From: an uncultured Gellertiella sp. | GTDB lineage: Bacteria > Pseudomonadota > Alphaproteobacteria > Rhizobiales > Rhizobiaceae | NCBI RefSeq assembly: GCF_963457605.1 | Contig: NZ_OY735139.1 | Span: 3,440,001 to 3,504,000, forward strand | Reading direction: 5' to 3' | Length of the DNA stretch: 64,000 bases | Part shown: positions 1 through 64,000 of the stretch, in pieces | Layout: the number at the start of each line of letters is the position of its first letter | Position numbering within the stretch: position 1 is the stretch's first letter | Program-made: the position numbers and the translations under genes | The notes under the pieces: model-generated | Seen by the model: the letters and a program-made list of their open reading frames with translations, nothing else | What the model was told of the DNA's origin: nothing | Databases searched by the model: none

Positions 1-15
1 AGGCGGCGTGATGGC

Positions 16-27
16 GGGGGGGGGGGG
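16..27. repeat. Homopolymer G tract (12 G)
   Basis: A run of twelve G residues lies just inside the window start. No gene can be assigned around it, so it is listed only as a simple-sequence tract prone to slippage or sequencing error. Confidence 0.6.
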
Positions 28-56
28 TAATTTGGTCATGGCCCAGTGCCGAATGA

Positions 57-210
57 CCCCCACCCCCGCCCCTCCCCACAAGGGGGAGGGAGACCAGTGG
101 CAAACACCGGCCTATCCACGAGTCGTAAAGGAAGCACAGCTTTTGCTGCCTCCCTCCCCCTCACCCAAACCTGTGGTTTGCGTTGGGGGAGGGGCTGGGG
201 TGGGTGTAAG
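57..210. repeat. GC-rich palindromic intergenic repeat, family C copy 1
   Basis: The left arm (57-90) reads C-rich then ACAAGGGGGAGGG. A right arm (about 150-210) reads CCTCCCTCCCC through GGGGAGGGG to GGGGTGGG, the reverse complement of the left arm. The right arm carries an extra segment compared with the other copies at 1686 and 41931. The centre shares the motif CGAGTCGTAA with copy 3. This type of short GC-rich palindrome resembles the intergenic mosaic repeats known from rhizobia (RIME-like), but family membership was not checked. No gene is seen in 1-294. Confidence 0.7.
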
Positions 211-294
211 CCACCAGCTAAAGGCGAGAATGTGTCACGCGACCCGCATCACGTTTCTCAACTGATCATCCAAGAATTCTGGCAAGGCTGACGT

Positions 295-1122
295 TCAATG
301 TGTCGCCTTGTCGCCCGTCTGTTCCGCCGCATCCATCAGCCGGACGAAGGTGACGCCGCGGGCCTTGAGTTTGAGGATGCCGGCGGCGATGCCGGTGCCG
401 GCGGGGCGGTCGGGCTGGTTGATGTGGGCGATGATCACCGCGCCGTCGCGGGCGGTGGCGAGGCGCTTTTCGGCGGTGGCGGCGGTGGCCAGCGCGCCGT
501 CGTCGCCATTCAGCGAATAGCCCGCCACCCGGTAGCCCATGGTGCCGATCTCTTCCATCGCCGGGGTGTCATAGCGCGCCGTGGCACCGCGAAACCAGTG
601 CGGCGCGGCAAAGCCGCTGGCGACAAGCGCATCCGCCCCGCCCTTCACCTCCTCGGCCACGGCGGCAGGCGAACCCGCCGCGACAATGCCATAGACCGTT
701 GCCGGGCGATCCACCGCCGGGACATGCGCCTTGCCGTGGTTTTCCACCTCGAACAGATCGGGATTGGCCTTCAGCAGCGCCACGCTTTGCGGATTGCGCT
801 TCAGCCAGCGGGCGGTGGCAAAGATCGTTGCGGGAATGCGGTTGTCGATCAGCGTCGAGAGAATCCGGCCATCGGTCTTGCCGCTGCAGGCATCAAAGGT
901 CAGCGCCACCCGCACCGCTCCCGCATCCCCGGCGGCAAGGTGCAGGTGCGGTTCGACGAGGCCCGGCGTGGTGACGGCCTTCGGCTTCTTCTTCACGACC
1001 GGCACCTGAGGGGCCTGCCCCGCCGCCTCGGGGGCCGGCAAGGGTGCGCCCCCCGCAAGGGCAGGGCCCGTCAGCCCGACTGGAGCGAGGAGGAGGGCAA
1101 GCGTGCAGGCAGCAAGGCGCAT
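295..1122 (-). CDS. Polysaccharide deacetylase family protein (CE4 / NodB-like), exported
   Basis: Predicted 275-residue exported protein. Residues 1-24 form a signal peptide, followed by an Ala/Pro/Lys-rich linker. The deacetylase core starts near residue 72. The first CE4 motif is TFDACSG (75-81), with Asp as base and metal ligand. ENHGKAH (127-133) is an altered form of the usual H-x3-H metal motif (NHGKAH), and HWFRGA lies near 174-179. CE4 enzymes remove N-acetyl groups from GlcNAc polymers in the envelope; the substrate here is unknown. It stands alone, converging on nothing nearby, with its start 99 bp from the HxlR stop on the same strand. Many antisense ORFs here are GC-driven shadows. 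Confidence 0.85.
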   Translation of the reverse strand: MRLAACTLALLLAPVGLTGPALAGGAPLPAPEAAGQAPQVPVVKKKPKAVTTPGLVEPHLHLAAGDAGAVRVALTFDACSGKTDGRILSTLIDNRIPATIFATARWLKRNPQSVALLKANPDLFEVENHGKAHVPAVDRPATVYGIVAAGSPAAVAEEVKGGADALVASGFAAPHWFRGATARYDTPAMEEIGTMGYRVAGYSLNGDDGALATAATAEKRLATARDGAVIIAHINQPDRPAGTGIAAGILKLKARGVTFVRLMDAAEQTGDKATH

Positions 1123-1221
1123 GGGGAGGCCCTTTCAGGGCGTTTCGCAAATCGGGTGTGCCGCCTGATGGCGGGCAATTGTGCCCGGAGCATGGCAGCC
1201 GGGAGGGCAAGCGCGCGCGGC

Positions 1222-1623
1222 CTATTCAGCAGCCGCACCCGGCTCAGGGTCACCGGCGCGGATTTCGCCTGCCTGCCCCTCGCGCTCCGCCTTCAGCTTG
1301 TGGCCGATGCGGGCGATCTCGTTGATGGCCGGCAGCAGTTCCCGGCCAAGCGCCGACAGGCTGTATTCGACCGAAGGCGGCGAGGTCGCCATCACCATGC
1401 GGGTGAGCACGCCCTTGCCTTCGAGATCCTTGAGGCGGCTCGACAGCATTTTTGCCGAAATCGCCGGAATATCGGCCCTCAGCTCGCCGAAGCGGCGCGG
1501 GCCGCCGCCGAGATACCAGATGATGTTCGGCGTCCACGCCCCTCCCAGCAGCCGCATCGTCGCCCCGACAGCACAGGGCGGCATCGGATCCTTCACCTTG
1601 TTCTTGCGCATTTTCAGGGCCAT
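1222..1623 (-). CDS. HxlR-family winged-helix transcriptional regulator
   Basis: 133 residues, the usual length of an HxlR/YodB-type winged-helix repressor. The core runs from LLGGAWTPNIIWYLGGG (about 25-41) through FGELRADIPAISAKMLSSRLKDLE, which is the recognition helix region, to the wing (VEYSLSALG). A conserved N-terminal Cys17 (PPCAVG) matches the redox- or quinone-sensing cysteine known in several family members, so thiol-stress sensing is a reasonable inference. It is divergent from the glutathione S-transferase gene. The 455-bp spacer contains dyads that could be its operators, which fits regulation of the GST gene by this protein. Confidence 0.88.
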   Translation of the reverse strand: MALKMRKNKVKDPMPPCAVGATMRLLGGAWTPNIIWYLGGGPRRFGELRADIPAISAKMLSSRLKDLEGKGVLTRMVMATSPPSVEYSLSALGRELLPAINEIARIGHKLKAEREGQAGEIRAGDPEPGAAAE

Positions 1624-1685
1624 GGCGGTCAGGTCCGTTGGAGGGATGGGTGTTGCGAAAAAGTTAAGCGTTCATCTGGGAACTT

Positions 1686-1816
1686 ACCCCCACCCCTGCC
1701 CCTCCCCACAAGGGGGAGGGAGATCGCTAACGTCATGCTTCCCTTACAAAAAATGGATGGGTCCACGTTAGCCACTGGCCTCCCTCCCCCTTGTGGGGAG
1801 GGGCAGGGGTGGGGGT
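1686..1816. repeat. GC-rich palindromic intergenic repeat, family C copy 2
   Basis: The left arm 1686-1720 and right arm about 1779-1816 are near-perfect reverse complements (CCTCCCCACAAGGGGGAGGG against CCTCCCCCTTGTGGGGAGG). A 58-bp centre separates them. It lies 63 bp upstream of the HxlR start codon. Related copies are at 57 and 41931. Confidence 0.8.
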
Positions 1817-1904
1817 AAACCCGAGGCAAGTTCGTAATGGCGACGCAACAAACTCCTGATTCTTCAGGCAATTAACCCGAATGGGAGAAAACCGGTTTCT
1901 TGCA

Positions 1905-1973
1905 GTTTCCGCGGGGTAAACTTTCCAGTTTCCCGGGGGCAAACTTTTCAGTTTCCCCGGGGGCAAACCCAGG
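1905..1973. repeat. Three tandem 23-bp units, each an imperfect dyad
   Basis: Units start at 1905, 1928 and 1951. Each has the form AGTTTCC-GC-rich core-AAAC, so each is itself an imperfect inverted repeat (GTTT...AAAC). Regular 23-bp spacing, about two helical turns, upstream of a stress gene suggests arrayed protein-binding sites. It could also be a replication-slippage repeat without function. Confidence 0.7.
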
Positions 1974-1990
1974 GGTAACTTGAAAGTGAC

Positions 1991-2025
1991 GGTAACACAA
2001 CGTTACCACGTTTACAAATGTAACG
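1991..2025. promoter_or_regulatory. Candidate operator dyads upstream of the GST gene
   Basis: GGTAAC-acaac-GTTACC (1991-2007) is a perfect inverted repeat. It is followed at 2009-2025 by a second near-palindrome of similar sequence (CGTTTACAAATGTAACG). Two adjacent GTTAC-type dyads 54-88 bp before the GST start and beside a divergent HxlR regulator gene make this the best candidate operator. The binding protein is inferred, not shown. Confidence 0.55.
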
Positions 2026-2078
2026 TCGATGCTAGAACCTGAGGCGTACCGTTTTCGTACCAGCTGAAGGATCATCTT

Positions 2079-2684
2079 ATGAAGCTTTACTATTCTCCCG
2101 GTGCCTGCTCGCTTTCGCCGCATATCGTCCTTAAGGAATCCGGCATTGCCTTTGACGCGGTCAAGGTCGATCTAAGGGCGCATGAAACGGAAGCCGGGGC
2201 GGATTATTACAGGATCAACCCGAAGGGCGCGGTTCCCGCCATCGAGCTTGAGGATGGCTCGGTGCTGACCGAAGGCGCGGCCATCGTGCAGTTCATTGCC
2301 GATCGTCACGCCCCGGCGCTGGCTCCCGCCAATGGTACGGTTGCCCGCGCCCGGCTGCAGGAAATGCTGAACTATATCGCCGCCGAATATCACAAGAGCT
2401 TCTCGCCGCTGTTCAATCCGGCGCTCAGCGACGAGGCGAAGGACGCCCAGCGCCAGGTGATCGCCAGGAAACAGGCCTATTTCGAAGGCCAGCTCGCCGA
2501 TGGCCGTCCCTATATCCTCGGCCAGGATTTCACCGTGGCGGATGCCTACCTCTTCACCGTGACCGGCTGGTCCGCCCATACCGGCGTGTCGCTCGAAGCC
2601 TTCCCGCATCTGGCCGCCCATCACGCCCGCGTCGCTGGCCGCCCCGCCGTGCAGGCAGCGCTCAAGGCCGAAGGCCTGATGTAA
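2079..2684 (+). CDS. gst: Glutathione S-transferase (bacterial beta-class-like)
   Basis: 201 residues, standard for a cytosolic GST. The N-terminal thioredoxin-like domain begins MKLYYSPGACSLSPHIVLKE, the signature of bacterial beta-class enzymes (GstA type). Cys10 and Ser11 lie at the active site. PAIELEDGSVLTEGAAIVQF (about 54-73) forms the glutathione-binding cis-Pro and SNAIL-like segment. The all-helical C-terminal domain follows, with the conserved FTVADAYLFTV capping region. It conjugates glutathione to electrophiles or reduces disulfides. A ribosome site AAGGA lies about 8 bp upstream of ATG. The divergent HxlR regulator suggests induction by electrophile stress. Confidence 0.92.
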   Translation: MKLYYSPGACSLSPHIVLKESGIAFDAVKVDLRAHETEAGADYYRINPKGAVPAIELEDGSVLTEGAAIVQFIADRHAPALAPANGTVARARLQEMLNYIAAEYHKSFSPLFNPALSDEAKDAQRQVIARKQAYFEGQLADGRPYILGQDFTVADAYLFTVTGWSAHTGVSLEAFPHLAAHHARVAGRPAVQAALKAEGLM

Positions 2685-2694
2685 GGTAAAAAAA

Positions 2695-2720
2695 GCCGGG
2701 GCCGTCTCGGCGGCCCCGGC
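2695..2720. terminator. Strong hairpin after GST gene
   Basis: A 10-bp perfect GC stem (GCCGGGGCCG / CGGCCCCGGC) with a 6-nt loop starts 11 bp after the GST stop codon. On the + strand it lacks a good T-run. The AAAAA before it gives a T-run on the - strand. Confidence 0.6.
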
Positions 2721-2785
2721 ATTTGCGTCGGCTGCGAATTCGGCTACAGCTTGCCCGTCGACACCAGCCGGGAGCATTGGGCCAG

Positions 2786-3289
2786 ATGGACGCAACATTT
2801 TTCATCCGCGAAGCGACGCCCGGCGATATCCCCGCCATTCTCGCGATTTACAATGATGCCGTGCGCGAGACGACGGCGATCTGGAACGACGTGATAGTCG
2901 ATTTCGACAATCGCCGCCGCTGGATGGAAGAGCGGCAGGCCCGCGCCTATCCGGTTCTCGTCGCCGAACGCGATGGCAGGGCGGTCGGCTATGCCAGCTA
3001 TGGCGACTGGCGTCCGCATGACGGCTATCGTCACACCCGCGAACATTCGATCTATGTCGACAGCGCCAACCGGGGCCGCGGCATCGGCAAGGCACTGCTG
3101 GCAGCCCTGATCGACGCGGCGCGCGCCCAAGGCGTGCATGTGCTGATCGGCTGCATCGAGGCCGAAAACACCGGCTCCATCGCCCTCCACCGCTCGCTCG
3201 GCTTCCGCGAGGTCGGCACGTTCCGCGAGGTCGGCCAGAAATTCGGCCGCTGGCTGGACCTTGCCTGCCTGGAACTGGTGCTGGAGTAG
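2786..3289 (+). CDS. GNAT N-acetyltransferase of the phosphinothricin/methionine-sulfone acetyltransferase type
   Basis: 167 residues from ATG 2786; an upstream in-frame ATG at 2723 overlaps the terminator region and is less likely. It begins FIREATPGDIPAILAIYNDAV, typical of the Pat/MddA branch of the GNAT fold. VGYASYGDWRPHDGYRHT is the conserved strand-4 region of that branch. The acetyl-CoA pyrophosphate loop is RGRGIGKALL (about 92-101). IEAENTGSIALHRSLGF follows near the C-terminus. It probably acetylates a small amine such as L-methionine sulfoximine/sulfone or phosphinothricin; the true substrate is unknown. The gene sits between GST and msrB, a loose oxidative or xenobiotic defence neighbourhood. 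Confidence 0.88.
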   Translation: MDATFFIREATPGDIPAILAIYNDAVRETTAIWNDVIVDFDNRRRWMEERQARAYPVLVAERDGRAVGYASYGDWRPHDGYRHTREHSIYVDSANRGRGIGKALLAALIDAARAQGVHVLIGCIEAENTGSIALHRSLGFREVGTFREVGQKFGRWLDLACLELVLE

Positions 3290-3330
3290 GGTGCGAGGCC
3301 GCTCGAGGCGTCCCTGTTTCCCCTTTTCGC

Positions 3331-3741
3331 CTATTTCCCCTGTTCGAAGGTCAGGGCGTGGCCGTTGATGCAGTAGCGCAGGCCGGTCGGGCGGGGGCCG
3401 TCGGGGAAGACGTGGCCGAGATGGCCGTCGCAATGGCCGCAGCGGATTTCGGTGCGCACCATGCCATGCGAGACATCGCGATATTCCTTCACCGCCCCGG
3501 GCGTCACCGGGGCCACATAGCTCGGCCAGCCGCAGCCGGCATCGAATTTCGCATCGGAGCGGAACAACTGCTCGCCGCAGCCGGCACAGCTGTAAAGCCC
3601 GGTCTGCACATTGTCCCAGTAGGGGCCGGTAAAGGGCCGCTCGGTGCCATGCTCGCGCAGCACGCGATACTGTTCCGCCGAAAGCTTCGCGCGCCATTCC
3701 GCATCATTGCGGGGCAGGTTGCTCGTGTCGTCCATGGTCAT
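3331..3741 (-). CDS. msrB: Peptide-methionine (R)-S-oxide reductase MsrB
   Basis: 136-residue cytosolic MsrB. The structural zinc is bound by C52-x2-C55 (CAGC) and C101-x2-C104 (CGHC). The catalytic cysteine is C124 in LRYCIN. CGWPSY (70-75) is the substrate-pocket motif with the conserved Trp; its Cys70 may serve as resolving cysteine. It reduces the R epimer of methionine sulfoxide in proteins. GGAAAGG precedes the chosen ATG (3741). It is convergent with the acetyltransferase gene and appears monocistronic. Confidence 0.95.
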
Positions 3742-3887
3742 GCCTTTCCGAATGCTTTTTCGAGAGATAGGACGGGTCGGGAATCAACACAATGGTGTGG
3801 TTTTTGATTGTCATCAAGTTCCGGTGATATCAGAACGAACAGGCGATCGAGGTCCGTTGCCGTCCGGGCCTGCCGATCATGCCACCT

Positions 3888-5225
3888 CTAGAACCGCACC
3901 CCGTGCGGGATCAGGTGGTGGTCGTGGGCCTGGCGTTCGAGGTTTTCGCGGAAATCGGGATGGGCGATGGAGATCAGCGCGAGTGCCCGTTCGGCGACCG
4001 ATTTGCCCTTGAGATTGACCATGCCATATTCGGTGACCACATACATCATGTCGGTGCGCGGCACTGTGACCATGTTGGCATGGGTGAGTTCCAGCGCGAT
4101 GCGGCTCTTGCGTTCGCCTTTCTTGTCATAGGTGGAGGACAGGCAGATGAAGGATTTGCCGCCCTTCGAGGCATAGGCGCCGCGCACGAACTGCAATTGC
4201 CCGCCGGTGCCGCTGATATGGCGGTGGCCATCGGATTCCGAGGCCGCCTGGCCCTGCAGGTCGATCTGGGTGGTGTTGTTGATCGCCACCACCCGGTCGT
4301 TCCGCATGATGTTGTGCGGCAGGTTGGTGTGCTCGACCGGGCAGCAGAGCAGATCCGGATTGCGGTCGATCCGGTCATAGAGTCGCTTCGAGCCAAGGGC
4401 GAAGCTGAACACCGTCTTGCCGGGATCAAGCTGCTTGTGCCGGCCGGTGATGCGGCCGGCCTCGTAGAGATCGATCAGGCCATCGGTGAGCATTTCCGTG
4501 TGGACGCCGAAATCCCGCGCTCCGCTTTCCAGTAACTGGCTGCACACCGCATTCGGCATGCCGCCGATGCCGATCTGCAGGCAGGCGCCATCCTCGATCT
4601 CCGCCGCGATCAGCCGTCCGACCGCCCGGTCGGCGTCTGTCGGGGCCGGGTTCGGCAGTTCGGCGGCGGGCGCATTGTCGCCCTCGAGGATGAAATCCAC
4701 CTCGCTGACATGCAGGGCGTTCTCGTGGCCATGCACATAGGGCAGGCCGTCTGTGACCTCGACGATCACGCATTTCGCCCGCTCGACGATGGCGCGGTGC
4801 CAGAGATTGGCCGCTCCGAGATTGAAGAAACCATCCGCATCCATGCGGCAGGTCTTCAGGATGACGATATCGACGGGATCGATGAAGCGGCGGTAATAAT
4901 CCGGGATTTCGCCGAGATTGACGGGGACATAGGTGCAGAGCCCCGCATCATGCTTCTTGCGGTCATAGCCGGAGAAATGCAGGCTGAACCAGTGGAAATG
5001 GCGGCCCTCCGGATCGGCCTCCAGCACGGCGCGGGGCCGGACCGACAGGCAGGAGCGGATCTTGACATTGTCGAGTTCCAGCTTGCGCGCCGCCAGCGCC
5101 CGGTCGAAGACATCGGGCTGGGCCAGCACCGCGCCATAGTCGAGCCACATGCCCGGGCGCACCAGCTCCGCCGCCGCGCTGGCGGAAATCACCCTGGCCT
5201 CCGTCGCCGCTGTCCTCATCACCAT
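3888..5225 (-). CDS. Acetyl-CoA hydrolase/transferase family CoA-transferase
   Basis: 445 residues from ATG 5225, chosen because GGAG lies 7 bp upstream; the same frame stays open to 5606 but that extension overlaps the Mrp operon start. The family fold is a two-domain CoA-transferase. The N-terminal half contains GMWLDYGAV and the IDPVDIVILKTCRMDADGFF segment. The C-terminal half holds the oxyanion loop IGIGGMPNAVC and HTEMLTDG, whose Glu is the likely thioester-forming residue. VVTEYGMVNLKGKSVAERA follows. The closest family types are 4-hydroxybutyrate or butyrate:acetyl-CoA CoA-transferases. The acyl substrate cannot be read from sequence. Confidence 0.85.
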   Translation of the reverse strand: MVMRTAATEARVISASAAAELVRPGMWLDYGAVLAQPDVFDRALAARKLELDNVKIRSCLSVRPRAVLEADPEGRHFHWFSLHFSGYDRKKHDAGLCTYVPVNLGEIPDYYRRFIDPVDIVILKTCRMDADGFFNLGAANLWHRAIVERAKCVIVEVTDGLPYVHGHENALHVSEVDFILEGDNAPAAELPNPAPTDADRAVGRLIAAEIEDGACLQIGIGGMPNAVCSQLLESGARDFGVHTEMLTDGLIDLYEAGRITGRHKQLDPGKTVFSFALGSKRLYDRIDRNPDLLCCPVEHTNLPHNIMRNDRVVAINNTTQIDLQGQAASESDGHRHISGTGGQLQFVRGAYASKGGKSFICLSSTYDKKGERKSRIALELTHANMVTVPRTDMMYVVTEYGMVNLKGKSVAERALALISIAHPDFRENLERQAHDHHLIPHGVRF

Positions 5226-5470
5226 CGCCACGCTCCCCCCCCGGATCTGCTGCAGCCCGCCTGTTGACGTGGCCCTTTGCGTCCCTGCCCGCCAGTCTAG
5301 GCGCATGTCGCGGATTGGCAAGCAGACTTCCGCCGTAACGGGGGAATCGGGACAGGGATCTCGCCGAAGAGCTTGAGTGGTTCTGGCAAATACCCTATCT
5401 CGGGGAGGCGGACGGACCCTCGGGCAGTGGGCTTTGGGCCGGAGCGCGGCAATGTGAGTGTTTCGGACCG

Positions 5471-7840
5471 ATGGATGTGACCTTTCTGGCCCTGCTTTTG
5501 CCCTTTCTGGCGGCGATCCTCGCGCCGCTTCTGGTGCGCGGGCTGGGCGGGCGGGCGGCCCTTGTGCTGGCGCTGGTGCCGGCGCTGCTGTTCTGGCACT
5601 TTGCATCCTTCCTGCCCCCGGTGATGCGGGGCGAGGCGGTCAGCGGCGGCTTTGCCTGGGTTCCCGCCCTGCAACTCACCTATTGCTGGTATCTTGACGG
5701 CTTGTCGCTGGGCTTTGCGCTGATGGTGACGGGGATCGGCACGCTGATCGTCCTCTATGCCGGGGCCTATCTCGCCGGACAGCCGGGGCAGGGGCGGTTT
5801 TTTGCCTTTCTCATGGCCTTCATGGGCTCGATGCTGGGGCTGGTTGTGTCGGATTCCTTCCTGATGCTGTTTGTCCACTGGGAACTGACTGCGATCACCT
5901 CCTTCCTGCTGATCGGCTTTGACCATCAGCGGATGGCCGCACGCCGGGCGGCTCTGCAGGCGCTGGTGGTGACCGGCGGCGGCGGGCTCTGCCTGCTGGC
6001 GGGCCTGCTGCTGCTGTCGCAGGCAACGGGCACCAGCCAGTTTTCTCAGCTTTTGGGGCTCGGCGCTGCGGTCAGGTCGAGCCCGTTCTACGCTGCCATC
6101 TTCGTGCTGGTGGTGCTCGGGGCCTTCACCAAGTCGGCGCAGTTTCCGTTTCATTTCTGGCTGCCGAACGCCATGCAGGCGCCGACCCCGGTCTCGGCCT
6201 ATCTGCATTCCGCCACCATGGTGAAGGCGGGTGTCTTCCTGCTGATGCGGCTTCTGCCGGTGATGGGCGGCACGCTGCTGTGGTCGACGGTGCTGCCGAT
6301 TGCCGGCGGCATCACGCTTGTGGCCGGCACGATGCTGGCGTTGCGCCAGACCGACATGAAGCTGATGCTGGCCCAGACCACGGTCGCCTCGCTCGGGCTG
6401 ATGGTGATGCTGACCGGCATGGGCAGCGACAGGGCCGTCGAGGCCGCCGTACTCTATCTCCTTTCCCATGCGCTGTTCAAGGGCGCGCTGTTCATGGCGG
6501 CAGGGCTGGTCGATCACGGGACAGGCAGCCGTGATCTAAGCCAATTGGGTGGGCTATGGCGCGAGATGCCGCTGACCGCCCTGATCGGCGGGCTTGCCGC
6601 CCTGTCGATGGCGGGTGTCTTGCCCTTTGCCGGTTTTCTCGCCAAGGAAGAAATCTATGCGGCGCTGACCGAAGACCTGCCCCGGACCCTGGCGCTGCTG
6701 CTCACCGGCTTTGCCGGCAATGTCCTGATGGCGGCGGCCGGGTTCGAGGTCGGCTTCCGGCCCTTTTTCGGGCGGCGCAGGCGGCCGGGAGCGGGCGGCC
6801 ATGGCCATCATGGACCAAAGGACGGGCCGCTGCTGTTCTGGGCGGGGCCGCTGCTGCTGGCCGTGGCGGGTGCTGCTGCCGGGGTCTGTTCCGGCTGGTT
6901 TCACGCAACGATCGGCAATGGCTTTGCCTCGGCGGTGTCGGGCCATCCGGTGGTGATGGAGATCTCGGCCATGCCGCATCCCGGCCTGCCGCTGGCGCTG
7001 TCCCTGCTGACACTGGCGCTGGGGCTCTGGCTATGCCTGAACATGACACGGGTCCGGGCCGCGCTGGAGCGGCTGTTTTCAGCCCTCGGGCCGGGGCCGG
7101 ACCGGGGCTTTGACCGGGCTCTGTCGCTGGTGACGGAACTCGCCGCAGCCTCTGTCCGCCGGGTGCAGTCCGGCAGGCTTTCGGCCTATCTCGGCCTGAC
7201 CTTCGCCGCCCTGGCGCTGCTGCTGCCGTCCGTCCTTGTCGCAAGGGGGGAGCTTCCCGGCTGGCCGTCTTTCACCGCCCCGGTGCCGCTGTACGAGGCG
7301 GGCATCGTCCTTCTGGCTGTGGCCGGGCTGGTGGCGGTGGTGGTGGTCAGAGACCGGCTGGTGGCCATCGTCTGCCTCGGCCTCCAGGGCTATGCGGTCG
7401 GCCTTGTCTATCTCCTCTATGGCGCACCGGATCTCGCCTTTACCCAGTTCATGGTGGAAACCCTGGCGGTGGTCATCCTGACGCTGGTGATGACCCGGCT
7501 CAATCTCGCGAGCGCCGACCGGCGGACGCGGGCCCGGCAGATCCTCGATGGCGCGATTGCCTGCGGTGCCGCCTCCGGCATCGGCCTGATGCTGCTTGCC
7601 ATCCTCGGCCTGCCCTTCGATATCAGGCTGTCGGCCTTCTTCAACCAGGCGTCCCGGCTTGTCGCGCATGGCGGCAATGTGGTGAATGTCATCATCGTCG
7701 ATTTCCGTGGCACCGATACTTTGGGCGAGATCACGGTGGTGCTGATCGCCGGCCTGTCGATCCTGGCGCTGATCCGGCTCCGGCTGCAACCGCGCCGGAG
7801 GCTTGCCGACAACAATCCCGATGCGGGGGAGGGGCCATGA
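5471..7840 (+). CDS. mrpA: Mrp-type cation/proton antiporter subunit A
   Basis: 789 residues with about 20 membrane helices, the size of stand-alone MrpA/MnhA/PhaA. The N-terminal two thirds are NuoL-like: [17 protein letters not shown] carries the conserved Glu, and the segment around [41 protein letters not shown] carries the proton-channel Lys and His residues. The C-terminal part is the MbhD/MbhE-like module ([27 protein letters not shown]). With subunits B-G it forms the inner-membrane complex that exchanges Na+ or K+ for H+. It is the first gene of a seven-gene operon. Its ATGA stop overlaps the mrpB start. Confidence 0.95.
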
Positions 7841-8256
7841 ACACGCTGATCTTCCGGACCATGGCACCGTTTCTCTCCGCCCTGATGCTGGTCTTCTCCG
7901 TCTTCGTGCTGCTGCGCGGCCACAATGCGCCGGGCGGCGGCTTCATCGGCGGGCTGATTGCCGCCTCGGCCTTTGCCATCCAGGGAATTGCCGGTGGGGT
8001 GGCACCGGTGCGCCGGGCCTTGCGGGTCGATCCGCTGACCATCGCGGCGGCGGGCCTGCTGCTTTCGGCGCTGTCGGGGCTGTTGCCGGCGCTGTCGGGC
8101 AAACCCTTCATGACCGGCCTGTGGGGCGATCTGCCCTTCGGCTTCGACACGGTGGCGGTCTCGACCGTCATGCTTTTTGATCTCGGCGTCTATCTGGTGG
8201 TGGCAGGCACGATCACCGCCATCGCGCTGGCGCTCGAGGAAAAGGAGAAAGACTGA
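7837..8256 (+). CDS. mrpB: Mrp antiporter subunit B
   Basis: 139 residues with four predicted membrane helices and the MnhB signature ([15 protein letters not shown] near residues 28-42). This is the separate MrpB of the complex, here not fused to subunit A. It overlaps mrpA by 4 nt and its stop shares a base with the mrpC start, so translational coupling is likely. Confidence 0.95.
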
Positions 8257-8630
8257 TGGAAACCCTCTATGCCCTGCTGGCAACGCTGTTTCTGGCGGTG
8301 GCGATCTTTCTCCTGCTGTCGCGCCATGTGGTGCGGATGCTGCTCGGCGTGGTCATTCTCGGCAATGGTGTCAATCTGCTGCTGTTCGTCGCCGGACGGC
8401 TGACGCGCGACGTGCCGCCGGTGATGGGGGCGGGCGAGGCGGTGCTGTCGCCTGCCGCCGCCAATCCGCTGCCGCAGGCGCTGATCCTGACGGCCATCGT
8501 GATTTCATTCTCCTTCTTCGCCTTCCTGCTGGTGCTGGCCTGGCGCGCCTGTCAGGATCTCGGCACCGACGACACCGCCCGCATGCGCCTTGCCGAGCCG
8601 AAGCCGCCCGCGCCGCCGGCCGGCTACTAG
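8256..8630 (+). CDS. mrpC: Mrp antiporter subunit C (NuoK-like)
   Basis: 124 residues with three helices and clear NuoK similarity (VVILGNGVNLLLFVAG; NPLPQALILTAIVISFSFFAFLL). The A-L-x-L-T-A-I-V-I segment is the hallmark of MrpC/MnhC. Its start overlaps the mrpB stop. Confidence 0.95.
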   Translation: METLYALLATLFLAVAIFLLLSRHVVRMLLGVVILGNGVNLLLFVAGRLTRDVPPVMGAGEAVLSPAAANPLPQALILTAIVISFSFFAFLLVLAWRACQDLGTDDTARMRLAEPKPPAPPAGY

Positions 8631-8633
8631 GGC

Positions 8634-10241
8634 GTGACCATGACATCCGCTCTCCCCCCCGCCATCGATCTGTCCCGCGTGCTTGAACTCGCGCCCGTCG
8701 AGGCCAGCCAGTGGCTGGTGATCGCCCCGGTGCTGCTGCCGCTGGTGGCAGGCGCGGTGCTGATCCTGTTGCGCCCTGCGGCGGGCAGGCGGCGGTCGCT
8801 TGCCGTCCTCCTCAGCCTGCCGGTGCTCGTCCTCACCGTGATGCTCAATGCCCTGCTGCTGGAGACCGTGCTGGTGGACGGGCCGGTCACCATGGTGATG
8901 GGCCGCTGGCTGCCGCCCTTCGGCATTGCCTTTACCGCCGATCTGCTGGGGGCAAGCCTGGCGCTGGCGGGTGCCATCGTGGTGCTGCTGGTGGCGATCA
9001 TGGCCCGGGGCGAGCCGCAGGGGCTTGCCAGTGCCTGTCAGCCGCACCCCCTCCATCTCCTGCTTCTCGCCGGTGTCACCGGTGCCTTTCTGACCGGCGA
9101 CATCTTCAATCTCTATGTCTGGTTCGAGGTGCTGCTGATCGCCTCCTTCGGCCTGCTGTCGCTCGGGCCTGACAAGCCGGCCATGGATGGCACGCTGACA
9201 TATGGCTTCCTGAACCTGATCGGCACCACCCTGTTCCTGATCGCCGTCGGCCTGCTCTACGGGCTGGCGGGCACGCTCAACATGGCGGATCTGGCGCTGC
9301 GGCTGCCCCACTTGACGCGAGGGCCGCTGATCGGCCTGACGGCGCTGGTGCTGTTTGCCTTCGCCATGAAGGCGGCGGCCTTTCCGCTGCAGTTCTGGTT
9401 GCCTGCCAGCTATCACACACCGCGCGCCAGCACGGCGGCGCTGTTTGCCGGCCTGCTGACCAAGGTCGGCATCTATGCGATGCTGCGGGTGCTGGTGATG
9501 CTGCTGCCCGCTGCATTTGCAGGGCTCGCACCGCTGCCGGGGCTGGTGGCCATGGCGACCATGCTGTTTGGCGGGCTCGGCGTGGTGCAGGAGCGGGATC
9601 TGAAGCGATTGCCGGGCTTCGTGCTGATATCCGGCATCGGCACCATGCTGGCCGGTCTTTCGCTGGGGTCGCAGCAGGGGCTGGCGGGCACCATCACCTA
9701 TGCGCTCCACTCGATGCTGCTGATGCTGGCGCTCTACGCGGCGCTGTTTGCCGCAGCCCGGCTGGCGGGCACCGGCGACATCCAGAAGGCTGCCGGGCTT
9801 TCTGCCCGCCATCCCGGCTTTGCCGGGCTGGTGCTGGCGCTGTTTTTCGCCGCCGCCGGCCTGCCGCCCTTTTCCGGCTTCTGGCCGAAGGTGCTGATCC
9901 TGAAAGCGGCCCTTCAGGCCGGAGCCACCATGCTCGCCGCCACGCTTCTGCTGTCGGGCCTGCTGGTCACCGTCGGGCTGGCGCGGGTCTTCCTGCTGGT
10001 CTTCTGGCGGCCGGCAACCGGGGCGCAGGCCACCCCGCCTGACGGCATAATGCCTGGCGGCACCGGCCTGCCGTGGACAATCCTGCTGCCGCTCCTTTTC
10101 CTGGTCGGGCTGCTGCTTGGTTTCGGGCTGTGGCCGGAACCCCTGCTGGCGCTGGCGGTCCGGGCGGCGGATGGATTGTGCGACCCCGCCGCCTATGTCC
10201 ATTCGGTGTTTCCCGCCACCGCCTTGCGGAGTGCGCCCTGA
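8634..10241 (+). CDS. mrpD: Mrp antiporter subunit D (NuoN/M-like)
   Basis: 535 residues with about 14 helices. NuoM/N-like proton-pumping subunit with the conserved Glu in FNLYVWFEVLLIASFGLL and Lys/His residues in KAAAFPLQFWLPASYHTPRAS. It starts at GTG 8634 or ATG 8640, 3-9 bp after mrpC. Its stop overlaps the mrpE start by one base (TGATG). It is paralogous to the NuoL-like part of MrpA. Confidence 0.95.
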   Translation: MTMTSALPPAIDLSRVLELAPVEASQWLVIAPVLLPLVAGAVLILLRPAAGRRRSLAVLLSLPVLVLTVMLNALLLETVLVDGPVTMVMGRWLPPFGIAFTADLLGASLALAGAIVVLLVAIMARGEPQGLASACQPHPLHLLLLAGVTGAFLTGDIFNLYVWFEVLLIASFGLLSLGPDKPAMDGTLTYGFLNLIGTTLFLIAVGLLYGLAGTLNMADLALRLPHLTRGPLIGLTALVLFAFAMKAAAFPLQFWLPASYHTPRASTAALFAGLLTKVGIYAMLRVLVMLLPAAFAGLAPLPGLVAMATMLFGGLGVVQERDLKRLPGFVLISGIGTMLAGLSLGSQQGLAGTITYALHSMLLMLALYAALFAAARLAGTGDIQKAAGLSARHPGFAGLVLALFFAAAGLPPFSGFWPKVLILKAALQAGATMLAATLLLSGLLVTVGLARVFLLVFWRPATGAQATPPDGIMPGGTGLPWTILLPLLFLVGLLLGFGLWPEPLLALAVRAADGLCDPAAYVHSVFPATALRSAP

Positions 10242-10723
10242 TGCCAGCCTTCGCCCGCATTCCCCATCTCCTGATCCTGACCGGTTTCTGGCTGGCGCTG
10301 ACCGGCAGCCTGTCCATCCTGAATCTGCTGCTCGGGCTGGTGGTCGCTGCGCTGGCGCTGGTGATCCTCGGCGACCAATTGCCGGGGACCGGTTTTCGCC
10401 TCCGCCCCGTGGCGGCGCTGGCGCTGCTGCTGCTGTTCCTGAAGGAACTGATGAAATCCGCCTGGCGGGTGGCGACGCTGGTGCTCGATCCCCGGATGTC
10501 GATCACCCCGGCCATTGTCGTGGTGCCGGTCAGCCTCACCGGGGATGCGGAGCTGACGCTTTTGGCAAACCTGATCACGCTCACCCCCGGCACGCTGACG
10601 GTCGATGTGGCGCAGGATCGCCGCGCCCTCTATGTGCATGCTCTTGAGGCGGACGATCCCGACAGGGTCAGGCGCGATATCCGGGCCGGTTTCGAACGGG
10701 CAATCCGGGAGGCGTTCCGATGA
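10241..10723 (+). CDS. mrpE: Mrp antiporter subunit E
   Basis: 160 residues. Two or three N-terminal hydrophobic helices are followed by a cytosolic tail. [16 protein letters not shown] is the conserved MrpE motif, and [16 protein letters not shown] is the other family hallmark. Needed for complex assembly in characterised Mrp systems. The longer open frame from 10073 lies inside mrpD and is not used; ATG 10241 overlaps the mrpD stop. Confidence 0.95.
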
Positions 10724-11082
10724 GCGGGTTTCTGGCGATGAGCGGGTCTTTCCTGACGATGGCGCTCGATCTGGCACTCGCCATGCTGGTGCTGGCCATG
10801 CTGCTGACTGTCTGGCGGCTGCTTCGCGGGCCAACGCTTGCCGACCGGGTGCTGGCGCTCGACATGCTGGGGTCGGTGGCCATCGGCTTCATGGCCGTCT
10901 TTGCGCTGCGCACCGGGTTCTTCCTCTATGTCGATATCGCCATCGCGCTCGGTCTGGTCGGCTTTCTCGCGACAGTGGCCTTTGCCCGCTTCCTGCTCAG
11001 CCGCCCGGAAAAGAAACCGCCGCCGCCACCGCTGTCGCCACCCCGCCCGGCGCGCGCCGGCCAACGCAGGACACGCCGATGA
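10720..11082 (+). CDS. mrpF: Mrp antiporter subunit F
   Basis: 120 residues with three helices. [25 protein letters not shown] is the MrpF/MnhF signature. It overlaps mrpE (ATGA). The tail from about residue 92 is Pro/Arg-rich and longer than in many homologs. Its TGA overlaps the mrpG start. Confidence 0.94.
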
Positions 11083-11417
11083 TCATGGACAGTCTGCGGC
11101 TTGCTTCCGCCCTGCTGGTGCTGGCCGGTGCCTTTTTCACCCTGGTCGCGGCCACCGGACTGGTGCGCCTGCCCGATCTCTTCAGCCGCATGCATGCCGC
11201 CTCCAAGGCCGGGGCCGTCGGGGCCGGCCTGCTGCTGGTCGCCTCGGGATGTGGCTCCGGGGAGGCCGGCCTGACATTGCGGGCGCTGGCGGGATTCTTT
11301 TTTCTGGTTCTGACCTCGCCGGTTTCCGCCCATCTTTTGGCGCGCTCGGCAATCATGGCGGGCATGAACCCCGATCAGCAACGCCGCCGCCACCGGGGAA
11401 AATTAAGGAAAGGGTGA
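11079..11417 (+). CDS. mrpG: Mrp antiporter subunit G
   Basis: 112 residues with three helices. The MrpG/MnhG signature is [24 protein letters not shown] followed by a C-terminal [12 protein letters not shown] motif. Last gene of the operon, and its ATGA overlaps mrpF. The basic C-terminus ([11 protein letters not shown]) is probably cytosolic. The longer frame from 10605 lies in mrpE/F and is a shadow. Confidence 0.95.
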
Positions 11418-11875
11418 GTTTTCCGGGGTTTTCCTTTGAAAACCCTTGGATTTTTTATACTATCCAAAGGTCAGTCTAATTATTGCGTATCAGAAATATC
11501 GAATTTTGCTGTTTGGCAAGATTTCCTATATTACGGATGATTTTTATTATTGGATTTTATGCTGATTGGTGATACCCAAACAACATAGAGTGTGTTCGTG
11601 AACTATATTTCGACCGAATTTGCGGTCGCATTGCGAGGCCGGGACGCCAATCATGTGGCCAGGTCAAGCAATGCTGAGTGATCGACAATGAAAGGAATGT
11701 TTTTCGGGATGCGAGGGCCAAGACCTTGCGAAGACGGCAGTTGGTCTAGGGGTAGGCCAGTCACCGCCGCATGGGCTCTCAAACCCTGCAAACACGTCGC
11801 GCATGTCTCTATGTTTTAATCGACCGGCCGATGATTGGCCGGTTATCCGGGTGTGGTTAGAAGGAGACTTTTGGA
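11418..11875 (+). promoter_or_regulatory. Long AT-rich leader of the MucR/Ros-type gene
   Basis: A 458-bp spacer separates mrpG from the zinc-finger regulator. The first 200 bp are markedly AT-rich against the GC-rich flanks, which suits a MucR/Ros-regulated promoter because these proteins bind AT-rich DNA and often autoregulate. A GGTC-loop-GGCC stem with a tRNA-D-arm-like loop occurs near 11742-11762, but no complete tRNA can be folded. AGAAGGAGA at 11860-11868 is the ribosome site of the next gene. Confidence 0.45.
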
Positions 11876-12307
11876 ATGGTGGATAATGCTTATGGCAATA
11901 GCCAGGAGCTGTTGGTGGAACTGACTGCGGAAATCGTTGCCGCCTATGTCGGCAATCACGTGGTGCAGGTCGCTGATCTCCCCGGGCTGATTGCCGATGT
12001 GCACACGGCGCTGAACAACACGAATTCGCCGCAGCCTGTCGTGGCGCTGGTGGAAAAGCAGAAGCCTGCCGTATCCGTTCGCAAGTCCGTACAGGACGAT
12101 CAGATCACCTGCCTCGAATGCGGCGGGTCGTTTAAATCATTGAAGCGGCATCTGATGACACATCACGCGCTGTCGCCGGATGAATATCGCGACAAATGGG
12201 AGCTGCAGGCCGATTACCCCATGGTCGCGCCCGCCTATGCCGAAGCGCGTTCGCGCCTCGCCAAGGAAATGGGCCTCGGCCAGCGCCGCAAGCGCGGCAA
12301 GGCCTGA
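11876..12307 (+). CDS. mucR: MucR/Ros/RosR family zinc-finger transcriptional regulator
   Basis: 143 residues, typical for the rhizobial Ros/MucR family. The N-terminal half ([20 protein letters not shown]) is the oligomerisation region. The prokaryotic Cys2His2 finger uses C79-x2-C82 and H92, H96/H97 ([19 protein letters not shown]). It is followed by [10 protein letters not shown] and a basic tail (GQRRKRGKA) that contacts DNA. Family members repress or activate exopolysaccharide, motility and virulence/symbiosis genes and silence AT-rich DNA. Several paralogs per genome are usual, so the symbol marks the family only. Confidence 0.9.
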
Positions 12308-12380
12308 ACCAGAGCTCGCTGACCGGTTCGATCTGCCTCTTGCGGCAGCCGGTCCGGTTCGCGCAGCGTCATGCATGCCA

Positions 12381-12413
12381 CGCCTCCGCATCCTCGCGAT
12401 GCGGAGGCGTTTT
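12381..12413 (+). terminator. Intrinsic terminator of the MucR/Ros-type gene
   Basis: A perfect 11-bp stem (CGCCTCCGCAT / ATGCGGAGGCG) with a short loop is followed by TTTT, 74 bp after the stop codon. Confidence 0.85.
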
Positions 12414-12576
12414 CGTCCCTGATGGGGATGAATGTAGGATGAAGGTCCTAGATTTTAACCGAATATGAAATATTATCGGTGCAAAAACAAGAAATTATCG
12501 AAAATGTTCCTATGAGATCTTCCCCATGCGGATTTTATGAGAGAAAATATTCCTATTAACAACAAGGAGTATTATC

Positions 12577-12999
12577 ATGCCCGCATTGACCGATCCCTCA
12601 CCCCGCCAAATCCCGCAATTGCCGCAGGTGTCGATCTCCGGCAGCCTGGCGGACGGCACGCCGGATCTTTCCGTGCCGCTGCGCCATGCCTGCAAGGTGG
12701 TGCGGCAGATGACCGGCGAAATGCTGTCCTTCACCGGCGAGCGGGTGCAGATCCGCCGTGACCGCCGCCGCGCCCAGTGCCATATCCGGCAGATCGCCAT
12801 GTATGTCTGCCATGTCAGCCTGCGCATTCCGCAGACCGATATCGCCCTTGCCTTCGGCCGCGACCGCACCACCGTCGGCCATGCCTGCGCGGTGGTGGAA
12901 GACCGGCGCGACAATGTCGCCTATGACGAATTCGTCGCCGCCGTCGAAAGGCTCGCCACCTCGGTGTTTCAGGCAAGCCCGGTGGCCTTCCATGAGTAA
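12577..12999 (+). CDS. Small protein with a lone DnaA domain IV-like DNA-binding domain
   Basis: 140 residues. Residues 34-112 resemble the C-terminal DNA-binding domain of the replication initiator DnaA: a basic loop, two helices, then IPQTDIALAFGRDRTTVGHACAVVEDRR (85-111). That stretch corresponds to the DnaA signature helix-turn-helix (GRDxTTVxHA). No AAA+ ATPase domain or domain I is present, so it cannot initiate replication alone; it could bind DnaA-box-like sites or regulate genes. AAGGAG precedes the ATG, and an AT-rich 160-bp promoter region lies upstream. It overlaps the next gene by 8 bp, implying a shared role. Confidence 0.8.
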   Translation: MPALTDPSPRQIPQLPQVSISGSLADGTPDLSVPLRHACKVVRQMTGEMLSFTGERVQIRRDRRRAQCHIRQIAMYVCHVSLRIPQTDIALAFGRDRTTVGHACAVVEDRRDNVAYDEFVAAVERLATSVFQASPVAFHE

Positions 13000-13771
13000 G
13001 GCGCAAACCGAAACCCGCAAGGGTCTGGTGCGGCTGTTGCAGACGCTGCTTTCGGGGCCGCTCGGCCTTGAGGAGGAGGGGGGTGAGATCCTGCTGGTGC
13101 TGCCCGCGGGCACCCGGCGGCGCTTTGCCCGCCCGCTGGTCGAGGCCTGCGAGAGACAGGGCATGCTGAGACGGCAGGCCGGACAGGTTGCCGCCCTGCC
13201 GGAAGCCCGCACGGCGCTGAAACGGCTGATCGCCGGGGCCGGCCTCGGCTTTCTGGACCAGCACGGCCCGCTGGAGAATGAGAGCCGCCCTGTCGATGGT
13301 GCCGAGACCGATGTGCTGGTCAACCGAAAGGCCGATCCGCTCGGCGCGCTTGCCCGGCTGAAGGATCGGGATGGCACGCCCTGGTTTGCGCCGGAGGTGC
13401 TTGCCGCCGGACGCCGTCTGGCGGCGGATTTCCACTTTGGCGGCCTCCAGCCGAAAATCACCGCCTCGCTCGAACCCCAGATATCATCTGCCTCCAGGGG
13501 CGGGCGGGGGGCGCAGGCCGAGATGTCGGATCACACCGCCGATGCCCGCGCCCGCGTCGCCCGCGCCGCCACCGCCCTCGGTCCGGAACTCTCCGGCGTG
13601 GCGCTCGATGTCTGCTGCTTCGAGAAGGGGCTGGAACAGGTGGAACAGGAACGCCACTGGCCAGCCCGCTCCGCCAAACTGATGCTCCGCACCGCCCTGC
13701 AAGCCCTCGACCGCCATTATCAGATGCCCCGGCGGCAAGGGCAGGCGGCGGGAGCGATTGCCTCCGGTTGA
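12992..13771 (+). CDS. DUF6456-type conserved protein
   Basis: 259 residues from ATG 12992, which overlaps the preceding stop (ATGAGTAA). No membrane segments are seen. The N-terminal part (RLLQTLLSGPLGLEEEGGEILLVLPAGTRRRFARPLVEACERQGMLRR) resembles a winged-helix-like start. The C-terminal block (LAADFHFGGLQPKITASLE ... VARAATALGPELSGVALDVCCFEKGLEQVEQERHWPARSAKLMLRTALQALDRHY) is a conserved domain of rhizobial proteins in this position (recalled as DUF6456). In that block, the EKGLExxExxxxWPxRSAKxxLxxAL pattern resembles phage/regulatory 'antitermination-like' helical modules. Function unknown. Confidence 0.7.
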   Translation: MSKAQTETRKGLVRLLQTLLSGPLGLEEEGGEILLVLPAGTRRRFARPLVEACERQGMLRRQAGQVAALPEARTALKRLIAGAGLGFLDQHGPLENESRPVDGAETDVLVNRKADPLGALARLKDRDGTPWFAPEVLAAGRRLAADFHFGGLQPKITASLEPQISSASRGGRGAQAEMSDHTADARARVARAATALGPELSGVALDVCCFEKGLEQVEQERHWPARSAKLMLRTALQALDRHYQMPRRQGQAAGAIASG

Positions 13772-13902
13772 CGCTTCCGGCCCGCGTGACTACGGTTAGC
13801 GCGGCTGGACACAGGAGCTGCCGATGTCGCAACCCGCAATGGCACGATCCGCTACCCTGATCGTGTCGTTTCAGCGCCTGACGGGAGGGGACGACGATCC
13901 CG

Positions 13903-14316
13903 TTACAGCAGGGCCTGGGCTTCCTGGCGGATGCGGTTGACCATCGAGCGCAGGCCATTGGCGCGCTGGGTGGAGAGATGTTCGACAAGGCCGATCCGGC
14001 CGAAAAGCCCGGTGGCATCAAGACCGGCCACCTCGGAGGCACGCTTGCCGTCATAGGCCGCCAGCACGATGGCCACCAGCCCGCGCACGATATGCGCATC
14101 GCTGTCGCCCTGAAAATGCAGCACCGGATCTTCGCCCGGCCCCGCCTTGCTCACCAGCCAGACCTGGCTTGCACAGCCCTGCACCTTGTTTTCCGCCGTC
14201 TTCTCGACCTCGGCGAGATCAGGCAGCGCCTTGCCCAGCTCGATCACATAGCGATAGCGATCCTCCCAGTCGTCGAGATAGGCGAAGTCGTCGATGATCT
14301 GCTCGAGGGAAGCCAT
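13903..14316 (-). CDS. sufE: Cysteine desulfuration protein SufE
   Basis: 137 residues from ATG 14316; the longer frame to 14502 has no family similarity in its extra part. SufE fold with the sulfur-accepting Cys48 in NKVQGCASQVWL. Other family blocks are FAYLDDWEDRYRYVIELGKALP at the start and LSTQRANGLRSMVNRIRQEA at the end. It takes persulfide from the cysteine desulfurase SufS and passes it to the SufBCD scaffold for Fe-S cluster assembly. Monocistronic here, separate from any suf operon. Confidence 0.95.
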   Translation of the reverse strand: MASLEQIIDDFAYLDDWEDRYRYVIELGKALPDLAEVEKTAENKVQGCASQVWLVSKAGPGEDPVLHFQGDSDAHIVRGLVAIVLAAYDGKRASEVAGLDATGLFGRIGLVEHLSTQRANGLRSMVNRIRQEAQALL

Positions 14317-14614
14317 GGGGAAAATTCCTGCTGAAACCGGGGGCGGGCGGACTGGCCTGCCATATAGGCCAAACGGGCGCGATTGAACAGAACGGGGGGT
14401 GAAAAAGGTTTGGGCGGGCGTCTTGGGAATGCACAAGGGGGAGGGCGGGAACCTCGCGCTGCATTCCCTGCGCGCCAGCGAGGTCGATGCACACAGGCGC
14501 AAGCATTCCGGAAAATGTCACGGCACGGGATTACCTTTGATTTGCAGCGATACTGGACAGATCCTTTCGTCGCTGCAATGCTGGGTCGTGAAGGGGAGCA
14601 AGCATGATCTCGCG
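14317..14614. other. Intergenic stretch with no gene seen
   Basis: Upstream of sufE. It must hold the sufE promoter. Open frames on either strand have no recognisable family features. Confidence 0.4.
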
Positions 14615-14890
14615 AATTATACCAAGGATCACTGATGGGAACCCATTCGACCGGATCGATTTTGGCTTGCGGCCAGGAGAAAACCGCAGTCGGACCTACC
14701 GGTCCGGCGAGGATTTTCGACGCCGTCCGCAAGTCAAAAGCGACCGGCCCTCCGGGTGGCGTGGAATTCGGCCACCGGAGGGCGTCGAAATCCTCGGTCG
14801 ATGCTCAAAGCATCGACCTGCGGTATTCTCCTGCCCGGTATCCGTTTCCACGCCATCGAATGGGTTCCCATCAGTGATCCCTGGTATTAC
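14615..14890. repeat. Long imperfect palindrome, MITE-like element (family E, full copy)
   Basis: About 276 bp whose two halves are reverse complements over almost the whole length. The outer arms read TACCAAGGATCACTGATGGG on the left against the same sequence inverted ending near 14890. Inner arms (AGGAGAAAACCGCAG and GAGGATTTTCGACGCC) are also mirrored. The right arm contains an extra small hairpin (GGTCGATGCT-caa-AGCATCGACC). No transposase is encoded. A degraded half copy is at 35222-35299. Confidence 0.85.
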
Positions 14891-15011
14891 TGCCATTCTT
14901 CGACCCGTCTGCGTTGCCGCCACAATCGCAATGGCCGCTCTCCTGATCCTCTGCTTCTGGGGCTGGCAGCTGGTGAACTGGGCGACATTCTGGAAGCTGT
15001 TCTTTTCCTAG

Positions 15012-15110
15012 AGTCTGTCAGGTTCATATTGAACCAGCCAGACTCTGGCTCTCATTGCTGTCGTTTGTCTTTTCGGGAAAACCGGATTCCACTTTTCCCT
15101 GACAAACTCT
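15012..15110. repeat. IS630-related MITE, family A copy 1 (99 bp)
   Basis: Begins TA-GAGTCTGTCAGG and ends CCTGACAAACTC-TA. The left 35 bp are a hairpin, imperfect in this copy, and the right part ends in the conserved GGGAAAACCGGATTCCAC ... TTTCCCTGACAAACTC. It is flanked by TA on both sides. Terminal 11 bp match the IS630 element at 62306. Same length as copies 2 and 5. Confidence 0.92.
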
Positions 15111-15224
15111 ATATTGCGCTGATGATCGCCTCGACGCTGATCTGCTACATCGATGATCCGAGAAAGCTCTCCGGGCGGTAAGGCAGAACCCCGTCCCGGG
15201 CCACCCGTTCCCGGCGAAATAACC

Positions 15225-15252
15225 TTGCAAATCGGGAATCTCATGCCATAAT
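15225..15252 (+). promoter_or_regulatory. Candidate promoter of the ATPase gene
   Basis: TTGCAA (15225-15230), a 16-bp spacer, then CATAAT (15247-15252). The -10 ends 7 bp before the ATG, so a transcript would be leaderless or nearly so. Confidence 0.4.
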
Positions 15253-15259
15253 TGCAAGG

Positions 15260-16447
15260 ATGATCGAGCGCCGCATCACATCCCGGCTGATTGAAGCCAT
15301 CGAGACGTCCCCGGCTGTGGCCCTCATCGGGCCGCGTCAGGTTGGCAAGACCACGCTTGCCCGGGAAATCGGCGACAGTCGTCCCTCGGTCTATCTGGAT
15401 CTGGAGACGGAATCGGATCGTGCCCGGCTCACCGATCCCGAAAGCTACCTTGCCAGCCATGAAGACAAGCTGGTTATCCTCGACGAGGTTCACCGTGCGC
15501 CGGAACTGTTTCAGGCCCTGCGCGGGCTGATCGACAGGGGGCGGCGCAAGGGACTTGTGGCAGGCCGGTTTCTCCTGCTGGGGTCGGCCTCGGTCGATCT
15601 CCTCCAGCAATCCGGCGAAAGCCTCGCCGGACGGATTTCGTATCTGGAGCTTGCATCTCTCGACGCGCTCGAAATTCCGGCGAGCGGCCTTGAAACGCTG
15701 TGGACTCGCGGCGGCTTTCCGTCGAGCTATCTGGCATCAACCGATACCATCAGCTTCCGGTGGCGGCAGGATTTCATCCGCACCTATCTGGAGCGGGACA
15801 TTCCGCAGTTCGGCCCGCGCCTGCCGGCAGAGACGCTGCGCCGCCTGTGGACCATGCTGGCCCACAACCAGAGTGAGTTGCTGAACACCGCCAATCTGGC
15901 ACGCGCCCTTGCCATCGATGCCAAGACGGTGGCGCGGTATCTCGATCTGCTGGTCGACCTGCTTCTGGTCCGCCGCCTGCAACCCTGGCACAGCAATGCC
16001 GGCAAGCGTCTGGTCAAGACTCCGAAGGTCTATCTGCGCGACAGCGGCATCGTCCATGCCCTGCTGCGTCTGCCCACCCGCGAGGATGTGCTCGGCCATC
16101 CCGTCACCGGCGGCAGCTGGGAAGGTTTCGTCATCGAATCCCTTTTGGCTGCGGCGCCCGAGGGGACCGAACCCGCCTTCTACCGGACATCGGCTGGCGC
16201 CGAAATCGACCTGCTCCTGACCTTGCCCGGCAACGAATTGTGGGCGGTCGAGATAAAGCGTGGCTCTGCCCCAAAGCTCGGCCGGGGCTTCCACCAGGCC
16301 TGCGACGACCTGCAACCGGCCCGCCGTTTCTTCGTCTATGGCGGTACCGAACGCTTTCCCCTCAGCCGCAATACCGACGCCATCGGCCTGCCGGAACTGG
16401 CAGGGCTGCTGACATCAAGATCCGCAAGCCAGGACAAGCCGGCATAG
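15260..16447 (+). CDS. AAA+ ATPase with DUF4143 C-terminal domain
   Basis: 395 residues. N-terminal AAA_14 domain with Walker A GPRQVGKTT (24-32) and Walker B LVILDEVH (71-78). The sensor-like LLLGSAS follows near 112. The C-terminal DUF4143 region (RRLWTMLAHNQSELLNTANLARAL ... KVYLRDSGIVHALL) includes a winged-helix and then a nuclease-like core, GAEIDLLL ... ELWAVEIKRG, which has the E/D-x-ExK pattern of PD-(D/E)xK folds. This family is widespread and poorly characterised; roles in stress or defence have been proposed. It lies directly after the MITE and is convergent with the DUF5330 gene. Confidence 0.88.
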   Translation: MIERRITSRLIEAIETSPAVALIGPRQVGKTTLAREIGDSRPSVYLDLETESDRARLTDPESYLASHEDKLVILDEVHRAPELFQALRGLIDRGRRKGLVAGRFLLLGSASVDLLQQSGESLAGRISYLELASLDALEIPASGLETLWTRGGFPSSYLASTDTISFRWRQDFIRTYLERDIPQFGPRLPAETLRRLWTMLAHNQSELLNTANLARALAIDAKTVARYLDLLVDLLLVRRLQPWHSNAGKRLVKTPKVYLRDSGIVHALLRLPTREDVLGHPVTGGSWEGFVIESLLAAAPEGTEPAFYRTSAGAEIDLLLTLPGNELWAVEIKRGSAPKLGRGFHQACDDLQPARRFFVYGGTERFPLSRNTDAIGLPELAGLLTSRSASQDKPA

Positions 16448-16493
16448 AGGCGACAGCCGGTCTTGCGCACCGGAAGGCCTGCCACCACCCCCC

Positions 16494-16536
16494 ACACAAA
16501 AAAAGCGCCGCGAAAACAGGGGATGTTTTCGCGGCG
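16494..16536 (-). terminator. Intrinsic terminator between convergent genes
   Basis: Stem CGCCGCGAAAAC / GTTTTCGCGGCG (16506-16536). Seven or more A residues lie on its left side, giving a U-tract when read from the - strand. It therefore fits termination of the DUF5330 gene. Confidence 0.75.
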
Positions 16537-16676
16537 TTGGCAAAAGAGTGCTCGAATTCACAGGGTAGGCACGTCCAGGCACGGGGTCTGAAACCCGGTG
16601 CAAGCTTTAAGAAAAGCGGGAGGAAAGGGCGGGAGTGACCAAGGGACAGGACGCCACCCCCGCGAACTGACAAACG

Positions 16677-17213
16677 CTAGAGAAAATCCTGGGTCGGGCG
16701 CGGCAGGGGGATCGGCACGTGGGTGAGCACGGTTCCGGTCACCACCTTGTCGGCGACGGGGGGGCGATAGGGTTGTGGCTTGTCCGGATTGATCCTTGGC
16801 GGCAGCGGCTGGGCGGCAATCCCGCCGTCCACCGCCTTTGCGGCGGCCTCGGCGCTTGCGGGCGGCAGCTTCGGCACGGAGGGTTTCAATGCGGCGGGAC
16901 TGGCCGGACCGGCAGCGGCGACATCTGCCGGCCTGTCGGCAAATTTCGAATTCAGATAGTCGAAGGCAACCAGCGCCCCCTCCTTTGCCCGGTAGCCGAG
17001 TGCGGTAAAGGTCTTGCCACCCTTCTCGCAGACGTCAGGCTTGGCGGTGCAGATATTGCTTACATAGTCATAGGCCCCTGTTGCCGCCGCCATCGCGTCC
17101 GACATGTCCACCGGCGGGGCATTTGCCAATCGCGCCGAACTTGTCGCGCTGAAAACCGGCAAGAGCACCAGCACCAGTGAAAACCAGAAACTGCCCTTGA
17201 TGAAGAACCACAT
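16677..17213 (-). CDS. DUF5330-type protein with one membrane anchor
   Basis: 178 residues from ATG 17213 (MWFFIKGSFWFSLVLVLLPVF), a start typical of the small rhizobial DUF5330 family; the longer frame to 17351 adds a non-conserved leader. Residues 3-22 form a membrane segment or signal anchor. The conserved block YDYVSNICTAKPDVCEKGGKTFTALGYRAKEGALVAFDYLN (about 47-87) contains two Cys that may pair in the periplasm. The rest is Pro-rich. Function unknown; its start is 459 bp from the start of the divergent kinase gene. Confidence 0.75.
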   Translation of the reverse strand: MWFFIKGSFWFSLVLVLLPVFSATSSARLANAPPVDMSDAMAAATGAYDYVSNICTAKPDVCEKGGKTFTALGYRAKEGALVAFDYLNSKFADRPADVAAAGPASPAALKPSVPKLPPASAEAAAKAVDGGIAAQPLPPRINPDKPQPYRPPVADKVVTGTVLTHVPIPLPRPTQDFL

Positions 17214-17671
17214 ACCTTCTGTCCCTGTATTCGCTCTCCGGTCTTGCTGCCGGATGAGGCGGGTGTTCCCCGCTGACAACACCGACAATAGGCGGGATGT
17301 CGAAACAGCGGCTTTCCCGGACTGCTCGCCTTTTCGGCAAACTTGCCTCAAATGCCGGTTTTCAGCATTTGAAACGCATTTGAATGGCTATTTAGCGGCA
17401 CGCGTTAAGGATATGGGCAGGCGGGGTCCCGGATCCACTGGATTTTTGCCCGGCCGCTTCGCCCCAATAGTTAATGGTCAGGTAAAATAACAGGTAAATC
17501 CACCGCTTACGCCCCATTAACCACGAATGGCAAAGCTCGCCCGGAATGTCTGGAATCGGGATTTGCGCCGCTTTGGCGGGGTTTTCGGGGCCTTTTCCTT
17601 ATCCTTTCCTTAAGTCGCCGGGGCCTAAATTGTGCCGGTCCACGGGATGGTTCCTTCGAAGGTTTGTAGGC
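17214..17671 (+). promoter_or_regulatory. Divergent promoter region of DUF5330 gene and kinase gene
   Basis: 458 bp without a recognisable gene. GTTAAT, GGTAAA, ATTAACCA and TTAAG motifs occur within 17400-17620. TTAACC-type half-sites resemble the rhizobial CtrA consensus, which would suit a DivJ-like kinase gene, but the spacing is not a clean TTAA-N7-TTAA. Confidence 0.3.
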
Positions 17672-19249
17672 GTGCGCGTATTGACTGACATTTCCGGCAA
17701 GGCAGGCCAGATCGCCACGGCATGGGCCGACCGGTGGCTTGCCGCATCCGGCGGGCACCAGGCCGCGCGGGGTCGCGAAAGGTCCATCCTGTTTTCCGCC
17801 GCCCGCATCGCCAGTCTCGGCCTTGTCGTGCTGCTGCCGTCGCTGTCGGTGTTTCAGAGCGCCTCGGTGGCCCTGCCGGTGGGCCTTGCCTCGGTTGCCG
17901 CCACCTTTCTGATCGCTGCCACCGCCAGCATCGCCTGGAGCCGCCGCAGCCTGCCGCATCTGCCGGCAGGCGCGGGGGCGGAACTCCCCGGTGCCAGCGC
18001 GCCCTTCAGCATGCTTCCCTATGGTCTCTGCCCCGGCCTTATCCTGCTGCTCGATCCGCAAGGGCTGGTGCTGGCCACCGGCGGGCGCGACCGCGCCTGC
18101 TATCTGGCAAGCCTTGCCGAGCCGATGGGCCGCGGGCTGCTGGACCAGATCCATGTCTCCGACCGCATCGCCTTCCTGCAGGCGCTGGATGATCTGCGCC
18201 AGGGCGCGCCCCATGCCACCGTCCTGCTGCGGCTGGAACCGCCGGTGGCAGGCCGTGGCCGCGATGGCCAGTTCACCCCCGTCCGCCTCGACATGACGGC
18301 GGAAACCGATGGCGATGGGGCGCTGTCGCGGGTGTTCTGCCAGCTGCTCGACAGCACCGACGAGGAACGCCTGCGCCGCGAGGCGAGCCGCAAGCGGATC
18401 GAGGCGGAAGATGCCAATGAATCGAAGAGCCGGTTCCTCGCCGCCGTCAGCCACGAGCTGCGCACGCCACTCAACGCCATCCTCGGCTTTTCCGATATCC
18501 TGCTCGGCGAATATTTCGGCAAGCTCGCCGATGACCGGCAGAAGGAATATGTGACGCTGATCCGCCAGTCGGGCGGCCATCTCCTGTCGGTGGTCAATAC
18601 CATGCTCGACATGAGCAAGATCGAGGCCGGGCGCTACGAGCTGTTCATGGAACCCTTCATGGCCGCCGAGCCGATCCGTGCCTGCGAGGAGATGCTGGCC
18701 TTGCAGGCGCGCGAGAAGGGCCTGACGCTGACCAGCCGCGTGCAGCGCGATCTCGGCGAGGTCGTGGCGGATCGCCGGGCCCTCAGTCAGGTGCTGATCA
18801 ATCTCCTCGGCAATGCCATCAAGTTCACCCGGCCCGGCGGCGTGATCTCCATCGATGCCGCCCGCGACAATGGCATGCTGAACATCGCCATCAGCGATAC
18901 CGGCATCGGCATTGCGGCGGACAAGCTGGCCATGCTCGGCCAGCCTTTCCTGCAGATCCAGAATGCCTATACCCGTTCGCATGAGGGGACCGGGCTTGGT
19001 CTGTCCCTGGTCAAGGGACTGATCAGTCTGCATGGCGGCACATTCCACATTGCCAGCCAGCCCGGCGAGGGAACTGTCATCACCGTCTCGATCCCCGACA
19101 ATGGATCGGGTGGTGCCCCCGGCGCATATGAAGATGCGCTCCGGGACCAGCCTGTCGAATTTCCGCCGCGGCTCAGCGGTATGAGGAAACCGGCCGAAGA
19201 GCAACACGAGGGTATCAGCCATGGCACCGCGAAAGCGCAAAGCGCCTGA
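17672..19249 (+). CDS. Membrane sensor histidine kinase of the DivJ/PdhS/PleC type
   Basis: 525 residues from GTG 17672 (MRVLTDISGK); the ATG at 17546 would add 42 residues across the promoter. Two membrane helices lie at about 46-64 and 69-88. A PAS-like region follows (about 112-230). The dimerisation/phosphoacceptor domain has H261 in AAVSHELRTPLNAILGFSDIL, the form found in the DivJ/PleC/PdhS cell-cycle kinases. N box is INLLGNAIKF, with G boxes DTGIGI and GTGLGLSLVKG. The likely partner is a DivK/PleD-type receiver, inferred from the family. Its 3' end overlaps the next gene by 29 bp. The 594-residue frame antisense to it is a shadow. Confidence 0.85.
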   Translation: MRVLTDISGKAGQIATAWADRWLAASGGHQAARGRERSILFSAARIASLGLVVLLPSLSVFQSASVALPVGLASVAATFLIAATASIAWSRRSLPHLPAGAGAELPGASAPFSMLPYGLCPGLILLLDPQGLVLATGGRDRACYLASLAEPMGRGLLDQIHVSDRIAFLQALDDLRQGAPHATVLLRLEPPVAGRGRDGQFTPVRLDMTAETDGDGALSRVFCQLLDSTDEERLRREASRKRIEAEDANESKSRFLAAVSHELRTPLNAILGFSDILLGEYFGKLADDRQKEYVTLIRQSGGHLLSVVNTMLDMSKIEAGRYELFMEPFMAAEPIRACEEMLALQAREKGLTLTSRVQRDLGEVVADRRALSQVLINLLGNAIKFTRPGGVISIDAARDNGMLNIAISDTGIGIAADKLAMLGQPFLQIQNAYTRSHEGTGLGLSLVKGLISLHGGTFHIASQPGEGTVITVSIPDNGSGGAPGAYEDALRDQPVEFPPRLSGMRKPAEEQHEGISHGTAKAQSA

Positions 19250-20276
19250 AAAGAAGGGACGTTCCCTGAGGGCCGCCCTGCTTTCCAGCACGGCGGTTTC
19301 GCTCGGGTTTGCCGGGCGCGGCTTTGGCCATGCCGGGCGGGGTCTGGGGCGGCTTGCCTGGCGCTATCCGCGTCCTGCCGCGGGGGCCGCGCTGTTTGCC
19401 ATCATTTTCGGGGCGATTGCCGCCAATGCGCTGTGGTATCAGCCGCATCGCCTCACCACGCCCTACCTTGCCACCCGTGATGCCAGCCGCTTCGATGCGC
19501 TGCCCGGCTGGCACGGCAAGGCCGCCGGCCAGAGCGCCGATGTCACCACCTACCGGATCGAGCGGGCCGATGGCGTGGTGGTCGAAGGCGAGGGGCCGCA
19601 GGCCGCAACCGGCACAACTCCATCCGTCGAAGGGGCAGGGCTTCAGGCCGCCAGCCTTCCCGCCACGGCCTCCGGCCAGCCGCCGAATGTCGCGCTGAAT
19701 GTCGCCGTGCAGCAGGCGCTGATCCGCCGTGGCCTCTATGCCGGGGCGGCGGATGGCGAGATCGGCCCGCGCACCAGCGCCGCCATCCTGTTCTTCCAGC
19801 AGACCGCGGGCCTGCCTCAGACCGGCGAGGTCAGCGATGCCCTGTTGCAGGCGCTTGCCGCCAATGGCGGCGGCACCTCTCCCCCGGCCGCGCCCGCCCG
19901 GGACCCGGTCGCCGCCACCATCGTCGCCTCTGAAGTCCCCGCGCCGCAAACCGCGCCGCCGCGCCCGAAGAAGCAGGCGACCGCCGCCAAAAGCCCCGAC
20001 AGGCTGGTCAAGGTTTCCGCCTCCGGCGATGACCTGGCCGCCATCATCCAGAATGCCGGCGGCAGCAACGCTGATGGTGAGCGGATCCGCCAGATCCAGC
20101 AGGGCCTGATCCGCATGTCCTATCCCGACGTCACCCCCGACGGCGTCGCCGGCCCCTCGACCCGCAAGGCCATCCGCGCCTTCGAGAAATACTACAACCT
20201 GCCGATCACCGGCGAGCCCAGCCAGAGCGTGCTGAACCACATGCGCGACTTCGGGCTGGTGCCGAAAAACGGGTAG
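19221..20276 (+). CDS. Membrane-anchored protein with two peptidoglycan-binding (PG_binding_1) domains
   Basis: 351 residues. A short basic cytosolic N-terminus precedes a membrane helix (about 53-72). Periplasmic part: first PG-binding fold at about 156-212 (NVAVQQALIRRGLYAGAADGEIGPRTSAAILFFQQTAGLPQTGEVSDALL). A Pro/Ala linker then leads to a second at about 285-345 (RIRQIQQGLIRMSYPDVTPDGVAGPSTRKAIRAFEKYYNLPITGEPSQSVL). It probably anchors envelope machinery to the wall. The start lies inside the kinase gene, so the two are translationally coupled, which suggests a cell-envelope or cell-cycle role. Confidence 0.88.
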   Translation: MAPRKRKAPEKKGRSLRAALLSSTAVSLGFAGRGFGHAGRGLGRLAWRYPRPAAGAALFAIIFGAIAANALWYQPHRLTTPYLATRDASRFDALPGWHGKAAGQSADVTTYRIERADGVVVEGEGPQAATGTTPSVEGAGLQAASLPATASGQPPNVALNVAVQQALIRRGLYAGAADGEIGPRTSAAILFFQQTAGLPQTGEVSDALLQALAANGGGTSPPAAPARDPVAATIVASEVPAPQTAPPRPKKQATAAKSPDRLVKVSASGDDLAAIIQNAGGSNADGERIRQIQQGLIRMSYPDVTPDGVAGPSTRKAIRAFEKYYNLPITGEPSQSVLNHMRDFGLVPKNG

Positions 20277-20337
20277 TCGGCCCGCCGCCCGGCCTGTCCT
20301 GCCAGAGATCTTTGGTATAATCTCACGAACCCTCTTA

Positions 20338-20436
20338 GAGTCTGTCTGGTTCACATTGAACCAGACAGACTCTAATTCTCTTTGTTTTCGTTTGTCCTTT
20401 CGGGAAAACCGGATTCCACTTTTCCCTGACAAACTC
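20338..20436. repeat. IS630-related MITE, family A copy 2 (99 bp)
   Basis: TA-GAGTCTGTCTGG ... CCTGACAAACTC-TA. The left 35 bp form a perfect hairpin: 16-bp arms GAGTCTGTCTGGTTCA / TGAACCAGACAGACTC with loop CAT. It ends 27 bp before the DUF1491 start codon and so separates it from the PG-binding gene. A short GATCTTTGGTATAAT just before it resembles an end of family E. Confidence 0.93.
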
Positions 20437-20463
20437 TAGCTCCCGACAGAAAGGGCATCGCCC

Positions 20464-20796
20464 GTGCGCCTGACCTCCGATCTCGTGATCTCCGCCCTGA
20501 TGCGGCGGATCTTTGCCGATGGCGGCTTTGCGGCCATCGAGCGCAAGGGGGCGGAAGGGGCAGGCGCCATCTTCCTGCGCCAGCGCCACCGCACCGGTCT
20601 CGAAACCCTCTACGGCCCGGCCCCGCAATCGGTCTTCGACACCGAAAAACCGGAGCGCGCCTTCGAAATCCGGGTAAAACAGGGCGACGCCGCCGAAATC
20701 GACGCCACGCTCACCCGCGAACTGAAATTCGACCCCGACCTCTGGGTGGTCGAGATCGAGACGGAGGACGCAGGCCGCTATGTGACGGTGGTGTGA
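20464..20796 (+). CDS. DUF1491 family protein
   Basis: 110 residues from GTG 20464. The DUF1491 pattern is clear: RLTSDLVISALMRRIFADGGFAAIERKGAEGAGAIFLRQR, then FEIRV and FDPDLWVVEIE. Small cytosolic alphaproteobacterial protein of unknown function, usually found after peptidoglycan-binding or cell-cycle genes. Its 3' third has been duplicated at 21240-21375. Confidence 0.88.
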   Translation: MRLTSDLVISALMRRIFADGGFAAIERKGAEGAGAIFLRQRHRTGLETLYGPAPQSVFDTEKPERAFEIRVKQGDAAEIDATLTRELKFDPDLWVVEIETEDAGRYVTVV

Positions 20797-20871
20797 GGGG
20801 GCAGTGGCGGAACTGGACAGTTACATCAACATCCCGTAAAATAACCGCTGGATTGAAAAGGGAATTTTTTC

Positions 20872-21120
20872 ATGGGCATGCACGGCGCAAAAATCCCGAT
20901 CAGTGCGGATACCTACGCGGCTGCCGAGCGCATCGCGGCCATGGATCAGGTGTCCGTCAGTGTGCTGGTTGAAAGCCTTGTGAAACGCCATGTCGAATAT
21001 ATCGATTCCCTGACGCCGGTCCCAGCCATGCCGACCTTCAGTCTGGGGGATCATGAGATGCTGCGCGACCCTGACGAAGCGGAAGAGGATTTTCAGGCGC
21101 GCCTGAGCCTGTTTCGCTGA
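20872..21120 (+). CDS. Small ribbon-helix-helix-like protein, orphan antitoxin candidate
   Basis: 82 residues. AKIPISADTYAAAERIAAMDQVSVSVLVESLVKRH (5-39) has the strand-helix-helix pattern of ribbon-helix-helix antitoxins. An acidic tail (DPDEAEEDFQARLSLF) would be the toxin-binding part. AAAGGGA precedes the ATG. No toxin gene follows; downstream there is only a duplicated gene tail. It lies within a duplicated block that also holds a ParD-ParE-like module. Confidence 0.6.
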   Translation: MGMHGAKIPISADTYAAAERIAAMDQVSVSVLVESLVKRHVEYIDSLTPVPAMPTFSLGDHEMLRDPDEAEEDFQARLSLFR

Positions 21121-21173
21121 CCTTATTGTCAACGTTGGCCCTTTGCGGCAGAAGTAGCAGACATCCCGGAACC

Positions 21174-21221
21174 ACCCCCTACCTCGGAGTCACCCTCTGG
21201 GCTGCGGGCGCGGCTTCGGGC
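21174..21221. repeat. Partial copy of the 3' end of the DUF2336 gene
   Basis: Near-identical to 22174-22221, including CACCCTCTGGGCTGCGGGCG. It is the last codons and stop region of the DUF2336 gene (- strand), separated from the parent by about 950 bp. Confidence 0.8.
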
Positions 21222-21239
21222 CAGAAAAGGAGGAATCGG

Positions 21240-21375
21240 GCCTTCGAAATCCGGGTGGAGCAGGACGCCGCCGCCGAAATCGACGCCACGCTCACCCGCG
21301 ATCGGAAATCGGCCCGACCTCTGGGTGGTCGAGATCGAGACGGAGGACTCAAGACGCTATGTGACGGTGGTGTGA
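21240..21375 (+). pseudogene. Duplicated, decayed 3' end of the DUF1491 gene
   Basis: Matches 20659-20796 of the intact DUF1491 gene (FEIRV, EIDATLTR, then a frameshift where LKFDPDLWV should be). The end TATGTGACGGTGGTGTGA is identical. It lacks a start and is not a functional gene. Together with the copy at 21174 it marks the junction of a tandem duplication. Confidence 0.85.
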
Positions 21376-21515
21376 GGGGTGGCGTTAAAATATCCGTGTC
21401 GTGCGAAAGTGGAAGAGCGGTTCTGCGGCGCTAACGAGCTTCCGTGATAGTGACAGGTTTCAAATCAAAGACGTGCGATCCGTCAGATCATCAGGAAGGC
21501 GTGCCATCTGCTAAA

Positions 21516-21854
21516 TCAAGTCAATCCGAACGTGTCACGGGGGTCTTCGAAATCGAAGTCGTCATCCAGATCAATTCCCGGTGGGCGTTCACGACCATGG
21601 CGAACGGCAAGAATCAAGATCCCGCCTTTCACGATTTCGTAGTCGACCAGATAGTGGCCCATCACAAAGCGCAGCACGCCAGGGATTGGCGTTTCTTCGT
21701 TGAGCTTTCCCATTTCCGGAAAGCGCTGCAGACCATGCCTCAACCGCTTGAGGTCTTCATTGAATTGCTGTGCCGCCTTCTGGCTTTTGGATTTGAGATA
21801 CTTTGCCTCACGCTGCACATAGTCCCGCGCCTGGGGTGAAAGGGTGACCTTCAA
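21516..21854 (-). CDS. RelE/ParE-superfamily toxin
   Basis: 112 residues. The fold elements are VTLSPQARDYVQREAKYLKSKS, then LKRLRHGLQRFPEMGKL, VLRFVMGHYLVDYEIVKGGILILAVRHGRER. The final RHGRE segment is typical of ParE toxins. ParE proteins poison DNA gyrase while RelE cleaves ribosome-bound mRNA; which applies here is not certain. It overlaps the upstream antitoxin gene by 4 bp, as expected for a co-translated pair. Confidence 0.85.
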   Translation of the reverse strand: MKVTLSPQARDYVQREAKYLKSKSQKAAQQFNEDLKRLRHGLQRFPEMGKLNEETPIPGVLRFVMGHYLVDYEIVKGGILILAVRHGRERPPGIDLDDDFDFEDPRDTFGLT

Positions 21855-22126
21855 GCTGCCGCGCCCCGGATAAGCGCATCAATTTCGTCAATCACCTCAT
21901 CGAGGTCATGCCCGTGCCCGGCTTCGATATCCCGCCTTGCCTCCGCAATTTCAATGATTTCCCGCCCCTCCTGAGCCAGATAGGATTTGAGGGCGCGCAC
22001 AAAAACCCAGCTTCTGCTGCGTTTGGTAATTGCCGCGATTTCCTCGATTTCGGAAAGGACATCCAGCGGCAGTCGCATCGTAACCGGATCTGAAAGCTCT
22101 CGTCCTGACATGATTTTCATCTCCAT
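21851..22126 (-). CDS. CopG/ParD-type ribbon-helix-helix antitoxin
   Basis: 91 residues. DPVTMRLPLDVLSEIEEIAAITKRSRSWVFVRALKSYLAQE (12-52) is a ribbon-helix-helix DNA-binding domain with the usual RSWVF second-helix start. The acidic C-terminus (DLDEVIDEIDALIRG) would neutralise the toxin. It precedes the toxin gene in the operon and probably autoregulates its promoter, which lies in the 52 bp before the DUF2336 stop. Confidence 0.87.
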   Translation of the reverse strand: MEMKIMSGRELSDPVTMRLPLDVLSEIEEIAAITKRSRSWVFVRALKSYLAQEGREIIEIAEARRDIEAGHGHDLDEVIDEIDALIRGAAA

Positions 22127-22178
22127 TTGTAATACAATTGGTAGCTCGCACCAGAGATTTCGTCAATCAGGTTCCCCC

Positions 22179-23264
22179 CTACCGCCGCGTCACCCTCTGG
22201 GCTGCGGGCGCGGGTTCGGGCTGGGCGCCGGGGAAGCTGTAGCTGTCGGCGCGCAGCCAGCTGTCGACGCGCTGGTCGCAGTCGCGCTGGTCGAGGGATT
22301 CCAGCAATGTATCGGCTTTGGTGCCGTGGCCGTCGCGGGCGGAGAGATGCGGATAGATGCCGTGGAGAACGGCGGTCGCTTCCTCATCCGGCATGCCGAG
22401 ACTGACCAGCGTGGTTGCCAGCTGCAGGCCGGACATGTCGAGCAGGATGCGTTCGGCAAGCCAGCGGGTGGAGGACAGCGCATAGGAGAGCGCCGTGGTG
22501 AACAGGCCGATTTCGCCGGACCGGGCAAAGCGGGCAAACAGCGCCATTTCCACCGGCTGGATATGCCGGAGCCCCTGCCGGTCCGTATCCGGCGGGTTGA
22601 GGTGGCGGGCAAGATCCTTGATGCTCTGGCGCAGATGTTCCTCGCGCGCGCGGCGTTCGGTTTCGCTGATGGCGCTGTCAAGCGGGCTTGCGTTCAGGCT
22701 CTCGTCTTCCATCCTGTCCTCTTCCTTTTTCCTCTGTTCCTGGGCTGGGCTGACCGCAAGCATGGCGTCGGCCTGTGGCCGGATTGGGGCGGCCGGACGC
22801 GCTTCGGATCTTGTCCTGTTCTGCCGTTCATGGCGGAGCCCGACGAGTGCATCGAGCACATCCGGCGACAGCTGTTCGCGCCGGGCAATGGCGCGGGCAT
22901 GGGCCTCGCCCTCGCGACTGGCGATGGCGATCAGCACCTCGTCGGAGACGGAAATGGCGGTGGTAAGAAACAGGGCGGCAATGTCAATCGGCTGGCGGCC
23001 CAGAAAAAGCGCAACCGTTTCAGGGACATGCGGGGACTGGGAGAGGGCGGCTGCCACCTGTCGCTGCGCCTCCTGGCTGGAGGCTGCAAACAGCGGCGGA
23101 AACAGTTCGCTGAACTGTTTCAGGTCGATTTTCCCCGGATGACGCAAGGCCTCAAAACTGGTGACGGTCGCCAGCAGCACCACGTCCTTCTTCCGGACGG
23201 CAAGCGGTCTTTCGAGCTCTCTGAAACGATCGTCCACGGATCTATCCACTGTTACGCAAAACAT
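22179..23264 (-). CDS. DUF2336 domain protein
   Basis: 361 residues, soluble and largely helical. VDDRFRELERPLAVRKKDVVLLATVTSFEALRHPGKIDLKQFSELFPPLFAASSQEAQRQVAAALSQ is the N-terminal HEAT-like repeat region of DUF2336. A charged linker lies near 150-200. The second half has PDTDRQGLRHIQPVEMALFARFARSGEIGLFTTALSYAL and DMSGLQLATTLVSLGMPDEEATAVL. Function unknown; alphaproteobacterial family. The stop region is duplicated at 21174-21221. Confidence 0.8.
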   Translation of the reverse strand: MFCVTVDRSVDDRFRELERPLAVRKKDVVLLATVTSFEALRHPGKIDLKQFSELFPPLFAASSQEAQRQVAAALSQSPHVPETVALFLGRQPIDIAALFLTTAISVSDEVLIAIASREGEAHARAIARREQLSPDVLDALVGLRHERQNRTRSEARPAAPIRPQADAMLAVSPAQEQRKKEEDRMEDESLNASPLDSAISETERRAREEHLRQSIKDLARHLNPPDTDRQGLRHIQPVEMALFARFARSGEIGLFTTALSYALSSTRWLAERILLDMSGLQLATTLVSLGMPDEEATAVLHGIYPHLSARDGHGTKADTLLESLDQRDCDQRVDSWLRADSYSFPGAQPEPAPAAQRVTRR

Positions 23265-23749
23265 GAATTCAAGTTAGAGTAAAATCGTTAGCGAGCTGTT
23301 AACTATCCTGTGGCTGAATTCGCGACGAGGGCATGCGTTTCGCGTATCAATGCGATATGCTATGAGCATACAGGCCCCCAAAATCGCCAGAACCGCCGCA
23401 GGCGGGGCGGGCAATGGAGCAGGGACCTGTCCGAAAACGGGACGGCTTGCCGAAAGGTTCGGGCCGTCAGGTGATGTTTCCGGATCAAGGTGGGTACGTC
23501 CCGGGCGGCAAGCTTCGCGCATCGGGGGGGAGTATAGAGTTGGGAAAGGCGCAAATGACACCGGTCATTTGCCTCAGGCCCGGTCCGGTGAAAACCGGAT
23601 GGAACTGAGGATGTCCCTTGAGGGTTATAGGCCGTGGACAAGACGGCTTGTGGGGGATCAAAACCGGCCTGCGTCGGCCTGCTGATCAAGCGGGCAGGGT
23701 GAAATCGGTACTTCGTTCATCCGTCTCATTGTTCAAAATGGAGACGAGA
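23265..23749 (+). promoter_or_regulatory. Long leader of a small basic-protein gene, with dyad
   Basis: 485 bp without an assignable gene. GCAAATGAC-accg-GTCATTTGC (23551-23572) is a perfect 9-bp dyad. It is followed by smaller GC hairpins (CCGGTGAAAACCGG near 23582). It may be an operator or a structured 5' leader; no known riboswitch class was recognised. Confidence 0.4.
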
Positions 23750-23929
23750 ATGGCTACAGTTATCTATCTGAAAGACCGCCAGCCGTCGGCAAAACGGCAG
23801 CATGATGCCGCCGCGCATGGCACGGGCGGCACGGCGCAGCTGCTGCTGTTTACCGGTGTGCGCTACGAGCGCCTGACGCCGGAAACCCGTCCGACCTCCA
23901 GCGGCTCGAAGCGGGCGCGCAAGCGCTGA
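23750..23929 (+). CDS. Small basic conserved protein of unknown function
   Basis: 59 residues from ATG 23750, with GGAGACGAG just upstream. MATVIYLKDRQPSAKRQ starts it, followed by GGTAQLLLFTGVRYERLTPE, a pattern recalled from rhizobial small hypothetical proteins, and a Lys/Arg-rich C-terminus (SGSKRARKR). No membrane segment is seen; nucleic-acid contact is possible from charge only. Confidence 0.65.
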   Translation: MATVIYLKDRQPSAKRQHDAAAHGTGGTAQLLLFTGVRYERLTPETRPTSSGSKRARKR

Positions 23930-23974
23930 GCTGTTGGCATCGGACGCTATCCGGTCGATTGCCGGCACGCGCAT

Positions 23975-24613
23975 TCAGGTTGCGGCATCATAGGCGCTGC
24001 ATTCCGCATCCTCAAGAAACTGCTCCGCCGCAGGCCTGAAACTGCTGCGGGGCGAAAAGGCCCTGAGCACCGCATAGCCGCCGCCCGTTGGCATCTCCAC
24101 CAGAATGGATTCAGCCAGGTCTTCCGGCAACGCCTTGCGGATGGCAGGCATCCGGGCCGGTGTTGCCAGCAGGATATCCAGCGCGCCGGCCACCGATGTC
24201 CGGTCATTCATGCTGAAGACCTCATTGGAATCCTTGTCGAAAATCACCACCGACCAGAGCGGCACATCTCCTTCGGCATAAAGCCGCACCGGTGCCTGCG
24301 TCACATCCACCTTGCAGACCGATACTTCCAGATAGGGATCCTGGTTTCGAAGGCCGGCGACGCCTTTGCCGCTACCATCAGGTGCGGCGCTGCCGCTACC
24401 ATCAGGTGCGGCTTTGCCGCTACCGCCAGGTGCGGCTCCGGCGGGGCCTGCACCGCCATCCGGCAGCCGGTAGAATGTGCCGGATGGACCCAGCGCTTCC
24501 ACCCGCGCATAGGCATTGGTGGTGACATAATGCGGCAGGGCCAGAATGATGATCACATGCAGCAGGGCAGCCCCCACCAGACCGGTGAGGATCGCATAGG
24601 CGAGCTTAAACAT
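23975..24613 (-). CDS. DUF1254-like membrane-anchored protein
   Basis: 212 residues. One N-terminal membrane helix (about 5-27) with the rest periplasmic. It follows the DUF1214 gene and overlaps it by 8 bp, the usual rhizobial pairing of short DUF1214 and DUF1254 proteins. Residues about 53-82 contain 8-residue tandem repeats (APDGSGSA/K type) encoded by 24-bp DNA repeats. The conserved part resumes at DPYLEVSVCKVDVTQAPVRLYAEGDVPLWSVVIFDKDSNEVFSMNDR. Function unknown, envelope-located by inference. Confidence 0.72.
   Translation of the reverse strand: MFKLAYAILTGLVGAALLHVIIILALPHYVTTNAYARVEALGPSGTFYRLPDGGAGPAGAAPGGSGKAAPDGSGSAAPDGSGKGVAGLRNQDPYLEVSVCKVDVTQAPVRLYAEGDVPLWSVVIFDKDSNEVFSMNDRTSVAGALDILLATPARMPAIRKALPEDLAESILVEMPTGGGYAVLRAFSPRSSFRPAAEQFLEDAECSAYDAAT
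24363..24436. repeat. 24-bp tandem repeat (three units) inside the DUF1254-like gene
   Basis: Units of the form CTGCCGCTACCATCAGGTGCGG repeat with few differences and keep the reading frame (8 codons each). Unit number could vary without frameshift, changing only linker length. Confidence 0.8.
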
Positions 24614-25193
24614 GGCCGCACTCCACCCTGACCAGGTCCGGCATGGAAAGATCGATCAGCCCGGAACTGCCGGCGGTCGGCGTGTCCAGCAGCGTCAGCA
24701 CCAGCTGAAATTTCCCCGCATCGGGCAGGGCAAGCCAGTTGCCGGGCAGGGCGCTGCGCTGGAGGTCGATGCTGAAGGCGGACCTGTCGTCGCGCAGCAC
24801 CGTCCAGGAATTGAGGCTGGTCGGCTTGCCCGCAAGGTCGCCCAGAGCCGTGCCGTCAGGCCGCGCCACATAGAGCGTCCAGGCGCGGGCCACGGGAGTC
24901 TGTCCTTTCAACTGGTAGCTGCAATCGCTGGACAGGGCATCGCCTGCCGCATCGTCCTCGGCGCGAAATGACAGGCCTTCGGCGCTGCCATAGAACAGCT
25001 TGCCGCCCTTGGCCCGGTGCGCCCGTGCATAGGGATCGGCATTGGCCGTCTGCGCCTCGGGAAAGGCCTGCCAGGCCCCCAGCCGGATCGACCCGAAACC
25101 GACCGTTGCATCGAGCAGCTCCAGCGTCGACACAATTCCTCCGGCAAAGGCAATGACCAGCGCGATCGCGACAAGGAGAGGGACCCGGAACAC
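24606..25193 (-). CDS. DUF1214 domain protein
   Basis: 195 residues. N-terminal membrane helix (about 5-25), then a beta-rich domain. FGSIRLGAWQAFPEAQTANADPYARAHRAKGGKLFYGSAEGLSFRAEDDAAGDALSSDCSYQLKGQTPVARAWTLYV is the DUF1214 core, followed by SWTVLRDDRSAFSIDLQRSALPGNWLALPDAGKFQLVLTLLDTP. These proteins are exported and anchored. First gene of a two-gene operon with the DUF1254-like gene. Confidence 0.82.
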   Translation of the reverse strand: MFRVPLLVAIALVIAFAGGIVSTLELLDATVGFGSIRLGAWQAFPEAQTANADPYARAHRAKGGKLFYGSAEGLSFRAEDDAAGDALSSDCSYQLKGQTPVARAWTLYVARPDGTALGDLAGKPTSLNSWTVLRDDRSAFSIDLQRSALPGNWLALPDAGKFQLVLTLLDTPTAGSSGLIDLSMPDLVRVECGHV

Positions 25194-25236
25194 GTGGATT
25201 TAGGCCTTTGCATTCATTGAACGTGGTCAAGACCTC

Positions 25237-25410
25237 GAGTCTGTCAGGTTCAGACTGAACCAGACAGACTCGAGCACTCATTGTTTTCGTTTGTCATTTC
25301 GCTCAAACCCGTTTGAGCGCTCAAACGGGTTTGAGCTCTCAAACGGGTTCGAGCGGGAGAACCGGATTCCAAACGCAAAACGTCGTTTGCGTGTTTTCCC
25401 TGACAAACTC
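25237..25410. repeat. IS630-related MITE, family A copy 3 (expanded, 174 bp)
   Basis: Same ends as the 99-bp copies (GAGTCTGTCAGG ... CCTGACAAACTC-TA). The left flank is TC rather than TA. Two internal expansions are present. One is an array of GCTCAAAC / GTTTGAGC inverted units after the TTTCG motif. The second is an insertion inside the TTCCACTTTTCCC part (AACGCAAAACGTCGTTTGCG). It lies upstream of the DUF1214 gene on one side and the chemoreceptor on the other. Confidence 0.9.
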
Positions 25411-25779
25411 TAGCACTGATTCCGCAAGGGCGAAAGCCGGTCCGGCAAGCAGAAAACAGCCGCCTCAGGTTGTTTTTATCTGCCTGAAGATGAAGTATGT
25501 TAAATTTCGCACCGCTAAATTAACCTTGAATTCATCAAGCTGCTTAATTTTAGGTAGTATATGCGGCCTTGTACCCGTGCCAAAACGTGCCGCTTCCGGC
25601 GTGTCGCGGGCAAGCCGGGCCGTGATCGTCGCCACAGCGGCCATGATGGCCGTGCCAGGCGATCCCTTGCCAGACGATCCCTTGCCCGTGAATGCTTCCC
25701 TGCTGTCGTTTCTCCGCCGTGCATCCCTTGTCCGGGCGAATGACCTTCGTTGTCGCCCCCCATCCGGAGTTGTCCAGTC
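25411..25779 (+). promoter_or_regulatory. Upstream region of the chemoreceptor gene
   Basis: 369 bp with an AT-rich block at about 25497-25565 (many TTAA words) in an otherwise GC-rich setting, a likely promoter position. No gene is recognised; frames through 25313-25783 lack family features. Confidence 0.35.
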
Positions 25780-27576
25780 GTGACCCTGAAAGCCAAGTTG
25801 CTCTCCTGCCTTGCCATTCTTGCCCTGAGCGAAATCGTGCTCGAATTGACCGCCTACGGCCAGATGACATCGCTCACCGCCTCGATGCGCACCATCCTCG
25901 AGGATCGCGTCATTCCGATGCAGCAGCTGAAGCGAGTATCGGATTTCTACGCGGTCAATATCGTCGACACCACCCAAAAGTTGAATTCAGGCAGTCTCGG
26001 CTTTGACGAGGCCGATCAGGCGATGAAGGCGGCGCGCGAGGGGATCGAGGAGACCTGGAATGCCTATGCGGCAACCGGGATGACCGCCGAGGAAAGCGGC
26101 ATCATCAGCCGCTTCGTTGTCGCCCGCACACAAAGTGACCAGGCCTTGCAGCCCCTGTGGGCGCTGGTGGCCGCCCGCGACAGGGCGGGGATCGCCCGCT
26201 TCGCCGCAACGGACCTCTACCCCGCCGTGGATCCGCTGTCCGGGCCGCTCAACCAGCTGATTGCGCTGCAATCGCGGGTCACCGACGCGCTCTATCGCGC
26301 CGCCATGCGCCAGTCGGCGCTGGTGAATGAGGTGTTTGCAGGCTTTCTGGTGGTGGGCCTTGCCATTTTCGGCCTGACCCTGTGGCTGATCCAGTCGGGT
26401 GTGATCACGCCGCTCGCCAGATTGCAGGAGGCCATGTATCTGCTGGCCAAGGGGGAGGTGCAGCTGAAGATCTATGGTCTCGACCGCCGCGATGAGGTCG
26501 GCGCGATGGCCGCAGCGGTGGCGGTATTCCGCGACAATGCCATGCAGCGCCAGACACTTGAGACCGATATCGCCCGCAACCGGGCGGAAGGTGAGGCGGC
26601 GCGGGCCGCCGGGGAAGCGGCAAGGCAAAGGGCAGCCGACGAGGTGCAGGCCGCCGCCGATGGTCTGGCGGCGGGCCTCGACGAGCTTGCACGGGGTGTT
26701 CTCACCTGCCGGTTGCAAAGACCCTTCGCGCCCCATCTCGATCATCTCCGCGTGACCTTCAACACCTCCCTGCACCAGTTGGAACAGGCCCTGCAGATGG
26801 TCGGCGAAAAGGCCGATGCCATCGCCCATGGCACCATGCATATCCGCGAGGAGGCCCATAACCTCTCCCGCCGCACCGAGACCCAGGCCGCTTCCGTCGA
26901 GCAGACATCGGCGGCGCTGGAAGAAATCTCCGTCACCTCCCGCCAGGCGAGCGAGCGGGCCGAGGAGGTCGGGCGGCTGGTGGCGCGCGCCAGTGCGGCG
27001 GCGGTGCAATCGGAAACCGTGGTCGGCCACACCGTCGACGCGATGAACTCGATCGAGACCTCGTCGCGGGAGATTTCGAACATCATTTCGGTGATTGACG
27101 AAATCGCCTTCCAGACCAACCTTCTGGCGCTCAATGCCGGGGTGGAAGCCGCCCGCGCCGGCGAGGCCGGCAAGGGTTTTGCCGTGGTCGCCATGGAAGT
27201 GCGCGAACTCGCCCAGCGCTCCGCCAAGGCCGCCAAGGATATCAAGGACCTGATCAGGCGCTCCAGCGAGCAGGTGAGCCATGGCGTGATGCTGGTGGCC
27301 GAAACCGGCGATGCGCTGCAGAAAATCGTCGCGGAAGTCCGTGACATAGGTGGCCATGTCCGCGTCATCGCCGAAGCCAGCCGCGAGCAATCCACCGGGA
27401 TCGCCGAAATCAATTCCACCGTTTCGGTGCTGGATCAGGGCACCCAGCAGAATGCCGCCATGGTGGAAGAGACGACCGCCGCCTGCAACAGCCTGTCAGA
27501 GGAAACCCATGCGCTGGCGCAACTGCTGACCCGCTTTGCCATGGGCCGGCCGCAGGCGCGGCAGAGGGCGGCGTAA
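25780..27576 (+). CDS. Methyl-accepting chemotaxis protein
   Basis: 598 residues from GTG 25780 ([16 protein letters not shown]); an upstream ATG at 25750 lengthens the pre-helix part. The first membrane helix (about 5-25) is followed by a periplasmic four-helix-bundle-like sensor (about 30-185), a second helix (about 190-212), HAMP ([40 protein letters not shown]) and a second HAMP-like part. The signalling tip is [50 protein letters not shown]; the usual ASEVR is AMEVR here. There is no CheR-docking pentapeptide at the C-terminus. The ligand is unknown. Confidence 0.93.
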
Positions 27577-28022
27577 AGGCGGGTGAGGGCGGACCGCATC
27601 CGCCCCCGTGCCCTGGCAGAAGGCCTGTCCCGGCAGGCTCCCGTATTCAGCTGCGGGTTTCGGCAATAACATGCGCGCAGCCAAAACCTATATCCCATGC
27701 ATTCATTACATAATACACTTCGAATATTAGCATATGACTTGTCGGGTGGAGGCCGCAACCATTTGGAAAGCACGGATTGCAATGATCGGGGCCAGAAAGA
27801 GACGTGAGCCGATTTTCCCCGCAGGTCTTTCAGGAGCGGGGGTGTGCATTCAAAAGGGCAGTTTCGCTTTTCCGCAAGAGAAGGCCGGTTTCATCCCTGT
27901 GTTGTTCAGCGTCAGGATTACCAGACCACCCCGCACCCCCGCTTCTGAAAGACCTGCCGGACGCCTCCGCATGCCTTGAGGCCGCCCATGATGCCTGGCA
28001 CGCCGAACGCAAGGTCGATACG
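27577..28022. other. Intergenic region containing a palindromic element
   Basis: 446 bp with no recognised gene. A GC hairpin GGGCGGA-ccgca-TCCGCCC (27587-27605) follows the chemoreceptor and may terminate it, though no T-run follows. The rest holds the inverted-repeat element at 27821-27957. Confidence 0.5.
27821..27957. repeat. 137-bp element with 24-bp terminal inverted repeats
   Basis: Left end GCAGGTCTTTCAGGAGCGGG and right end CCGCTTCTGAAAGACCTGC pair with 23 of 24 matches. The inside encodes nothing recognisable. It has MITE architecture but only one copy was seen here, and no target duplication could be read with certainty. Confidence 0.7.
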
Positions 28023-28625
28023 TCAGCCATTCCGACCTTGCGGGTCGCCTGAGACGGAAGGGGCAGGCCTCCCCGGCATCAGATCCCGGCGCCGCCACAA
28101 TTCATCCACCCGTTCCCACAGCTCCCGGGAGGCAATGCGGTTTGAAAGCCCATCCTGGAGCGCCGTCAGGATGTCATTGTACCGGCTCACCAACTCGCTC
28201 CGCAATTCCTTGATATCCCGGGAATTTCCATCCACGACATTTTCAATCTCGTCCATCCGCAGCAAGAGTGCCTTGAGCTGGGTGGCGATCTCGGTTCGAA
28301 ATTGGGTAAGTTCTGACCGGAGCTGGGAGAAATCCGACCGGTGCTGGGAAAATTCGGACCGGTGCTGGGTAAATTCAACCCGGAATTCGGTGAGTTCAGC
28401 CAGGATCTGACTGACGTCAGACCGGAACTGGGAAAATATGGATTTTATGTCAAGAATGTCGCTCCTGACCTGGATTCCCTGCCGCGACAGCTTGATGAAT
28501 TCCGCACCGAAGCGGCCAATCCGCTCGAGATTGCCGGCAACATGCCCGTTCAGCACCTTCATGCCGTCGATAAGAGTCGACAACTGGATCATCAGGCCTC
28601 TCTGGAAATCCGCTTCTTCAGTCAT
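28023..28625 (-). CDS. Coiled-coil protein with exact heptad repeats
   Basis: 200 residues from ATG 28625. Almost entirely helical. Between about residues 80 and 115 there are consecutive 7-residue units (FTQHRSE, FSQHRSD, FSQLRSE, LTQFRTE) encoded by near-identical 21-bp DNA repeats, giving a perfect hydrophobic a/d register. A second coiled coil (MDEIENVVDGNSRDIKELRSELVSRYNDIL) follows. No membrane segment. The repeats indicate recent expansion. Function unknown; a structural or scaffold role is a guess from the coil only. Confidence 0.7.
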   Translation of the reverse strand: MTEEADFQRGLMIQLSTLIDGMKVLNGHVAGNLERIGRFGAEFIKLSRQGIQVRSDILDIKSIFSQFRSDVSQILAELTEFRVEFTQHRSEFSQHRSDFSQLRSELTQFRTEIATQLKALLLRMDEIENVVDGNSRDIKELRSELVSRYNDILTALQDGLSNRIASRELWERVDELWRRRDLMPGRPAPSVSGDPQGRNG

Positions 28626-28714
28626 CGCACCATCTCCGTCATGACGCGCTAATATATAGAGCGTTTGCGGAACGGAAACAAACGGCAGGACGATTCGCAC
28701 CTCGGCCATCTGCA

Positions 28715-29371
28715 TCATTGTTTGATGGCTGCGGGTTCCCCTCCATCTCCCCCCGCCGGCAGGCCGGGCACCAGAGGCCTGTAGCCCGCGCGGAGCACCC
28801 CCAGCATCACCCCCGGCGTCAGAACCCTGACGACCGTCTGCTTACGGATGGCGGTCGGGTCGCCATAGCCGTGATGGCTCCAGGCAAAGGCGTGGTTGCG
28901 GTGCCAGAGGAGGGCGGTTTCGGGGTGGGCGGGGAGGGTGAAGAAGCTGAAATCCGGCAGATCCTGCAAGGCCATGCGGATCCCGCCCGCCTTCCCGCTG
29001 CGCTGCTGATGCAGGATCGCGTCCATGGCCTTTGCAGCTGCGGGCGTCTCCCGGTCAAAACCCTGCGACCGGCTGAAGGCGTGGCGGAAGGCCATGTAGG
29101 CGTCGCGGCGGCAAAGGGCGCAGGGGCGGTGCCCGGCGGCGAGCGCCACCGCTTCATCGTGGAAAAACAACGGCGTATAGTGGCGGGGACTGTCAAGCAC
29201 CACCCGGTTTTGCCGCCAGGTGAGGCAACAGGAAATCCACGCCTTGCCCGCATGGCTGCGAAGGGCCCCGCCCGCCTCCTTCTGCAGAATGCCGCGATTG
29301 CCCATCAGCAGGCCACGGGCGGGACTGGCCTCGAAACGGCCAAACGGGGTGACGCGGTTCTGGCGGGGCAT
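28715..29371 (-). CDS. Conserved hypothetical protein (MPRQNRVTPFG family)
   Basis: 218 residues from ATG 29371; the frame upstream is non-conserved. The start MPRQNRVTPFGRFEASPARGLLMGNRGIL and GHRPCALCRRDAY (CxxC, about 92-104) are recalled as features of a widespread uncharacterised bacterial family. Later HRNHAFAWSHHGYG is rich in His and may bind a metal with the CxxC. No signal peptide. Function unknown. Confidence 0.75.
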   Translation of the reverse strand: MPRQNRVTPFGRFEASPARGLLMGNRGILQKEAGGALRSHAGKAWISCCLTWRQNRVVLDSPRHYTPLFFHDEAVALAAGHRPCALCRRDAYMAFRHAFSRSQGFDRETPAAAKAMDAILHQQRSGKAGGIRMALQDLPDFSFFTLPAHPETALLWHRNHAFAWSHHGYGDPTAIRKQTVVRVLTPGVMLGVLRAGYRPLVPGLPAGGDGGEPAAIKQ

Positions 29372-29508
29372 CTGGCTTTCTTTTCGCAGGTTGAAACAAC
29401 GTGGTTGCCGCCTCGATATCTTCCGGCGTGCCCCGCAAGATATCGCCTGTTTTGTCCGCGGCGCAATCGCCCTATGCTGCGCCGGCAAGCGCGGCAGGGG
29501 AGGCGGCC

Positions 29509-29640
29509 ATGACGGAGACAGCGGAAAATGCAGCCGATCAGGCGGAAGGTGCCGCCGCCCGGGAGATCGATGCGAAGATCGCAGCGCTCGGCGACTGGCG
29601 CGACGCTGGCGCGGGTGCGGGGGCTGATCCTCGGGGCTTG
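29509..29640 (+). pseudogene. Truncated, frameshifted DUF1801-like gene fragment
   Basis: Starts MTETAENAADQAEGAAAREIDAKIAALGDWRD, like the N-terminus of DUF1801 (YdhG-like) proteins. Reading in a shifted frame then gives ATLARVRGLIL, the expected continuation, so a small deletion near 29598 broke the frame. All later sequence is missing: repeat family B begins at 29641. Assigned from the IDAKIAALGDWR...TLARVRGLI pattern. Confidence 0.6.
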
Positions 29641-29797
29641 ATTCCGACATTTGCTACCGTCCGCTTTACCCTCGAGAGCAAATGTCGGAATCATGAAAAC
29701 CACTGGTAACACTATGATTCTAGTGGAATTTGCGAATTTGACATTAGATCCTCGAGATCGCGGCGAATGGGCATCGAATGTCAAATTCATTCCACTG
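29641..29797. repeat. 157-bp two-hairpin repeat, family B copy 1
   Basis: First hairpin TTCCGACATTTGCT ... AGCAAATGTCGGAA (29642-29692). Second hairpin arms start at AGTGGAATTTGCGAATTTGA (about 29732) and end at GTCAAATTCATTCCACT (about 29794). A near-identical copy is at 46010-46165. No coding content. Confidence 0.92.
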
Positions 29798-29875
29798 GCC
29801 AGCGCTACCCTGCCGGGGGCACGCCGATGGCACTGGCGCACCGGCAAAAGTGATCGCTTTCCCGGCGGTTCGCCA

Positions 29876-30217
29876 TCACATGGCGAGACTGTCCTGCGCC
29901 AGGCCGGCCTTCAAGCCATTCAGCAATGCCGCACGGGCTTCGGAAGGATTTTCCTGCGACCACGCAGACAGGGAAAGACCGATCTCGGGAGGCAGGGTTT
30001 TGCCGATCCATTTGCCGATCCGCTCGATGGAATAGGCTTCCAGCCAGTCGGCATTCTCCCAGATCGTGACAAATTCCCGGACGGCATCGAGCGCCCGGGC
30101 GCGAGATGCGCTATCCAGCAAGGCGGCCTGCAGGGCAGCCTTGTCACTCGGACGAAACATCCCAAGCCGCGCCATCAGCCCGGTTTCCACCCCATTGTCA
30201 GCCATAGTCTTCGACAT
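29876..30217 (-). CDS. Small hypothetical protein
   Basis: 113 residues from ATG 30217, with TTTGGAGAAGCG before the ATG. Mostly helical and soluble: MFRPSDKAALQAALLDSASRARALDAVREFVTIWENADWLEAYSIERIGKWIGKTLPPEIGLSLSAWSQENPSEARAALLNGLKAGLA. Not recognised. Same strand as the next gene upstream, 177 bp apart. Confidence 0.55.
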   Translation of the reverse strand: MSKTMADNGVETGLMARLGMFRPSDKAALQAALLDSASRARALDAVREFVTIWENADWLEAYSIERIGKWIGKTLPPEIGLSLSAWSQENPSEARAALLNGLKAGLAQDSLAM

Positions 30218-30394
30218 TCGCTTCTCCAAAGTAAAAGAAGGCGTCCCCACGCCCATCATATAAGAGGGCGGTTAATAACCAGAAACCGCTGCCAAAACAA
30301 ACCAATCTACCATGTCGCCAAAATTGGCTCTCCGCCAAGCCGACGGATTATGCCAACAGCATTCCAGCAGACCTGCAAGCGTGAAGTCACGCCA

Positions 30395-30919
30395 TCACAA
30401 ATCATAGTCCACGGTCACCCCGACACCCAGTTCGCGAAATATGGCGGCAACCCGGTCGAGCTGTTCTTTGCTGGGCGGCAAACTCCGGCAGTAACGACCG
30501 GAATTGGCGTTCAATACCCAATGAAGTTTATCGTCGATTTCGTCAAAGGCAAGCTCACCGGCAATTCGAGCCCCCATTTCGCCAAGAAGTGTGGGATGCC
30601 CCAGCTTCTTTTCTTCGGATGGATGATGAAAGCCGCGTCTGCGAGGATAGCCAGCATATTGCGCTATCTGCTCCCACGCTGCCAGTTCTTCAATCGCAAT
30701 CTGGATCGTCCCACGTGCATCGACTGCCCAGATATAGGTCTTCGCACGTGCAGAGGGTTTGAGCAGGCGGTTTTGGGCGAGTTGTTGCATCGCCGCAAGA
30801 CATGCAGCAACGTCTTCATCAAGAACGGCGAGAGAGGCCGGACTTCGGCCCTTCTCCCAAGGTTCAATTTTTTCGGGAAGCCGCAAAAGCCCAAAGGATT
30901 CGTCCAGGATATCAAGCAT
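30395..30919 (-). CDS. Hypothetical protein, possible toxin-domain-like fold
   Basis: 174 residues, soluble. The C-terminal part (LGHPTLLGEMGARIAGELAFDEIDDKLHWVLNANSGRYCR, about 106-145) resembles a pattern recalled from polymorphic-toxin C-terminal domains: an H-x-x-L start, a GEL strand, then N-x-SGxY. The last 30 residues (EQLDRVAAIFRELGVGVTVDY) also fit. The match is from memory and weak. No secretion signal or delivery domain is attached. It may be a domesticated relative or unrelated. Confidence 0.5.
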   Translation of the reverse strand: MLDILDESFGLLRLPEKIEPWEKGRSPASLAVLDEDVAACLAAMQQLAQNRLLKPSARAKTYIWAVDARGTIQIAIEELAAWEQIAQYAGYPRRRGFHHPSEEKKLGHPTLLGEMGARIAGELAFDEIDDKLHWVLNANSGRYCRSLPPSKEQLDRVAAIFRELGVGVTVDYDL

Positions 30920-31088
30920 GGCGGATCTTGGTCTCTATTTTCTAAAACAGGAAAATAGCGTATACAGGATCTACCTTTGATGGAAGTGTGTTATGTGGCC
31001 TTGCGGCAAGAAAATGCACGCGCCTTCTTGAACGCCATTCAATCCCGCGCGAAGACAGCCGGTTTGTGTTGACCGTGCCCCATCCCCC

Positions 31089-33341
31089 TTACCGGACACT
31101 CCCCACCTTTTCCGGGTCGGGCAGGGCGGGGGCGGAGTTGAGGTGGGTGGCGATAGCGCGTATCAGGCGGGTGGCTTGCGAGGAGAGGGAGCGGGGGCGC
31201 ACGAGGGCGGGGAGTTCCGGCACTGCGCCATCCTTCGGCTGGCTTTGCACCACCACCTTTTCCCCCTCGGTCGGGGCTTCGCCCGCGGCGGCGGGGGTCG
31301 CGCCCGGCAGTGGGTTGTCGATGCCCGGCAGCGGGCGCAGCTCGATGCCCTGATGGGCATAGTCCATCAGCCGCTTGAAGGTCATGGCCGGCAGCGAGCC
31401 GCCGGTCATGTTGTTGGAGGAGGTGTAGTCGTCATTCCCGAACCAGACGGCGGTGGTATAATTGCCGGTAAAGCCGATGAACCAGGCATCGCGGTAGGCC
31501 TGCGTCGTGCCGGTCTTGCCGCCCATCACGATGCCCCGGTCGAGGGCTGCCTTGCGGGCGGTGCCGATCACCGGGATCTGGATCAGGATCCGGTTCATCG
31601 ACGACAGCGCCTGCTCGCTCAGCACCCGCTTTGGCGGCGGTTCGTCGCGGTCGAAATCATAGAGAATGCGGCCATCCTCGGAGATGATCTGGCTGATGCC
31701 ATGGCGGCGCGACTGGAAGCCGCCGGCCGGAAACACCCCGTAGCCGGTCGCCTGGTCGAGCACCGTCAGTTCCGAGGTGCCGAGCGGAATGGTCTTGTCG
31801 CGGCGGATCGGGGTCTCGACGCCAAAGGCCCTGGCCTCGTTGACGATGGCATCGATGCCGAGCACGTCCTTGGCCAGCCGCACCGGGACGGTGTTGATCG
31901 ATTTCGCCAGCGCCACCGTCAGCGTCACAGGGCCGGAATAGCTGTTGTGGTAATTGGCCGGCGACCAGCCATGCCAGGTGATCGGCGCATCGACCACCAC
32001 GGTTTCGGGGGTCATGCCCTTTTCCATGGCGGCGGAATAGGTATAGACCTTGAAGGACGAGCCCGGCTGGCGCAGCGCCTTGGTGGCGCGGTTGAACTGG
32101 CTTTCGCCATAATCCCGCCCGCCGACCATGGCGCGCACCCCGCCGCCATTTTCCACCATCACCAGCGCGCCCTGTTTGACATGGTACTGGTCGCCATATT
32201 CGCGCAGCGAGGTCTCGACGCTGTCGTCCGCGGCCTGCTGCAGGCCCATGTCGATGGTGGTGCGCACCGTCAGCGTGTGCTCGCGGAAGCGCGGCGACAG
32301 GCGCTGCACCTCGTCAAAGGCCCAGTCGAGGAAGAAATCCGGCGAGGCGACCTGGTCGCGGTCGACGACGGTCGCCGGATTGCGCCGGGCGGCCACCACC
32401 TGGCCCTCCGACATCAGCCCGCCCTGCACCAGATTGGTCAGCACCTCGTTGGCGCGTGCCCGGGCGGCGGGCAGGTTGACATGCGGGGCATATTTGGTCG
32501 GCGCCTTGAACAGGCCCGCCAGCATCGCGGCCTCCGCCAGGTTCACATCGGTAATGTTCTTGCCGAAGTAGAATTTTGCTGCCGCCGCCGCGCCAAAGGT
32601 GCCGCCCCCCATATAGGCGCGGTCGAGATAGAGCCGCAAAATCTCCTTCTTGGAGAAATTCGCCTCCAGCCACAGCGCCAGAAAGGCCTCCTTCACCTTG
32701 CGGTCGAGCGAGCGCTCGTTGGACAGAAACAGGTTTTTCGCCAGCTGCTGGGTCAGCGTCGAGCCGCCCTGCACGACCTCGCCGGCCCGCGCATTCTCGC
32801 TCATGGCGCGGATCAGGCCGAGGAAATCGAGGCCGAAATGCTCGAAGAAACGCCGGTCCTCGGTCGCCAGCACCGCCTTGACGAAATGGTCCGGCAGTGC
32901 GTCGACCGGCACGCTGTCCTCATGGATGATGCCGCGATGGCCGATCACATTGCCGTAGCGGTCGAGAAAGGTGACGGCAAATTCGCCCCGGTTGCGCCAG
33001 TCGCCCTTGGTGGCCTCAAAGGCCGGCTGCGCCAGCGCCAGCATGCCGACCGCCCCCAACGTGCCCCAGGTGGCGGCCTCGCCGAGCAGCTCGAACAGCA
33101 CCTTCCACCAGCCGGTGGCGCGGAAGCGGCGGAAGAAGATCGTCACGTCTTCCCAGATTTCGGCGGCGCGATAGCCCGCCGTCCACAGCGAGGAATCGAT
33201 CCAGCTGTCGATGCGCAACAGCACGAAGCGCCGGCGCCTCTTCGGCGGCGCAGGCCTGCCGGAAGGCTTGCCCGGCGATGTCTTGCCGGCGGGCCCGCTG
33301 GAACCGGGGGGAGGGGTCTCGTCGGTCACGTGGGTTCCCAT
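31089..33341 (-). CDS. mrcA: Class A penicillin-binding protein 1A (transglycosylase/transpeptidase)
   Basis: 750 residues. Basic, Pro-rich cytosolic N-terminus, then a membrane anchor (about 90-108). The GT51 glycosyltransferase domain has the catalytic Glu in ATEDRRFFEHFGLDF, then GGSTLTQQLAKNLFL, RKVKEAFLALWLE and YLDRAYMGGGTFG. The transpeptidase domain has SxxK in PGSSFK, SxN in KSINT and KTG in GKTGTT. A disordered Pro/Glu-rich tail follows. It polymerises and cross-links peptidoglycan in the periplasm. Rhizobiales rely on PBP1a for polar growth. Monocistronic. Confidence 0.95.
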   Translation of the reverse strand: MGTHVTDETPPPGSSGPAGKTSPGKPSGRPAPPKRRRRFVLLRIDSWIDSSLWTAGYRAAEIWEDVTIFFRRFRATGWWKVLFELLGEAATWGTLGAVGMLALAQPAFEATKGDWRNRGEFAVTFLDRYGNVIGHRGIIHEDSVPVDALPDHFVKAVLATEDRRFFEHFGLDFLGLIRAMSENARAGEVVQGGSTLTQQLAKNLFLSNERSLDRKVKEAFLALWLEANFSKKEILRLYLDRAYMGGGTFGAAAAAKFYFGKNITDVNLAEAAMLAGLFKAPTKYAPHVNLPAARARANEVLTNLVQGGLMSEGQVVAARRNPATVVDRDQVASPDFFLDWAFDEVQRLSPRFREHTLTVRTTIDMGLQQAADDSVETSLREYGDQYHVKQGALVMVENGGGVRAMVGGRDYGESQFNRATKALRQPGSSFKVYTYSAAMEKGMTPETVVVDAPITWHGWSPANYHNSYSGPVTLTVALAKSINTVPVRLAKDVLGIDAIVNEARAFGVETPIRRDKTIPLGTSELTVLDQATGYGVFPAGGFQSRRHGISQIISEDGRILYDFDRDEPPPKRVLSEQALSSMNRILIQIPVIGTARKAALDRGIVMGGKTGTTQAYRDAWFIGFTGNYTTAVWFGNDDYTSSNNMTGGSLPAMTFKRLMDYAHQGIELRPLPGIDNPLPGATPAAAGEAPTEGEKVVVQSQPKDGAVPELPALVRPRSLSSQATRLIRAIATHLNSAPALPDPEKVGSVR

Positions 33342-33552
33342 TTCCGGTAGAAGGTTGGCCTGACAGAATGCGGAAAACTGCGCCTTGACCTTCGCCGGGG
33401 AAGAGGCAAGAAGCAGAAGCTCCGGTCCTGAAGCACGCCTGGTTGAAAGAAATCATTGGGCGATTTCAGGGCAAGACACAAGGGGCCGGATAAGGCCGCC
33501 CGGAAATTTGTTTCCGTGTATGATGACGCGAATGAAGGTGGAGACTGCAGCC

Positions 33553-34008
33553 ATGACCGAAGCGCCGTTCTGGAAGGCCAGGAGCCTGGAGGAGCTTGAC
33601 CCCGCCGAGTGGGAAAGCCTCTGCGACGGCTGCGGCCTGTGCTGCCTGAACAAGCTCGAGGACTGGGACACCGGCGACGTGGTCTTCACCTGCATCGGCT
33701 GCCGGCTGCTCGACGGCGACAGCTGCCGCTGTTCCTCCTATGAAAACCGCCAGACCATCGTCGAGGACTGCATCCAGCTGACGCCGGAAGAGGTGCGAAG
33801 CATCACCTGGCTTCCCCCCACCTGCGGCTACCGGCTGGTGCGCGATGGCGAAGACCTGAAATGGTGGCACCCGCTGATCTCCGGCGATCCCGAAACCGTC
33901 CACGAAGCCGGCATTTCCGTGCGCGGCAGAACCGTCAGCGAAAGCGCGGTGAAGGTGGAGGATTTCGAGGATTACGTGGTGGACTGGCCGTTGACGGTGG
34001 GCGGGTGA
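33553..34008 (+). CDS. YcgN-family (UPF0260) cysteine cluster protein
   Basis: 151 residues from ATG 33553; GGTGGAGA precedes it, and a nearby ATG at 33532 is the alternative. The Cys pattern is C-x2-C-x3-CC ([13 protein letters not shown]), then C-x2-C (CIGCRLL) and further Cys (CRCSSY, DCI, TCGYRL). This marks the UPF0260/YkgJ-like metal-binding fold. [23 protein letters not shown] is conserved. Zn or Fe-S ligand likely; role unknown. Divergent from mrcA. Confidence 0.88.
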
Positions 34009-34137
34009 GGGCTGGTAAAGGCAATTTAAGGTTTTGCCCTGCATATGATTTTCCTGCATCACCCGGTTGCGCGGCAGGCCCCCTCGTGGCGATCAGCCGG
34101 GCCCGGCCGGAAGGGGATGCGGCGAGGGCGCGGGCAT

Positions 34138-34863
34138 ATGGGTATTTCGGACTGGATCAGAGTTGGGGTTGCCGGATGTCTTGGATTGTTTCTGGCCGGG
34201 TGCGGGGAAAAGCATTACCAGAGCAATCATCGCGTGGAGATCGTCATATCGACGCCCACCGGTGATATAACGGGCAGTACCGTCTATCGCGTCGATGTAC
34301 GGGTTGGCCAGGGGATACTGGTCAGCGGCGGCACCTTCCGGTCGCGTGGATTTCACGGCGAGGCGATTGCCCTGAAGCTGCCGGACGGGAAGTATCTGTT
34401 TGTTCCCTTTGTCGAAAATCAGGCGATTTTGTCCGATGCGCTGTTTTCGGCAGATATAGAAAAAATCAAAATGCCGCCTGACCTGAGCCCCTATGAGAGC
34501 ATGAGCGAATATGAACGCATTCTGGCGTCGATACGCGAAAGACGCCGTATTCCTCTCGACCTCTATCCCCCCATGCTCACCTTCCGGAACCTGAACGACC
34601 CGCATTCCGCCATGCTGGTGACGCGCGAGAATTTTGCCGAGATTTTCGGTCCGGGCATGCAGATCAAGGCCATGTATCTGACGCAACTTGATCCGGATGT
34701 ACCGGTGAGCAAAACGGGCGTTCGAACGCTGCTGCCATGGCTGAAGAGTTTTGGACAGCAGCCCGGAGCCATTATCCGGTTCAGGCAGCCCAATCCGGCA
34801 GATGAAAATCGCGGCGATATTCTGATTTCCTCCGACTTCTTTGATACGGATATATTCAAATGA
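34138..34863 (+). CDS. Lipoprotein of unknown function, upstream of a lipase-like gene
   Basis: 241 residues from ATG 34138. Signal peptide with lipobox LAGC (Cys22), so it is lipid-anchored. The mature part starts with VEIVISTPTGDITGSTVYRVDVRVGQ and continues beta-rich. Not recognised as a named family. The ATG of the next gene overlaps its stop (ATGA). A short copy of its 5' region (34267-34304) occurs at 35177-35214. Pairing of a lipoprotein with a lipase is reminiscent of immunity-effector pairs, which is inference only. Confidence 0.7.
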   Translation: MGISDWIRVGVAGCLGLFLAGCGEKHYQSNHRVEIVISTPTGDITGSTVYRVDVRVGQGILVSGGTFRSRGFHGEAIALKLPDGKYLFVPFVENQAILSDALFSADIEKIKMPPDLSPYESMSEYERILASIRERRRIPLDLYPPMLTFRNLNDPHSAMLVTRENFAEIFGPGMQIKAMYLTQLDPDVPVSKTGVRTLLPWLKSFGQQPGAIIRFRQPNPADENRGDILISSDFFDTDIFK

Positions 34864-35179
34864 ATAATAACTATTCGCCCCGTCACTCGAATTGAACCTG
34901 GCAGTTCTGTCCATGGACTCGTATAATAGGGAGTACGGGGCTGGACTCGTCGTCGATACAAAAATAGTCGGCAAATCTATATTTCAAAGTTATAGCGGTA
35001 GCCACATTTCTCAAGACGATTTCAATGGATGGCAAGAAACAGGCTTCTACGCTGCGTCCTGCTTGTTGGATGGCAAGACGGTTATCGCCTGCCGCGGCAC
35101 CGACAATCCGTCCTTGTTTAAAGACGGTCGTCTGGGCGGCAGTGACCTGTTGACTGGCTGGACAACCGGGGCCGGGTGA
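34860..35179 (+). pseudogene. Broken lipase-like gene (N-terminal fragment with frameshift)
   Basis: ATG 34860 overlaps the lipoprotein stop and reads MNNNYSPRHSN before a TGA at 34893. One frame over, NLAVLSMDSYNREYGAGLVVDT continues at once, indicating a single-base loss or gain. The continuing part has FYAASCLLDGKTVIACRGTDN and LLTGWTTGAG, the N-terminal strands of alpha/beta-hydrolase lipases of the DUF2974/class 3 type before the GxSxG elbow. The frame ends at 35179, where duplicated lipoprotein sequence begins, so the catalytic domain is lost. Confidence 0.7.
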
Positions 35180-35214
35180 CGGGCAATACGGTCTATCGCG
35201 TCTATGTACGGGTC
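35177..35214. repeat. Partial duplicate of the lipoprotein gene 5' region
   Basis: About 38 bp match 34267-34304 with few differences (GTCTATCGCGTC and ATGTACGGGT shared). It directly follows the truncated lipase frame and is followed by the family E half copy. Confidence 0.6.
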
Positions 35215-35221
35215 GCTTTTC

Positions 35222-35299
35222 TGGTCCGACTGTGGTTTTCTGCTGGTTGCACGATATAGTCGATCCGGCAGGATGGGTTGCTGTCATTGATCCCGGGCA
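35222..35299. repeat. Degraded half copy of the family E palindrome
   Basis: GGTCCGACTGTGGTTTTCTG ... GTCGATCCGG ... GATGGGTTGCTGTCATTGAT aligns to the reverse complement of the left half of the element at 14615-14890. It carries about a quarter substitutions, so it is an older copy. Confidence 0.7.
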
Positions 35300-35402
35300 T
35301 CAGGGAGGGAAGGGGTCGGATGTCGACCTCGCGCATTGTCCTCACCGGCAGCTCGGGACGCGTTGGCCGAGGCAGGGGATGAAATTCATGAGAGAAAAAA
35401 TC

Positions 35403-35756
35403 ATGGCGAAAGAGCCCAAAACTCTGCTGCGACACGAATGGGCCGAGCGCGAGGATGTCTGGCAAGGGGAATTCGAGGGGCGGGTATTCGGGACGGGGGC
35501 GTCGGTGATGTTTTTCACGACCGACAAGGTCGGTCACGGGCCGAAGCTGCATCGCCATCCCTATGACGAAATCTTCATCGTCCGGCTGGGGCGGGCGCGG
35601 TTTACGGTCGGGGAACGCACGATCGAGGCGGGCGAGGGGCAGATCGTCTTCGGCCCCGCCTGCGTGCCCCACGCCTACGAAAACCTCGGCCCCGGCCGCC
35701 TGGAAATGACCGATATCCATGTGACCGACCGGTTTGAGCAGGAGGATCTGGCCTGA
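35403..35756 (+). CDS. Cupin-domain protein
   Basis: 117 residues from ATG 35403; ATG 35380 would add residues MKFMREKI. Single small beta-barrel: motif 1 is GPKLHRHPYDEIFIVRLGRARFTVG (the H-x-H-x5-E metal site as HRHPYDE), motif 2 is FGPACVPHAYENLG. Soluble; it binds a divalent metal by analogy. Function unknown. Confidence 0.85.
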   Translation: MAKEPKTLLRHEWAEREDVWQGEFEGRVFGTGASVMFFTTDKVGHGPKLHRHPYDEIFIVRLGRARFTVGERTIEAGEGQIVFGPACVPHAYENLGPGRLEMTDIHVTDRFEQEDLA

Positions 35757-36000
35757 GGAGGGCTTGGATGGATGCCGCGTCAACGCGTTCGAGGTGCAGG
35801 ACGTGGGCGTGACCGCGAACCGGCGGGCGAAGCGACATCTGGGAATGCAGCAGAGATTCAGGCCGTATCGAACCCTTTGTGCCTGTCCCATCCTCCCTTG
35901 CACAGGGCGCCGTTTATCTGCCATATTCGGAAATCAAGATATATTTACCGGTTCATGACCGGCCCTGTCAAAGATCCGGCACCTGCTGAGGATGGCATCC

Positions 36001-36378
36001 ATGCATAAACCCGCAGCCGTGTTGATGATTTGCCTGGCATCCCTGCCTGTTGCCGCGCAGGCGGATGGGGCGTGCAAGGTAGCGAACGCGGGGGCGGGGC
36101 GCAGTGTCTATCACAGTCTGCGCGAGCTGCCGCCGCAGGTGCGGGCGGAGCTTCCCGGCATGGCGGATGTCGGCAAGCCGTTTCAATCGACCGATGTGGT
36201 CAGTCCGGATGCGCCGCAATTCGGGCGGCGGATGCGTGCTGCCTGGAGTGTCGGGTCCACCTATGTGATTGAGTATCAATATGGCGGCATCAGCGCCGGC
36301 GACAGCCGCGCCGTGATTTCCCTCCGCAACGGTGGCGTTGCCGTCTGCGACCCGAAATGGCGGCCACCGAAAAAGTGA
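36001..36378 (+). CDS. Small secreted hypothetical protein
   Basis: 125 residues from ATG 36001 (GAGG 10 bp upstream). Signal peptide about 1-24 (MHKPAAVLMICLASLPVAAQADG). Two Cys (GACKV and VAVCDPK) near the ends of the mature protein probably form a disulfide. GSTYVIEYQYGGISAGDSRAVI is the central strand region. Not recognised. Confidence 0.65.
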   Translation: MHKPAAVLMICLASLPVAAQADGACKVANAGAGRSVYHSLRELPPQVRAELPGMADVGKPFQSTDVVSPDAPQFGRRMRAAWSVGSTYVIEYQYGGISAGDSRAVISLRNGGVAVCDPKWRPPKK

Positions 36379-36485
36379 GGCGCGGGGCAGCGCGTTCGGC
36401 ATCCGTACGCAGGCATCCCCTTTGTTGTGTGGAGATCACCGGAAACGGGCTACACAGAAAAAATTGCTAATTAGGAAAAAAGTCC

Positions 36486-36514
36486 TTGACGGCGTGACGG
36501 TGGTTTGATAGGGT
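36486..36514 (+). promoter_or_regulatory. Sigma70-like promoter at the head of the GTA cluster
   Basis: TTGACG (36486-36491), a 17-bp spacer, TAGGGT (36509-36514). It lies in an AT-rich patch. Transcription would start near 36521 and meet the terminator at 36563 within about 60 nt. Confidence 0.55.
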
Positions 36515-36562
36515 TGATGCATGGTCGAGGAATTGCGACCGGCCTGCCGATCTCACCGCACA

Positions 36563-36584
36563 CCCGCCGCTGGCGGGTTTTTTT
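36563..36584 (+). terminator. Strong intrinsic terminator just after the GTA promoter
   Basis: CCCGCC-gct-GGCGGG followed by seven T. It would yield an RNA of about 60-65 nt unless read through. Removing the MITE at 36631 puts it about 61 bp before the first GTA-region start codon. Confidence 0.85.
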
Positions 36585-36630
36585 GTGCGCGGCGGCGGGC
36601 ACCATTTTTTTGAACTGCTGACCCCATTTA

Positions 36631-36765
36631 GAGTCTGTCTGGTTCACATTGAACCAGACAGACTCTAATTCTCATTGTTTTCGTTTGTCTTTTCGCGCAA
36701 GCAAGTTTGCGCGCGCAAACAAGTTTGCGCGGGAAAACCGGATTCCACTTTTCCCTGACAAACTC
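36631..36765. repeat. IS630-related MITE, family A copy 4 (expanded, 135 bp)
   Basis: TA-GAGTCTGTCTGG ... CCTGACAAACTC-TA with a perfect left hairpin. The expansion consists of TTGCGCGC / GCGCGCAA-type palindromic units at the same internal position as in copy 3. It ends 16 bp before the ATG at 36782, next to the ribosome site AAAAGGAG. Confidence 0.93.
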
Positions 36766-36781
36766 TAAAAGGAGCTTCGCC

Positions 36782-37309
36782 ATGACCCGTCTGTCCGGTC
36801 TGTTGCCTGAAGGCGATGATGGCTTGTGGCTGCCGCTGGAGCTGAAGGGCGAGGAGCCCCCGAGCTTCGGTTCGATGGCCGGACTGCTCGAGCGGATGCG
36901 CGACGAGCTGGACCAGCAGTTCCGCAATTTCGCCGATATCCGCGACGAAGCGATGCGCCGCCAGCAGCAGGCCCAGCAGCTGGCCCTGCCGGAGGCCGAG
37001 GCCAAGCTTGCCCGCGCCGATCTGAAATCCGCCGTCGAGGCACTGTCGGTGATTGTCCGCACGCTCGAAAAGGTCGATCAGCTCCAGCGCCAGCTGGTTG
37101 CCGATCAGGCCGCGCTCGATGCCGCCCCGCAGACGCTCGAAGCCCATGAGGCGCTGTTTGGCCGGCTGGAAGCGATGATCGAGGCCCGCGTCGCCGAAAG
37201 GCTGGCGCTGAAGGCAGGCGCTCGCCCGCAGGCCGAACCCGATCCGCCCCCCGCACCCGGCCTTCACCCGGCGGGAGGCGGGGGCCTGGCCGATGGCGAA
37301 CCGGTCTGA
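36782..37309 (+). CDS. Coiled-coil protein at the start of the GTA cluster
   Basis: 175 residues. MTRLSGLLPEGDDGLWLPLELKGEEPPSFGSM, then a long helix (about 35-140) with MRRQQQAQQLALPEAEAKLARADLKSAVEALSVIVRTLEKVDQLQRQLV, and a Pro-rich end. AAAAGGAG is the ribosome site. In Rhodobacter the corresponding first gene (g1) encodes the small terminase, an oligomeric helical protein. By position either this or the next gene is the candidate; no clear DNA-binding motif was seen. Confidence 0.7.
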   Translation: MTRLSGLLPEGDDGLWLPLELKGEEPPSFGSMAGLLERMRDELDQQFRNFADIRDEAMRRQQQAQQLALPEAEAKLARADLKSAVEALSVIVRTLEKVDQLQRQLVADQAALDAAPQTLEAHEALFGRLEAMIEARVAERLALKAGARPQAEPDPPPAPGLHPAGGGGLADGEPV

Positions 37310-37637
37310 GGGAAGGCCGGGTCTCGCCCCGCCGCAATCCGCCCGGCACCGCCGCCGGGCCGAGGCGCGGCTTCAACCGGTTCGAAACGCCCTCGGCAGG
37401 AAGATTGCCGAGCTTGCCGCAGGCAATGACACGGCAATGGTGGAGATCGGCAAGGCGCGTCTGCAGGATCTGGCGTCGCCAGCCCTGTTTCCGGCGGCTG
37501 CGGATCTTCTGGCGGCGATGACACCTGTGAAGACCGCGCCGCCCTCCACGCTTGGCGCGGCGCTGGGGGATCACGATCCCCGCCTGCTGGAGCGGATCGC
37601 CCGCGATTGGCGGCTTCAGGCCCGTCCACGCGATTGA
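37293..37637 (+). CDS. Small protein between coiled-coil gene and terminase
   Basis: 114 residues. It overlaps the preceding gene by 17 bp and the terminase by 31 bp. Basic N-terminus (APPQSARHRRRAEARLQPVRNALGRKI), then helical. Not recognised. Overlap on both sides indicates translational coupling with terminase, so a packaging role is plausible. Confidence 0.65.
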   Translation: MANRSEGRPGLAPPQSARHRRRAEARLQPVRNALGRKIAELAAGNDTAMVEIGKARLQDLASPALFPAAADLLAAMTPVKTAPPSTLGAALGDHDPRLLERIARDWRLQARPRD

Positions 37638-38818
37638 GCCAGCTGCCGCCCGAAGGCGACTGGCAGATCTGGCTGCTGCTCGGCGGGCGCGGCTCCGGCA
37701 AGACAAGGGCCGGGGCGGAATGGGTGCATCGCCGGGTCGCTGCCGCTGGCGCCCGCACCGATCTGCGCATCGCACTGGTGGCCGAAACCTTTGCCGATGC
37801 CCGCGAGGTGATGGTCGATGGTGTCTCCGGCCTGCTGCGCACCGGCGGCTGGTTTCGCCCGGATTATGAGGCAACTCGGCGGCGGCTGGTCTGGCCGAAT
37901 GGCGCGGTGGCGCAGATCTTTTCGTCGGAAGATCCCGATGCGCTCCGCGGCCCGCAGTTTCATCTCGCCTGGTGTGACGAGCTTGGCAAATGGAAGCACC
38001 CGCAGGAAACCTTCGACATGCTGCAGTTCGGCCTGCGGCTGGGGGACCACCCGCAGCAGGTGGTGACCACCACGCCGCGCCCGCTGCCGCTGCTGAAATC
38101 GATCATCGCCGATCCCGCCACCCGGATCAGCCGGCTGGCAACGGCGGAAAACCGCGCCAATCTCGCACCGGGCTTCATCGCCGCGCTGGAAAACCGCTAT
38201 GGCGGCACAAGGCTCGGGCGGCAGGAACTCGATGGCGAACTGATCGACGACCGCGAGGACGGGTTGTGGAAACGGGCGCAGCTGGAAGCGCTGGTGATCC
38301 GGCTCGCCCAGCCGCTCACCCGCATCGTCATCGGCGTCGATCCGCCGGCAACGGCGGGGCGGGAGGCCTGTTGCGGCATCGTCGCCGCCGGGCTCGACGC
38401 ATCGGGCCGGGCGGTGGTGCTGGCCGATGGCTCGGTGGACAGCGCCAGCCCCTCTGCCTGGGGCGAGGCGGTGGTGCGGCTGTACAGGCGTTTCGAGGCG
38501 GACCGGGTGGTGGTCGAGGTCAATCAGGGCGGCGACATGGTGACGGCCCTGCTGCGCTCGGTCTCCGCCACCCTGCCGATCACCGAGGTCCGCGCCTCGC
38601 GCGGCAAGTTTGCCCGCGCCGAACCGGTTGCCGCCCTCTACGAGCAGGGCAGGGTGGCCCATGCCGGGCATTTCACCGCGCTGACCGACCAGATGTGCGA
38701 TTTCGGCCCGGACGGCCTGTCCGGCGGCCGCTCGCCCGACCGGCTGGACGCCCTCGTCTGGGCACTCACCGCCCTGATGCTCGACGGCAGGGGCGAACCG
38801 AAGGTGCGCGGTGTGTGA
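37607..38818 (+). CDS. GTA/phage terminase large subunit (gp2-like)
   Basis: 403 residues from TTG 37607; a start inside the previous gene is the only one that keeps the Walker region. ATPase domain: Walker A LLGGRGSGKTRAGAEW, Walker B FHLAWCDELGKW, then the coupling motif VTTTPRP. Nuclease domain (RNase H-like): IGVDPPATAG, then VVVEVNQGGDM and the final DRLDALVWALTAL. It packages DNA into the head. In GTAs it cuts host DNA with little specificity. Intact. Confidence 0.92.
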   Translation: MAASGPSTRLSQLPPEGDWQIWLLLGGRGSGKTRAGAEWVHRRVAAAGARTDLRIALVAETFADAREVMVDGVSGLLRTGGWFRPDYEATRRRLVWPNGAVAQIFSSEDPDALRGPQFHLAWCDELGKWKHPQETFDMLQFGLRLGDHPQQVVTTTPRPLPLLKSIIADPATRISRLATAENRANLAPGFIAALENRYGGTRLGRQELDGELIDDREDGLWKRAQLEALVIRLAQPLTRIVIGVDPPATAGREACCGIVAAGLDASGRAVVLADGSVDSASPSAWGEAVVRLYRRFEADRVVVEVNQGGDMVTALLRSVSATLPITEVRASRGKFARAEPVAALYEQGRVAHAGHFTALTDQMCDFGPDGLSGGRSPDRLDALVWALTALMLDGRGEPKVRGV

Positions 38819-38967
38819 GGTGCAAAGGGAAGCAAAGTGAATAGGGAGGACGGTTTCCTCGCGTGAAAAACCGGCATTATGCAGCAGTTCAAAGCCGCCG
38901 AAAACTTGAAAATGATGCTCAAATGAGCTACATAGGCGCAGATGGAATTGAAAGAAAGTATCGTCAG

Positions 38968-39249
38968 ATGGCTGCAAATGCATATGTGCGAGCCCGCATC
39001 GATCCGCTGGTGAAAGAGGGTGCCACCCTGGTGCTGGATAGTCTGGGCCTGACCCCCTCAGATATTATCCGTATGGTAATGACCCGAATTTACCGTGATA
39101 AGGCTCTCCCGGTAGAATTGACCCGTCCCAACGCGCGGACAATCGCTGCGATGGAAGAGGCGAGAGCCATAAAGGCTGGCAACGGCAAGCTATTCGATAG
39201 CGCAGACGACCTGTTCGGTTCACTTGAGGGCCGCAAGGTTGCCAGGTAA
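38968..39249 (+). CDS. RelB/DinJ-family antitoxin
   Basis: 93 residues from ATG 38968. AANAYVRARIDPLVKEGATLVLDSLGLTPSDIIRMVMTRIYRDKALP is the RelB/DinJ ribbon-helix-helix domain. The C-terminus would wrap the toxin. Inserted after the terminase gene. The longer frame from GTG 38863 has no family match in its first 35 residues. Confidence 0.88.
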   Translation: MAANAYVRARIDPLVKEGATLVLDSLGLTPSDIIRMVMTRIYRDKALPVELTRPNARTIAAMEEARAIKAGNGKLFDSADDLFGSLEGRKVAR

Positions 39250-39574
39250 CAACAAGCGGTCGAGGCCCGCATCAACAAAACGGGCCTCGCTTCCACGGGT
39301 CTCCAGTCACTCAAGGCAGTTTGTGAAGGACTGGGAGCGACTGTCACGGTCCGGTCGGTACGACATGGGCGCGTTGAAAACGCTCATGCTTCTCTTGATG
39401 GCGAATGATGCTCCGGTTCCGGCAGAATACAAGGATCACGAACTCAACGGCGAATGGGATGATCACCGGGAGTGCCATGTTGGCGGAGATTTTCTTCTGA
39501 TTTATACCGTTGATGAACAGAAGAACCTGATCGTATTTGTAGCGACCGGCACGCACGCCGAACTCTTCGAATGA
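39239..39574 (+). CDS. YafQ-family mRNA interferase toxin
   Basis: About 111 residues if started at TTG 39239 (TTG 39224 is also possible); no ATG or GTG exists before the conserved part. RVSSHSRQFVKDWERLSRSGRYDMGALKTLMLLL is the YafQ start region. HELNGEWDDHRECHVGGDFLLIY carries the catalytic His/Asp set, and VFVATGTHAELF ends with the catalytic His. It cleaves mRNA at the ribosome. It overlaps the antitoxin stop by 11 bp from that TTG. A strong hairpin (39261-39289) sits in its 5' part. Confidence 0.85.
   Translation: MPGNNKRSRPASTKRASLPRVSSHSRQFVKDWERLSRSGRYDMGALKTLMLLLMANDAPVPAEYKDHELNGEWDDHRECHVGGDFLLIYTVDEQKNLIVFVATGTHAELFE
39261..39289 (+). promoter_or_regulatory. Hairpin at the 5' end of the toxin gene
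   Basis: CGAGGCCCG / CGGGCCTCG, a perfect 9-bp GC stem with an 11-nt loop, within or just before the toxin coding start. It would hinder translation initiation unless ribosomes arrive from the antitoxin. Confidence 0.6.
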
Positions 39575-39848
39575 GATCAGGGAGTCGATACAGGCTTTTC
39601 AATTCCTGTGTCGCTTATTTCACAACGAAACGCTCTGCCACGACATGGTGGCAGTTGCGACATGATTGCGTTGCTTTCTGCCTCGACTTGCCCCCACCCG
39701 ATCTTCACCCGATTGCCCTGACGAGGAGCATTCGCCGCATTGAACTCGCGGTTTTGCCGTGATATCGCCCGGCCCAGCCTTGCCTGTCGTGCCCGGGGGG
39801 ATTCTTTCGGGCGAGATCAACATGCCGATACCTTCCGGGGAGCCTGCC

Positions 39849-40154
39849 GTGATCCGCCATATCGTCTTTTTCACCGTCCACAAGGGCGAGGATCTGAACG
39901 CGGTGCGCGACGGGCTCGCGGTGCTCGCCGATATCCCGCATGCGCTGAAGCTCGAAGTCGGCACCAACCAGAAATCCGACCAGCTCGGCAACGAGGTGGA
40001 TCTGGTCGTCTATGGCGAATTCGAGGACGAGGCTGCGCTGGCCGCCTACAAGGCCCACCCCCTCTACCAGACCTCCATCGACCGCGTCCGCCCCCTCCGC
40101 GACATCAGGCTCGCCGCAGACTACGATACGGTTCTGGCGCGCGGGCGGGGGTAG
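39849..40154 (+). CDS. Dabb (stress-responsive A/B barrel) domain protein
   Basis: 101 residues from GTG 39849; GGGGAG is 8 bp upstream. IRHIVFFTVHKGEDLNAVRDGLAVLADIPHALKLEVGTNQKS and the ending YGEFEDEAALAAYKAHPLYQT...VRPLRDIR show the ferredoxin-like Dabb fold. Small soluble dimer, function not known. It is not a usual GTA gene, so it belongs to the cassette inserted between terminase and portal. Confidence 0.85.
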   Translation: MIRHIVFFTVHKGEDLNAVRDGLAVLADIPHALKLEVGTNQKSDQLGNEVDLVVYGEFEDEAALAAYKAHPLYQTSIDRVRPLRDIRLAADYDTVLARGRG

Positions 40155-40235
40155 GCCACCTGATCCCGGCGGCCCGTTTGGGATGTGTGCAACAATGTGC
40201 TAATGGAGATCATCTCAACGGGAGATGGCTCGCAC

Positions 40236-40409
40236 ATGCCGACCGAAAGCATCAGCCTCGACCTTCTGGCGAAGCAATCCACAATGCTTCTGGAGGAGAT
40301 GCGCCTTTTCCGCAAGGATATGGCCGACAGGATGCGGCTGTTGAACGCGACTTATGATTTGGCCAGACGGATCGAGCGGCGGGAAGCCGAGCGGCATTTT
40401 GGTGCGTAA
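40236..40409 (+). CDS. Small helical hypothetical protein
   Basis: 57 residues from ATG 40236, GGGAGATGG upstream. MPTESISLDLLAKQSTMLLEEMRLFRKDMADRMRLLNATYDLARRIERREAERHFGA is one amphipathic coil, similar in style to small phage or regulatory proteins. Not recognised. It is the last gene of the inserted cassette. Confidence 0.55.
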   Translation: MPTESISLDLLAKQSTMLLEEMRLFRKDMADRMRLLNATYDLARRIERREAERHFGA

Positions 40410-40488
40410 CACCACGATTTTGCCGAGAGTTTACCCCCACCCGCAGCCGGAACCAACACGCACTGTTTGAATGCCCCCACACACACAC

Positions 40489-40514
40489 AAGCGGCCCCCC
40501 GAGGCCGCTTTTTT
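40489..40514 (+). terminator. Intrinsic terminator just before the portal gene
   Basis: GCGGCC-ccccga-GGCCGC followed by six T. It ends 36 bp before the portal ATG, so transcription from the terminase side should stop here unless antiterminated. Confidence 0.85.
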
Positions 40515-40550
40515 CATGCCGTTTCGTCCCACAGGAAAGGAAACCCCGCC

Positions 40551-41711
40551 ATGCGTCTGCCGTTTGTCAGTGCTTTCAGGAAGGCGGCGTCGGGGCCGGG
40601 GGAGGTGAAGGGGGGCGTGCCGCTGGCGGCGCTGTCGGGGGTGTTGAAGGCCGGGTGGCCGGGGCGGGATTATGCGGGGCTCGCCCGGCACGGTTTCATG
40701 CGCAATCCGGTCGCCCACCGCGCCGTGCGGCTGGTGGCGGAGGCGGCGGCGAATGTGCCGCTGCTGCTCTATGAGGGGGAGCGCGAACTTTCCGGCCATC
40801 CGGTGCTCGCACTCCTGCAGCGGCCCAATCCGCGCCAGGCGGGGCCGGATTTTCTCGAGGCGCTCTACGGACATCTGCTGCTGTCGGGCAATGCCTATGT
40901 CGAGCCGGTGCGGCTCGGAGCCGAGATCCGCGAACTCTATCTCCTCAGGCCCGACCGGGTCAGCGTTGCCGAGGGGCGGGATGGCTGGCCGGTGGCCTAT
41001 CTGGTGCAATCCGCGCAGGGGACACGGCGCATCCCGGTCCGCGACGGGGCGCTGCTGCATCTGAAGCTTTTCCACCCGCTCGACGATCACCTCGGCTTTG
41101 CGCCGCTCGCTGCCGCCGAAATGGCGCTGGAACTCTCCAACGCCGCCGCCACCTGGAACAAGGCGCTGCTCGACAATTCCGCCCGGCCCTCCGGCGCGCT
41201 GGTCTACCAGCCGAAGGAGGGCGGCAACCTGTCGCCGCAGCAATATGAGCGGCTGAAGCAGGAGCTGGAAGACGGCTATTCCGGTGCCATCCGCGCCGGG
41301 CGTCCGCTGCTGCTGGAAGGCGGGCTCGACTGGAAGGCGATGGGGCTCACCCCCCGCGACATGGATTTCACCGAGGCGAAGAATGGCGCGGCCCGCGACA
41401 TCGCCCTGTCGCTCGGCGTGCCGCCGATGCTGCTCGGCATTCCCGGCGACAATACCTATGCCAATTACCAGGAAGCCAACCGCGCCTTCTACCGGCTGAC
41501 GGTGCTGCCGCTGCTGACCCGCACCGCCATGGCACTCGGAGCCTTCCTCGCGGGCGAAGCCGCGCTCCGGCTGGAACCCGATCTCGACCAGGTGGCAGGC
41601 CTTGCCACCGAACGCGACCAGCTCTGGACCCGCGTCGGCGCCGCCGGTTTCCTCAGCGATGCGGAGAAGCGCGAGGCGGTCGGCTACGGTCCGCAGGCGT
41701 CGGACGGATGA
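40551..41711 (+). CDS. GTA/phage HK97-family portal protein (gp3-like)
   Basis: 386 residues from ATG 40551; AGGAAAGGAAA precedes it. HK97-type portal signature: HGFMRNPVAHRAVRLVAEAAANVPLLLYEG, GNAYVEPVRLG, LLRPDRVSV, then LSLGVPPMLLGIPGDNTYANYQEANRAFYRLTVLPLL. Forms the dodecameric DNA gate at the head vertex. Full length and intact. Confidence 0.95.
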   Translation: MRLPFVSAFRKAASGPGEVKGGVPLAALSGVLKAGWPGRDYAGLARHGFMRNPVAHRAVRLVAEAAANVPLLLYEGERELSGHPVLALLQRPNPRQAGPDFLEALYGHLLLSGNAYVEPVRLGAEIRELYLLRPDRVSVAEGRDGWPVAYLVQSAQGTRRIPVRDGALLHLKLFHPLDDHLGFAPLAAAEMALELSNAAATWNKALLDNSARPSGALVYQPKEGGNLSPQQYERLKQELEDGYSGAIRAGRPLLLEGGLDWKAMGLTPRDMDFTEAKNGAARDIALSLGVPPMLLGIPGDNTYANYQEANRAFYRLTVLPLLTRTAMALGAFLAGEAALRLEPDLDQVAGLATERDQLWTRVGAAGFLSDAEKREAVGYGPQASDG

Positions 41712-41930
41712 AATGTAGTTTTGAAAAACAATGTTAATTCAGAGTTTTGCCGGGGGCGGTTGAATCGGTCTGGCAGGGTGTTGATTCAGTTTGCGAGGAG
41801 GGCGCTTCGGCCTGCCGCCATGCAGAAGCCGCCCCCCCCTCTGCCCTGCCAGGCATCCCCCTCTCCCCCGGCAATCGCCTAAAGATGGGGTGGGGCATAA
41901 TGTGTCACAGATGGTGCACAACCTCGGGCC
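41712..41930. other. Spacer in the GTA cluster with a C-rich repeat fragment
   Basis: Lies between the portal gene and family C copy 3. The motif CCCCCCTCTGCCCTGCCAGG (near 41835) also occurs with small changes at about 44526, suggesting another short GC-rich intergenic repeat. No gene seen. Confidence 0.45.
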
Positions 41931-42070
41931 TACCCCCACCCCTTCCCCTCCACACAAGGGGGAGGGAGGCCAGTGGCCAACACCGACCTAACCGCGAGTC
42001 GTAAGGGAAGCATAACGTTTGCTTTCTCCCTCCCCCTTGTGGGGAGGGGTTGGGGTGGGGGTAGGCCCGA
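41931..42070. repeat. GC-rich palindromic intergenic repeat, family C copy 3
   Basis: Left arm 41931-41970, right arm about 42029-42064, near-perfect reverse complements. The centre has CGAGTCGTAAGGGAAGCATA, as in copy 1. Inserted between portal and the small membrane protein gene. Confidence 0.85.
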
Positions 42071-42179
42071 GGCAGGAAAAAGCGTGTGGCGCAATCAGTC
42101 CTGCATTTCTTCAGCGATGACCCATCCCCTCTCCCATCCCCGCAGGAAGCGGGGGCGATCCATCATGAAAGGACATGTC

Positions 42180-42533
42180 ATGACAGACCTTGCCGGCGCG
42201 GGAGGGCTTTGGGCCCAGCGCCTGGCGGGATCGTCGGCTGGTGCCGCGGTCTCGCTGATCTATCTGTTGCCGAAAAGCCGCAGGGAAGCGGCGAGCCGGT
42301 TTTTCACCGGGCTTGCCTGCGGGCTGGTGTTCGGCGGCCCTGCGGGCCTGTGGCTTGCCGGTCTCATGAAGTCTGGCGAAGCGCTGCAGCCCTCCGAACT
42401 GATGCTGTCGGGCTCGGCGGCTGCCAGCCTCGGGGCCTGGTGGGGGCTTGGCATCCTGTCGCGGCTTGCCAGCCGCTACGGCCGGCCAGGTCCCGCCGGC
42501 AGCAAACCGGAGGAGGCCGACGATGCGGCGTGA
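42180..42533 (+). CDS. Small membrane protein between portal and protease (DUF6107-like)
   Basis: 117 residues from ATG 42180 (AAAGGA upstream); ATG 42165 would add five residues. Three hydrophobic segments: about 14-28, 43-62 and 75-96. The gene lies in the usual place of a small hypothetical in rhizobial GTA clusters (the gp3.5 position). It overlaps the protease gene by 11 bp. Role unknown. Confidence 0.75.
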   Translation: MTDLAGAGGLWAQRLAGSSAGAAVSLIYLLPKSRREAASRFFTGLACGLVFGGPAGLWLAGLMKSGEALQPSELMLSGSAAASLGAWWGLGILSRLASRYGRPGPAGSKPEEADDAA

Positions 42534-43125
42534 AAGGCCAAGGTTCCAGCTTACGACCAGCCGCAAGTTCGCCGAACTGGTGGTCTCCGGTATCTCCGGC
42601 GACGGGCATTTTTCCGGCTATGCCAGTGTCTTTGGCGAGGTCGATCTCGGCAAGGACGTGATCGAGCGCGGCGCCTTTTCCCGCTCGATTGCCCGCAAGG
42701 GGCCTGAGGGCGTGCGGATGCTTTACCAGCACGATCCCGCCGAGCCGATCGGGCGCTGGCAGCTGCTGCGCGAGGACGGGCGCGGCCTCTATGTCGAGGG
42801 CCAGCTGACACTCGGGGCGAAAAGGGCCGACGAGGTCTATGCGCATCTGAAGAACCGGGCGCTCGACGGCCTGTCGATCGGCTTTCGCACCGTGCGCGCC
42901 GCCACCGATCCGAAATCCGGCATCCGCCGGATTCTCGAGGCCGATCTCTGGGAAATCTCCGTCGTCACCTTCCCGATGCTGCCCTCGGCCAGGGTGGTGT
43001 CGGTGAAGGCGGGCAGGGCGCACCGCGTAACCCCCGCATCTCATCCCGACCTCGCCCGGCGCATCGATCAGGCGCGCCGGACCCTTCTTGCCTCGCTTGG
43101 CAAGACCCGCACTTCAACCCGCTGA
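42523..43125 (+). CDS. GTA/phage prohead protease (gp4-like)
   Basis: 200 residues from ATG 42523. HK97-type U35 protease: FSGYASVFGEVDLGKDVIERGAFSRSI, then VRMLYQHDPAEPIGRW (catalytic His) and LKNRALDGLSIGFRTV (catalytic Ser), followed by LWEISVVTFPMLPSARV. It matures the head by cutting the capsid protein N-terminus. Intact. Confidence 0.94.
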   Translation: MRRERPRFQLTTSRKFAELVVSGISGDGHFSGYASVFGEVDLGKDVIERGAFSRSIARKGPEGVRMLYQHDPAEPIGRWQLLREDGRGLYVEGQLTLGAKRADEVYAHLKNRALDGLSIGFRTVRAATDPKSGIRRILEADLWEISVVTFPMLPSARVVSVKAGRAHRVTPASHPDLARRIDQARRTLLASLGKTRTSTR

Positions 43126-43139
43126 AAGGATATCAGCCC

Positions 43140-44429
43140 ATGACTGGCATGAAAGACAATCCGATCAAGGCAAAACACCCGGCCGCGCCGGTGATCAAGG
43201 CCTTTCCCGATACGGTCAGCGAGGCCTTCGACGGTTTCATGGAGGCCTTCGAGAGCTTCAAGGAGGTCAATGACCGTCGTCTCGGCGAGATCGAACAGAA
43301 GCTCACCGCCGATGTGGTGACCACCGACAAGATGGACCGCGTCAACCGCGCCGTCGACGAGCAGAAGAAGCTGCTCGACGAGATGCTGCTGAAACGGGCG
43401 CGTCCGCCGATGGGCAATCCCGGTGGCGGCGGCGAACGGGGCGGGCCGTTTGAAAGCGCCGAATACAAGGCGGCCTTTGACGCCTACATGCGCCGGGGCG
43501 AGGATGCGGGCCTGCGCGATTTCGAGGCCAAGGCCTATTCCGTCGGTGTCTCGGCGGATGGCGGCATCGTCGTGCCGCCGCAGCTCGATACCGCGATTGG
43601 TCGCCGCGTCGCGATGATCTCGCCGATGCGGGCGCTGTCGACCGTCCGCCAGGTCTCGACCGCGGTGCTGAAGAAGCCCTTTGCGCTGGCGGGCCTGCCG
43701 ACCGGCTGGGTGGCCGAAACCGCCGCCCGCCCGCAGACGGCAACCCAGCAACTGGCTGAACTCGCCTTTCCCACCCAGGAACTCTATGCCCAGCCTGCCG
43801 CCACCCAGGCGCTGCTCGACGATGCCGCCGTCGACATCGAGGCCTGGATTTCGGGTGAGGTGGAAATCGTCTTTGCCGAACAGGAGGGCACCGCCTTCGT
43901 GACGGGCGATGGCGTCAACAAGCCGAAGGGCTTTCTCGCCTATCCGGCCATTGCCGACAGCGCCTGGGCCTGGGGCAGCCTCGGCTATCTCGCCACCGGC
44001 GTTGCCAATGGCTTCAAGGCAACAAACCCCTCCGACACGCTGATCGACGCGATCTACAGCCTGAAGGCCGGCTATCGCCAGAACGGCAGTTTCATGCTGA
44101 ACCGCCGGACGCAGGGCGAAATCCGAAAGTTCAAGGATACGACCGGCAACTATATCTGGCAGCCGCCGTCGGCCGTCGGCCAGCCCGCCTCGCTGCTCGG
44201 CTATCCCGTGGCGGAAGCCGAAGACATGCCGGATTTTGTCGGCGGCGGCATGGCCATCGCCTTTGGCGACTTCCGCTCCGGCTACCTCGTCGTCGACCGC
44301 ATCGGCACCCGCATGCTCCGCGACCCCTACAGCGCCAAGCCCTATGTGCTGTTCTACGTCACCAAACGGGTGGGCGGCGGCGTGCAGAATTTCGAGGCGA
44401 TCAAGCTGATCAAGTTCGCGGTGTCGTGA
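43140..44429 (+). CDS. GTA/phage HK97-family major capsid protein (gp5-like)
   Basis: 429 residues. The N-terminal delta domain (about 1-110) is coiled coil (EAFESFKEVNDRRLGEIEQKL...). The capsid core begins near AKAYSVGVSADGGIVVPPQLDTAIGRRVAMISPMRALSTV, continuing through LPTGWVAETAARPQT and ending YVLFYVTKRVGGGVQNFEAIKLIKFAVS. Major head component; 14 bp after the protease. Intact. Confidence 0.96.
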   Translation: MTGMKDNPIKAKHPAAPVIKAFPDTVSEAFDGFMEAFESFKEVNDRRLGEIEQKLTADVVTTDKMDRVNRAVDEQKKLLDEMLLKRARPPMGNPGGGGERGGPFESAEYKAAFDAYMRRGEDAGLRDFEAKAYSVGVSADGGIVVPPQLDTAIGRRVAMISPMRALSTVRQVSTAVLKKPFALAGLPTGWVAETAARPQTATQQLAELAFPTQELYAQPAATQALLDDAAVDIEAWISGEVEIVFAEQEGTAFVTGDGVNKPKGFLAYPAIADSAWAWGSLGYLATGVANGFKATNPSDTLIDAIYSLKAGYRQNGSFMLNRRTQGEIRKFKDTTGNYIWQPPSAVGQPASLLGYPVAEAEDMPDFVGGGMAIAFGDFRSGYLVVDRIGTRMLRDPYSAKPYVLFYVTKRVGGGVQNFEAIKLIKFAVS

Positions 44430-44644
44430 CGGGGGAGGGTGCTCCCCGATTTCAGTGGCTTGAAGCGGCGTTTGCGCCTTCGCAGCCAGGACATTTCCCT
44501 GTGATCGCGCATTCGCCGCTGGCATACCCCCCTCTGGCCTGCCGGGCATCTCCCCCACAAGGGGGGAGAATGACTCGCGGCCTGCCCGCAACTCGCAGCG
44601 CAGAGGGGGCATCCCCCCTCCCAACAAAACCCGTCGAGGCCCCC
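44430..44644. other. GC-rich spacer between capsid and connector genes
   Basis: 215 bp. A hairpin GGGGAGGGTGCTCCCC follows the capsid stop directly. A C/G-rich palindrome (CCTGCCGGGCATCTCCCCC ... GGGGGGAGAA) lies near 44530-44570 and resembles the fragment near 41835. No gene seen. Confidence 0.45.
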
Positions 44645-45214
44645 ATGACCTATATTCTGCTGTCGGCGCCTGCCGCCGAGCCGCTGACGCTTGCCGATGT
44701 GAAGGCGCATCTGCGTCTGGATGGCACTGCCGAGGATGACGTGCTGACAAGCCTGATCAGGGTGGCGCGTGACCATCTGGAGCGGGCGACAGGCCTGTTG
44801 CCGATCACCCAGAGCCATCGCCTCTGTCTTGATTCCGTTTGTGAAGACGGGGTGATTCAGCTTGTCAAAGGGCCGGTGCAACGCATTGACGCGATAAGGG
44901 TTTATGGTGCCGATGGCGTGGCCGCCGGCATCGATCCCGCCCGCGCCGCCTTCGACCGCAATGTGCTGCCCGCCCGGCTCATGCTTGCCACGCCTGCTGT
45001 CTCCGGCCAGGCGATCAATGGCATCGAGGTGGATTTTACCGCAGGCTTCGGGGCCTCGGGCAACGAGGTGCCGGACAGCATCCGGCGGGCGCTGCTGCTG
45101 CATGTGGCGGGCATGTATGAATATCGCGGCGCGGTGCCGGTCGCCGATCAGCCGGCGGTGCTGCCGGAAGGCTATGACCGGCTGATCGCTCCCTTCCGGA
45201 TCAGGAGGCTCTGA
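44645..45214 (+). CDS. GTA head-tail connector (gp6-like)
   Basis: 189 residues from ATG 44645. EPLTLADVKAHLRLDGTAEDDVLTSLIRVARDHLERATGLLP is the connector (gp6/HK97 gp6-like) helical region; the rest contains IEVDFTAGFG and SIRRALLLHVAGMYEYRGA. It closes the portal ring. Shares one base with the next start. Confidence 0.88.
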   Translation: MTYILLSAPAAEPLTLADVKAHLRLDGTAEDDVLTSLIRVARDHLERATGLLPITQSHRLCLDSVCEDGVIQLVKGPVQRIDAIRVYGADGVAAGIDPARAAFDRNVLPARLMLATPAVSGQAINGIEVDFTAGFGASGNEVPDSIRRALLLHVAGMYEYRGAVPVADQPAVLPEGYDRLIAPFRIRRL

Positions 45215-45549
45215 TGGCACGCTTCTTTCTGGATGCGGGCGCGCTGCGCCATCCGCTGGTGCTCGAAACCCCGGTCGGGGTGGCGGACGGGCAGGGGGGT
45301 GTCTCGGTCAGCTTCGCGCCGCTCGCCAGCCTGTTTGCCCGGATCGAGCCGCTCGGCCCCGTCGAGACCGACGACAGCGGCTTTGCCGATATCAGCCGCC
45401 AGATCCGGGTGACGATCCGCGCCCGCCCGGATCTCAGGCGCGGCCAGCGCTTTGCCAGCGAGCTGCGCCGCTTCGTCATCGAGTCGGTGGAAGACCCCGA
45501 CGAGAGTGGCCGCTATCTCGTCTGCACATGCCGGGAGGAACCGGCATGA
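45214..45549 (+). CDS. GTA head-tail adaptor (gp7-like)
   Basis: 111 residues. LRHPLVLETPVGVADGQGGVSVSFAPLASLFARIEPL and ITV-like IRVTIRARPDLRRGQRFASELRRFVIESVEDPDESGRYLVCTCREE are typical of SPP1 gp16-like adaptors. The start overlaps the gp6 stop. Confidence 0.9.
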   Translation: MARFFLDAGALRHPLVLETPVGVADGQGGVSVSFAPLASLFARIEPLGPVETDDSGFADISRQIRVTIRARPDLRRGQRFASELRRFVIESVEDPDESGRYLVCTCREEPA

Positions 45550-45950
45550 GCGACGCCGCCACCGCCCTTCGCCAGGCCATCCATGCCCGGCTCTCCAGTG
45601 ATGCGGCGCTGACCGGGCTCCTCGGCGCAAACCGCCTTCTCGACCGCCCGCCGCAGGGCGTGGCCATGCCCTTTCTGCTCTACGGCCCGGTCTCGACCAG
45701 CGACTATTCGACCGGCACCGAGCCCGGCGAGGAACATCTGCTGTCGCTTGACATCTGGACCGACCCTTCCGGCCAGAAACCGGCGCTCGCCATCGCCGCC
45801 CGGCTGAAGGCCCTGCTCGATGATGCAAGCCTGCCGCTCGCCGGAACAGCCCTCGTCAGCCTCGACTGGCGCTCCACCCGCACCCGCCGCGACCCCCGCG
45901 CCCGCGCAAGCGTGATGGAGGTCACATTCCGGGCGGTGACGGAGGGGTGA
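45546..45950 (+). CDS. GTA DUF3168 tail-terminator-like protein (gp8-like)
   Basis: 134 residues from ATG 45546. DUF3168 pattern: LRQAIHARLSSDAALTGLLGANRLLDRPPQGVAMPFLLYG, then SLDIWTDPSGQKPALAIAARLKALLD. It probably caps the tail tube. Overlaps gp7 by 4 bp. The GTA order is broken right after it. Confidence 0.92.
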   Translation: MSDAATALRQAIHARLSSDAALTGLLGANRLLDRPPQGVAMPFLLYGPVSTSDYSTGTEPGEEHLLSLDIWTDPSGQKPALAIAARLKALLDDASLPLAGTALVSLDWRSTRTRRDPRARASVMEVTFRAVTEG

Positions 45951-46009
45951 TTGCCTGATGGGCGGACCGGGTGTGTGCACATTGACTGTACGTAGACTGG
46001 TGGTTTGAG

Positions 46010-46165
46010 TCCGACAATTGCTACCGTCCGCTTTACCCTCGAGAGCAAATGTCGGAATCATCAAAACCACTGGTAACACTATGATTCTAGTGGAATTTAC
46101 GAATATGACATTCGATCCTCGAGATCGCGGCGAATGGGAATCGAATGTCAAATTCTTTCCACTGG
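46010..46165. repeat. 156-bp two-hairpin repeat, family B copy 2
   Basis: Near-identical to 29641-29797 (about 10 differences over 156 bp). It begins TCCGACAATTGCTACC and ends TTCTTTCCACTGG. Inserted between gp8 and gp9 genes of the GTA cluster. Confidence 0.93.
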
Positions 46166-46173
46166 AGGCCGAG

Positions 46174-46236
46174 ATGGGCGCTTTGAAAAACGAAACGGTC
46201 AATTTGCGCATGGATCCGCAGACGCGCGATCTCGTC
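46174..46236 (+). pseudogene. Fragment of a DUF1778 (TacA-like) antitoxin gene
   Basis: MGALKNETVNLRMDPQTRDLVQ is the N-terminal strand and first helix of DUF1778 antitoxins. The frame leaves the family at 46236 and stops at 46257. Directly follows repeat family B copy 2. Confidence 0.65.
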
Positions 46237-46516
46237 CAAGGTCGAGGAGGACCATGACGATCCTGCCATCGGCGCGTTTTTGCAACTTCTTGAGAAAGAC
46301 ATTGCGAAAGGCAACATTGCTCCGCTCCAGCAGTCGCTGCTGGACGGGCTGGGCGACCTGATCGGTGATGCCGGGGTCGATATGAAGGCGGGAAATCCGC
46401 CCGATGACCGGGAGATGTTGCTCAAGGCGAGCAAAGACCCGTCTGCACAGGCACCGGATCTGACCGCATTGGCGGAAAAAACAGGATTTTGCAACGGCTC
46501 CCGCCGAGGGGAATGA
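46237..46516 (+). pseudogene. Fragment of a PrlF/AbrB-type antitoxin gene
   Basis: In another frame, SSKVEEDHDDPAIGAFLQLLEKDIAKGNIAPLQQSLLDGLGDLIGDAGVDMKAG resembles the C-terminal half of PrlF antitoxins (DPVxGxFLxFLxxDI ... VDLDAPL). It joins the DUF1778 fragment directly, so two antitoxin genes were fused by deletion. A possible family E end (GATCTTTGGTATTA) follows at 46533. No toxin partner. Confidence 0.5.
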
Positions 46517-46581
46517 AGACCCTTTCGGCATGTGATCTTTGGTATTAGGCCTGAAGGGCAAGACATCCCCATCCCACCCGG

Positions 46582-46604
46582 ACGCCCCCCGAGGGCGTTT
46601 TTTT
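46582..46604 (+). terminator. Intrinsic terminator before the tail tube gene
   Basis: ACGCCC-cccga-GGGCGT followed by a run of seven T, 58 bp before the gp9 ATG. Same layout as the terminators at 36563 and 40489. Confidence 0.85.
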
Positions 46605-46662
46605 GTGTCCGGATTTTCCGGGCGCTTTTCCCTGGTATTGATCCGGTCGAGGAGGACCTGAC

Positions 46663-47070
46663 ATGGTCGCGCAGAAGGGCAAGGACCTGTTGCTGAAGGT
46701 GCAGAATGGCACCGGTTACGAGACGGTGGCGGGGCTTCGGGCCCGCAAGCTGTCCTTCAATGCCGAGAGCGTCGACATCACCGATGGCGAGAGCGCCGGG
46801 CGATGGCGGGAATTGCTGGGCGGGGCGGGCATCCAGCGCGCCTCGCTGTCGGGGGCAGGACTGTTCAAGGATGCGCTGTCCGACCAGCTGATCCGCAGCG
46901 CCTTCTTTGCCAGCCAGATCATCACCATTCAGGCGATCATCCCGGATTTCGGCATCGTCACCGGCCCGTTCCAGATCACCGCGCTCGATTATTCCGGCGA
47001 GCACAATGGCGAGGTGAAATTCGACATCGCGCTGGAATCAGCGGGCGCGATCAGCTTTGGAGCGATCTGA
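46663..47070 (+). CDS. GTA major tail tube protein (gp9-like)
   Basis: 135 residues. MVAQKGKDLLLKVQNGTGYETVAGLRARKLSFNAESVDITDGESAGRWRELLGGAGIQRASLSGAGLFKD is the classic GTA gp9/phage major tail pattern. GAGGAGG precedes the ATG. It forms the stacked rings of the tail tube. Shares one base with the next gene. Confidence 0.95.
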   Translation: MVAQKGKDLLLKVQNGTGYETVAGLRARKLSFNAESVDITDGESAGRWRELLGGAGIQRASLSGAGLFKDALSDQLIRSAFFASQIITIQAIIPDFGIVTGPFQITALDYSGEHNGEVKFDIALESAGAISFGAI

Positions 47071-47423
47071 TGGACCGGCCTGTTTCCCGTGCCAACCGGC
47101 ATCGCGGCGAGGTGGAGGCGATGATCCATGGCGAAAGGCGGATACTCTGCCTGACGCTCGGTGCCCTGGCCGAGCTTGAAACCGCCTTTGGCGCGGATTC
47201 GCTTGCAGCGCTCACCGAACGCTTTTCCAGCGGGCGGCTGAAGGCGCTCGACCTGATCCGCATCCTTGCCGCAGGCCTGCGCGGCGGCGGCAACCGGCTG
47301 ACGGACGAGGATGTCGCCGAACTCACGCTCGATGGCGGGGTTCCCGCCCTGATCGGCGTGGTCACCGATCTCCTGACCGTCACCTTTGCCGATCCCGGAT
47401 CCGGGGGCGCTGGCCCCCCTTGA
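47070..47423 (+). CDS. GTA gp10-like protein (GTA family protein)
   Basis: 117 residues from ATG 47070. RHRGEVEAMIHGERRILCLTLGALAELETAFGADSLAALTERFSSGRLKALDLIRILAAGLRGGG is the conserved GTA gp10 family pattern. It is probably an assembly factor for the tail. Overlaps both neighbours. Confidence 0.93.
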   Translation: MDRPVSRANRHRGEVEAMIHGERRILCLTLGALAELETAFGADSLAALTERFSSGRLKALDLIRILAAGLRGGGNRLTDEDVAELTLDGGVPALIGVVTDLLTVTFADPGSGGAGPP

Positions 47424-47653
47424 GGGCCGCAACCGGCACCGGCCCGCAGGACGACCCTCCCGCGCCGCCGCAGCCCTTTCCCTGGGATGCGGCGCTCGCC
47501 CTCGGGTTTGGCCGGTTGCGGCTTTCTCCCGCAGCCTTCTGGGCGATGAGCCCGCGCGAATTGCACGCCGCCGCAGGCCCGCCAGCCGCCGCCTCCACCG
47601 CCCCGTCGCGGGCCGCACTCGCCGGGCTGATGCAGGCCTTTCCCGATTTTTGA
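47420..47653 (+). CDS. Tail assembly chaperone (gp10.1-like)
   Basis: 77 residues from TTG 47420 (overlaps gp10 stop). PFPWDAALALGFGRLRLSPAAFWAMSPRELHAAAG is the rcc01693-type short chaperone found before the tape measure gene. A gp10 to gp10.1 overlap is usual for phage tail chaperones that use frameshifting, but here each has its own start. Confidence 0.88.
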   Translation: MRAATGTGPQDDPPAPPQPFPWDAALALGFGRLRLSPAAFWAMSPRELHAAAGPPAAASTAPSRAALAGLMQAFPDF

Positions 47654-47665
47654 CAGGAGTTTCCC

Positions 47666-48250
47666 ATGCAGACCGATCCGCACGGCCTTCAGGTGGCCAC
47701 CGATCAGGCCTCCGCCCTTGGCCCGGTGCTCGCCGATCTCGAACAGCAGAGCCAGAGCGTCGGGGCAGCGCTGACCCGTGCCTTCACCTCGGCGGCAACC
47801 GGCGGGCGCAGCCTTGAGGATGCGCTGAAGGGCGTGGCGCTCAGGCTCTCCAGCATCGCCCTTTCGGCGGGGCTGAAGCCGCTCGAAAACCTGCTGGGCG
47901 ATGCGCTCGGCAAGCTCGGCTCGGCCTTTGGCGGGGCGATCAAGGGCTTTGCCAGGGGCGGCGTTCCCGGTGCGGTCACGCCCTTTGCGGCGGGCGGCAT
48001 CGTCTCGGCCCCCACCTATTTCAGCACCGGCTCTGGAACCGGGCTGATGGGGGAAGCGGGGGCGGAGGCGATCCTGCCGCTGAAACGCGGGCCCGACGGG
48101 GCGCTCGGCGTCGCGGTCGCCGGTGGCGGTGGCGGCGCGTCGATCATTTTCAATGTCACCGCCACGGATGCGGCGAGTTTCCAGAAATCCGAGGCGCAAC
48201 TGTCGGCGATGCTGGCCCGCACCGTCCGGCGCGGCCAGCGCCAGCTCTGA
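47666..48250 (+). CDS. GTA tail tape measure protein (gp11-like)
   Basis: 194 residues, the short length known for GTA gp11 and far below phage tape measures, consistent with a short tail. FTSAATGGRSLEDALKGVALRLSSIALSAGLKPLENLLGDALGKLGSAFGG is the helical core. ARGGVPGAVTPFAAGGIVSAPTYF...GLMGEAGAEAILPLKRG is the conserved C-terminal motif of tail tape measure proteins. Confidence 0.92.
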   Translation: MQTDPHGLQVATDQASALGPVLADLEQQSQSVGAALTRAFTSAATGGRSLEDALKGVALRLSSIALSAGLKPLENLLGDALGKLGSAFGGAIKGFARGGVPGAVTPFAAGGIVSAPTYFSTGSGTGLMGEAGAEAILPLKRGPDGALGVAVAGGGGGASIIFNVTATDAASFQKSEAQLSAMLARTVRRGQRQL

Positions 48251-48259
48251 GGGATCACC

Positions 48260-48895
48260 ATGGCCTTCCACGAAATCCGCCTGCCGCTGCGCCTGGCGCT
48301 TGCCACCAGCGGCGGACCGGTGCGCCGCACCGATATCGTCAGTCTCTCCAATGGGCGGGAATACCGCAATCGCCGCTGGGCCAATTCCCGCCGCGCCTAT
48401 GATGTCGGTTCCGGCATCCGCTCGGCGGCCGATCTTGCGGCGGTTCTGGCGTTTTTCGAGGCACGCGGCGGCGCCTTTCACGGCTTCCGCTTCCGCGATC
48501 CGCTGGACTGGACGTCGGCCGCGCCGGGGGCCGTGCGGGGGGCCTTCGACCAGGTGATCGGTATCGGCACCGGCACCCAGGCGAGTTTCCAGCTCGTCAA
48601 GACCTATGGCGATGCGGCGGGCGGCTGGCAGCGGACGATCACCAAACCCGTCGCCGGCACCGTGCAGGTCGCGGTCAACGGCCAGATTGCGGCAAGTACC
48701 GCCTGTGGCATCGACACCATCACCGGCCTGGTGACCTTCCTGCCCGGCCAGCTGCCGTCCAGCGGGGCAACCGTGACGGCCGGTTTCGACTTCGATGTGC
48801 CGGTGCGCTTTGCCAGCGACCGGCTGGAGATCAGCCTTGAAGCCTTTCAGGCCGGGCGCATTCCGACCATTCCACTGCTGGAGATCGTCCCATGA
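48260..48895 (+). CDS. GTA distal tail protein (gp12-like, DUF2460)
   Basis: 211 residues. FHEIRLPLRLALATSGGPVRRTDIVSLSNGREYRNRRWANSRRAYDVGSGIRSAADLAAVLAFFEARGG and FHGFRFRDPLDW are the DUF2460 hallmarks. Forms the ring at the tail tip. Overlaps gp13 by 4 bp. Confidence 0.95.
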   Translation: MAFHEIRLPLRLALATSGGPVRRTDIVSLSNGREYRNRRWANSRRAYDVGSGIRSAADLAAVLAFFEARGGAFHGFRFRDPLDWTSAAPGAVRGAFDQVIGIGTGTQASFQLVKTYGDAAGGWQRTITKPVAGTVQVAVNGQIAASTACGIDTITGLVTFLPGQLPSSGATVTAGFDFDVPVRFASDRLEISLEAFQAGRIPTIPLLEIVP

Positions 48896-49785
48896 GAGCC
48901 ATTCCGACCGACCTTGCCGCGCATCTGGCGGGTGGCACGACGACGCTTTGCCATTGCTGGCGGCTGATCACCGTCAGCGGCAGCGTGGTGGCCTTTACCG
49001 ATCACGACCGCGACATCAGCTTCAACGGCACCCGCTATGCGGCGGCGAGTGGCTTCGAGGCGAGCGCCACGGGCGAGGAGGTCGGCCTGCCTGCCGGCTC
49101 CAGCAATGTCGCCGGGGCCTTTTCCAGCGATGCGCTCACCGAGACGGATCTGCTGGCCGGCAGATATGACGGTGCCCGTGTCGAGGTCTATCAGGTCAAC
49201 TGGGCCAATCCCGACCAGCGGCTGTTGCTGCGGGTGCAGGAACTGGGCGAGGTGCAGCGCAGCGGCGCGGCCTTCCGGGTCGAGCTTCGCCCGATCACCC
49301 ATCAGCTGCAGCAGACCCTGGGACGGGTCTATACGCGCACCTGCAGCGCCTCTTTCGGGGAGAGCGGCTGCAACAAGGCGCTCCAGGCAGGGCAGGATCT
49401 CATCAGCACGACACTGGTCGCCGTGCTGTCCGAAACAAGGATCGTCGTTTCCGGAACGGCCGGTTTTCCGGAAGGTGCCTTTTCGCGCGGGATTGCCAGT
49501 ATGCATTATCCCACCGACAACGACATCATCTATCTCGACATCAACCGTCACAGCGGCACGGGCGACAGTGCAACCCTCGATCTCTGGCTGCCGATGACGG
49601 TGATCCCGCCGCCCGGCTTGAGGGTGCAGCTGACGGTCGGTTGCGACAAGACCTTTGCCACCTGCCGCAATCGCTTCAGCAACGGGCTGAATTTTCGCGG
49701 CTTTCCGCATCTGCCCGGCCCGGATTTCGCCTATTCCTATGCGGATGGCGAGACGGTCCATGATGGCGGGGTGCTGTTCCCATGA
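48892..49785 (+). CDS. GTA baseplate hub protein (gp13-like, DUF2163)
   Basis: 297 residues. HLAGGTTTLCHCWRLITVSGSVVAFTDHDRDISFNG is the DUF2163 start. Cys-rich VYTRTCSASFGESGCNKAL and VGCDKTFATCRNRFSNGLNFRGFPHLPG are conserved and in Rhodobacter GTA bind an iron-sulfur or metal centre. Overlaps gp14. Confidence 0.95.
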   Translation: MRAIPTDLAAHLAGGTTTLCHCWRLITVSGSVVAFTDHDRDISFNGTRYAAASGFEASATGEEVGLPAGSSNVAGAFSSDALTETDLLAGRYDGARVEVYQVNWANPDQRLLLRVQELGEVQRSGAAFRVELRPITHQLQQTLGRVYTRTCSASFGESGCNKALQAGQDLISTTLVAVLSETRIVVSGTAGFPEGAFSRGIASMHYPTDNDIIYLDINRHSGTGDSATLDLWLPMTVIPPPGLRVQLTVGCDKTFATCRNRFSNGLNFRGFPHLPGPDFAYSYADGETVHDGGVLFP

Positions 49786-50228
49786 GCGTGGACAGTTTCT
49801 CCGCGCGGGTGCTGGACGTGACCCGCCAGTGGATCGGCACACCCTACCGGCATCAGGGGGCGGCAAAGGGCGTCGGCTGCGATTGTCTCGGCCTGGTGCG
49901 CGGCGTGTGGCGCGAGCTTTATGGCACGGAACCGGAACAGCCGCTGGCCTATGCGCCAGACTGGGCCGAGCGCAGCGGCGAGGACCGGCTGATGGCGGCG
50001 GCCTGCCGGCATTTTGGCGCACCGCTTGCCCCGGATGCGATGCGCCCCGGCGATGTCCTGCTGTTTCGCTGGCGGCCCGGCCTGCCCGCCAGGCATGCGG
50101 GCATTCTCGCCGATGCCGACCACTTCATCCATGCCTATGAGCAGGCGGCGGTCGTCCTGTCGCCGCTGGTTTTCTCCTGGCGGCGGCGGATAGCGGCCGC
50201 CTTCCGCTTTCCCGAAAGGTCCAGCTGA
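49782..50228 (+). CDS. GTA NlpC/P60 cell-wall peptidase (gp14-like)
   Basis: 148 residues. The catalytic Cys lies in GVGCDCLGLVRGVWRE, with His in ARHAGILADADHFIHAY. It cleaves peptidoglycan peptides when the tail penetrates the recipient envelope. Shares one base with the gp15 start. Confidence 0.93.
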   Translation: MSVDSFSARVLDVTRQWIGTPYRHQGAAKGVGCDCLGLVRGVWRELYGTEPEQPLAYAPDWAERSGEDRLMAAACRHFGAPLAPDAMRPGDVLLFRWRPGLPARHAGILADADHFIHAYEQAAVVLSPLVFSWRRRIAAAFRFPERSS

Positions 50229-53200
50229 TGTCCACCCTGATCCTGCAGAATGTCGGTGCGGCGATTGGTGGCCTGTTCGGGCCGATCGGCGCGATTGCCG
50301 GGCGTGCCATCGGTGCCCTGGCTGGCAGCGCCATCGATCAGGCGATTTTCAGCGATCCCGCCCGGCCGACCGGCCGGATCGGCACCGCCCGGCTGGCCGG
50401 GCCGGACGAGGGCACCGCGATCACCCGGCTCTATGGCACCGAGCGTATCGGCGGCACGCTGATCTGGGCAACGCGCTTCGAGGAGGCGCTGGTCAGCGAG
50501 CGCCAGGGCGGCAAGGGATTTGGCCCCCGCGCGGAAACCTATACCTACAGCGCCAATCTCGCCTTTGGCCTTTGCCAGGGGCCGATTGCCGGCATTCGCC
50601 GGATCTTTGCCGATGGCCGTGAACTGAACCTTGAAGGCATCGAATACCGCATCCATACCGGCAGCGAGACACAATTGCCCGACCCGCTGATCGAGGCAAA
50701 ACAGGGCACCGGCAAGGCCCCTGCCTATCGCGGCCTTGCCTATGTGGTCTTTGAAGGACTGCCGCTGAAACCCTTCGGCAACCGCATTCCGCTGCTGCAA
50801 TTCGAGGTGATCCGCCCGGTGGGGGCACTGGAAAGGCAGATCCGGGCGATCACGCTGATCCCCGGCGCGACGGAACATGGCTATGATCCCGGGGTGGTCA
50901 GCGAGGAACTCGGAGCCGGGCAGTCACGCTATCTCAACCGCAATACGCTGTCCGGCAAGAGCGACTGGAGCACCTCGCTTGACGAGCTGCAGGCGCTGTG
51001 TCCCAATCTCCGGAGCGTGGCGCTCGTCGTCTCCTGGTTCGGCACCGATCTCAATCTGGCCAGCTCGGCCATCACGCCGGGCGTCGAACTGCGGCAGCGC
51101 AATGCGGAAAGCAGCGGCTGGTCGGTGTCCGGCCTCGACCGGACGACGGCGCGGCTGGTCAGCAGGGTGAATGGCAGTCCCGCCTATGGCGGCACACCGA
51201 GCGACCAGAGCGTGGTGGCGGCGATTGCCGATCTGAAGGCGCGCGGCCTGAACGTGTTTCTCTACCCGTTCCTGCTGATGGATATTCCGCCGGGCAACGG
51301 GCTGGTCGATCCCTATGGCGGCCCAGCCCAGGCCGCCTTTCCCTGGCGCGGACGCATCACCTGCGCACCCGCTCCCGGCCGCCCCGGTTCCCCGGACCGG
51401 ACAGCGGCCATCCGCACGGCGGTCAATGCCTTCTGCGGAACGGCGACACCGGCGGATTTCGCCGTCAACGGCACCACGGTTGCCTATACCGGAACCGGTG
51501 GCGGCTTCCTCCGGATGATCCTGCATTATGCCTTGCTGGCCAAGGCTGCGGGCGGTGTCGATGGCTTCATTCTCGGCTCCGAGCTGCGCGGGCTGACCAC
51601 GCTGCGCGACGAGACCGGGGCCTTTCCCTTCGTCGCCAGGCTGGTTGGCCTTGCCACCACGGTCAAATCCATTCTCGGGGCGGCGACCCGGCTGACCTAT
51701 GCGGCCGACTGGAGCGAATATTTCGGCTATCAGCCCGCCGATGGCAGCGGCGACGTCTTCTTCCACCTCGATCCGCTCTGGGCGAGCCCCGCCATCGACG
51801 CCGTCGGCATCGACAATTACCTGCCGCTCGCCGATTTCCGCGACGGGGATCTGTCGGCGCCCAATCCCGACGGCTTTCGCCATCAGGAAGATCCGGCAGG
51901 CCTGATGGCCGGGATTACCGCCGGCGAACGCTTCACCTGGTACTATGCCAGCGACGCCGACCGGACGGCCCGGATCCGCACCCCGATCACCGATGGCACG
52001 GCCAGCAAGCCCTGGGTCTTTGCGCCGAAGGATATCGCCGGCTGGTGGTCAAACCCGCATGTGGAGCGGCGGGGCGGGGTTGAACTCACCAAGCCCACCG
52101 CCTGGACGCCGAAGATGAAGCCAGTCTGGTTCACCGAACTGGGCTGTCCGGCGATTGATCGCGGTGCCAACCAGCCGAATGTCTTTCTCGATCCGAAATC
52201 GGCCGAAAGCCATGCGCCGTGGTTTTCCCGGCGCTATCGCGCCGACAGTGCCCAGCGCCGCTTTCTCGAGGCGCATTTGCGCTGGTGGTCCTCGTCATCA
52301 GCCCCGGCAGGCATGGTGGCAACCGACCGGATCTTCGTCTGGTGCTGGGACACGCGGCCCTTTCCGGCCTTTCCCCGTGCAAGCCGGATCTGGAGCGACG
52401 GGGCGAACTGGCAGACCGGCCACTGGCTGAACGGGCGGCTGGGGGCGGGCACGGTTGCCGATGTGCTGGCGGCCATCCTTACCGACCACGGCTTTACCGC
52501 CTTCGACGTCTCCGGCGTCACCGGCGACATCACCGGCTATGTCGGCGCGGAGATCGGCTCGGCCCGCACCCTGATCGAGCCGCTGCTGCATGCGTTCCAG
52601 ATCGATGTGGTCGAGGAGGGGGCCTTGCTGCGCTTTACCAGCCGGCTGGAAACCAGCCTGCCGGTCCGGGCGCTCGATGTGCTGGCCGATGACGAGAAGG
52701 AGCCGCTCTACGAGGAAACGCGCGGCAAGCTCAGCGAATTTGCCGATCAGACACTGATCACCTTTGATGATCCGGCCCTGGATTACCAGACCGCCATCGC
52801 CCGCTCGCCGCGCCTCAGCATCACCAGGGAGCGGCTGCTGCAGCTCGGACTGCCGGGGGCTCTTGATTTCGGCCAGGCGGTGCGGCTGGCCGAAGCGCTG
52901 CTGCGCGATCACCAGTTGCAGCGCCGCAGCGTGACCTTCCGCCTGTCGCCAGGAGAGATCGGCCTGCAGCCGGGTGACGTCATCTCGCTGCCGTCAGGGC
53001 CGCCGGGCCGGTTTCTGGTGGTGCGCATCGAGGACGGGGCCGGGCGGCGGGTCGAGGCCCGCGAATTCGTGCCCGCCGTGCTGGGCGTGCTGTCGGCCCC
53101 CACGCCGGAAAAGGCCCCCGCCGCACCGCCGGAAGCGGTGTTTGCGCCCGACATTGCCCTTCTCGACCTGCCGCAGATCGACAATGGCCCCTCCGGCAGC

Positions 53201-54079
53201 TTTGCCCGCGCGGCAGGGCTGATGAAACCCTGGCGTCCGATCCAGATCTCGTCTTCGGCCAGCACCGAGGGCTATGTGCCCCGCGCCCTGCTGGATCGTC
53301 CGGCGCGGATGGGCCGTCTGGTGCAGGCGCTTGCACCGGGGCGGGTGCGGGGCCGCTTCGACCATGCCCGCCTGCTTCTGGTCGCCCTCGATTTCGGCGG
53401 CTTTGCCTCGGCAACCCCGCGCGAGGTGCTCGACGGGGCAAACCGGCTTGCCATCGAGGCCAGTCCGGGCCGGTGGGAAGTCCTCGCTTTCACGAAGGCG
53501 ACGGAAATCACCCCGGGAACCTTCCAGCTGTCCGGCCTGCTCTGCGGCCTGTTCGGCACGGAAGACGCGATGGCGGCGGGGGCGGCTGCCGGTGCGCGGG
53601 TCGTGGCACTCGACGCGGCGGTCAAGCCGCTCGATGTCACCGGCATCGACACCGGCGTCAGCCGCAATTTCATCGCCGAAGGTCTGGGCCGGATCGGCGG
53701 GCAGGTCGGCCCGATTGCCTTTGCCCCCGGTCAAAGGGCGCAGACGCCGCTGTCTCCGGTGCATCTGAAGGCCCGGCGGCAGGCGGACCTGTCGATCCTG
53801 TTCAAATGGACGCGGCGGGGCCGGATCGATGCCGACACCTGGACAGCCATCGACATTCCCGCCGACGAGGCTGTCGAGGCCTGGAAGATCGACTTCCTCG
53901 CCGCCGACAAGGTCACGGTGCTGCGCACTGTCAGAACCACCCAGGCCAGCTGTCTCTATCCGGCGGCGCAGGAACTGGCCGATTATGGCGCAAGACAGGT
54001 GGCCATCACCATCCGGGTCCGCCAGGTCGGCCGGCTTGTGCCCGCAGGCCTGCCGCAGACCGATACGCTCCATCCCTGA
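50228..54079 (+). CDS. GTA host-specificity 'megatron' protein (gp15-like)
   Basis: 1283 residues, one intact frame. N-terminal Gly/Ala-rich membrane-active segment (GGLFGPIGAIAGRAIGALAGSAI). A glycoside hydrolase/TIM-barrel-like domain lies in the middle (GGVDGFILGSELRGLTTLRDE ... GIDNYLPLADFRDG). Phage-tail-3-like and fibronectin-like parts follow (LIEPLLHAFQIDVVEEGALLRFTSR). It forms the tail fibre/hub spike that contacts recipients. Largest gene of the window. Confidence 0.95.
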   Translation: MSTLILQNVGAAIGGLFGPIGAIAGRAIGALAGSAIDQAIFSDPARPTGRIGTARLAGPDEGTAITRLYGTERIGGTLIWATRFEEALVSERQGGKGFGPRAETYTYSANLAFGLCQGPIAGIRRIFADGRELNLEGIEYRIHTGSETQLPDPLIEAKQGTGKAPAYRGLAYVVFEGLPLKPFGNRIPLLQFEVIRPVGALERQIRAITLIPGATEHGYDPGVVSEELGAGQSRYLNRNTLSGKSDWSTSLDELQALCPNLRSVALVVSWFGTDLNLASSAITPGVELRQRNAESSGWSVSGLDRTTARLVSRVNGSPAYGGTPSDQSVVAAIADLKARGLNVFLYPFLLMDIPPGNGLVDPYGGPAQAAFPWRGRITCAPAPGRPGSPDRTAAIRTAVNAFCGTATPADFAVNGTTVAYTGTGGGFLRMILHYALLAKAAGGVDGFILGSELRGLTTLRDETGAFPFVARLVGLATTVKSILGAATRLTYAADWSEYFGYQPADGSGDVFFHLDPLWASPAIDAVGIDNYLPLADFRDGDLSAPNPDGFRHQEDPAGLMAGITAGERFTWYYASDADRTARIRTPITDGTASKPWVFAPKDIAGWWSNPHVERRGGVELTKPTAWTPKMKPVWFTELGCPAIDRGANQPNVFLDPKSAESHAPWFSRRYRADSAQRRFLEAHLRWWSSSSAPAGMVATDRIFVWCWDTRPFPAFPRASRIWSDGANWQTGHWLNGRLGAGTVADVLAAILTDHGFTAFDVSGVTGDITGYVGAEIGSARTLIEPLLHAFQIDVVEEGALLRFTSRLETSLPVRALDVLADDEKEPLYEETRGKLSEFADQTLITFDDPALDYQTAIARSPRLSITRERLLQLGLPGALDFGQAVRLAEALLRDHQLQRRSVTFRLSPGEIGLQPGDVISLPSGPPGRFLVVRIEDGAGRRVEAREFVPAVLGVLSAPTPEKAPAAPPEAVFAPDIALLDLPQIDNGPSGSFARAAGLMKPWRPIQISSSASTEGYVPRALLDRPARMGRLVQALAPGRVRGRFDHARLLLVALDFGGFASATPREVLDGANRLAIEASPGRWEVLAFTKATEITPGTFQLSGLLCGLFGTEDAMAAGAAAGARVVALDAAVKPLDVTGIDTGVSRNFIAEGLGRIGGQVGPIAFAPGQRAQTPLSPVHLKARRQADLSILFKWTRRGRIDADTWTAIDIPADEAVEAWKIDFLAADKVTVLRTVRTTQASCLYPAAQELADYGARQVAITIRVRQVGRLVPAGLPQTDTLHP

Positions 54080-54119
54080 GCTTCCACCTCCGTCCTCAAA
54101 ACAGCAAAGGAGAAGACGC

Positions 54120-54329
54120 ATGACCGAGACGAAAAACTGGTACCAGTCGAAGGCCGTCTGGGGCGCGATTGCCGCGCTGGCCGCAACCCTCATCCGCGCC
54201 ACCGGACATGATCCGGGGATCGATGGCGTGCAGCAGCTCGCCGATGGTGCGCTCAATGCGGCGACCGGCATCGGCGCATTGCTGGCGCTGTATGGCCGGA
54301 TCTCGGCCACCGGCAAGATCCTGCGCTGA
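54120..54329 (+). CDS. Small membrane protein at the end of the GTA cluster (holin-like candidate)
   Basis: 69 residues. KNWYQSKAVWGAIAALAATLIRATG and a second hydrophobic helix (LNAATGIGALLALYGRISATGK) give a two-helix hairpin protein, the size and style of small holins or phage membrane proteins. AAAGGAGAAG precedes the ATG. Holin function is only a guess from topology and position after gp15. Confidence 0.65.
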   Translation: MTETKNWYQSKAVWGAIAALAATLIRATGHDPGIDGVQQLADGALNAATGIGALLALYGRISATGKILR

Positions 54330-54337
54330 CCGGCAAA

Positions 54338-54371
<34 letters not shown>

Positions 54372-54521
54372 CAGCTTCCGGCTTCCGGGGGGCTTTCTGG
54401 AAAAAAACGCCGGACGCCCAGGCTCCGATCCTGGCCGGGAATCCCCACATTCATTTGCCATTCAGACGGCTTTGGGTAAGTATTCCGTCACGTGTTCCTT
54501 TTGGTGAAAGTTTTTGAAAGC

Positions 54522-54800
54522 ATGACCTCCCTCCTTTCCCTTGCGGTTGTTGCCTTCGGGCTTGCTGGCGGCAGCCAGCCGGGTGCCGTGACGCCTGCCG
54601 TTTCGGCTGACGGCGCAGGGCAGGTGGTGATGGTGCGCGGCGATTGTTCCGATGCGGCGTCCCGGGTGGTCGACCAGACCGGCGGCCAGCTCCTCTCGGC
54701 CCAGCCATCCAGCGACGGTCACAGTTGCATCATCACTGTCCTTGTTCAGGGGGATGGAACCTCGCGTCCCCGCAAGGTAAGGGTACAGGTGCCGATGTGA
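54522..54800 (+). CDS. Small periplasmic protein upstream of a two-component system (FeuN-like candidate)
   Basis: 92 residues from ATG 54522 (GTG 54492 adds ten). Signal peptide MTSLLSLAVVAFGLAGGSQ. Mature part: VMVRGDCSDAASRVVDQTGGQLLSAQPSSDGHSCIITVLVQGDGTSRPRKVRVQVPM, with two Cys that may pair. It lies 75 bp before a response regulator gene. In Sinorhizobium, feuN encodes a small periplasmic modulator of the FeuQ kinase in the same position, so a similar role is proposed. It could also be an unrelated PepSY-like sensor protein. Confidence 0.65.
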   Translation: MTSLLSLAVVAFGLAGGSQPGAVTPAVSADGAGQVVMVRGDCSDAASRVVDQTGGQLLSAQPSSDGHSCIITVLVQGDGTSRPRKVRVQVPM

Positions 54801-54875
54801 CCGGCATAAGCCGGGCGTGATCTTCCGGCATCGAGAATCGGGCTCATCCCCGCATATTTCATACAAGGCAGGACG

Positions 54876-55568
54876 ATGCGCATTCTGGTGGTCGAAGACG
54901 ATGTCAATCTTAACCGGCAATTGACGGAGGCGCTGAAGGAAAACGGCTATGTGGTCGATCAGGCCTTTGACGGCGAGGAGGGGCATTTTCTCGGCGAATC
55001 CGAACCCTATGATGCCGTGATCCTCGATATCGGCCTGCCCGGGATGGACGGGATCACCGTTCTCGAAAAATGGCGCACCGCCGCCCGCACCATGCCGGTG
55101 CTGATTCTGACGGCACGCGACCGCTGGAGCGACAAGGTGGCGGGCATCGATGCCGGTGCCGACGACTATGTGGCCAAGCCCTTCCATGTCGAGGAGGTGC
55201 TGGCCCGCATCCGGGCGCTGATCCGCCGTGCCGCCGGCCACGCCTCCTCGGAAATCGCCTGCGGACCCGTCCGGCTCGACACCAAGACCTCCAAGGCCTC
55301 CGTCAATGGCGTGCAGCTGAAGCTGACCTCGCACGAGTTCCGCCTGCTCTCCTATCTCATGCATCACATGGGCGAGGTCGTGTCGCGCACGGCGCTGGTC
55401 GAGCATATGTATGACCAGGATTTCGACCGGGATTCCAACACGATCGAAGTGTTTGTCGGGCGCTTGCGCAAGAAGATGGGCGTTGATCTCATCGAAACCG
55501 TGCGCGGCCTCGGCTATCGCATGCAGCCACCTGCCGGCGCGGCTCCGTCTGCCGGTCCGTCGAAATGA
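54876..55568 (+). CDS. feuP: OmpR/PhoP-type response regulator (FeuP-like)
   Basis: 230 residues. Receiver domain: MRILVVEDDVNLNRQL, phosphoacceptor Asp in YDAVILDIGLPGMDG (about D51), Lys in DDYVAKPFHVEEV. Winged-helix C-terminal domain: LKLTSHEFRLLSYLMHHMGEVVSRTALVEHMYDQDFDRDSNTIEVFVGRLRKKMG. Overlaps the kinase gene by 4 bp. Resembles PhoP/FeuP, which in rhizobia control envelope and osmotic genes; the symbol is tentative. Confidence 0.88.
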   Translation: MRILVVEDDVNLNRQLTEALKENGYVVDQAFDGEEGHFLGESEPYDAVILDIGLPGMDGITVLEKWRTAARTMPVLILTARDRWSDKVAGIDAGADDYVAKPFHVEEVLARIRALIRRAAGHASSEIACGPVRLDTKTSKASVNGVQLKLTSHEFRLLSYLMHHMGEVVSRTALVEHMYDQDFDRDSNTIEVFVGRLRKKMGVDLIETVRGLGYRMQPPAGAAPSAGPSK

Positions 55569-56968
55569 GCCTCAGGCTCCGCTCGCTCACCGCGCGGGTG
55601 CTGCTGCTCGCAACGCTCTGGTCCGCCGTGGCGCTGGTGGTGATCGCGGTGGTGATCTCGACGCTTTACCGGCAGGGGGCGGAACGGGGTTTTCAGGAAT
55701 TGCTGCGCGCCCAGCTCTACAATGTCATCAATTCCGTCTCCATCGGCCCGGATGGCAATATTGCCGGGCGGCCTGAACTCGGCGACCTCCGTTTTTCGCA
55801 GCCGCAGACCGGCTGGTACTGGATGGTCGAGCCGCTCGGCGATTTCAGGACGGCGGCGCTCACCTCCGCCTCGCTCGGGGTGACCAAACTGGACATGCCG
55901 CCAATCGCCGCCGTGCCCTTCGATGACAATTACGAGCGTTTCTATATCGAGGATGACGGCCAGGGCAACAAGGTGCAGGTGGCCGAAACCGAGGTGGTGC
56001 TGGACCAGGACGGACGCGCCGCGCGTTTCCGGGTCAGCGGCAACCATGCGATTGTCGAAAGCGACATCCAGGCCTTTTCCAACCGGCTCTATCTGGCGCT
56101 TGGCGGCTTCGGCATCGGCAGCCTGCTGGTCAATGCCTTCGCCATCCTGATCGGCCTGCGCCCCCTCGACCAGGCGCGCGCCGCACTGGAAATGATCCGG
56201 CGCGGCGAGGCGGAGCGGCTGCCGACGGATTTCCCCCGCGAAATCCAGCCGCTGGCCAGCGAGGTCAATGCGCTGATCGACAGCAACCGCCGCATCGTCG
56301 AGCGGGCCCGCATGCAGGTCGGCAATCTCGCCCATTCGCTGAAGACACCGATCGCGGTGTTGCTGAACGAATCCCGCGTGCTCGACAAGGGCCATGGCGA
56401 TCTGGTGAAGAGCCAGGCGGAAGCCATGCAGGGACAGGTGCAATCCTATCTCAACCGCGCCCGCATCGCTGCCCAGCGCGATACCGTCCTTGCCCGCAGC
56501 GAGGCCGAAACGGTGCTGGAACGGCTGCTCCGGGTGATGCGCCGCCTCAATCCCGACCTTGCCTTCGAACTTGCGGTGACGCCGCCCGGCCTGGCGCTGG
56601 CGATGGAACAGCAGGATGTGGAGGAAACCGTCGGCAACCTGCTCGACAATGCCGCCCGCTTTGCCGAAAGCCGGGTGGCGATCCATGCCAGCCTGTCGCC
56701 GAGGGGCCCAACCGAGGAAGATACCGCCCGCCGCCAGTGGATCGAGGTGCTGGTGGATGATGACGGGCCGGGTCTCGAGCCGGACGAGATCCGCGAGGCG
56801 ATGAAGCGTGGCCGCAGGCTCGACGAAAGCCAGCCCGGCACCGGCCTCGGCCTGTCCATCGTCACCGAGATCGCCTCGGAATATCAGGGACAATTTGCCT
56901 TGAGCCGCAGTCCGGCGGGCGGTTTGCGCGCCCGGCTGTTGCTTCCCGGTGTCACCCTCGGCGGTTAA
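55565..56968 (+). CDS. feuQ: PhoQ/FeuQ-like membrane sensor histidine kinase
   Basis: 467 residues. Membrane helices at about 10-33 and 173-195 enclose a periplasmic sensor of about 140 residues. A HAMP-like part follows. The phosphoacceptor His lies in VGNLAHSLKTPIAVLLNESR, the H-S-L-K-T-P form seen in PhoQ-type kinases. N box is EETVGNLLDNAARFA, then DDDGPGLEPDEI and GTGLGLSIV. Partner of the preceding regulator. Confidence 0.88.
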   Translation: MSLRLRSLTARVLLLATLWSAVALVVIAVVISTLYRQGAERGFQELLRAQLYNVINSVSIGPDGNIAGRPELGDLRFSQPQTGWYWMVEPLGDFRTAALTSASLGVTKLDMPPIAAVPFDDNYERFYIEDDGQGNKVQVAETEVVLDQDGRAARFRVSGNHAIVESDIQAFSNRLYLALGGFGIGSLLVNAFAILIGLRPLDQARAALEMIRRGEAERLPTDFPREIQPLASEVNALIDSNRRIVERARMQVGNLAHSLKTPIAVLLNESRVLDKGHGDLVKSQAEAMQGQVQSYLNRARIAAQRDTVLARSEAETVLERLLRVMRRLNPDLAFELAVTPPGLALAMEQQDVEETVGNLLDNAARFAESRVAIHASLSPRGPTEEDTARRQWIEVLVDDDGPGLEPDEIREAMKRGRRLDESQPGTGLGLSIVTEIASEYQGQFALSRSPAGGLRARLLLPGVTLGG

Positions 56969-56992
56969 TGCGGCAAACCCGCCCCGGCACGA

Positions 56993-57020
56993 TTGATATC
57001 TTGCCTCGAGGGCCGATAAT
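56993..57020 (+). promoter_or_regulatory. Candidate promoter downstream of the kinase gene
   Basis: TTGATA (56993-56998), 16-bp spacer, GATAAT (57015-57020), with the 228-bp gap before the lipoprotein gene downstream. Confidence 0.35.
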
Positions 57021-57196
57021 GTTTCATAGCTGGGTTTCGCAATGCAGCATTGGTCTTCAGGTGAAAATGCCCTAAAGGGCTGCGGGGAAGGGCAGCGCTG
57101 ACCCGGATATCCGCCGCATCCTGCCTTGAGGCAGGCCGGAGACCGCTGCAACGGCCCGCAGGATGGGGATACCGCCACGGCGGCAGGAGAGCTTGG

Positions 57197-57646
57197 TTGT
57201 CTGAAGTGTTGCCTACATACCGTTCGGCCAGATTGCTGGCGATATCCGTTTGCCTGCTGGCAAGCTCGCTGCTTGCGTCCTGCCAGACCACCGCAACCTC
57301 GCTCGGCAAGAGCCTGTTTTCCGAAGCCCCGCCGTCACCCTCGGCGCGCATCATCGCGGCGCTCGATGGCGGTCTGGTCGGCAAGACGACGGCGGAGCTG
57401 TCCGACAACGACCTGAAGCGGGCGATGGAAGCCGAATACCGGACGCTGGAGGCGGCACCCTCCGGGCGGCCGATCATCTGGCGCGGCGACGATGCCAATG
57501 GCGAGGTCACGGCGGCGGCCCCCTTCCAGGTCGGCACCCAGAATTGCCGCCAGTATTCCCACACGATCATCGCCGGCGGCAAGCAGATGCAGGCCCGCGG
57601 CTCGGCCTGCCGCGCCGATGACGGCAGCTGGTCGCTGCTCGACTGA
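57197..57646 (+). CDS. Surface-antigen-like outer-membrane lipoprotein (RT0821/Lpp0805 type)
   Basis: 149 residues from TTG 57197 (AGGAGA 6 bp upstream). Signal peptide with lipobox LLASC. IIAALDGGLVGKTTAELSDNDLKRAMEAEYRTLEAAPSGRPIIWRGDDANGEVTAAAPFQVGTQNCRQYSHTIIAGGKQMQARGSACRADDGSW matches the RT0821/Lpp0805 surface protein family. Function unknown. Confidence 0.8.
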   Translation: MSEVLPTYRSARLLAISVCLLASSLLASCQTTATSLGKSLFSEAPPSPSARIIAALDGGLVGKTTAELSDNDLKRAMEAEYRTLEAAPSGRPIIWRGDDANGEVTAAAPFQVGTQNCRQYSHTIIAGGKQMQARGSACRADDGSWSLLD

Positions 57647-57742
57647 CGCTTCGTACTGCCATCTTGCGGCCAAACGCCTCAAATCGGCGTGAATACTGCT
57701 TTGGCAGTTGGATTGACTCGGCAATTTGAGTATCTGAAGCAC

Positions 57743-58918
57743 ATGATATTCTGGATCACCGTTGCCATTGTGACAGCCGTCGTGGCCGTCCTTCTGATTT
57801 TGCCGCTCACCCGCGCCACCGGCCCGCTCGCCGATGACCGCGACAAGGAGCAATCGGTCTATCGCGACCAGCTGACGGAACTCGACCGCGACCGGGCCGG
57901 GGGCCTGATTTCCGATGCGGAGGCCGAGTATGCCCGCGCCGAAATCAGCCGCCGCCTGCTTGCCGCCAGTTCCACCGCTGCCGGGGCAAGCACCGCTGTC
58001 GGGAGCGCCATGCCGCTTGCCGCCTCGAAACGGCGGCTGCGCCTGAGGCTTGCCGAACTTGCGGTCATCGTCGCGCTGCCCGCCATCGCGGTGCCGCTCT
58101 ATCTGGAAGTCGGCGCGCCCGGCCTTCCCGCCCAGCCGCTCGCAGAACGGCTTGCCAATCCCGGCGACAATATCGGGCTGCTGCTGGCCAAGGTCGAGCG
58201 GCATCTGTTGCAGCAGCCGGAGGATGGCGCGGGCTGGGACCTGGTCGCCCCGATCTATTACCGCAACCAGCTGTTCGACAAGGCGGCGGATGCCTATCGC
58301 AATGCGCTGCGCATTCTCGGGCCGACGGTCGACCGGTCCGGCGGCTTTGCCGAAACGCTGATTGCCGGCGAAAGCGGCAAGGTCAATGACGAGGCGGTCG
58401 CAGCCTTGCAGGACGTGCTTGTCAAAGACCCGGGCAATCCGCGCGCCCGCTTCTACATGGCGCTGAGGCTGGAGCAGGACGGCAAGCGGGCAGAGGCCTT
58501 TGCCGCCTTCACGGCGCTGAAGAAGGATGCGCCCGCCGGTGCCAACTGGGTCGATCTCGTCAGCCAGCATGTTGCTGTCAACGATCCCGCCGCGCCTGCA
58601 CCGAAACCGGAGGCTGCCGCCCCCGGCAATCCCGATGCGGGCGATATCGCCGCCGCCAGCGGGATGACCGCCGGTGACCGCCAGCAGATGATCCTCGGCA
58701 TGGTCGAAACGCTCGATGCCCGGCTGAAGAACGAGCCCGACAATTTCGAGGGCTGGGTGCGGCTGATCCGCTCCTATGGCGTGCTCAACATGCCCGACAG
58801 GGCGGCAGACGCCCTGAAGCGCGCCACCGTCGCCTTCCCGCCCGAAACCGACAAGGGCAGGCAGATCCTCGACATCGCCAGAAGCATGGGCCTCAGGCCC
58901 GAAGGAAGTGCACAATGA
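57743..58918 (+). CDS. cycH: Cytochrome c maturation protein CycH/CcmI
   Basis: 391 residues from ATG 57743; the frame upstream from 57689 is not conserved. N-terminal membrane helix, a cytosolic loop with [35 protein letters not shown], and a second helix (about 100-120). A periplasmic TPR-like C-terminal part follows ([39 protein letters not shown]), which binds apocytochrome C-termini. First of four overlapping cyc genes. Confidence 0.94.
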
Positions 58919-59367
58919 CCCGCAAGCAGAAGCGGCTCGCCGTCATCGGTGGCGGCATGGCCTTCATCCTCACCGCCGTGCTGCTGGTGATGTTCGCCTT
59001 CGGCCAGTCGGTCGCCTATTTCTATGTGCCGGGGGATCTCGCCAGGGCGCATGTCGGCCCCGGCACCCGCATAAGGCTCGGCGGGCTGGTGGCGACGGGT
59101 TCGGTGGTGCGCGGCCAGGGCTCGACGGTCACCTTCGCGGTCACAGATGGCACCGGCCTCAAGGTGCCGGTCACCTATACCGGCATTCTGCCCGACCTGT
59201 TCCGCGAAGGGCAGGGGGTGGTGACCGAGGGCGCGTTCGGACCCGATGGCGCGCTGTTTGCCGCCGATATCGTGCTTGCCAAGCATGACGAGAAATACAT
59301 GCCGAAAGATGTCGCCGACAAGCTGAAGGCGCAGGGCTTCGGGAAGGGCGAAGAGGCAGCCAAATGA
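58915..59367 (+). CDS. cycJ: Cytochrome c maturation heme chaperone CycJ/CcmE
   Basis: 150 residues. Membrane anchor about 10-30. OB-fold domain with [27 protein letters not shown] and [21 protein letters not shown]. The heme-binding His lies in [13 protein letters not shown]. It carries heme to the lyase CcmF/H. Overlaps both neighbours by 4 bp. Confidence 0.96.
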
Positions 59368-61352
59368 TCATCGAACTCGGGCATTTCGCGCTGGTCCTGT
59401 CGCTCGTCGTGGCATTGCTGATGGCCATCCTGCCGGTGATCGGCGCGGCGCGGCGCGACGGACCGCTGATGGCAATCGCCCCGGTCGGCACCATCCTGCA
59501 GTTCCTGCTGGTTGCCGTTGCCTTCGGCGTGCTGATGCATGCCCATTTCGTCTCGGATTTCTCCGTGATGAATGTCTGGCAGAATTCCCATTCGCTGGTG
59601 CCCGACCTGTTCCGGATCTCCGGCGTCTGGGGCAATCACGAGGGCTCGATGATGCTGTGGCTGTTCATCCTCAGCCTGTTTTCAGCGCTGGTGGCGCTGT
59701 TCAGCGGCAATCTTCCGGTGCGGCTGCGGGCCCTGACCCTGTCGGTGCAGGCCTGGATCAGCACCGCCTTCATCCTGTTCATCCTGCTCACCTCCAATCC
59801 CTTCATCCGCCTCAATCCGGCCCCGGTCGAGGGGCAGGATCTGAACCCGGTTTTGCAGGATGTCGGCCTCGCCATCCATCCGCCACTGCTCTATCTCGGC
59901 TATGTCGGCTTTTCCGTCTGCTTCTCGTTCGCCGTGGCGGCGCTGATCGAAGGCCGCATCGATGCCGCCTGGGCGCGCTGGGTGCGGCCCTGGGCGCTGA
60001 TGGCCTGGGCCTTCCTGACGGCGGGCATCGCCATGGGCTCCTACTGGGCCTATTACGAACTGGGCTGGGGCGGCTGGTGGTTCTGGGACCCGGTCGAAAA
60101 CGCCTCCTTCATGCCCTGGCTGGCGGGCACCGCGCTGCTGCATTCGGCGCTGGTGATGGAAAAGCGCGAGGCGCTGAAGATCTGGACGATCCTGCTGTCG
60201 ATCCTCACCTTCTCGCTGTCGCTGCTCGGCACCTTCCTGGTGCGCTCCGGCGTCCTGACCTCGGTCCATGCCTTTGCCTCCGATCCGACGCGCGGCATCT
60301 TCATCCTCGTCATCCTGATGCTGTTCATCGGCGGGGCGCTGACCCTTTTTGCGGTCCGGGCGAACCGGCTGACGGCGGGCGGGCTGTTCCAGCCGATCTC
60401 GCGCGAGGGCGCGCTGGTGCTGAACAACCTGATCCTGACGGTCTCCACTGCCACCGTTCTGACCGGCACGCTCTATCCGATGCTGGTCGAAACCCTGACC
60501 GGCGAGAAGATTTCCGTCGGCGCGCCGTTCTTCAACCTCACCTTCGGCCTGCTGATGCTGCCGCTGCTGGTGGTGATGCCCTTCGGGCCGCTGCTGGCCT
60601 GGAAGCGCGGCGATCTGCTGGCCGCGTCGCAGCGGCTGATGGTGATCGCGCTTCTGGCCATGGTGCTGGCGCTCGGCTTCTACTATGCCCATAATGGCGG
60701 GCCGGTGATGGCGGTGGCGGGCCTTGCCGCCGGGTTCTGGCTGATTATTGGTGCGCTGGCCGATCTCTGGGGCCGCGCCGGTTTTGGCCGGGTCGAAACC
60801 CCGGTGGCGCTGCGGCGGCTGTTCGGCCTGCCGCGTTCGGCCTTCGGCACGGCGATTGCCCATCTCGGCTTCGGCGTCAGCGTGCTGGGCATTGTCATCG
60901 TCACCGTCTTTGCCACGGAAAATGTCCGCGAAATGAAGCCGGGGGCCACCGTCGAGGCGGGCGGCTATTCCATCACCTTTGACGGCGTGTCGGCTGACCA
61001 GGGTCCGAACTATCAGGAAAGCCGGGCGCATTTCATCCTGAAGCGCGGTGGTGCGGATGCAGGCGACGTCTCCTCCGCCAAGCGCATCTATGTGGCGCGG
61101 AAAATGCCGACCACCGAGGCGGGCATCAAGACCTACGGCCTGTCGCAGCTCTATGTCTCGCTCGGCGATCCCATGGCCAATGGCGGCATCGTCGTGCGGA
61201 TCTGGTGGAAGCCGTGGATCCTCTGCATCTGGCTGGGCGCGGTGATCATGGCCATCGGCGGCTTCGTCTCGCTCTCCGACCGGCGGTTGCGCGTCGGTGC
61301 GCCGCGCCGCAAGGCCCGGATGCTGGCCGCCGCCCTGGAGGCTGCCGAATGA
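59364..61352 (+). CDS. cycK: Cytochrome c heme lyase subunit CycK/CcmF
   Basis: 662 residues with about 15 helices. [18 protein letters not shown] and [34 protein letters not shown] contain the WWD heme-handling motif ([12 protein letters not shown]) and conserved His residues. The C-terminal periplasmic part has [19 protein letters not shown]. Part of the System I lyase. Confidence 0.96.
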
Positions 61353-61807
61353 TCCGCCGGATCGCGCTCGCCCTCTTCCTGTTCGCCTCGGCGCTGCCCG
61401 CCCTTGCGGTCAATCCCGACGAGATGCTGGCCGACCCGGCGCTCGAGGCGCGGGCCCGGGCGATTTCGGCCAACTTGCGCTGCATGGTCTGCCAGAACCA
61501 GTCGATTGACGATTCCAACGCGGAACTTGCCAAGGACCTCCGCCTCCTCGTCCGCCAGCGGCTGGCGCGCGGCGACAGCGACCAGCAGGTCTTCGACTAT
61601 CTGGTGTCACGCTATGGCGAATTCGTGCTGCTGAAGCCGCGCGTGTCCGGGCGCACCCTGATCCTCTGGGGCATGCCCGGCCTGCTGGTCGCCATCGGCG
61701 GCCTGTCACTCATCCTGATGGCCCGCCGCCGACGGACAGCCACCGAACGCCCCGGCCTTACCCCCGAGGAACAGGCACGGGTCGAGGCGATCCTGAAGGA
61801 CGAGTGA
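61349..61807 (+). CDS. cycL: Cytochrome c maturation protein CycL/CcmH
   Basis: 152 residues from ATG 61349 (overlaps cycK). Signal peptide, then [56 protein letters not shown] with the CxxC (LRCMVCQN) that reduces apocytochrome. A C-terminal membrane helix ([26 protein letters not shown]) anchors it. Confidence 0.96.
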
Positions 61808-61875
61808 ATCTGGATGGCGCTGATCCGGTGAGCCGGTTTGCCTGATGGCTGTCGATTTCTCTGGTATAAATCCGC

Positions 61876-62205
61876 ATGAACAATTGCCGGCAGGAAAGTG
61901 ACGCCATCTGGCAGGCATTGACCACGGTCAACGCGCCGCTTCCGCCTCCCATCGACGCAGACACACTTCTGGCCTGCCTTCGTCCCGGATGTACGCAGCG
62001 GCAGTGGCGACCGCATGTGCGCGCCTTTTTCGGTGAGGTCGGAGTGGAAATCCTGATGGACATGGTTGTCGAAGGCTCGGTCACGTTTGATGATCTTGCA
62101 AAGGCCATCTCCTTCTGGGATGTCGACGAGGACTATGAAAATGCGCGATGGATACGGGAAATGGCTGCCATCCCGGTGGCAAAAGCTGATGGAGCTGACG
62201 CTTAG
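61876..62205 (+). CDS. Small hypothetical protein, 3' end formed by MITE
   Basis: 109 residues. MNNCRQESDAIWQALTTVNAPLPPPIDADTLLACLRPGCTQRQWRPHVRAFFGEVGVEILMDMVVEGSVTFDDLAKAISFWDVDEDYENARWIREMAA. Not recognised. The stop codon TAG (62203-62205) is the TA target plus first G of the MITE, so the natural C-terminus has been replaced. The length of the loss is unknown. Confidence 0.55.
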   Translation: MNNCRQESDAIWQALTTVNAPLPPPIDADTLLACLRPGCTQRQWRPHVRAFFGEVGVEILMDMVVEGSVTFDDLAKAISFWDVDEDYENARWIREMAAIPVAKADGADA

Positions 62206-62303
62206 AGTCTGTCAGGTTCATATTGAACCAGACAGACTCTAGGGCCCTTTGTTTTCGTTTGTCCTTTCGGGAAAACCGGATTCCACTTTTCCCTGACAAA
62301 CTC
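62205..62303. repeat. IS630-related MITE, family A copy 5 (99 bp)
   Basis: TA-GAGTCTGTCAGG ... CCTGACAAACTC-TA. Its right TA (62304-62305) is also the left TA of the IS630 element. Left hairpin intact. Confidence 0.95.
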
Positions 62304-62395
62304 TAGAGTCTGTCAGTGACAAATTGAATCTGGAGGGATTCCAATTTTGTGTTTTTTCTGATTCAAGCATCTTGCTGGAAGGGAGGCCAGCAAGG

Positions 62396-62758
62396 ATGGT
62401 GAAGCCTCTTTCTCTTGATTTGCGGGCCCGGGTGGCGGATGCGTTGACGGGTGGCATGACTGTTCGCGCGGCGGCGGAACGGTTTGGAATATCGGTCGCC
62501 TCGGCGGTTCGGATCGGTCAGCTTTCGCGCTCGGGCAAAGGGCTGCTGCCATCGAAAATTGGCGGCCATGTCAAGCCCATTCTGAGCGGTGACCTGGCAG
62601 AGAAGGTGCGCCAGCGGCTGGCCGCAAAGTCTGACTGGACGGTCAGAGCCCTTGCCGCCGATCTTCAGTCGTTTGGCATCCATGTATCACACGATACGGT
62701 GTGGCGGTTCCTGCGCAGCCAGGGAAATACCTTTAAAAAAAACGCTGGTAGCCAGTGA
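62396..62758 (+). CDS. IS630 transposase, N-terminal part (orfA)
   Basis: 120 residues from ATG 62396. MVKPLSLDLRARVADALTGGMTVRAAAERFGISVASAVRIG is the helix-turn-helix DNA-binding region, then a second HTH-like part (KSDWTVRALAADLQSFGIHVSHDTVWRFLRSQG). The frame ends soon after eight A residues (62735-62742). Confidence 0.9.
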   Translation: MVKPLSLDLRARVADALTGGMTVRAAAERFGISVASAVRIGQLSRSGKGLLPSKIGGHVKPILSGDLAEKVRQRLAAKSDWTVRALAADLQSFGIHVSHDTVWRFLRSQGNTFKKNAGSQ

Positions 62759-63341
62759 GCAGGACAGGCCGAAAGTGGCAAGGTTCAGAGCGCGTTGGAA
62801 GGCCCATCAGCACCGGATTGATCCGGAACGGCTTGTTTTCATTGATGAGACCTGGGTCAAGACCAACATGACGCGGACCTGCGGCTGGTGCCCGCGCGGT
62901 CAGCCCCTGATCGCGAAGGTGCCGCATGGCCACTGGAAAACACTGACCTTTTTGGCCGGGCTGCGGCGCAACGGCATCGTTGCGCCTTTCGTGCTCGACG
63001 GCCCCATCAACAGTATCGCCTTTACAGCATGGGTTCAGCAATGTCTTGTCCCCGTGCTGAAAGCCGGTGACATTGTCGTCCTCGACAACCTGGGCAGCCA
63101 CAAATGCAAGGCCGCCAGCGAGGCGGTGCGGGCACAAGGGGCTCGCATGTTCTTTCTGCCGCCCTATTCACCAGACCTCAATCCAATCGAAATGATGTTC
63201 TCAAAGCTGAAAACGCTCGTCCGCAAAGCCGAGGAGCGAACCATTGAAACGACTTGGCGTCGCATCGGAGAACTCCTCAAAGAATTTACCCCTGAAGAAT
63301 GCTCGCGATACATCACGCATGCAGGATATGCTTCTATCTAA
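62734..63341 (+). CDS. IS630 transposase, DDE catalytic part (orfB)
   Basis: The frame opens before the A8 tract and continues LVASEQDRPKVARFRARWKAHQHRIDPERLVFIDETWVKTNM (first catalytic Asp), VVLDNLGSHK (second Asp), PYSPDLNPIEMMFSKLK (Glu). It lies +1 relative to orfA. A one-base skip at A8 joins the two into one transposase of about 320 residues, either by programmed slippage or because a mutation added one A. No strong own start codon near the junction. Confidence 0.88.
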
Positions 63342-63493
63342 AACTGACAGACTCTAGAGTTTGCCCCGACCCCGCAACATTACCAATATTTCATGCGCCA
63401 GACAGTTACTGGTAAGGTCTCTGCCCCTATATCTCTGTCATCAACTTCACCGCCACCGGTAAACGGCGGAGACAAGAGAGAAGGCAGACGACC

Positions 63494-64000
63494 ATGGTCA
63501 CGCAGAAGACTGGACTTTTTTCCGTAAAATCCCTGCTGAAGGCTTCGGCCCTTTCGGCATTGACCGCCGGTGTCATCGTCACGGGCATCCCGCATGGCAT
63601 TCTTGCCGCCCGCGCGGATGCGGTCGCGGTGCAGGCACCCGCGGTGCCGAGCTTTGCCGATGTGGTCGGCGCGGTCACGCCCGCCGTGGTGTCCGTCCGG
63701 GTCCAGTCGAATGTCGAGCAGACCGCCGATGACGGCAACGGCTTCTCCTTCAATTTCGGCGGCGAGGATTTCGACCAGCTGCCCGACGATCACCCGCTGA
63801 AGCGGCTGTTCAAGCAGTTCGGCGGCCAGCTGCCCGGCAGTGGCCAGAACCAGACGCCGCACAAGCTTCCGCATGGCAAGGGTCACCTGCGTCCCGTTGC
63901 GCAAGGCTCCGGCTTCTTCATCTCCGGGGATGGCTATATCGTCACCAACAATCACGTGGTCAGCGATGGCCAGGCCTATACGGTGGTGCTCAATGATGGC
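63494..64000 (+). CDS. degP: DegP/HtrA-type serine protease, 5' part (runs off window)
   Basis: First 169 codons. Signal peptide-like start (MVTQKTGLFSVKSLLKASALSALTAGVIVTG). FADVVGAVTPAVVSVRVQSNVEQT begins the protease domain, and GSGFFISGDGYIVTNNHVVSDGQAYTV contains the catalytic His. Periplasmic quality-control protease. In Sinorhizobium degP follows cycHJKL, which agrees with this order; here IS630 and a MITE intervene. The PDZ domains lie beyond the window. Confidence 0.93.
   Translation, partial: MVTQKTGLFSVKSLLKASALSALTAGVIVTGIPHGILAARADAVAVQAPAVPSFADVVGAVTPAVVSVRVQSNVEQTADDGNGFSFNFGGEDFDQLPDDHPLKRLFKQFGGQLPGSGQNQTPHKLPHGKGHLRPVAQGSGFFISGDGYIVTNNHVVSDGQAYTVVLNDG

Follow-up and report, generated by a model that had tools for sequence, protein, structure and literature searches.

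Results

The window analysed here, a stretch of 64,000 nucleotides from a Gellertiella genome, carries five miniature elements (MITEs) that very probably belong to a non-autonomous, polar family that an IS630-family transposase moves in trans. Recent copies would be driven by the resident 1049-bp insertion sequence (IS) or a very close relative, and the older ones would have been moved by an older relative.

The miniature elements of the window and their genomic family

All five MITEs and the IS announced in a preliminary description of this DNA are present, on the forward strand and at the coordinates given there, except that copy 1 was placed one base off (15012–15110). It lies at 15011–15109, measures 99 bp (a left hairpin, L, then a right module, R) and is flanked by CTA and TAT. 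Copy 2 (20338–20436) is also 99 bp long, with flanks TTA and TAG. Copy 3 (25237–25410) has 174 bp, i.e. 99 bp plus three 18-bp palindromic units and a 21-bp hairpin, and copy 4 (36631–36765) has 135 bp, i.e. 99 bp plus two 18-bp palindromic units. Copy 5 (62205–62303, 99 bp) begins with a G that completes the TAG stop of the open reading frame (ORF) at 61876–62205, and 100% identical copies of it occur in the same genome at C2:2258137 and C2:911440. Flanking TA had been reported for all sides but one of copy 3, and this is indeed so: the exception is its left flank, TC, which is complementary to the inner flank GA. One copy adjoining the IS with a common TA was also correctly recognised; it is copy 5, and the TA is at 62304–62305.

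The window elements all begin with GAGTCTGTC(A/T)G and finish with CTGACAAACTC, which read inwards is GAGTTTGTCAG. Compared with the IS end, this inward-read right end has one differing base. It had been overlooked that bases 1–35 of each element fold into a separate hairpin, and that the inner border of this hairpin again resembles an IS end. For copy 5 this L module is at 62205–62239, its outer 25 bp resembling IS630 right ends (GAACC at bases 21–25), and the core AAAACCGGATTCCACTTTT of the R module is at 62272–62290, with GAATC at bases 21–25 from the right end as in the IS630 left-end box; this core is present across the order.

The genome-wide search proposed earlier places these elements in a large family. 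In the 4.17-Mb genome (G000, two contigs), the right-end pattern gave 131 matches and the hairpin pattern 157 forward and 152 reverse matches, a palindrome being scored about twice; the reversed-pattern control gave 0 in both cases. We worked with 84 single elements from fetched stretches and the window, drawn from among the matches listed and thus not all copies. They are those of 156 module clusters that have a simple pattern; clusters that are tandem, broken or partial lie outside, as does copy 5, which the script merged with the IS sequence. These elements are short (99–174 bp), non-coding and numerous, with the 35-bp hairpin on the left followed by the R module and its second hairpin. Exactly 99 bp was found for 43 of the 84, and the other lengths (117, 120, 135, 138, 153, 156 and 174 bp) mostly correspond to the addition of 18-bp palindromic units and/or the 21-bp hairpin. 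The MITEs are modular hairpins built in 18–21-bp steps, which is a new point of this analysis. The family also includes L hairpins standing alone, 45-bp palindromes that consist of two R ends, tandem L-R units with one common TA, and R-R-L strings. Pairwise identity among the 43 single 99-bp MITEs has a median of 0.909, and groups of 4, 3, 3, 2 and 2 are identical at separate places.

The IS630 element

The IS (62306–63354, forward strand) is one of five copies in the genome, 100% identical over 1049 bp. Its orfA (62396–62758) corresponds to the HTH DNA-binding part of the transposase (HTH_32 and partial NF033545), and orfB (62589–63341, homologous part from 62733) to a DDE domain with DD34E spacing in the alignment (DDE_3, PF13358, E 9.7e-33; NF033545, 153.9 bits for the orfB part with a cut-off of 100). 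All five copies are flanked by a duplicated TA, and both ends carry a 12-bp terminal inverted repeat, GAGTCTGTCAGT, as expected for the IS630 family. The right TA of the window copy is at 63355–63356, its site before insertion being CTAG. Another copy (L028) sits at an internal TA of a MITE, and the empty form, CACTAGAG, occurs in other MITEs. An A8 tract (62735–62742) lies between the orfA and orfB frames, which are offset by +1. The same arrangement is found in seven other IS examined, as A8 with KKN/KKT in L148, L200, L212, L214, L215 and L292 and as A7 with KKS/KKA in L235. Judged on sequence, the division into two frames suggests a conserved design for frameshifting or slippage rather than decay.

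Besides this IS, the genome contains a second, IS630-like element (L200:672-1714, i.e. C2:1163271-1164313), whose DDE part is 50% identical; partial matches to it occur at four more places. Its ends, AAGCATGTC and GACATGCTT, resemble the tips that a core element of a different genome (L126) carries, and in L201 it adjoins a GAGCATTTCC palindrome. A pattern search of 438 kb found no R module with its tips.

Ends and subterminal boxes

The IS ends in GAGTCTGTCAG on both sides. Allowing at most one mismatch, the window contains 16 matches to this tip versus 0.51 expected, a number reached by none of 100 shuffles. The L tip agrees with that of the IS over 11 of 11 bp in three of the five window copies and over 10 of 11 in the other two, and the R tip over 10 of 11 in all five. 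The R tips depart from the IS at base 5 (T in 81 of 84), which counts against the explanation we favour. A second signal lies at bases 21–25. GAATC occupies this position in 44 of 52 IS left ends and 61 of 84 MITE R ends, and in none of 52 IS right ends or 84 L ends. Conversely, GAA[GC]C is found in 81 of 84 L ends (R ends, 2 of 84) and 18 of 52 IS right ends (left ends, 0 of 52). The IS set comprises 52 distinct left ends from 57 IS630-type elements, namely 54 of 80 scanned loci plus three local ones; the 80 loci are the best 80 of 546, and the 26 with no confident ends were left out of the box counts. At bases 21–25, the contrast between the two MITE ends parallels that between the left and right ends of IS. 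Over its outer 25 bases, L agrees with right ends of GAGTCTG-type IS at up to 22 positions, and with that of the resident IS at 20. Beyond the tip, 9–11 of 14 bases match GAGTCTG-type IS versus a mean of 7.5 for IS with other tips; since the latter also reach 11 at most, this likeness marks the clade and not this IS.

An origin of the MITE as a simple internal deletion of this IS was considered and rejected, no IS-internal sequence being seen in the MITE. GANTC, the CcrM site, was likewise considered as an end signal and dropped, since it is missing from R ends.

Target site and duplication

TA flanks 67 of 84 L sides and 80 of 84 R sides. The 64 elements with TA on both sides were used for target and empty-site counts, the 20 of 84 lacking TA on one or both sides, which speak against the explanation we favour, being left out. 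The base before the TA is C or T in all 64, and the reconstructed empty site is YTAR in 56 of 64 (CTAG 21, TTAG 16, CTAA 10, TTAA 9), as compared with 6.5% of background TA sites (p about 1e-57). The IS copies occupy CTAG four times and TTAA once, i.e. YTAR in five of five. A direct view of an insertion is given by a MITE inside an unrelated repeat (L054). Its joined site has 8 matches in other copies of the repeat, 7 of them nearly full length; the filled GTGTCAC-TA-[99]-TA-GTGG corresponds to an empty GTGTTAC-TA-GTGG in three of four displayed copies, so that the TA is duplicated. The fourth reads CCAG, with CA in place of TA. MITEs and IS thus have the same target and the same TA duplication. 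No clean between-strain empty site was found. A candidate in Agrobacterium vitis was rejected as not clean: in the unfilled strain, CG78, CTAGAAG is retained on one side and the remainder of the spacer is different. In the anchor region the congeners have only 66–75% DNA identity.

Flanks that deviate from TA show a pattern of their own. For 121 L hairpins the side was known; in 10 of them the outer flank is complementary to the inner one over at least 5 bases (permuted mean 1.8, maximum 8 in 5000) and in 8 over at least 6 bases (permuted mean 0.67, maximum 4). Of 25 non-TA outer flanks, 14 are complementary to the inner flank. We infer from these sequences a hairpin-templated correction, which would explain the odd left flank of copy 3. 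In the L hairpins of L007, L010, L040, L056, L066, L072, L081 and L087, where the complementarity extends over 6 to 10 bases, it is possibly a sign of hairpin-templated mutation in the living cell.

Stop codons at the insertion sites

On either strand the first base is almost always G (83 and 80 of 84 elements), so that the duplicated TA followed by this G remakes TAG. For 25 of the 64 elements (39%), the re-made empty site is the exact stop codon of a coding-like ORF, compared with 37 of 348 YTAR control sites (10.6%; Fisher p 1.6e-7) and 236 of 5063 TA sites (4.7%). The effect is concentrated on one position: 28 stops fall on the TA, and the remaining 120 offsets within 60 bases together have 24, with at most 2 per offset. 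When only ORFs of 150 aa or more are considered, the counts become 18 and 17. The codons before insertion were TAG 21, TAA 14 and TAT 3 of 38. In six named plasmid regions examined, from 28 matching records, an annotated CDS ends on the junction in four, and on both sides in two. The window ORF at 61876–62205, which ends on the first base of copy 5, is absent from the heuristic gene calls. None of the five IS copies lies on a coding-like stop, which also speaks against the favoured explanation. In the open-licence literature searched, as far as its accessible text goes, no statement of stop-codon rebuilding by such elements was found.

Adjacency of IS and MITEs

The position of the IS directly next to a MITE had been taken as evidence for mobilisation. 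Three of the five IS copies do abut a MITE border, but four of five lie at the rare CTAG, which makes the argument weak. CTAG is depleted in the window, which has 15 such sites versus 42.7 expected, and a MITE or IS border accounts for 6 of them. As the IS prefers CTAG, which is rare and found at MITE borders, it would often meet MITEs, and the adjacency is probably explained in this way. Adjacency alone is weak evidence and says nothing on parentage. In L028, a core-like element with other tips (GAGCATTTCC, about 1197–1298) lies beside the MITE holding the IS copy, so that three TA elements follow one another. Palindromic repeats of a second family (CTAGTGGAATGAATTTGACATTCG...) are present in the window on the reverse strand at about 29635–29783 and 45997–46150. 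More of its copies occur in the fetched stretches, often beside or around MITEs, and one IS copy abuts one of them (L039).

Distribution

The 99-bp query matched 12 of 101 genomes, most strongly, besides G000, G018, G058, G050 and G007, and gave no match in four congeners. The IS query matched 39 of 101 genomes, at full length only in G000 and G013 (74%). MITE copies in genomes with no matching IS had been named as an observation that would speak against mobilisation. This is partly the case: G007 has one MITE match and no IS match, and G050 one MITE match and only partial IS matches. As single copies, both are as old relics would be. Matches with no intact matching IS in G007, G050 and G018 nevertheless count against our explanation. 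Of 20 genomes searched with the hairpin pattern, 11 of them chosen via IS relatives, nine had a match; the loci examined, one per genome with two overlapping in G018, were seven IS ends and two MITEs (G018 and G058). The closest named IS relatives showed only IS ends and no MITE at the examined loci, a further point against our explanation. MITE matches were also obtained in 28 plasmid records, from Agrobacterium (12), Shinella (6), Rhizobium (4), Martelella (2), 'Roseateles' (2, one record being marked unverified), Allorhizobium (1) and Sinorhizobium (1).

The 19-bp core is more widespread, being found with at most one mismatch in 69 of 151 genomes of the order (control matches, 7 in all). 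Many core loci have the L-hairpin/TTTGTTT/core layout with other tips, and others keep the core hairpin only. Among 109 distinct cores, drawn from among the matches listed and including a few from G000 itself, TA lies exactly 13 bases behind the core in 44, and another 44 have no TA within 9–16 bases. IS630-type elements of Alphaproteobacteria vary in their tips, mostly TA-GAGC. IS and core-element tips agree in G097 (GAGCGGGATCA for both) and disagree in G062, G077, G138 and G147. A search for a related IS in 12 core genomes found none in five (G044, G074, G092, G150 and G072). At 80 named loci, the strict script rule detected the core in only one. Head-to-tail core arrays with a constant period of 58–59 or 102 bp occur at G044:C9:100969-101193 (L144), G062:C182:6719-6913 (L310) and G074:C79:3053-3245 (L315); the search for a related IS gave just a broken one in G062 and none in G044 or G074, and these arrays perhaps grew by means other than transposition.

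Discussion

That the IS "can or could mobilise" the MITEs, as the preliminary description put it, is supported at the sequence level by the common ends, the YTAR target, the TA duplication, the IS630-like subterminal boxes and the identical copies at separate sites. Because the IS copies are identical and the 99-bp MITEs have a median identity of 0.909, an earlier relative must have moved the older MITE copies. We infer that this IS, not an older relative, is the present driver. What is added to the earlier picture is the stop-codon effect, the polar two-box ends, the target and empty site, the modularity, the explanation of the adjacency and the order-wide core.

The MITEs could instead be moved by another resident TA-duplicating element, either the second IS630-like one or one resembling IS711, an IS5-type element, the IS having only the same target habit. 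A second IS630-like element is indeed resident, and IS711 is described as duplicating the TA of YTAR (PMC2266754). The ends of the second element are nevertheless different from GAGTCTGTCAG, and MITE tips and boxes match the type of the resident IS; we regard this origin as quite improbable. A different reading is that the MITEs no longer move and are retained vertically as structural or regulatory hairpins (bidirectional terminators or RNA-processing sites), their TA flanks being relics. Their folding is striking: three RNA folds, of both strands of copy 5 (z-scores -5.0 and -6.3) and of copy 4 (-9.8), are more stable than 200 of 200 shuffles, and among 55 distinct L sequences 89% of cells are paired with 14 double-change cells, versus 32–43% and 4–9 in slid controls. 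None of the 84 MITEs lies inside an ORF as called heuristically from GC by codon position (48 are intergenic, 30 overlap the end of an ORF and 6 lie at stretch edges), and 27 are between convergent, 10 between divergent and 41 between tandem genes. Vertical retention does not sit well with identical copies at unrelated sites, the absence of any match in the four congeners, variable length and an orientation to tandem genes that is unbiased (22 versus 19), and we find it unlikely. No Rfam family reached its gathering score in the window.

The stop-codon excess raises a separate question, as it could reflect only the survival of harmless insertions and neither element design nor targeting. YTAR sites are already coding-like stops more often than TA sites in general, and the IS copies, at the same kind of target, do not have this habit. 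Against this, the excess persists when YTAR sites are the reference and is sharp at one base. Selection and design do not exclude each other; it is owing to the terminal G that such insertions are harmless. We give survival alone even chances.

Returning to mobilisation by the IS630-family transposase, each MITE would combine a right-type end (the L hairpin) and a left-type end (the R module), each made of an 11-bp tip and a box at bases 21–25, both read by the transposase. Insertion takes place at the TA of YTAR with duplication of the TA, as the sequences show. They also show that, when the target TA starts a stop codon, the TA and the following G restore TAG, and that where convergent genes have a YTAR in common both stops can be rebuilt. 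This may be the reason that copy number could rise. The MITE borders would then offer CTAG, a favoured and rare target at which IS copies and further MITEs could pile up. Judging from element lengths, slippage may add to the internal palindromes of 18 and 21 bp, and the L hairpins may template their own flanks, as flank complementarity suggests.

The best-described parallel is RUP of Streptococcus pneumoniae, about 107 bp long with about 110 copies and TA termini, for which mobilisation in trans by IS630-Spn1 was proposed from the similarity of the terminal inverted repeats (TIR) and TA-containing targets (PMC2229807, PMC3049150). The MITEs here are also TA-bordered, present in at least 100 copies and endowed with a TIR like that of a resident IS630 element. 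They differ by being modular, by polar two-box ends, by the YTAR target and by stop-codon rebuilding, none of which is mentioned for RUP in the accounts cited (PMC2229807, PMC3049150). The view of the family as RUP-like and probably IS630-mobilised holds. In the account available, RUP and IS630-Spn1 are linked by the similarity of their ends and by TA targets (PMC2229807); here ends, inner boxes, target preference and an empty site tie the pair. BOX elements of S. pneumoniae, as described, also have modular ends, a variable number of inner units and elements inserted into one another, but with other modules and another proposed partner, ISSpn2 (PMC3049150). QMITE2 loci of Coxiella are described as insertion hot spots for IS1111, a different IS with different termini (PMC5896051). 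No paper on IS630-driven MITEs in rhizobia was found in the open-licence literature searched.

Two groups of repeats in the order can be likened by description. Bru-RS1/2 of Brucella are palindromic repeats of 103–105 bp (table in PMC2267715), reported as hot spots for IS711, which duplicates the TA of YTAR (PMC2266754). In these respects they resemble the MITEs; IS711 itself differs, having 842 bp and 20-bp imperfect repeats (PMC2266754, PMC2267715). RIME and the AB and C motifs of rhizobia are mosaic palindromic intergenic repeats (Osteras 1995, cited in PMC2573895), as the MITEs are; RIME are annotated, in the source as cited, as repeats of unknown function. It is our guess that the RIME, AB and C motifs are identical with the order-wide core. 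We would tentatively go further, in what seems a possible rather than a probable reading: the mosaic palindromic intergenic repeats of the order, probably including RIME and Bru-RS, could form one IS630-driven superfamily. The 19-bp core would be its kept transposase-binding box, and the tips would be exchanged to fit the transposase at hand. The G-ended, TA-duplicating design would rebuild stops, including common stops of convergent genes, so that at least 100 copies are tolerated. Since tips agree in G097 but not in G062, G077, G138 and G147, the superfamily is a hypothesis.

The MITE/IS pair described here is ready for bench test. The preference of IS711 for Bru-RS has been ascribed to 'undetermined determinants' in the account available (PMC2266754), and CTAG borders offer an explanation for repeats of this kind acting as IS hot spots. 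Stop-codon rebuilding may be a simple reason for the high copy number of such elements, and the origin of the repeats could be put to the test, should the order-wide core be a box bound by the transposase.
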